Shown piece by piece: positions 1-20,773 of a DNA stretch of 20,773 nucleotides. The stretch lies in the IMG/VR virus record IMGVR_UViG_3300035698_004889, positions 1 to 20,773 of that record. The stretch is one strand, 5' to 3'. Source of the DNA: a virus. Under the pieces are notes generated by a model. The model was given only the letters and a program-made list of their open reading frames with translations. It did no database searches and was not told the DNA's origin. A program made the position numbers and the translations under genes. Numbering within the stretch: position 1 is the first letter of the stretch; each line of letters starts with the position of its first letter.

Positions 1-17
1 AACACACCGCGTGTGAA
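1..17 (+). repeat. Hairpin element copy 1 (CACAC-cgc-GTGTG)
   Basis: This is AACACAC-CGC-GTGTGAA: a 5-bp stem, 3-base loop and AA on both sides. It is followed by AAAGG, as in the copies at 12736 and 17445. It codes for N-T-P-R-V-K in the upstream gene and lies just before the possible ribosome site (AAAGG, 24-28) of the overlapping frame at 35. Confidence 0.7.
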
Positions 18-186
18 AGGTGTAAAGGTATCTCGTGAAGCAAAGAAGAAAATGGCATCAAAAGAAGGATCGTCCAATGCTAGAAAGTATAAAAATGTAT
101 CTCCACGTAATTTCGTTGTCAATGATGGTGGCGATGATGGTGTCGATTCTAACTTTTCTTATCCTATTAATCCCCTATATTGCTAA
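1..186 (+). CDS. C-terminal end of an upstream virion gene (possibly portal), partial
   Basis: The first frame is open from base 1 to a TAA at 184-186 and gives the last 61 residues of a protein that starts before the window. The tail is basic first (KGVKVSREAKKKMASKEG) and then Asp/Gly-rich (VVNDGGDDGVDSNF). No domain can be recognised from this piece. In phages with an N4-gp56 capsid protein the portal or another head gene usually lies upstream of the scaffold and capsid genes, so portal is a guess from position only. The first six codons are made by a copy of the 17-base hairpin element described at 1-17. A second frame overlaps this tail (35-226). Confidence 0.6.
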   Translation, partial: NTPRVKGVKVSREAKKKMASKEGSSNARKYKNVSPRNFVVNDGGDDGVDSNFSYPINPLYC

Positions 187-226
187 ATCTTTTATTTGTC
201 CTTGGTTCGTATCACAATTAATATAG
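35..226 (+). CDS. Small membrane protein overlapping the upstream gene
   Basis: A 63-codon frame opens with GTG at 35, after AAAGG at 24-28 (6-base gap). An inner ATG at 77 has its own AAGGA at 65-69 (7-base gap) and would give 49 residues. The protein has a very basic start (KQRRKWHQKKDR) and one long hydrophobic helix of about 30 residues (roughly residues 24-53, with MMVAMMVSILTFLILLIPYI), the layout of a one-pass inner-membrane protein with its N-terminus in the cytoplasm. It overlaps the end of the upstream gene in another frame. The type and size would fit a holin-like or host-interaction protein, but no family is recognised and the overlap means one of the two frames could be chance. 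The start is uncertain. Confidence 0.45.
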   Translation: MKQRRKWHQKKDRPMLESIKMYLHVISLSMMVAMMVSILTFLILLIPYIAKSFICPWFVSQLI

Positions 227-263
227 CATAGACATTATACTAGATTGAAACAAAGGGTAAGAT

Positions 264-371
264 ATGAGTAAGTTATATTTTTTAAAAGAGCAAGGAAATC
301 TAAGAATCATACAATCTAAAAGAGGACAGGCTTCTGCTAAAAATAAAAAACTAGCTAAAAAGATTAGATAA
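264..371 (+). CDS. Small basic hypothetical protein (35 aa)
   Basis: ATG at 264 follows AAAGGG at 252-257 with a 6-base gap, a good ribosome site. The frame runs 35 codons to TAA at 369-371. The product begins MSKLYFLKEQGNLRII and is rich in lysine and arginine in its second half (KNKKLAKKIR), so it could bind nucleic acid or be an internal virion peptide. No family is recognised. It lies 37 bases after the membrane frame and is in the same direction as the late genes. The ribosome site and the sensible composition support it; the small size keeps confidence moderate. Confidence 0.5.
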   Translation: MSKLYFLKEQGNLRIIQSKRGQASAKNKKLAKKIR

Positions 372-405
372 TTCCACAGCTTTGGGGGGATAATTCCACA
401 GCTTT
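367..405 (+). repeat. 17-bp direct repeat separated by five G
   Basis: GATAATTCCACAGCTTT occurs at 367-383 and again at 389-405, with GGGGG between, and the second copy runs into a run of eight T (403-410). The first copy overlaps the stop codon of the 35-aa gene. There is no strong stem before the T run, so this is not a normal terminator. It may be a protein-binding pair or a slippage duplication. Confidence 0.7.
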
Positions 406-450
406 TTTTTGAAAACTATATTCTATTCAACTTTTTTTATGAAAAATTTC

Positions 451-489
451 AACGGTAACGGTAACGGTAGTGTACGTTACTACGTAACG
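451..489 (+). repeat. GGTAAC tandem run and small hairpin
   Basis: AACGGT is repeated three times at 451-468. At 475-489 CGTTAC-TAC-GTAACG forms a 6-bp stem with a 3-base loop, and the GTAACG units can pair instead with CGTTAC at 475-480. A 48-codon ATG frame (439-585) crosses this region but has no ribosome site. The function is unknown. Confidence 0.45.
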
Positions 490-550
490 CACTTGTTCAG
501 AGCTTCACCTTCCTTTCTTTGTGAAGGTCGGCTAGCTTCTAAGAAAACAA

Positions 551-590
551 ACACCTCAAAAAGAGACCCGTTAACTATTTTTTGAGGTGT
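551..590. promoter_or_regulatory. 12-bp inverted repeat covering a ribosome binding site
   Basis: ACACCTCAAAAA at 551-562 is the exact reverse complement of 579-590, with a 16-base loop. On the plus strand the right arm contains GAGG (584-587), the likely ribosome site for the GTG at 593, so the hairpin would hide it. On the minus strand the stem is followed by a T-rich tail (TTTGTTTTCTT), so it could also end leftward transcripts, for example those from the gene at 1159-1752. Confidence 0.55.
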
Positions 591-592
591 AA

Positions 593-757
593 GTGTATTT
601 AAACTTGGATTATGAAGCATTTGATACTTTATCACGCAGTGATTTTATTAATTTTCCGTTAAATAATGACGTGAAAGATAAATTAATAAAATATTGCTTA
701 GTTGATAGCCAAGGTGAGTTTGAAGAAGATAAATTAAAAGTATGGCGCGAGCGTTAA
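593..757 (+). CDS. Small hypothetical protein with GTG start (54 aa)
   Basis: A 54-codon frame starts at GTG 593, with GAGG at 584-587 five bases before it, and ends with TAA at 755-757. The product (MYLNLDYEAFDTLSR... to ...LKVWRER) has a balanced, soluble, acidic-then-basic composition like a real small protein. No family is recognised. It could be an independent accessory gene under hairpin control, or the 3' remnant of a longer gene, since the surrounding region looks eroded. There is no ATG in the frame upstream. Confidence 0.4.
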   Translation: MYLNLDYEAFDTLSRSDFINFPLNNDVKDKLIKYCLVDSQGEFEEDKLKVWRER

Positions 758-784
758 ATTCATTCTCATTATGATTAATAAATA

Positions 785-802
785 GAATAAGGGCCCTTAT
801 TC
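785..802. repeat. 18-bp perfect palindrome
   Basis: GAATAAGGG followed directly by its reverse complement CCCTTATTC. It has no spacer. It may be a protein-binding site or a cruciform; the bases after it (GTTATCTT) are only weakly terminator-like. Confidence 0.7.
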
Positions 803-828
803 GTTATCTTAAAGAATATTCAGTTGAA

Positions 829-939
829 TTAATCTTTGTCAGGTTCTGCTGTTGTTGTTATAGTCGTTCCAGAGTCATAAGCAGCTGAATAATCTATATC
901 GGTTGGTCCCTCAGAGTTATACTTATATACAAGTATTAT
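829..939 (-). pseudogene. Possible C-terminal remnant of a structural gene
   Basis: On the minus strand a frame runs from 939 down to TAA at 829-831 (36 codons) with no start codon and an in-frame stop just upstream at 940-942. It reads ...VYKYNSEGPTDIDYS... and ends TTTAEPDKD. The Thr/Asp-rich low-complexity end resembles tails of phage fibre or appendage proteins, but no homology can be shown here. It would be the last part of a gene whose body has been lost. Confidence 0.25.
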
Positions 940-1015
940 TCAAGTTCAGATCAACGATGCTGCAAAATGGCTTATTGATAGATGCAAATTAGATATAGAA
1001 ATGCCCATCGTCTAA
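893..1015 (+). pseudogene. Possible C-terminal remnant, plus strand
   Basis: A start-less frame ends at TAA 1013-1015. Its last 26 residues (IIQVQINDAAKWLIDRC then KLDIEMPIV) look like an ordinary soluble protein end, while the part before about 935 overlaps the minus-strand remnant. A join near 935-942 between two broken genes would explain both. No family is recognised. Confidence 0.2.
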
Positions 1016-1040
1016 CTTAGACCTAACTTAGACCTAACTT
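1012..1040 (+). repeat. 11-bp tandem repeat, 2.6 copies
   Basis: CTAACTTAGAC at 1012-1022 and 1023-1033, then CTAACTT at 1034-1040. The array overlaps the end of the plus-strand remnant. It is short and iteron-like, but only this one array is present. Confidence 0.7.
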
Positions 1041-1119
1041 GTATTTTTTCTGGCCGAATTATGGCCGACTTTTTAAATATATTTGCTTATAGGCCAGTAT
1101 TATTCATACGTAGGTCCGC

Positions 1120-1143
1120 GTGCAGGTCAACGTTGACCTGCAC
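1120..1143. repeat. 24-bp perfect palindrome
   Basis: GTGCAGGTCAAC followed directly by its reverse complement. It lies 15 bases past the stop of the minus-strand gene at 1159, so it could be a 3' hairpin for that transcript, although no T run follows on either strand. A dimeric protein-binding site is the other option. Confidence 0.75.
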
Positions 1144-1158
1144 CTCTTGTAAATTATG

Positions 1159-1752
1159 TTATTTAGATAGATAAACTATTATTGCACCTAAGGATGTAGT
1201 GAAAAAAGAAACACCTGCTGTTATCAATGCACTATACTTCTTAGACATCTTCTTCTTAATCCGTTCTTCTTGTGCTTTAAGTAATGCAAATCTCTTTTCA
1301 AGTTCTTTTTCTTTCTCTTCAATTGATTCATGAGCTGCTTGTAACATTAACGCATGGATTCTAATATCTTTAGATTCACCAGGACTACAATGTCCAGACT
1401 TAATTCTATTTAACTCAACAACCATTTCTTTATATTGAAGGAACGGATAACGTCTTTCATTTCGTAACAACTCTTTTAAGAATGGCTTAATAATAAAAGA
1501 CTTTGATTGGAATTCAGGTGGGTAATAAGAAGATATAGCTATATCGCATAAAGACTCATCCTCGTAGTCGGAATCACTACTTGTTGAACAAACCTCACCA
1601 GTATCAATAGTTAACTCATATGGACCCTCATAGCGGTTCACACCTTGTGTGTTATCCATAGAACATACACATGATACATAGAACACACATAGTGTGAACA
1701 CACACAGTGTGAACACACACAGTGTGTAAAGTAGAAGCATATATCGAGACAT
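1159..1752 (-). CDS. Membrane-anchored coiled-coil protein, unknown function
   Basis: The ATG at 1752 follows AAGGAA on the minus strand, a good ribosome site. The 197-residue product has a hydrophobic, cysteine-rich start (residues about 5-30, with TLCVF three times in tandem), an acidic middle, a long charged helix likely to form a coiled coil (about 138-170, EKEKELEKRFALLKAQEERI), and a C-terminal membrane helix (about 174-195). The TLCVF repeats are the direct product of three hairpin elements at 1682-1728. A second Met at residue 32 opens the non-repeat part (MDNTQGVN) but has no ribosome site. It runs divergently from the capsid cassette, so it is probably a separate accessory gene acting at the host membrane. 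No family is recognised; a spanin-like or host-modifying role is only a guess. Confidence 0.7.
   Translation of the reverse strand: MSRYMLLLYTLCVFTLCVFTLCVFYVSCVCSMDNTQGVNRYEGPYELTIDTGEVCSTSSDSDYEDESLCDIAISSYYPPEFQSKSFIIKPFLKELLRNERRYPFLQYKEMVVELNRIKSGHCSPGESKDIRIHALMLQAAHESIEEKEKELEKRFALLKAQEERIKKKMSKKYSALITAGVSFFTTSLGAIIVYLSK
1637..1653 (-). repeat. Hairpin element copy 2 (minus orientation)
   Basis: Read on the minus strand this is AACACAC-AAG-GTGTGAA, identical in all 17 bases to the copy at 5687-5703 in another gene on the other strand. It codes for N-T-Q-G-V-N in both genes. Confidence 0.75.
1682..1728 (+). repeat. Array of three hairpin elements, 15-base period
   Basis: AACACAC-ATA-GTGTGAA (1682-1698), AACACAC-ACA-GTGTGAA (1697-1713) and AACACAC-ACA-GTGTGTA (1712-1728) share their AA ends, so they repeat every 15 bases. 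A more decayed unit may lie at about 1662-1681. The array is inside the start of the minus-strand gene and writes its TLCVF repeats. Confidence 0.75.
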
Positions 1753-1865
1753 TATCTTTCCTTATTGTAATAGTGAGTTGGTTTATTAGCACAAACTTAT
1801 TATTTTTTATATCATGACATCATCTATATTATATGTAATAGATAATCAGTGAACGAAGGAGTATT
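1753..1865. promoter_or_regulatory. Divergent intergenic region
   Basis: This AT-rich gap separates the minus gene (start 1752) from the plus gene (start 1866) and must hold promoters for one or both. TATATT-like hexamers are present around 1825-1832, but no convincing paired -35/-10 set can be named. Confidence 0.35.
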
Positions 1866-2420
1866 GTGAAAGAAAAAAAGAATAAAAAACGGTTTGGTGT
1901 TAAGGCCATAGAATCTTATAAGAAAAGTGGCGGAAAGATAAGTGCTTCTGAGGTACATGACAATGGTCATGCTGGATATATTAAAGATATCGAATGGTGT
2001 ATCGAACATGCATTAGACAATGCTGACTGTACGGGTATGAAATTCCATGATGATTGTAAGAAGTTTCCTACAGGTGATTTCTTTGTTGAGGTAAATATAA
2101 CCAGTGATCCTTTACTGTCTCATGTTATTAAAACAACTATGTTAGCTCGTCAGTCATGTCCTACACCTAAGTTTGACCAAATTGTATATCACTATCATTC
2201 AACCGCAGGTGATTTAGAGTATTTATGGAATGTGCCAGATAAAAAGTTATCATTAGCTATGCTAGAAGAATTGAAGAATACGCCAGAAGATGAAAAACAT
2301 CTTGTTCAGAACATTTTAGACTTTTTTAGCGAAGAGTTATTAGCTAGATCTAAGAGACTTAATGGCGAAGAAATGAAACCAGGTATAATATTGAAACACG
2401 CACGGCGTGAAGGGAACTAA
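1866..2420 (+). CDS. Conserved pre-scaffold protein of N4-gp56-type phages
   Basis: The GTG start at 1866 has AAGGAG four bases before it; there is no better ATG. The 184-residue soluble protein has a lysine-rich start and a middle and end of the form ...CPTPKFDQIVYHYH...LEYLWNVPDK... and ...FSEELLARSKRLNGEE. From memory, proteins of this type (a CPTPxxDQ segment, then a W-x-x-P segment, then an LNGE end) are common next to the capsid genes of phages with N4-gp56 capsids; their job is not known to me. Its stop codon overlaps the start of the scaffold-like gene by one base (TAATG), so the two are probably translated together. Its last codons are made by a hairpin element (2395-2411) that leads into the next ribosome site. 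Confidence 0.7.
   Translation: MKEKKNKKRFGVKAIESYKKSGGKISASEVHDNGHAGYIKDIEWCIEHALDNADCTGMKFHDDCKKFPTGDFFVEVNITSDPLLSHVIKTTMLARQSCPTPKFDQIVYHYHSTAGDLEYLWNVPDKKLSLAMLEELKNTPEDEKHLVQNILDFFSEELLARSKRLNGEEMKPGIILKHARREGN
2395..2411 (+). repeat. Hairpin element copy with CACGC/GCGTG stem, joined to a ribosome site
   Basis: AACACGC-ACG-GCGTGAA keeps the 5-bp stem with two compensated base changes from the common form. Its closing AA is the first part of AAGGGA (2410-2415), the ribosome site for the ATG at 2420. It is read in a different frame from the NTQGV copies, so the conservation is in the nucleic acid, not the peptide. Confidence 0.75.
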
Positions 2421-3337
2421 TGAATCAATATAATAATCAAGAAGAAATAGCGATGCCTTCAGAGCAAGAACTTGAATCAGGTAGCTTGTTAATAGATCAA
2501 ACTACGCAACCAGCATCAAGCCCACAAGATAGGAATCAACAACCATCATATGAAGAACTACCAGTTCAAGAACCATCAGTTCAAGAACCATCAGTTCAAG
2601 AACCATCATCTGAAGAGCATCATGCTCAAGAACAATCTTTTAACACACAGCCTGTTGCTGAAACAGCACAGTCTACTAACTTTAAAGAACTTAGACTTGC
2701 TAAAGAGCGAGCAGAGCAAGAAGTATATCGCGTCAATCAAGAACGTGATCAGTATTTAAAGCTTTTATTGCAATATGAACAACAAAAGAATCAGCCTAAA
2801 GTAGTTCAGAGTGAACAACTGGCAATAGACCAGTCATATAATAACATTGATGATGATGCTCTTGTTGAAGGGCGCCATGTAAAGGCCTATAAAAGAGAAC
2901 TTGATAAGATGAGAGAAGAAATGGGTCGTATTCAAAGCGAATATAAAGACTCTGTTGCATCTCAACAGTTTAGATCACAATGTCCTGACTATGATAAAGT
3001 TGTTACGAAAGATACTATATCTACTTTTGAACGTTTATATCCTGACGATGCTCATGATATAACACTAATGAATGATCAGAATGCTCAAAAGAGAATGGCA
3101 TATCGTCTTATTAAGCGTTATGGCGTTTATACTGATAAAACTTCACTACAAGAAAAACAAAAGATATCACTAAATAATAGAAAACCACTATCAACAGCTG
3201 CTGTATCACCATCAGTTAAAACTTCTACATTGAGCCAAGCATCTTCATACGCAAATGATAGTATGCCTTCTGATGCAGAATCTAAACGTCTTCTAGCAGA
3301 AATGTTTTCTTCTTCGGGAAATATAAATGGATTTTAA
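2420..3337 (+). CDS. Putative capsid scaffolding protein
   Basis: ATG at 2420 overlaps the previous stop and follows AAGGGA. The 305-residue protein is highly charged with no cysteine-rich or membrane part except one Cys in the middle. Residues 1-75 are Gln/Pro/Glu-rich and contain VQEPS three times; residues about 85-125 and 155-180 are predicted coiled coil (ERAEQEVYRVNQERDQYL; KRELDKMREEMGRIQ); the end (ESKRLLAEMFSSSG) is a short amphipathic helix. An acidic, coiled-coil protein directly upstream of the major capsid gene is the normal picture for a scaffold whose C-terminal helix binds the capsid protein. The assignment is from position and composition, not from a family match. Confidence 0.65.
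   Translation: MNQYNNQEEIAMPSEQELESGSLLIDQTTQPASSPQDRNQQPSYEELPVQEPSVQEPSVQEPSSEEHHAQEQSFNTQPVAETAQSTNFKELRLAKERAEQEVYRVNQERDQYLKLLLQYEQQKNQPKVVQSEQLAIDQSYNNIDDDALVEGRHVKAYKRELDKMREEMGRIQSEYKDSVASQQFRSQCPDYDKVVTKDTISTFERLYPDDAHDITLMNDQNAQKRMAYRLIKRYGVYTDKTSLQEKQKISLNNRKPLSTAAVSPSVKTSTLSQASSYANDSMPSDAESKRLLAEMFSSSGNINGF
2564..2608 (+). repeat. 15-bp in-frame tandem repeat, three copies
   Basis: GTTCAAGAACCATCA is repeated exactly at 2564, 2579 and 2594 and gives VQEPS three times in the flexible N-terminus of the scaffold-like protein. The identical copies point to recent slippage expansion. Confidence 0.8.
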
Positions 3338-3416
3338 TTTGATCTTATCATATAGATAGGTTAAATATTATAGAGAAAGAGTTACTTACGTATCTTCTTT
3401 CTGTTTCTCCTTTGTT

Positions 3417-3468
3417 ACAATAGGTGTGGCTACAAGAACCCCTCTTGAAATAATTTCACACCTATTGT
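3417..3468 (+). terminator. Nested stem-loop, possible terminator or processing site
   Basis: ACAATAGGTGTG (3417-3428) pairs perfectly with 3457-3468. Inside the 28-base loop a second 5-bp stem, CAAGA (3433-3437) with TCTTG (3443-3447), closes on ACCCC. No clean T run follows (only TATAATTTACTTTTT), so a partial terminator between scaffold and capsid genes, or an RNase processing hairpin, are both possible. Confidence 0.5.
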
Positions 3469-3535
3469 TATAATTTACTTTTTAAAATACACATGTTAAA
3501 ACAATATCAGCGTATCCTATAGAGTCGCTATCTAT

Positions 3536-3592
3536 TCTTGACGTATAATGAGACTCGTCAACTCAAGACGTATAAAAAATAAGATCTCGTCA
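3536..3592 (+). promoter_or_regulatory. Repeat-flanked TATAAT block before the capsid gene
   Basis: GACGTATAA occurs at 3540-3548 and 3567-3575, each followed by CTCGTCA (3554-3560, 3586-3592), so a unit is present twice. The first TATAAT (3544-3549) is framed by an inverted repeat, TTGACG (3538-3543) and CGTCAA (3556-3561). No -35 box is found at normal spacing, so it may be a phage-type promoter or a tandem operator. Confidence 0.4.
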
Positions 3593-3638
3593 GTCTTATA
3601 TAGGTAAAAATTATTTTTTGTTTATATAAGGATTTTTT

Positions 3639-4589
3639 ATGGCTACAGGTATAACTACAACTGGCGTCCTGCCATCTCCTGTACAACAAGCATTCTCCTA
3701 TAAGCTTTTACTAACACCAGTTCCTAATATGATTCATGGTTTATGTGCTAGTTACTATACTATGCCACGTAACAATGGTTATATCTTAAGAATGCGTCGT
3801 TACAATAAGCTTTCTGATGCTCTTGTACCTTTAGGTAATTCAGGCGCTCCTATTCCACCTCAAGTACTTACAGCTATTGATGTTGATGCTGAGATTTCAT
3901 TTTATGGAACCTACATTATACTCAATCAACAAGTAGCACTTCAGAATAATGATCCAGTTTTAAATGCTTCAGCGACACAACTTGGTATTTCTTTTAGAAC
4001 TACTGAAGATAAATTGCTACGTAATATGCTAATGTCTAGTGCTACAGCAGTAAACTGTGTTTCAGGTTTTAACGGCGATACGCCAACAAATCTGAATCGT
4101 AATGATATTAATGAAGCTGTTGCGGTATTGCTTGGTAACAATGCTTTCTCATTAAGTGATCAGATCACTGGAGAAAATAAATTTGGGACCGGTCCAGTAA
4201 GAAACTCTTACTTCTCTATGTCTCATACAGATATTACACGTTCTTTGGATGGTATAACTGGATTTATTTCTAAAGCAAATTATCCAAGTCCAATGAATAT
4301 TATTGATAGTGAATGGGGAAATGTCGGAAACGTACGTTTCTTAGCTTCATCTATCGGTGCAAAAACTATAGGTGCTTCAAATCTAGGCGCTTCAGTTTAT
4401 GATAATATCATTACTGGATTCCAAGGTTATGGTTGTATTAAGCAAGATGGTTATTCAGCTAAGTACATTTATCGTCCTGCTGTACTTAATGATGCACTTG
4501 CTCAAAATGCAACTGCTGGTTATACATTTGCACAAGCATCAGCAATATTAAATGAACTCTGGGTAGTTCGTTTACGTTGTACTCTTTAA
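3639..4589 (+). CDS. Major capsid protein, N4-gp56 family
   Basis: ATG at 3639 follows AAGGA. The 316-residue protein builds the icosahedral head. It matches the N4-gp56 capsid family as I know it: the opening (Q)QAFSYKLLLTPVPNMIHG, then YYTMPRNNGYILRMRRYNKLSDALVPLGNSG cut as a basic-hydrophobic patch at about residues 41-70, then P(P)QVLTAIDVDAEISFYGTYI, which corresponds to the family's 'T..ISQYG.yv' segment. A central part (about 115-145) carries the 'R..ED.LLRNML' helix seen in the family. The C-terminus ends YIYRPAVLNDALAQN and an alpha-helix plus a final strand (WVVRLRCTL). The length is slightly short for the family, so there is no large insertion domain. It is preceded by the scaffold-like gene and the structured leader, and followed 12 bases later by the next gene. 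Confidence 0.9.
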   Translation: MATGITTTGVLPSPVQQAFSYKLLLTPVPNMIHGLCASYYTMPRNNGYILRMRRYNKLSDALVPLGNSGAPIPPQVLTAIDVDAEISFYGTYIILNQQVALQNNDPVLNASATQLGISFRTTEDKLLRNMLMSSATAVNCVSGFNGDTPTNLNRNDINEAVAVLLGNNAFSLSDQITGENKFGTGPVRNSYFSMSHTDITRSLDGITGFISKANYPSPMNIIDSEWGNVGNVRFLASSIGAKTIGASNLGASVYDNIITGFQGYGCIKQDGYSAKYIYRPAVLNDALAQNATAGYTFAQASAILNELWVVRLRCTL

Positions 4590-4601
4590 AGAAGGAAACT
4601 T

Positions 4602-5594
4602 ATGTTTAATAATATTGGTGCACAAGGTATTTTTACATCCGATGGTACAACAAAATTGCTTACTTTGAGACAGGGCGTTGATTGGATGTTTGTACGTAAC
4701 AGAACTGTTGCTACAAATCCACAAACATCGGCTAAAGCTGTAGAACATTGGTGGCAAGTTGGTTATCCAGCTGCAGCTAAAACTACAACTTTTAAGTCTA
4801 ATACTGCAAATGCTGCTAATTTAACGCAGTATCTTACATCCGCTGGATTTACCTATTTAGATTCTTCTGTTAATCTTGTTGGTCCATTAAATGCAACTGT
4901 TACAGCAGTTTCTAATGCTGCTATTCCAGTTGTATCTAATAGTGGAACAAATGGATTATCTGCTGGTGATGTGGTACGTATGGTTAATGTATCTACTGGC
5001 CAACAACTTGGTGGATTTGATTTCACTATTGGTCATAATACATTAACTACAGGTACATTCTCATTAGACTACATGTCTCAAATGGTATCAGCAACAACTG
5101 GTTCTTGGAGAAAAATTAACTTTGATCCTATGTTCTATCCTGTTGCTCGTTATATTACAAAAGTAGTTAAGGGTACAACGACTGTAATCACTTTCTCTGT
5201 AAAGCATGGTTATAATGTTGGAGAAGAACTAAGATTTAAAGTTCCTTCAGTTTATGGAATGACTGAATTAGATGGTTTAAGTGGAACAGTTACTGCTATT
5301 GATACAACTCTTGCTAGTGGAAATACTGTTACAGTAAATATTAACTCTTCTACATTTAGCGCATTCGCATTCCCATTGACAGCGGATACTCCGTTTAGTC
5401 CTGCAATGGCTGCTCCAGCTGGAGAAAATACAGCTGTTGCACTAGAATTGAATGTTCCTATACTATCGAGTGCATATGTTAATACTGGATTTATTGGAAT
5501 GTCACTTGCTGGTGGCGCTGGTAATCCAGGTGGTGCATCCAACGATATTATAGAGTGGGTCTCTGGTACATCATTTAGTGTTAATAACGAATAA
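4602..5594 (+). CDS. Virion structural protein with E1-FCCH-like domain
   Basis: ATG at 4602 follows AAGGAAAC, 12 bases after the capsid stop. The 330-residue protein is Thr/Ser/Val/Gly-rich and mostly beta. Residues about 182-255 contain TTVITFSVKHGYNVGEELRF, then VYGMTELDGLSGTVTAID and a closing STFSAFAFP. This is the pattern of the small beta domain that databases call the ubiquitin-activating E1 FCCH domain, which is frequent in phage virion proteins and has nothing to do with ubiquitin there. An earlier segment (about 120-155) has a similar shape. The C-terminus is Gly-rich. The place next to the capsid gene suggests a head decoration or minor capsid protein; tail tube is less likely. 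Confidence 0.65.
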   Translation: MFNNIGAQGIFTSDGTTKLLTLRQGVDWMFVRNRTVATNPQTSAKAVEHWWQVGYPAAAKTTTFKSNTANAANLTQYLTSAGFTYLDSSVNLVGPLNATVTAVSNAAIPVVSNSGTNGLSAGDVVRMVNVSTGQQLGGFDFTIGHNTLTTGTFSLDYMSQMVSATTGSWRKINFDPMFYPVARYITKVVKGTTTVITFSVKHGYNVGEELRFKVPSVYGMTELDGLSGTVTAIDTTLASGNTVTVNINSSTFSAFAFPLTADTPFSPAMAAPAGENTAVALELNVPILSSAYVNTGFIGMSLAGGAGNPGGASNDIIEWVSGTSFSVNNE

Positions 5595-5600
5595 GATAAT

Positions 5601-5624
5601 GGGCCTGTTGTAATAGGCAGGCCC
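5601..5624 (+). terminator. GC-rich hairpin between structural genes
   Basis: GGGCCTG (5601-5607) pairs with CAGGCCC (5618-5624) around a 10-base loop, seven bases after the stop at 5594. It is strongly GC-rich against an AT-rich background. No T run follows, so attenuation or RNA processing to separate the capsid/decoration message from the rest is more likely than full termination. Confidence 0.5.
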
Positions 5625-5641
5625 CCTAATAAAGGAAAAAT

Positions 5642-6166
5642 ATGTCAGAATCAAGAAAAAAAACAGAATCAATCGTAGAAACTCCTAACACACAAGGTGT
5701 GAACATACCTCGTATGAAACCGTTAGATACGATCTTAGAAGCATCTAAAAAAGATAAGGATGCACCGGTAAAAGTTGATCCTTCGAAGACTGGACCACTT
5801 ACTGCTGAAGAAAAAGCTCAGCGTAATTTACTTTTAAAGCGTGAAGCAGAGTCAAAGATGGTAGATATTGTTTTTAGAAATCATGAAGTACAAGGCGGAA
5901 ACCTAGAGTTTGAGTATTTGTTCTATAAAGGCGATGAGCGTAAGAAATATGAATTACTTGATGGTCATCAGTATTCATTACCACTAGGTGTTGTTCGCCA
6001 TATTAATAATCTTGGTATTCCTAAGTATGAATACAAACAAGATAAGAATGGTCGTCCGTACTGTGCATTTAGCAGAGTACAAAAAAGATTTACTTGTGAA
6101 GATGTAAACTTTGTTGGTTATAATCAATATATAGATCATATAGATGGTTATAAGGCTGCTATATAG
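5642..6166 (+). CDS. Conserved virion-associated protein, unknown function
   Basis: ATG at 5642 follows AAAGGA. The 174-residue protein has a lysine-rich flexible first 65 residues and a folded second half with FEYLFYKGDERKKYELLDG, QYSLPLGVVRHINN and a Gln/Arg-rich end segment (AFSRVQKRFTCEDV). Proteins with a 'K-Y-x-L-x-D-G-x-x-Y-x-L-P-L-G-V-x-x-H-x-N' core occur near the capsid genes of N4-gp56-type phages, to my knowledge without a proven role. Two hairpin elements in tandem (5687-5718) write residues 16-26 (NTQGVNIPRMK), in the flexible part where an insertion would be tolerated. Confidence 0.65.
   Translation: MSESRKKTESIVETPNTQGVNIPRMKPLDTILEASKKDKDAPVKVDPSKTGPLTAEEKAQRNLLLKREAESKMVDIVFRNHEVQGGNLEFEYLFYKGDERKKYELLDGHQYSLPLGVVRHINNLGIPKYEYKQDKNGRPYCAFSRVQKRFTCEDVNFVGYNQYIDHIDGYKAAI
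5687..5718 (+). repeat. Two tandem hairpin elements with compensated stems
   Basis: AACACAC-AAG-GTGTGAA (5687-5703) shares AA with AACATAC-CTC-GTATGAA (5702-5718). The second copy has C to T in the left arm and the matching G to A in the right arm, so the stem is kept. Both are inside the reading frame of the 5642 gene. Confidence 0.8.
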
Positions 6167-6180
6167 CTTAAAGGATAGTA

Positions 6181-6534
6181 ATGAGTGTTGCCATAGAAAA
6201 TCCGATGTTCTTACCAGCAATGAGAGTTATAACTGTGATTACGAAAGCTAAGAAAGCGGTAGTTACAACATCATTTGCACATAATTATATAGATGGTCTT
6301 ATTATTAGGTTATTTATTCCTGAAGGATTTGGTATGTGGCAAGCGAATCAGTTGTTTAGTGCAATAACTGTATTATCACCAACAACCTTTCAGATGACAA
6401 TAGATACAACTAATTTTGATACGTTTGCTATATCAACCACATTTCCTTTTGATCAGCAGTCAGCACAGTGTACTCCAATTGCAGAACTAACTTCTCAATT
6501 AACAGGTGCTTTTAAAAATGTATTACCGAGGTAA
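6181..6534 (+). CDS. Small E1-FCCH-like virion protein
   Basis: ATG at 6181 follows AAAGGA, 14 bases after the previous stop. Nearly the whole 117-residue protein is one small beta domain: KKAVVTTSFAHNYIDGLIIR (about 23-42), then IPEGFGMWQANQLFSAITVL and SPTTFQMTIDTTNFDTFAI. This is the same E1-FCCH-like pattern as in the 4602 protein, here with the typical 'G-M-x-Q-x-N-x-x-F-x-I' and 'F-x-x-x-I-D-T-x-x-F-x-x-F' parts. It probably packs onto the head-tail joint or the capsid as a minor protein. The gene end is duplicated (6517-6546). Confidence 0.65.
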   Translation: MSVAIENPMFLPAMRVITVITKAKKAVVTTSFAHNYIDGLIIRLFIPEGFGMWQANQLFSAITVLSPTTFQMTIDTTNFDTFAISTTFPFDQQSAQCTPIAELTSQLTGAFKNVLPR

Positions 6535-6546
6535 TGTATTACCGAG
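6517..6546 (+). repeat. 14-bp direct repeat at a gene end
   Basis: AATGTATTACCGAG at 6517-6530 and 6533-6546, spanning the stop codon at 6532-6534; ATTACC-GA-GGTAAT in the middle is also palindromic. A further hairpin, CATCATA (6552-6558) with TATGATG (6577-6583), follows in the 87-base gap before the next gene. Confidence 0.7.
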
Positions 6547-6621
6547 AAGTGCATCATAACAGTAGACTCGTTTAAGTATGATGATAACCTACAAAAGAAT
6601 ATGGTTGAATAAGGAGTTTTT

Positions 6622-7680
6622 ATGGCACAGTCTAATTTACAAATGATACGTAATACGGTTAGACGTATCACCAAGAGTTTAGATACCTCGACACTTACTG
6701 ATGTACAAATAGACGAATACATTAATACATTTGTTCTTTATGATTTCCCATTACGTTTAAGATTATTTAATCTTTTATCAACATTTGAATTCTATACACA
6801 GCCATATGTAGATACGTATGAATCAACAGATCCTTTGGTTACAACTAATGTATTTCATGACTTTAAAAATAGATTTATTTCAGTACAAGCGCCTCTGTTT
6901 TGTGCTGGTTCGAATATGAACTTAGTTCAGTCTACAGAGGAATTTTTTAATACTTGGCCTATGAATGCCAATATACAAACTATTAGAGTATTGGGTGACG
7001 GAGCTGAGATGTCCTTTACAGGGACTATTAGTAATCAACAAGCACAAAGTCCTGAAGCTCAACAGGTTTTACTAAGAAGAAGTGTCCTATTTAATTCTAT
7101 AGCTGTGAATAATGATCCATTAACATTAATTGATGAACCAGTAAGTGCTACATTTGGTAATCTTTATATTCCAGGTCAAGCGGTTCCTGTGTATGGTGAT
7201 GCAGTAAATGCAGATAATAATATTAATTACATTACTGGATTATTCACAATCACATTTACAACAGCTCCTGGTTCAGGTCAAAATATATATTCTCAAACAG
7301 TACCAGTTCGTCCAAGCTTACCTCGTTCTTTACTATTCTTTGATACTAAAATTGTTATACGACCTGTACCAGACAAGGTGTATAAAGTAACTTTGACAGT
7401 TGAGAAACAACCAGTAGCGCTTCTTGAAACAAGTTCGGTACCATTTTTATCTGAATGGTGGCAGTACATTGCTCTTGGCGCTTGTAAAAAAGTCTTTCGT
7501 GATCGTATGGATATGGAAAGTATGAACTTAATTGAACCTGAATTTAAAGAACAAGAAGTAATGATTGAAAGTAGAACACTTGTTCAACAGTCAACGCAAA
7601 AAGTTCCTACAATTTATGATTTTCAATCAAGCAATAATCCATTTAGTAATGGTAATGGTTTCGGCGGTACAGGTTATTAA
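6622..7680 (+). CDS. Putative neck/adaptor structural protein
   Basis: ATG at 6622 follows AAGGAG. The 352-residue protein begins with a helical part (SNLQMIRNTVRRITKS, then LTDVQIDEYINTFVLYDFP) and goes on to a long beta-rich part with YITGLFTITFTTAPG and a closing helix (SEWWQYIALGACKKVFRDR). The opening resembles head-completion/adaptor proteins, which use an N-terminal helical bundle to attach to the portal ring. The end is Asn/Gly-rich and disordered. It lies between the small head proteins and the tail genes, which suits a connector. No firm family match can be claimed from sequence reading. Confidence 0.55.
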   Translation: MAQSNLQMIRNTVRRITKSLDTSTLTDVQIDEYINTFVLYDFPLRLRLFNLLSTFEFYTQPYVDTYESTDPLVTTNVFHDFKNRFISVQAPLFCAGSNMNLVQSTEEFFNTWPMNANIQTIRVLGDGAEMSFTGTISNQQAQSPEAQQVLLRRSVLFNSIAVNNDPLTLIDEPVSATFGNLYIPGQAVPVYGDAVNADNNINYITGLFTITFTTAPGSGQNIYSQTVPVRPSLPRSLLFFDTKIVIRPVPDKVYKVTLTVEKQPVALLETSSVPFLSEWWQYIALGACKKVFRDRMDMESMNLIEPEFKEQEVMIESRTLVQQSTQKVPTIYDFQSSNNPFSNGNGFGGTGY

Positions 7681-7696
7681 TTATTAAGGATTTTAT

Positions 7697-8254
7697 ATGG
7701 CATATACACAGAATACGCCCTTAGCTACTCAAAAGATTAACTCATCACAGCCTATTATTCTAGAGAATTTCACACTGTTAAATCCAGCCGGTAATGGCTA
7801 TATGGAATTCTTATTGAAAGGTACAGCACCTACGTTTGGCGCTAGTTCTAATGGAATGTATACATTTCTTAATACCGATACAACCAAGGATGAGTTGTAT
7901 GTTAAGAAGCATTCTAATGATGCTCCTACTACAATTCCATTTACAGCCTCTAAAATGAGTAATTCTACGATGGCTAACTCTGTTAACGGGTGGTGCTATT
8001 TGCCAAGTGGATTATTAATGAAATGGGGATCAAAGGCCGTTACAACAACTTCTTTTGATGATGTTGACTTTCAAACATTAAGTGGTGGGCCACCATATAC
8101 GACTGTATTTCAAGCATTAGTTACAGCAGGAAATTCAGGACCATATTTAGCTTCTGCGGCGGGTAGGAGCACATTAACTACTACAGTTGTTAAGGTTTAT
8201 TTGACTGCAGCGAATGCTAGTACAAGTGTTAGCTATTTAATTATAGGAGTATAA
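7697..8254 (+). CDS. Fibre-like protein with gp53-like C-terminal domain
   Basis: ATG at 7697 follows AAGGA. The 185-residue protein is Thr/Ser-rich. Residues about 97-112 read GWCYLPSGLLMKWGS, the characteristic start of the 'tail fibre gp53-like C-terminal' domain (a Gly-hydrophobic-x-x-LP-x-G-hydrophobic-x-x-x-WG motif), and the remainder has the expected beta strands and a final hydrophobic strand (VSYLIIGV). In other phages this domain is the trimeric receptor-binding tip. Here it is a short protein near the head/tail genes, so it may be a head fibre, a collar appendage or a short tail spike. Its stop is two bases before the GTG of the next gene. Confidence 0.6.
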   Translation: MAYTQNTPLATQKINSSQPIILENFTLLNPAGNGYMEFLLKGTAPTFGASSNGMYTFLNTDTTKDELYVKKHSNDAPTTIPFTASKMSNSTMANSVNGWCYLPSGLLMKWGSKAVTTTSFDDVDFQTLSGGPPYTTVFQALVTAGNSGPYLASAAGRSTLTTTVVKVYLTAANASTSVSYLIIGV

Positions 8255-8255
8255 T

Positions 8256-10496
8256 GTGGGTAGTGCACAACGCTTCATGATTGCTCCATTGACTGAAGGT
8301 TTAGTTACTAATGTTAGACCTTGGCAAATTCCTGATACTGCTTTTTCATCATTAAAAAATGCGTACGTATTTAGAGGAAGAGTAAGAAAACGTTTTGGAT
8401 CTACTCCATTAAAACCTGCTAACTCACCAACAACTAACTTATATTGGCAAGATAGTCGTGTACGTACTTCTATTGGTACAGTGGGTGACGCTATGCCTAT
8501 TACATTACCTACTGGAGTTGATCCAGTTATAGGACAAATGTTTAGTGCTGGTGATCAATTATTTACTGTATATCAAGATGGTACTATGTTAACTACTGGC
8601 GTGGGTACAGGATCGATAGATTTTGCTTTGCGCGAAGTAACGATTGCAGGTACTGGATTAGCCGGTGCTACATTAATTTACTATTATCCATCAACATCTA
8701 TTATGGGAATGGTAACCTTACAAGATAGAACTATTAACTTAGAGCCATTAATAGTATTTGATAGAAATTATGCATATGAATTCTCTGCTTCTGGATATGA
8801 ACGCGTAGGTACTGAAGCAACATCAAGTGGTGAATCGGTTTGGACTGGCAGTGACTCTGAGTTTTTCTGGGGCTCAAATTATCGAGGTACATTAGCTAAT
8901 GATTATCTTTTATTTGTTACTAATTTTAATGCTACTGATGGTCTAAGATATTATGATCCAACAACTTTATTGTGGAACTTCTTTGTACCGACATTAACCG
9001 CTACAGCAACATTAATTACATCACGATTAATTATCTCCTTTCAGGGATATTTATTATTTTTAAATACTATTGAAAGAGATGGTGGGACTAATCGATTCTA
9101 TACATCCCGATGCCGATATTCTCAAAATGGTGATGCGTTAAAGACAAATTCATTTAGACAAGGTATTCCAGGGAGAGGTAATTATACTGATGCTCCCACA
9201 AAGGAAGCAATTGTTAGTGCAGCAATTTTACGTAATAGATTGATTGTCTATTTTGAAAGTAAGACGTTTGAGATGGTATATACAAATAACAATTCATTAC
9301 CGTTTATATGGCAAGAATTAAATAGTGAACTAGGGGTTGAGTCTACCTTTTCAGCTGTACTGTTTGATAAATCTATACTTGGTATGGGTAATGTCGGAAT
9401 TCATGCATGTAATGGATCAGATGTAGAACGTATAGATAGCAAGATACCTAACACAGTCTTTCAAATCCATAATTCAGATGCTGGTCCAGAACGTGTTGTT
9501 GGTATAAGAGACTATTTTTCTGAGATGGTATATTGGGCATATCCTGATTTAAATAGAAGTGCTACGAACCCATTTAACAATAAAATATTGGTATATAATT
9601 ATGAAACGAACAGTTGGGGAATCAATGATGACTCTATTACGATGTTTGGGTATTTCCAAGAAGATTCGCAGCAATATTTACTCTGGGGTACAACGTTTTC
9701 TACATGGGAAGATACTGGTATTCCGTGGAATCAAACGCAACGTCAAAGCTTATTTCGGAAGATAATTGCAGGTAATCAAGAAGGGTTCACCTTTTTATTA
9801 GGTCTTGATACATATAGAAATGCACCATCACTACAGATTACAAATATGGCAGTTGATACTGGTACAACGCGCATAACAATTACTTCTGTAAACCATAACC
9901 TTGTTGCTGCATCAGGTTCATCAGGTGATTATATATTAATTGAGAATGCTAACTTTAATGCTGCAGTACCGACCATAAATGATACTATTTTTCCAGTCTA
10001 TGAAATAATTGATAAAGATACATTTTCTATAGATCTTGTAAGTACAGTATATCCAGTTGCATCTCCTTATATTGGTGGCGGAACTATAACTCGTATATCC
10101 GCAGTAGAGATTATTACTAAACAATATAACTTCTACCTTAAAGAAGGATTAGAGTTCGCTCTAAACCAAGTTTCTCTTCTCGTTGATCGTACTGACTCAT
10201 CTGCATTTACTGTTGACTATGCAGCATCCTCGTCGTATCAACAGATAGTTCCAGGTGCACGCATCATAGGATCTCTATTAGGTGACTCAGTAATATCTAC
10301 TGCAGCCAATGCATTAGCTACATTAGAAAGTACACAAGAAAGATTATGGAGAAGAATATATCCAATGGTACAGGGAGAATGTATCCAACTTGTGTTTTAT
10401 TGGACTCCGGATCAGATAGTGAATACTGAGATCGCATTAGCTGACTTTCAATTGCATGCAATGTTATTTCATGCACAAGCTACCGGATCAATATAA
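8256..10496 (+). CDS. Large tail hub-like structural protein
   Basis: GTG at 8256 has GGAG at 8246-8249; the overlapping ATG at 8254 is in a frame that closes after a few codons, and the first in-frame ATG (8277) would cut off conserved residues. The 746-residue protein starts RFMIAPLTEGLVTNVRPWQI, then a SLKNAYVFRGRVRKRFGS segment (about 32-49). This opening recurs in large tail proteins of N4-gp56-type phages. Repeated Trp/Tyr-containing beta segments (for example LWNFFVP, YWAYPD, NSWGIND) over residues 100-500 would fit a beta-propeller hub such as P22 gp10 or T7 gp12, but that is inference. Residues about 526-600 (ITITSVNHNLVAASG and following) form a third E1-FCCH-like domain. It ends the plus-strand tail operon; the next gene faces it with no gap. 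Confidence 0.7.
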   Translation: MGSAQRFMIAPLTEGLVTNVRPWQIPDTAFSSLKNAYVFRGRVRKRFGSTPLKPANSPTTNLYWQDSRVRTSIGTVGDAMPITLPTGVDPVIGQMFSAGDQLFTVYQDGTMLTTGVGTGSIDFALREVTIAGTGLAGATLIYYYPSTSIMGMVTLQDRTINLEPLIVFDRNYAYEFSASGYERVGTEATSSGESVWTGSDSEFFWGSNYRGTLANDYLLFVTNFNATDGLRYYDPTTLLWNFFVPTLTATATLITSRLIISFQGYLLFLNTIERDGGTNRFYTSRCRYSQNGDALKTNSFRQGIPGRGNYTDAPTKEAIVSAAILRNRLIVYFESKTFEMVYTNNNSLPFIWQELNSELGVESTFSAVLFDKSILGMGNVGIHACNGSDVERIDSKIPNTVFQIHNSDAGPERVVGIRDYFSEMVYWAYPDLNRSATNPFNNKILVYNYETNSWGINDDSITMFGYFQEDSQQYLLWGTTFSTWEDTGIPWNQTQRQSLFRKIIAGNQEGFTFLLGLDTYRNAPSLQITNMAVDTGTTRITITSVNHNLVAASGSSGDYILIENANFNAAVPTINDTIFPVYEIIDKDTFSIDLVSTVYPVASPYIGGGTITRISAVEIITKQYNFYLKEGLEFALNQVSLLVDRTDSSAFTVDYAASSSYQQIVPGARIIGSLLGDSVISTAANALATLESTQERLWRRIYPMVQGECIQLVFYWTPDQIVNTEIALADFQLHAMLFHAQATGSI

Positions 10497-11054
10497 TCAC
10501 GACTCAACGATTCTTGACTCCTTGACGTATTCTATAATGATCGTTGATTCAATATAATCAGAGTAACCTATAGAAGTTGTAATGATAATGTCTGTTGCAT
10601 CTGCTTCTACTCGTATATTTTCATTTAATGCTGTTGGACTTGAAAATGGTAATGGTATAAAACTTGTCCGTGCTGTATTAGTAGCACCGCCATATAGAGC
10701 GACTAACTGATAACCTGATGTTACTTCAATGTCATGAGCAATGCTTTTGGTACCAGCATTTGGTAAGACACCAAAGTTAATCGTAGTACGGAATATGTTT
10801 CTTACAGTTTGTGATTCACCAACATTTTTATTTGATGCGTCAAAGTATAGTAATCCACTTGTTACTACTTCCTGTGCAAGAAACATACCAGACTGTTTGT
10901 AGTTTATTGCTAAAGCCATTATATTTAGATTACGATATAAATTTATTAATACCTCTTTAAGTTCTGGATCAATAGAATTTATATTGGTTATATCTTGAAT
11001 ATTCCAGTTCTGGGTGGTACCTATATATGTACCCTGTTGCGGTATATTTGCCAT
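10497..11054 (-). CDS. Fibre-like structural protein on the minus strand
   Basis: On the minus strand ATG at 11054 follows AAGGAA. The 185-residue protein has a helical segment (LKEVLINLYRNLNIMALAIN, residues about 31-50) that resembles trimerising or base-binding helices, then a beta part with RTTINFGVLPNAGTKSIAHD and LVALYGGATNTARTSFIPLP, and a final IESTIIIEYVKE strand. This layout (an 'INFG-LP-G-K--AH-I' segment, then 'YG-A---...-PLP', then '--I-LEY-K') is common in small fibre or tail-tip proteins of N4-gp56-type phages. Its stop (TGA at 10499-10497) touches the stop of the plus-strand tail gene. It needs its own promoter, so its timing may differ from that of the late genes. Confidence 0.65.
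   Translation of the reverse strand: MANIPQQGTYIGTTQNWNIQDITNINSIDPELKEVLINLYRNLNIMALAINYKQSGMFLAQEVVTSGLLYFDASNKNVGESQTVRNIFRTTINFGVLPNAGTKSIAHDIEVTSGYQLVALYGGATNTARTSFIPLPFSSPTALNENIRVEADATDIIITTSIGYSDYIESTIIIEYVKESRIVES
10504..10547 (+). promoter_or_regulatory. Inverted repeat with TATAAT at the convergent gene junction
   Basis: TCAACGAT (10504-10511) and ATCGTTGA (10540-10547) frame CTTGACGTAT-tctat-AATGA. The same CTTGACGTAT...AATGA words occur at 3537-3551 before the capsid gene, also inside an inverted repeat. It lies just past the stop of the plus-strand tail gene, within the end of the minus gene, so it may be a transcription end structure or a shared promoter/operator. Confidence 0.35.
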
Positions 11055-11142
11055 ACTTTTCCTTTTCCTAGATTTTTACACTCAATGTATAATACTACGA
11101 ATGATATATTATCTATAACTCATATTTTTTAAAGGATAGAGT
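11055..11142. promoter_or_regulatory. Divergent gap with a TATAAT box
   Basis: An 88-base gap between the starts of the minus fibre gene and the plus internal-protein gene. TATAAT at 11088-11093 on the plus strand has no good -35 at normal distance. Promoters for both directions are expected here from the layout. Confidence 0.35.
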
Positions 11143-11718
11143 ATGCCTTCTTTTCGAGAAATAATGATGGGTTCACCCCAAAGAGTAACTCAAGCACCTA
11201 CAAGAAGTGTGCAGCAAATGGCTGGTCAAGATCAGTTATTGTCACAATCTTTGCAAGGTCTATCTGGAAATAAATTTGATTTTGCTCCTATTGCTCAACA
11301 AGCACGAACTCAATTTCAACAGAAAACTATTCCAACTATATTAGATAGATTTTCTCAAGGTCGTCATTCAGGTGCATTAGCTGGTGCATTAAGTGAGGCT
11401 GGCGCAGGACTTGATGAAGGACTTGCTGGTATGGAATCAAAATATAATCTACAGCAACAAGGATTGTTAAAAAATATGGCCCAACTTGGTTTAGGTAGTA
11501 ACTTTGAAAACCTTGTTAATCCAGCAACTAGTGGATTATTACAAAAATTATTACCTCAATTATTGGGTATGGGCGGGGATGTATTAGGTCAATCTATGGG
11601 AGAAGGTGATATCTTTGGCCAACAATCTAATTCAGGATCACAAAGCCAAGGTCAAAGTAAATCTGGCGGTGGTGATATGATTTCAATGTTAACAAAATTA
11701 TTACCATTCTTAATATAA
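11143..11718 (+). CDS. Putative internal virion (ejection) protein, small
   Basis: ATG at 11143 follows AAAGGA. The 191-residue protein is Gln/Gly/Ser/Leu-rich. Its core reads FDFAPIAQQARTQFQQKTIP, then a Ser/Gly/Ala-rich SGALAGALSEAGAGLDEGLA (about 80-105), then LLQKLLPQLLG and LTKLLPFLI, amphipathic helices near the end. Small Gln-rich proteins with an 'IAQQA...F...TIP.I.ERF' core stand before the large internal proteins in N4-gp56-type phages. They resemble the DNA-ejection proteins of podoviruses in composition (helical, able to meet a membrane). The function is inferred from composition and place only. Confidence 0.55.
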   Translation: MPSFREIMMGSPQRVTQAPTRSVQQMAGQDQLLSQSLQGLSGNKFDFAPIAQQARTQFQQKTIPTILDRFSQGRHSGALAGALSEAGAGLDEGLAGMESKYNLQQQGLLKNMAQLGLGSNFENLVNPATSGLLQKLLPQLLGMGGDVLGQSMGEGDIFGQQSNSGSQSQGQSKSGGGDMISMLTKLLPFLI

Positions 11719-11730
11719 AGTGATCTATAT

Positions 11731-12732
11731 ATGGCAACAGTTATAAATAGTGTAGATCCATCTGTTTCTTTAGGACAAGCATTAGGTACAGGTCTTGGAT
11801 CTGGTATTAATAAATTAGCTCAAGGTAAGTTAAATCAGGTTATGTCACAACGTCTTGGAACTACTTTAGAACAAGCTGGTTATCCGAAAGAAACTGCTAA
11901 TCTTATTAGCATGCTAGGTAAAGATAATAATGAACTTGTTATAAAACTTCTTGAGGGACTTCGGCAACAGCAATATCCTAATTCAGTTGATCAAGAAGCT
12001 GTAGGTGGACAAGAAGCTGTAGGTGGACAAGAAGCTGTAGGTGGACAAGAAGGTATGATAGCAGGAGGTGCACAAGGGGGTATTGTAAATCCACCTCAGC
12101 AACAAGCTGCGCCAAGCTTTGCTCAATCATTTGGTAAAAGCAAAGAAGGTAAAATATCTCAGAAGGATTTAGAGAAGGAAGCTAATTATCTTAATACTCT
12201 AGATAATACAATAAATGATTTAGAGGAAGGTATTTTAGATAAGAATACACATTTTGGAACTCTGGCTAATGCTGCAGTAGAGAGATTAAGTCCTGATATA
12301 GCTGAACAATTTGGTTATGGTAAGTCACTTGTATGGAACAAGTTTGCCAAGAAATTTGTATTGGATACGTCTAAAGAATTATCAGCTATACGTGGTAAGT
12401 ATCAATATGAACTTATTGAGGGCACTAAACCCGATATAAATTTAACAAGAAATCAAAATAAAAGTCTTACTAAAACAATTAGGAGGGATGTGAATGAAAA
12501 AATAAATAACTATCTAAAAGATCATCCGAATATGAGATCTTACTTTTCTAGATTTAATAAGAATCTTAGACCAAAAGAGACTCAAAAAACTACTCAACAA
12601 GAAACAGTAAAACAGTTTAAAGATGCAGCAACTGGCAATGTATACGATATTGTAGAACAAGATGAAACTAAGGTTGTATATAAAGATCCAAGAACTGGAG
12701 AAAATATTACCAAAAGATTTGTTAAAGTGTAG
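11731..12732 (+). CDS. Putative internal virion protein
   Basis: ATG at 11731 is 12 bases after the previous stop; the ribosome site is weak (AAAGTGA), so translation may be coupled. Residues 1-80 are helical and Gly/Leu/Gln-rich (VSLGQALGTGLGSGINKLAQ). Residues about 88-105 contain QEAVGG three times. After a Gln/Gly/Pro-rich linker, a charged helical domain (about 140-290) follows, with KFAKKFVLDTSKELSAIRGK. The C-terminus is a small beta segment (NVYDIVEQDETKVVYKDP). The second gene of a three-gene block with the same bias suggests an ejection complex packed in the head. No family name can be given. Confidence 0.55.
   Translation: MATVINSVDPSVSLGQALGTGLGSGINKLAQGKLNQVMSQRLGTTLEQAGYPKETANLISMLGKDNNELVIKLLEGLRQQQYPNSVDQEAVGGQEAVGGQEAVGGQEGMIAGGAQGGIVNPPQQQAAPSFAQSFGKSKEGKISQKDLEKEANYLNTLDNTINDLEEGILDKNTHFGTLANAAVERLSPDIAEQFGYGKSLVWNKFAKKFVLDTSKELSAIRGKYQYELIEGTKPDINLTRNQNKSLTKTIRRDVNEKINNYLKDHPNMRSYFSRFNKNLRPKETQKTTQQETVKQFKDAATGNVYDIVEQDETKVVYKDPRTGENITKRFVKV
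11992..12045 (+). repeat. 18-bp in-frame tandem repeat, three copies
   Basis: CAAGAAGCTGTAGGTGGA is repeated exactly at 11992, 12010 and 12028 and a half copy follows. It writes QEAVGG three times in a flexible linker of the internal virion protein. Confidence 0.8.
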
Positions 12733-12735
12733 TAG

Positions 12736-12752
12736 AACATACCATGTGTGAA
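12736..12752 (+). repeat. Hairpin element joined to a ribosome site
   Basis: AACATAC-CAT-GTGTGAA, with one G-T wobble in the stem, sits between the stop at 12732 and AAAGGA (12751-12756), the ribosome site of the ATG at 12763. Its closing AA is the beginning of that site. It is intergenic, so no coding demand explains it. Confidence 0.75.
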
Positions 12753-12762
12753 AGGAAATAGT

Positions 12763-14232
12763 ATGCCAATTCAAACTTTTAGATTATATGATATAGAAGA
12801 ACAAGAGATTGAGGAACAACCTATTCAGGGCCAACCTAAACAGATGCAATCTCAACAGATGCAATCTCAACAGATGCAACCTGATCAGGCTACGCAAGGT
12901 ATGTCCCCACAGGGTGGGTTATCGTCAGATGGTAATGATGCAATAAGAAATTTAATTAAGAAAGTTCAAGATAATAGTTTCTTAGGTACTGCTAAAGAGT
13001 TAGCAATTAGTACTGCACAGAGTATTCCAAATCTAGCAGCAGTTCCAGAAACAATTAGAAAGGTTGTAACTGGTAGTGATGAACCTACGAGTCCGGTTGG
13101 TAAAGGTATAAAAGCATTAGCTACTCCAGCAAACTATATTTCAGAAAAGTTGGAAGGATTGAGAAAAGATAAATATAAAGATCCAGAAGATTATATTTCT
13201 CAAGTAGCTCATACGACGGCTTCAAATTTACCATTTATGCTTATGTCTGGCCCAGCTACAGCAGCTAAACTAGCTACCGATGTATTTGCTAGTGGATTAG
13301 GAATTGGTGCTAAGAAAGCAGGACTTGGCATTCCTGGTGAAATAGTTGGTTTCTTTGCTGGAAATAGATTAGGGCCAAGCGTAATAGGTAAAACAGCAGG
13401 TGCATTAGAAAAAGGTGCTGAATCTCTAGGTAAGGTAGCTCCTCAATTAAAATCATTCACCAATTATTTTAGAGATCAATTAGGAAAACATGGATTTACA
13501 GATTTGGCTAAAGTTGTAAATATGCCTGCTGATAAACGTCAAAGTTGGTTAAATCGTATTTATGAATCAGAGCCTAAGTATGGAGAAAAGATTTCTATTG
13601 ATCATATAAAGGACAAACTTAAGAAGCCGTTTGAAGACTTTTTTAACAGTATCACTAAATCTGGTAGATATGATATAGAAATACTAAAAGATGTAGAAGA
13701 ATCATATAGACAATTTAATGATCCAAAGTTTAATACTGCTAGTAAGTTATTTGAAGCTAAGAAAGATTTTGGTAAACACTTTAAACGAAATCCAAATCAA
13801 TTAGAAAAAGAACTGTTAGGAAAGGTGAACGATTTATATAAAGATGCTTTTAATACTATAGGCAAAGAAGGTGGTAAAGCCGCTCAATGGCATAAATATG
13901 TAGATAGTGTTACTGAACTAAATAAGTTTAAACATTGGAGGAAAGGGCTTGTGGATGCGCTTACAACTAAATCATCTCTTGGAAGAGTTGCTAGTACGTA
14001 TATGGGACATAATCTATTAAGGTATATAGGTGTACCCAATAGTTTATTAGTTGGTTCTGCCGCAGGGTATGTGGGATATAAGGGCGCCCAAGCATTTAAT
14101 CAATTCATAAGAAATCCTGAAGGACAAAAGATTCTTTCAGAGTTAATGGTAGGTGGTGCAAAAAGCAGTCCTTCTATTATTGGAAAATCTCTTAAAGATA
14201 TGAATAGATACACTAAGAATCTGGGTACATAA
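12763..14232 (+). CDS. Putative internal virion/ejection protein, large
   Basis: The frame is open from a GTG at 12748, but ATG 12763 has AAAGGA six bases before it and the GTG lies inside the hairpin element, so 12763 is chosen (489 residues). Residues 1-60 are Gln-rich with tandem QMQSQ units. Residues about 70-230 carry Gly/Ala-rich hydrophobic helices (for example NLPFMLMSGPATAAKLATDV and GEIVGFFAGNRLGP) that could enter a membrane. A charged helical middle (about 240-400) follows, and a final hydrophobic segment with SLLVGSAAGYVGYKGAQAF (about 425-445). A large protein of mixed charged and membrane-active helices, stored in the head, is the pattern of DNA-ejection proteins such as P22 gp16/gp20 or T7 gp15/gp16. 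No lytic transglycosylase motif is seen. The role is inferred. Confidence 0.6.
   Translation: MPIQTFRLYDIEEQEIEEQPIQGQPKQMQSQQMQSQQMQPDQATQGMSPQGGLSSDGNDAIRNLIKKVQDNSFLGTAKELAISTAQSIPNLAAVPETIRKVVTGSDEPTSPVGKGIKALATPANYISEKLEGLRKDKYKDPEDYISQVAHTTASNLPFMLMSGPATAAKLATDVFASGLGIGAKKAGLGIPGEIVGFFAGNRLGPSVIGKTAGALEKGAESLGKVAPQLKSFTNYFRDQLGKHGFTDLAKVVNMPADKRQSWLNRIYESEPKYGEKISIDHIKDKLKKPFEDFFNSITKSGRYDIEILKDVEESYRQFNDPKFNTASKLFEAKKDFGKHFKRNPNQLEKELLGKVNDLYKDAFNTIGKEGGKAAQWHKYVDSVTELNKFKHWRKGLVDALTTKSSLGRVASTYMGHNLLRYIGVPNSLLVGSAAGYVGYKGAQAFNQFIRNPEGQKILSELMVGGAKSSPSIIGKSLKDMNRYTKNLGT
12841..12879 (+). repeat. 15-bp in-frame tandem repeat
   Basis: CAGATGCAATCTCAA at 12841 and 12856, with CAGATGCAA again at 12871, writes QMQSQQMQSQQMQ near the start of the large internal protein. 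Confidence 0.75.
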
Positions 14233-14294
14233 GATCAAGGTTCTGAATCAATTCCAACATTTAGACTATCTAGCATATAATATAAGTTGCGAAC

Positions 14295-14314
14295 CCGAGT
14301 CGGATCCGACTCGG
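14295..14314. repeat. 20-bp perfect palindrome, GC-rich
   Basis: CCGAGTCGGA followed directly by its reverse complement, in an otherwise AT-rich region. It lies 62 bases past the internal-protein stop and 18 bases past the stop of the minus-strand RHH gene. A shared terminator stem for convergent transcripts is possible, but neither side has a T run. A TATAAT at 14276-14281 lies just before it, so an operator is also possible. Confidence 0.75.
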
Positions 14315-14332
14315 CCCGACCTATTAATAATA

Positions 14333-14482
14333 TTACTCAAATTTTTTCTCTTTATCGAGGTATTGCATCAATGCACGGATGATATATTTTCTCATAGATA
14401 TATTTCTAGTAGCCGCTCGCTTTTTTATTTCACATTTAAGATCTAAAGACACGTTTAAGTTGAGTCTAGTCATATTATTCAT
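14333..14482 (-). CDS. Ribbon-helix-helix transcription regulator (49 aa)
   Basis: A minus-strand frame starts with ATG at 14482 (or at 14473, three codons on) and ends with TAA at 14335-14333. The product MNNMTRLNLNVSLDLKCEIK continues KRAATRNISMRKYIIRALMQ and ends YLDKEKKFE. It is a whole ribbon-helix-helix fold: an alternating polar/hydrophobic strand (TRLNLNVS) for DNA contact, helix A (LDLKCEIKKRAATR), a turn (NIS), and helix B (MRKYIIRALMQYLDK). RHH proteins bind DNA as dimers on short repeats, and often repress their own gene. The ribosome site is modest (AGAAAGAA). No toxin partner is next to it. It is the only recognisable transcription factor here and lies between two late operons, opposite to them, with a probable operator at 14505-14534. 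Confidence 0.75.
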   Translation of the reverse strand: MNNMTRLNLNVSLDLKCEIKKRAATRNISMRKYIIRALMQYLDKEKKFE

Positions 14483-14504
14483 AATATTTCTTTCTGTTGA
14501 AAAG

Positions 14505-14534
14505 TATCATAGTTTCATGATTCTATCATAGTAA
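14505..14534 (-). promoter_or_regulatory. Probable promoter and operator of the RHH gene
   Basis: TATCATAGT occurs at 14505-14513 and 14524-14532, a 19-base step (about two helix turns), 23 bases upstream of the RHH start. On the minus strand the same bases give a -10 box TATGAT (14511-14506) and a weak -35 TTACTA (14534-14529) 17 bases apart, so the repeats overlie both boxes. This is the expected layout for self-repression by a tandem-binding RHH protein, and the same protein could affect the divergent fibre gene at 14596. Confidence 0.5.
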
Positions 14535-14595
14535 CTTGTTTATATTCCAGTATTTATTTTACTGCCCTATATGTTTAACCTATAAAAGGATATTA

Positions 14596-16461
14596 ATGGC
14601 AAATTTTAATACAACAAAACGAGTTGCTTATGGTATGACGGAACCATTAGCGCCAATGGCTGTTGAGCCTATTGTTTCTCAACGTGCTCCCAAAGTGTCC
14701 GACCTTTCAGAACTTGGAACAATTTGGATCAATCAAGCTACAGATGATTACTTTATTTTAACAAGCATAACTGCTGGCGATGCGATTTGGACAACAGCTG
14801 CAGCTGCTGGTGCTAGTGTAGCTGCCTTAACCATTACTGGTGGAGCTGGTGATGTATTAATTGTTAATGCTGGTGGTGATACTGATCTTGGTGGTACCCT
14901 CGATGTCGCTGGAAATACAGTGCTTGCTGGTAATTTAACAGTAACTGGTGCTACCATTATTAATGGTGACTTTGATATTTCTTCAGCGTCAGCTCTATCA
15001 TTTAGTAGTACTTCTAACACTGATCCTGCATTATCATTTACGACTAATGGTGGCACGACTGAAACTATGATTCTTACGGTTACTCAGGGTACGGCTGTTG
15101 ATGCGTTAAACCTTGTTGCAACTGCTGGTGGCATTCAAATTGAAACTACTAATTCAACGGCTGATGCATCTGTTAATTTAATTGCTCATGCTGGTGGTGT
15201 TAAATTTGATGCTGTTAAAAATTCTGTATGGAATGTAGTAGGTGCATCAGAAGATTTACAATTGAATGCTACTGGTGGTTCTATTTCAATTGCTGCTACT
15301 GAAGCTGCAGCTGATGCGGTAAATATTGCAACTGCTTCTGGTGGAATTATTGCTACATCTGGTATTGATGCTGCTGATGCAATTTATTTACATGCTAATG
15401 GGGGAACGTCAGAAAAAATTAGACTTCATGCAGATCAAGGTACTGGAGTTGACAGCATAGAGTTAGAGTCAGATGTTGGTGGTATTACATTAACTTCTGG
15501 TCTTGCAACTGATGATGCAATTAATTTATCAGCATCTGCTGGTGGTGTTGACATTGATGGTGCTCTTCAAGTTAATATTGCCTCTGCAGATGCTGCTGCT
15601 GATGCAATTGTACTTAGTGCTTCTGCTGGTGGTATTGATATTACGGCAGCTGGCGGTGCAGCATTTGGAGATATTGATATATCTACTGATGGAACTGTAA
15701 CTGTTACCTCAACTGAAGATGTAGCCGGTGCTGTATCCTTAACAGCTAATGGTGGAACGTCAGAAACTGTCGCTATCTTGGCGTCACAAGGTACTGGAGT
15801 TGGTTCTATTAATTTAAACTCTATTGCTGGTGGTATTACCATTGCAGCTGCTCTTGCTTCTGATGATGCTATTAATTTATCAGCATCTTCTGGTGGTGTA
15901 GATATTGATGGAGCTCTTCAAGTTAATATAGCTTCTTCTGAAAACGCTGAAGATGCTGTATCTATTAATGCTAGTGCTGGTGGTATTGATATTGTAGCAG
16001 CAGGCGGTGCGGCAGAAGATATAGATATATCTAATGGCTTAGGTTCTGTAAATATTGATGCAGGTGAAGCTATAGCAGATGCTATTACTATTGCTGCTTC
16101 AAGTGGTGGAGTAACAGTTACTTCTGGTATTGATGCTGCTGATTCTATCTACTTACATGCTGATGCAGGAACATCTGAAAAAATTAGAATTCATGCAGAT
16201 CAAGGTACTGGTCAAGACAGCCTAGAATTAGAATCAGATGCTGGTGGTATTACATTAAAATCACCTGCAGCTAATGGCATTACGATCGATAATGGCACCC
16301 AATCGCCTCGAATCATGTGCGGAACAGGCTCGCCGAATGGAGCTTTAACAGCGCCTCAGGGTAGTATTTTCCTTAATGTAGCAGGCAGTAGTACAAGTAC
16401 TCGCATGTATGTAAATAGTGATGGTTCTACTGCGTGGGTGGCATTTACTACGGCTTCGTAG
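14596..16461 (+). CDS. Long repeat-rich fibre protein
   Basis: ATG at 14596 has AAGGA ten bases before it; the frame is open further upstream but without a ribosome site. The 621-residue product opens with a base-attachment-like part (KVSDLSELGTIWINQATDDY, about 35-55; 'G-T-hydrophobic-W-hydrophobic' is common at the start of phage fibre modules). Residues about 180-560 are many beta repeats of the type ADAI-x-hydrophobic-x-A-S-A-G-G-hydrophobic-x-hydrophobic, as in a beta-helix. Two larger units recur: SIYLHA...SEKIR-HADQGTG-DS-ELESD-GGITL (from about 15367 and 16132) and INLSAS-GGVDIDGALQVNI (from about 15521 and 15871). The last 45 residues (ALTAPQGSIFLNVAGSSTST and RMYVNSDGSTAWVAF) are a C-terminal cap seen in many phage fibres. 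It is poor in Cys and Trp, as expected for a stable trimeric fibre. Confidence 0.75.
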   Translation: MANFNTTKRVAYGMTEPLAPMAVEPIVSQRAPKVSDLSELGTIWINQATDDYFILTSITAGDAIWTTAAAAGASVAALTITGGAGDVLIVNAGGDTDLGGTLDVAGNTVLAGNLTVTGATIINGDFDISSASALSFSSTSNTDPALSFTTNGGTTETMILTVTQGTAVDALNLVATAGGIQIETTNSTADASVNLIAHAGGVKFDAVKNSVWNVVGASEDLQLNATGGSISIAATEAAADAVNIATASGGIIATSGIDAADAIYLHANGGTSEKIRLHADQGTGVDSIELESDVGGITLTSGLATDDAINLSASAGGVDIDGALQVNIASADAAADAIVLSASAGGIDITAAGGAAFGDIDISTDGTVTVTSTEDVAGAVSLTANGGTSETVAILASQGTGVGSINLNSIAGGITIAAALASDDAINLSASSGGVDIDGALQVNIASSENAEDAVSINASAGGIDIVAAGGAAEDIDISNGLGSVNIDAGEAIADAITIAASSGGVTVTSGIDAADSIYLHADAGTSEKIRIHADQGTGQDSLELESDAGGITLKSPAANGITIDNGTQSPRIMCGTGSPNGALTAPQGSIFLNVAGSSTSTRMYVNSDGSTAWVAFTTAS

Positions 16462-16490
16462 CAGTTAGACTCTTAGACATTATTAAAAAA

Positions 16491-16549
16491 ATGAGTATCC
16501 TTATGAATGATAAAAATAGAACAAATTATAAACTCATAAGGATACTCAT
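16491..16549 (+). promoter_or_regulatory. 16-bp hairpin hiding the ribosome site and start of the HNH gene
   Basis: ATGAGTATCCTTATGA (16491-16506) is the exact reverse complement of 16534-16549, with a 27-base loop. The right arm contains AAGGA (16538-16542) and the first two bases of the ATG (16548). Read-through RNA from the fibre gene would fold and block translation. A TATAAA box in the loop (16527-16532) could start a shorter RNA without the left arm. T4 I-TevI is controlled in just this way. Confidence 0.7.
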
Positions 16550-17372
16550 GTCTAAACCGACAAAGAATTGTATCATGTGTAACAAAGAATATAAAACTTA
16601 TGATATATCTTCTAAGTTTTGCTCGTCAAAATGTTATTTTGAATCAAAAAGGTCCTTTGTAGATTGTGCTCAATGTAATAAAAAAATTATAGTCATTGCA
16701 TCTCGTTCTAGTCATTTCTTATTTTGTTCTAATGCTTGTTATTATGAATCAATGAAGGTAGATAGACTTTATAAAAACTGTATTAAGTGTGGTGTGAAAT
16801 ATGCATTACGAAGAGACCATATTAAAAGATCTAAGTTTTGTAGTAAGTCTTGTCAGTGTTCTTGGATGGGACTTAAAGCTACAAAAAATATTCATGAAAA
16901 ATGGGAACAAGAAACTCCAGAAGAAACTAAACAAAAAATTAAAGAATCATTTGAGCGTTTTTTTGAAAAAGGAGATGGATGCTGGATTTGGACTGGTGGA
17001 AATAGAGGAAAGCTTGGCTATGGAGCTTTTGCATTTAGAATTAGAAAGCCTCTAATTGCTCATAGAGTGAGCTATGAACTTTATAATGGTGAAATTCCTA
17101 AAGGAAAAATCATAATGCACACTTGTGACAATCCGCCTTGCGTGAATCCAACTCATTTAAAAGTCGGTACTCATTTAGAAAACGCAAGAGATAAAATTTT
17201 AAAAGGACGATGTAAAATCAATAAGCTTTCAGTTGAAAATGTAAAAGAAATAAAGAAATTACTTAGAATTGGAGTAAGGAATGATCGAATTGCTCAAGAT
17301 TTTGGAGTGTCTTCAAGTGCAGTGTCTCTTATTAAGTTAGGAAAGACATGGAGCTGGTTAAGCATAGATTAA
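16548..17372 (+). CDS. HNH homing endonuclease with zinc-finger N-terminus
   Basis: ATG at 16548 follows AAGGA; longer in-frame starts lack a ribosome site. The 274-residue protein has three Cys modules of the form C-x2-C...C-x3-C (Cys 8/11/25/29, 40/43/60/64, 78/81/98/102), probably zinc fingers for DNA binding. The nuclease domain (about 145-215) starts GCWIWTG and has the HNH_3-type core AHR...HTCDNPPCVNPTHL with His172, His191, Asn200 and His203; Cys193 and Cys198 are the usual structural pair. A C-terminal helix-turn-helix (about 227-270, VRNDRIAQDFGVSSSAVSLI) gives further sequence recognition. Such enzymes cut phage genomes lacking the gene and spread by repair. It stands free between fibre genes, with no sign of an intron or intein around it. 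Translation is probably limited by the hairpin at 16491-16549. Confidence 0.9.
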   Translation: MSKPTKNCIMCNKEYKTYDISSKFCSSKCYFESKRSFVDCAQCNKKIIVIASRSSHFLFCSNACYYESMKVDRLYKNCIKCGVKYALRRDHIKRSKFCSKSCQCSWMGLKATKNIHEKWEQETPEETKQKIKESFERFFEKGDGCWIWTGGNRGKLGYGAFAFRIRKPLIAHRVSYELYNGEIPKGKIIMHTCDNPPCVNPTHLKVGTHLENARDKILKGRCKINKLSVENVKEIKKLLRIGVRNDRIAQDFGVSSSAVSLIKLGKTWSWLSID

Positions 17373-17396
17373 TTAGAGTGATTATAACCTAAAATT

Positions 17397-17430
17397 TAGT
17401 AGGCTTGCTCATGAGTGGGTAAGCCTATTA
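17397..17430 (+). terminator. Hairpin after the HNH gene, possible terminator
   Basis: TAGTAGGCTTGCTCA (17397-17411) pairs with the stretch up to 17430 in a 15-bp stem with three G-T wobbles and a 4-base loop. It lies 25 bases after the HNH stop and is followed by an AT-rich stretch (TAAAATAAATATTT) rather than a pure T run, so termination would be partial. Confidence 0.5.
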
Positions 17431-17444
17431 TAAAATAAATATTT

Positions 17445-17461
17445 AACACGTATTGTGTGAA
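17445..17461 (+). repeat. Hairpin element, weaker stem, joined to a ribosome site
   Basis: AACACGT-ATT-GTGTGAA keeps the right half and the AA ends, but two stem pairs are G-T wobbles. It runs into AAAGGA (17460-17465), the ribosome site for ATG 17472, with the same join as at 12746-12756 (GTGTGAAAGGA in both). Confidence 0.65.
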
Positions 17462-17471
17462 AGGATTTAGC

Positions 17472-17834
17472 ATGAGTGTATTTGGATCAAGAATGCAATT
17501 TGAGCCAATGAAAGAATTGGCATTTGGATCAATAACTGGATCATATGTAGCAGTAGGGGTAAGTACAGATCCTGCTGTAAGGCAATATATCGTCTCTAAT
17601 TTAACAGATGCAATACTAGGATTTTCGTTTGATGGCGTAACTGATCATTTTGTTATGTTACCAAAGTCTCAATTTGTTTCTGATATTACATCAAATAGCA
17701 GTACATCGGTAACATTATTAATGGCTATTGGAGTTTCTTTGTATGTTAAGCATCGAGGATCTGCTCCAACGACAGAGAGTGTTACATTTAGCACTATATA
17801 TGCTTATACCGCTCCAAGTAGCACAGCAAGTTAA
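17472..17834 (+). CDS. Small structural protein, unknown function
   Basis: The frame opens at a GTG (17457) inside the hairpin element, but ATG 17472 has AAAGGA at a normal distance and is chosen, giving 120 residues. The protein (FEPMKELAFGSITGSYVAVG at about 9-28, later SVTLLMAIGVSLYVKHRGSA) is beta-rich, Ser/Thr/Val-rich and has no membrane helix of normal length. This small type, placed among fibre genes, would fit a head decoration, fibre-base or chaperone protein. No family is recognised. It is 23 bases before the next gene and probably co-transcribed. Confidence 0.6.
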   Translation: MSVFGSRMQFEPMKELAFGSITGSYVAVGVSTDPAVRQYIVSNLTDAILGFSFDGVTDHFVMLPKSQFVSDITSNSSTSVTLLMAIGVSLYVKHRGSAPTTESVTFSTIYAYTAPSSTAS

Positions 17835-17857
17835 TAGAAACATTTTAAGGAGATATT

Positions 17858-18316
17858 ATGTCATCATTTATAAATGCGGGAGATATTGGAATTCTCGCAA
17901 ATCAATTTGTTACTGATAGTGGAACTGTAGTTCCAGCAGCAAACATTGTTAATATTTTAGGTGGAACAAATGTAACCACTTCTGGTGTTGGGAATACTAT
18001 TACTATAACTGCAACTGCAGATACAGATTTAACATATATTTCTACAACTGATGCAACATATACGGTACTTTTAACAGATCAATTTGTGAGTGTTGATGCT
18101 TCTGGTGGAGCAAAACAAGTAAACTTACCAAATACAACAGATACTGGTCGTGTAATTCGTATTAAAGATCAAGGTGGTGATGCCGGTGGTAATAACATTA
18201 CCGTTACTACTCCAGGTGGCGCAGTAACGATTGATGGATCAGTAACATATGTTATGAACATGGGTTTTGAATCCATAGCGGTCATTTACAACGGCACGAA
18301 TTTCGAAATATTTTAA
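17858..18316 (+). CDS. Short fibre-like structural protein
   Basis: ATG at 17858 follows AAGGAG. The 152-residue protein has an Asn/Thr/Gly-rich first half with a G-T-N-V-T-T-S-G-x-G-N-T-I-T-I segment (about 36-50), frequent in phage fibres. The second half (TYTVLLTDQFVSVDASGGAK, then VNLPNTTDTGRVIRIKDQGG and NNITVTTPGGAVTIDGSVTY) is a well-known beta module found at the ends of fibre and appendage proteins of many phages and large viruses, ending with an F-E-I-F strand. It is probably a trimeric tip or a head fibre. The next gene follows after 12 bases. Confidence 0.65.
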   Translation: MSSFINAGDIGILANQFVTDSGTVVPAANIVNILGGTNVTTSGVGNTITITATADTDLTYISTTDATYTVLLTDQFVSVDASGGAKQVNLPNTTDTGRVIRIKDQGGDAGGNNITVTTPGGAVTIDGSVTYVMNMGFESIAVIYNGTNFEIF

Positions 18317-18328
18317 TTAAGGAATATA

Positions 18329-20773
18329 ATGGCATATAATGCTTTAACCGACGATATTCAGTCAACTGCTGTTCATTCATGGAATGGTTCTATTATAGAA
18401 TCATCAGCCGTCACTGTAACATCTGACGGTGCAGTAATAACGTTTTCAGTTCAAAAAGCTGGCGGTGGTAATTTAACAGTTGTCTTTTCTGATGGATTTG
18501 ACGCATGGGTAACCGCTCCGGATACTATTGCTCTAACTGCTGGATCAGATGTATCTCCTCAGATTAATTATGTTTACTATTTGAAGTCTACCAAGGCTCT
18601 TACTATTAGTACTTCAGCATTCCCGACAGCGGAACATGCTCCACTTGCTACTGTATTATGTCAAAGTGCTGCTTCACTAGCAACACAGGGAGCATATAAA
18701 GTTCATGCATGGACAGATCATACAGTTACGGATAATGATCAAGGTCATATTGGTGATCTTAATGCATGGATTCGTAATCAAAATGCATCGTGGGAATCTG
18801 GCGTTGGTCAAACATTAACTATTACTCCTAATGGTGGAGCTCCTGATAATGTTATATTTACCAGTGCTACTGGAGTAGTATTGCAATTGCACACTCATAC
18901 ATTCCCAGCATTTTCAGGAACTCCAGATGTCTATACTATTAATGACTCTGTAACTCCATATAATATAGTTACAGATTTAAATGCTCTTCTTACTGATTCT
19001 ACTGGTGCGTCAATGACAGAAAGATATTTTTCTCTTGTGATGTGGGGTGTTGTAAGTGAGGCTACTGGAGATTGTAAGCTTTTTGTTAATCTTCCTAGTG
19101 GAAGTTATAATAGTTCAGCTAATTTAATTGCTGATCCAAGTAGATATTCTAATTATACTATTCCGGCTAATTTTAGAGGAACAGGGTTTTTAATTGCTAA
19201 TATCCAACTCAGACATCAAAATGCTGCAAGTGGAACATGGACTGAGATTGACTTAGTTGATCTTCGTGGAACATTTCCATCTATTATTGCTGGTGGAGGA
19301 GGAATAACAACTCTTGCTGGTGATAGTGGTTCTGCTACTGGATCAACTGTTACTTTAACTGGTGGTACTTCTGGTTTAGTATTTACTGGTGCTACGTCAA
19401 CGGTTACTGCAACCGCTGATTTTCTATCATTGCCAGCAACTACAGCTACTAATGGTCAAGTTCTAATTAATAGTGTTCCGGCTTTACATACTTTTCCCGG
19501 AACAGGGGCTTTTGTTGGTGGTGCTGGTAATCTTACTCATTCAGGAACATTTAATTGTGGAATGGGGTTTGGCGCTCTTGCTGCTGTAACGAATGGTCAA
19601 TTTAATTTGGGTATTGGAGGAGGGGCTCTAAAAGCGCTAACTTCAGGTTCTGGAAATGCTGCTATGGGTGTGGGCTCACTTGAGTTTTTGGGTACTGGTT
19701 CTTCTAATTTATGTGTTGGACAGAATTCAGGGGCAAATCTTACTTTAACTGATTCAAGCAATATCTTCTTTAATGCTGGTGGTATAGCTGGGGATAATAA
19801 TACTATTCGCCTTGGGGCTGGTACTGGATCAGGTGTTGGACAAATTAATAAAGCATATGTTCATGGTATTGATGGCGTAGATGTTGGAAATGTAGCCAAA
19901 GTAGTTACAATGGCCAGTGATCAACTAGGTACGGCTACATTAACGGCTGGTACAGGCGTAACAATTACACCAACTGCTAATACGATTACTATTGATTCTA
20001 CTGGCAGTGGTATAGTAACTCTTGCTGGTGATAGTGGTTCGGCTACTGGATCAACTGTTACTTTAACTGGTGGTACTTCTGGTTTAGTATTTACTGGTGC
20101 TACGTCAACGGTTACTGCAACCGCTGATTTTCTATCATTGCCAGCAACTACTGCCACTAATGGTCAAGTTCTAATTAATAGTGTTCCGGCTTTACATACT
20201 TTTCCCGGAACAGGGGCTTTTGTTGGTGGTGCTGGTAATCTTACTCATTCAGGAATATTTAATTGTGGATTCGGTTCTATTGCCCTTGCTGCTCTGACAA
20301 CAGGTCAATTCAATATGGGTATTGGAGCGGGAGCTCTTGGTGCTATTACTACTAGTAGTGGAAATGTTGCTATTGGTGTTGGTTCTCTACAATTTATGAC
20401 TTCTGGCGGTGAGAATGTGGCTATAGGGCAAAATACACTATTCGATGCTACTGCTAGTACGGGAAATGTTGCTCTTGGTAAAGAATCATTGGCGAATATT
20501 ATTACGGGTACCTATAATAGCTGCGTAGGTTGGGGTGCTGGATTTGATCTTACTTTGGCTGATTCCAGTAATGTGTTATTGAATCATTTTGGTGTTGCTG
20601 GCGATAGTAATACATTACGTATTGGAGCTGCAACCGGAACGGGAACTCAACAGATTAATAAATCATTTATTCATGGTGTTCGTGGAATAACAACTGTTAA
20701 TGCAGATGCTGTTGCTGTATTGGTTGATAGTGCTGGACAGTTTGGAACGGTATCTTCATCTATTCGATATAAA
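18329..20773 (+). CDS. Long tail fibre with YadA-like repeats and start of an S74 chaperone, partial
   Basis: ATG at 18329 follows AAGGA, and the frame stays open for 815 codons to the window end, so the gene continues beyond it. Residues 1-320 are a fibre-base and shaft part, with a YKVHAWTDHTVTDNDQGHIGD segment shortened here as HAWTDHTVTDNDQGHIGD (about 124-141). A module of 236 residues then occurs twice (from about 327 and 563); its first 84 residues are almost identical, and its later part has G-N-x-A-I-G-x-x-S/A-L units (YadA-head-like left-handed coil), with more units in the second copy. The last residues, VLVDSAGQFGTVSSSIRYK, are the usual entry into a peptidase S74 (endosialidase-type) intramolecular chaperone, which folds the trimer and cuts itself off at a conserved Ser. 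It probably recognises the host surface. Confidence 0.85.
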   Translation, partial: MAYNALTDDIQSTAVHSWNGSIIESSAVTVTSDGAVITFSVQKAGGGNLTVVFSDGFDAWVTAPDTIALTAGSDVSPQINYVYYLKSTKALTISTSAFPTAEHAPLATVLCQSAASLATQGAYKVHAWTDHTVTDNDQGHIGDLNAWIRNQNASWESGVGQTLTITPNGGAPDNVIFTSATGVVLQLHTHTFPAFSGTPDVYTINDSVTPYNIVTDLNALLTDSTGASMTERYFSLVMWGVVSEATGDCKLFVNLPSGSYNSSANLIADPSRYSNYTIPANFRGTGFLIANIQLRHQNAASGTWTEIDLVDLRGTFPSIIAGGGGITTLAGDSGSATGSTVTLTGGTSGLVFTGATSTVTATADFLSLPATTATNGQVLINSVPALHTFPGTGAFVGGAGNLTHSGTFNCGMGFGALAAVTNGQFNLGIGGGALKALTSGSGNAAMGVGSLEFLGTGSSNLCVGQNSGANLTLTDSSNIFFNAGGIAGDNNTIRLGAGTGSGVGQINKAYVHGIDGVDVGNVAKVVTMASDQLGTATLTAGTGVTITPTANTITIDSTGSGIVTLAGDSGSATGSTVTLTGGTSGLVFTGATSTVTATADFLSLPATTATNGQVLINSVPALHTFPGTGAFVGGAGNLTHSGIFNCGFGSIALAALTTGQFNMGIGAGALGAITTSSGNVAIGVGSLQFMTSGGENVAIGQNTLFDATASTGNVALGKESLANIITGTYNSCVGWGAGFDLTLADSSNVLLNHFGVAGDSNTLRIGAATGTGTQQINKSFIHGVRGITTVNADAVAVLVDSAGQFGTVSSSIRYK
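19309..19561 (+). repeat. 253-bp intragenic direct repeat, copy 1
   Basis: Matches 20017-20269 with four mismatches by eye (three silent or nearly so), in frame, 708 bases apart. The sequence beyond 19561 diverges at once at the DNA level while the protein stays similar. Confidence 0.85.
20017..20269 (+). repeat. 253-bp intragenic direct repeat, copy 2
   Basis: Second copy of the repeat at 19309-19561. The abrupt change from about 98 percent identity to divergent sequence at both copies' right ends suggests gene conversion or a recent module exchange rather than an old duplication. Confidence 0.85.

Follow-up and report, generated by a model that had tools for sequence, protein, structure and literature searches.

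A start-codon hairpin that probably insulates a free-standing phage HNH gene from read-through of the fibre gene upstream

The window analysed here is a full virus record of 20,773 bases (IMGVR_UViG_3300035698_004889). On its plus strand, an open reading frame for a tail-fibre-like protein (14596–16461), with relatives in the loci L011, L094, L095 and L252, is followed by a free-standing HNH_3 gene (16548–17372). The 274-residue product of the latter carries Cys-rich N-terminal repeats and the HNH residues H191, N200 and H203; it matches PF13392 above the cut-off in a Pfam profile search (E 7.9e-13) and PHROG 1872 (E 3e-32), so that its HNH motif is intact, and it has protein relatives at 46–52% identity. 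The capsid protein of the window matches PHROG 1357 and falls below the cut-off for the Pfam family Phage_capsid_4; together with the P22-like portal of the relative L011, this does not sustain the earlier naming of the virus as an N4-gp56-type phage. Compared with deposited phages, the locus showed no DNA similarity or only chance matches, and a sequence search against the PDB gave no match.

Between the two genes, beginning 30 nt past the fibre stop codon, lies a plus-strand hairpin whose left arm (16491–16506, 16 nt) is 100% complementary to the right arm (16534–16549), the two being separated by a loop of 27 nt (16507–16533) with the hexamer TATAAA at 16527–16532. The right arm holds the Shine-Dalgarno (SD) sequence AAGGA (16538–16542) and two bases of the HNH start codon ATG (16548–16550), the A and T being paired and the G standing one base past the arm. 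The preliminary description of a perfect 16-bp inverted repeat with the ribosome site and start codon in its right arm is thus confirmed. This repeat is the longest perfect one in the window, the next being 13 bp, and in 30 Markov-simulated windows the maximum was 13 bp, with a mean of 0.13 repeats of at least 12 bp. The predicted RNA fold has an energy of -24.2 kcal/mol against -9.4 ± 2.8 kcal/mol for shuffled sequences (z -5.3; 0 of 200 equally stable), and the paired probability of the HNH SD plus start, 0.98, is the highest among 18 starts of the window. The left arm begins with an ATG (16491) in frame with the HNH gene and without an SD. The term riboswitch-like, used previously, does not apply to this single stem-loop, which has no aptamer and for which an Rfam search at E ≤ 5 gave nothing credible, the only hits being to eukaryotic models, far below their cut-offs and at chance level. 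A search of viral contigs for the exact hairpin sequence did not find it. Further out, TTAGACAT (16473–16480) can pair with ATGTCTAA (16548–16555) across a 10-nt A-rich bulge, which looks as though the left arm had arisen as an inverted copy of the first HNH codons and had later been interrupted.

The predicted cost of opening the HNH SD and start codon is 22.1 kcal/mol on RNA reading through from the fibre gene, compared with 6.2 kcal/mol on RNA that starts in the loop, where some other pairing of the ribosome-binding site (RBS) is still predicted. When the RNA 5' end is moved from 16491 to 16501, the cost drops from 21.6 to 6.4 kcal/mol. Twelve other genes of the window have costs of 3.3–8.4 kcal/mol, a range that includes the loop-start HNH RNA, and over 21 cases the mean is 19.0 kcal/mol for read-through and 4.9 kcal/mol for the gene's own start. 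As far as folding predictions go, the values of about 22 and 6 kcal/mol are in agreement with the silencing on long fibre-gene RNA proposed earlier, through RBS masking, and with release when the RNA starts inside the hairpin.

The hairpin recurs at the HNH genes of relatives. The two closest, L094 (52% identity in alignment) and L095 (47%; L171 is the same sequence at that locus), both lie directly behind a fibre gene, as does a fourth HNH copy, L252, in a contig that belongs to the same capsid family, the fibre gene being 64–88 nt upstream in these three loci. Each carries, over its own SD and start, a 17-bp stem that is free of mismatches and includes one or two G-U pairs; the loops are of 6 nt (L094), 12 nt (L095) and 16 nt (L252). 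In this group, which is limited to four loci with the window, 15 pair columns are present in at least three of the copies; 14 of them vary, and all 14 have changed on both sides, so that the structure is conserved by compensation. The syntenic relative L011 (45% identity in the tail protein) has no HNH_3 gene anywhere in its 36.9 kb, and other small genes occupy the corresponding place of this related allele. The capsid protein alone as a query found no relative; with L011 added to the query, 515 relatives were found, and an HNH relative was present in only 9 of the 50 contigs searched.

The best promoter pair of the region is TAGACA-16-TATCCT (16474–16501, 8.1 bits), composed of a candidate -35 box at 16474–16479 and a candidate -10 box at 16496–16501, at offset 5 in the left arm, both on the plus strand. 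Transcription is predicted to start 7 nt past the -10 box, at about 16508–16509 in the loop. Taken alone this promoter is modest, with a 9/12 match to sigma70, a weak -10 and a hairpin-relative shuffle p of 0.032, and it escapes a search limited to starts from -30 to -14 because the loop is long; the promoter weights used are approximations to E. coli values. The candidate -10 starts 3–6 nt into the left arm in all four copies (L252 has TAGACA-17-TAGAAT).

To place the window in a broader frame, HNH genes were first collected regardless of hairpins, before any hairpin-guided search. In this first set, a gapless masking stem score of at least 12 was reached by 11 of 121 HNH genes against 1 of 330 other genes of the same loci. 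A scan seeded with hairpin-bearing genes was then added and redundancy removed, giving a final set of 158 HNH_3 genes, of which 18 have gapless masking stems against 0.17 expected from shuffles; only 6 were found when A-C took the place of G-U as the wobble pair. Since the gapless metric misses bulged stems, opening energies were used as well, a gene being counted as masked when its cost drops by at least 10 kcal/mol on truncation (ddG ≥ 10). By this measure 26 of the 158 HNH_3 genes from viral contigs are masked, compared with 2 of 328 other genes (Fisher 9e-12), a share of 16% that is not an estimate of prevalence because the last viral scan was hairpin-seeded. The start codons of these genes were called automatically and some are surely wrong. 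The 26 genes fall into 11 protein clusters at 50% identity. Their stems contain, at non-Watson-Crick positions, 32 G-U against 5 A-C pairs when read as sense RNA (p=7e-6), as expected under selection on the sense RNA. As a positive control, 76 T4 genes were scored by the same metric, and segB, I-TevI, e and 49 were among the top six. In 12 deposited phages, the majority of HNH genes are unmasked and either overlap the adjacent genes or directly adjoin them. Two deposited genomes showed a resemblance to the window: podovirus ctkAd229 (MW202691.1; L350, ~26226), with an HNH gene behind a P22-type coat gene, the promoter TTGCAC-18-TATAAT and a cost going from 19.7 to 4.0 kcal/mol, is a good fit, and Vibrio phage 1.232.O (MG592596.1; L370, ~7992), which is cultured on the host Vibrio tasmaniensis and has an HNH gene downstream of a capsid gene, is a partial one; their hairpins have a TATAAT or TGnTATTAT box in the left arm.

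Masking is coupled to promoters. A sigma70-like promoter with its start inside the hairpin was found at p<0.05 against shuffles in 17 of 23 hairpins (combined 8e-17), compared with 1 of 23 for the antisense control (combined 0.52), and in 20 of the 23 the -10 box has an offset between -3 and +8 from the left arm. A sigma70-like promoter is present, at the hairpin, in 20/26 masked HNH genes, compared with 27/132 unmasked HNH and 20/328 other genes (masked against unmasked, 6e-8); six of the 26 masked HNH genes are without a significant promoter. Examples are TTGATG-17-TATAAT (L118), TTGACT-18-TATAGT (L008) and TTGTCT-18-TGnTACACT (L267). The -10 is typically in the left arm, which would put the RNA start inside the loop or close to it. 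A promoter of the gene's own with a left-arm -10 is therefore statistically established for the group, and for the window copy it has moderate support. Masking is also coupled to virion genes: the upstream neighbour is a major capsid gene (PHROG 283 or 1328) in 17 of 22 masked HNH genes against 16 of 84 unmasked ones, and a fibre gene in the group of the window. Among unmasked HNH genes, overlap with the stop codon of the preceding gene is frequent; translation is coupled there and insulation would be pointless. One HNH family behind the PHROG 283 major capsid gene (L184, L186, L262, L263, L264, L265, L266, L267, L268 and L008) largely shares the box TGnTAYACT, located at the 5' edge of the hairpin some 60 nt before the HNH start, and the arms below this box vary in a compensating way.

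Taken together, we consider it probable that the role of the hairpin is to insulate a free-standing HNH homing-endonuclease gene, whose translation would be blocked on fibre read-through and whose product would be made from its own host-type promoter. The HNH gene would have been inserted immediately behind a strongly expressed virion gene, so that fibre-gene transcripts (14596–16461) would run on into it. On such RNA the left arm would fold onto the SD and start codon and prevent translation. The gene's own promoter, with its -35 upstream of the hairpin and its -10 in the left arm, would give RNA starting in the loop, which would lack the left arm and be translatable. The putative homing protein would thereby be kept off an abundant, presumably late, virion mRNA and be made only from its own promoter.

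The preliminary description placed the promoter at the TATAAA of the loop, by analogy with the internal late promoter used by T4 homing endonuclease precedents (PMC2988022). The hexamer is indeed where it was reported, but it makes a poor promoter, with 2.4 bits against 8.1 for TAGACA/TATCCT, no -35 and a start at about 16539 that would cut into the SD (a start at 16538–16540 would also free the RBS, at this expense). No such box occurs in the loops of L094, L095 and L252. For a T4-style late promoter, no TATAAATA box is in the right place, TATAAACT at 16527 matching only 6 of 8 positions of the T4 box with its start again inside the SD, and the scanned parts of the relative showed no T4-type late factor. 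Opening by a loop promoter of this kind is thus very unlikely. A constitutive dampener, with HNH translation always low, no internal start, and rare breathing or RNA processing yielding the needed protein, would fit the weak window promoter and the six masked genes that lack a significant one; we hold it to be unlikely in view of the excess of promoters at masked over unmasked HNH genes and of the consistent position of the -10 at the 5' end of the left arm.

That the hairpin serves instead as a terminator, as a 3'-end stabiliser of the fibre mRNA or as an RNase III site, overlapping the HNH start by chance, might be suggested by its short distance from the fibre stop codon and by the seven T (TTTTTTT) after the stem on the minus strand. 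On the plus strand, GTCTAAACC follows the stem without a T run and no intrinsic terminator was found there by the scan; the minus strand has no gene that could end at it, an arm covers the SD and start in all four copies, and control genes of the same loci have no such hairpin, which makes this explanation highly improbable. A minus-strand reading, with TAGACA-18-TATAAT at 16554–16525 (11/12 sigma70-like) and the T run after the stem, was also rejected as the main account; it would serve no gene, and across the 23 hairpins the antisense promoter signal does not exceed chance. Finally, a palindrome acting at the DNA level, as an operator or endonuclease binding site, has a parallel in I-TevI, whose late promoter overlaps an operator through which the enzyme represses its own gene (PMC2988022), and perfect palindromes can be protein sites; but the arm sequences are unrelated among the relatives and the deviations in the 26 masked stems are G-U rather than A-C in the sense strand, so that this explanation is hardly credible.

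The insulating hairpin can be compared with known systems. I-TevI, segB, e and 49 of T4 have been described as hairpin-regulated (PMC2988022, PMC3014915). As predicted for the window, the RBS and start codon of I-TevI (and of I-TevII and I-TevIII) are sequestered on upstream-initiated RNA, and the RNA from their own promoter lacks the left arm (PMC2988022), as RNA from the candidate promoter of the window would; this likeness was claimed earlier, and our stem metric recovered I-TevI. In contrast, I-TevI and I-TevII are GIY-YIG enzymes and all three genes lie inside group I introns with a T4 late promoter, whereas the window gene is a free-standing HNH gene with a candidate sigma70-like one. 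Like the window gene, segB of T4 and mobE of Aeromonas phage Aeh1 are free-standing homing endonuclease genes with an RBS-sequestering hairpin, mobE being an HNH gene in which the effect of the hairpin has been demonstrated (PMC2988022, PMC3014915); these belong to T-even phages, have T4-type promoters and lie beside tRNA or nrd genes, whereas the genes found here lie beside capsid or fibre genes in non-T4 phages. The RBS hairpins of T4 e, soc and 49 also form only on longer upstream-initiated RNA, but these are ordinary phage genes with T4 late promoters and the window gene is of the mobile-element type. The case is independent of T4, as had been supposed. In T4 the masked RNAs are early or middle and the gene's own promoter is late (PMC2988022), so that I-TevI is masked early and active late. 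As the neighbours here are virion genes, one would expect late RNA to be masked and the gene's own promoter to be host-type, the reverse of the T4 order.

For the capsid- and fibre-adjacent homing genes of non-T4 phages as a whole, we see about an even chance that a sigma70 promoter whose -10 serves at the same time as the left arm of a hairpin masking the RBS has evolved repeatedly, with T4 timing inverted: silent on abundant late virion RNA, and active from a host-type promoter, perhaps as early as the first minutes of infection. No description of a masking hairpin with an internal promoter outside T4-like phages was found in the open-access literature. HNH genes outside T4, belonging to at least 11 protein clusters at 50% identity, now show the same logic; their promoters are of the host type, and they immediately follow major capsid or fibre genes, where late transcription is strongest. 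This offers a rule, open to test, on how a selfish gene can persist next to an essential gene with high expression, and the combination of hairpin and promoter provides a sequence signature for finding such elements. It also raises the question of whether HNH expression is early, from a host-type promoter, or late; early expression, if true, could let a competitor genome be cut.

Several minor observations concern the surroundings of the gene. The fibre proteins adjacent to HNH genes have in common a C-terminal motif, GS[IL][FY]LxxxGSSTSTR.Y.N (window 16250–16461, L094 3330–3446, L252 1300–1433, L095 4780–4918), which the fibre of L011, without an HNH gene, lacks. The L094 and L252 fibres are 83% identical over their last 24 residues and diverged elsewhere, a pattern that suggests co-conversion of the fibre end during homing. 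A strong hairpin predicted 3' of the HNH stop codon (17397–17430, plus strand) could be the 3' end of a fibre-HNH unit; an unrelated strong hairpin follows the HNH stop at the matching place in L095 (~5635–5675), and in L011 a strong hairpin stands directly 3' of the fibre stop (~19950–19970). The HNH gene may have separated the fibre gene from its 3' hairpin on insertion, which would force read-through into HNH. Elsewhere in the window, a perfect, loopless 24-bp palindrome, GTGCAGGTCAAC/GTTGACCTGCAC, lies at 1120–1143, outside the main genes. The products of the genes at 4602–5594 and 6181–6534 each match one and the same pair of places in L011, and so have a domain in common, indicating a duplicated virion gene.
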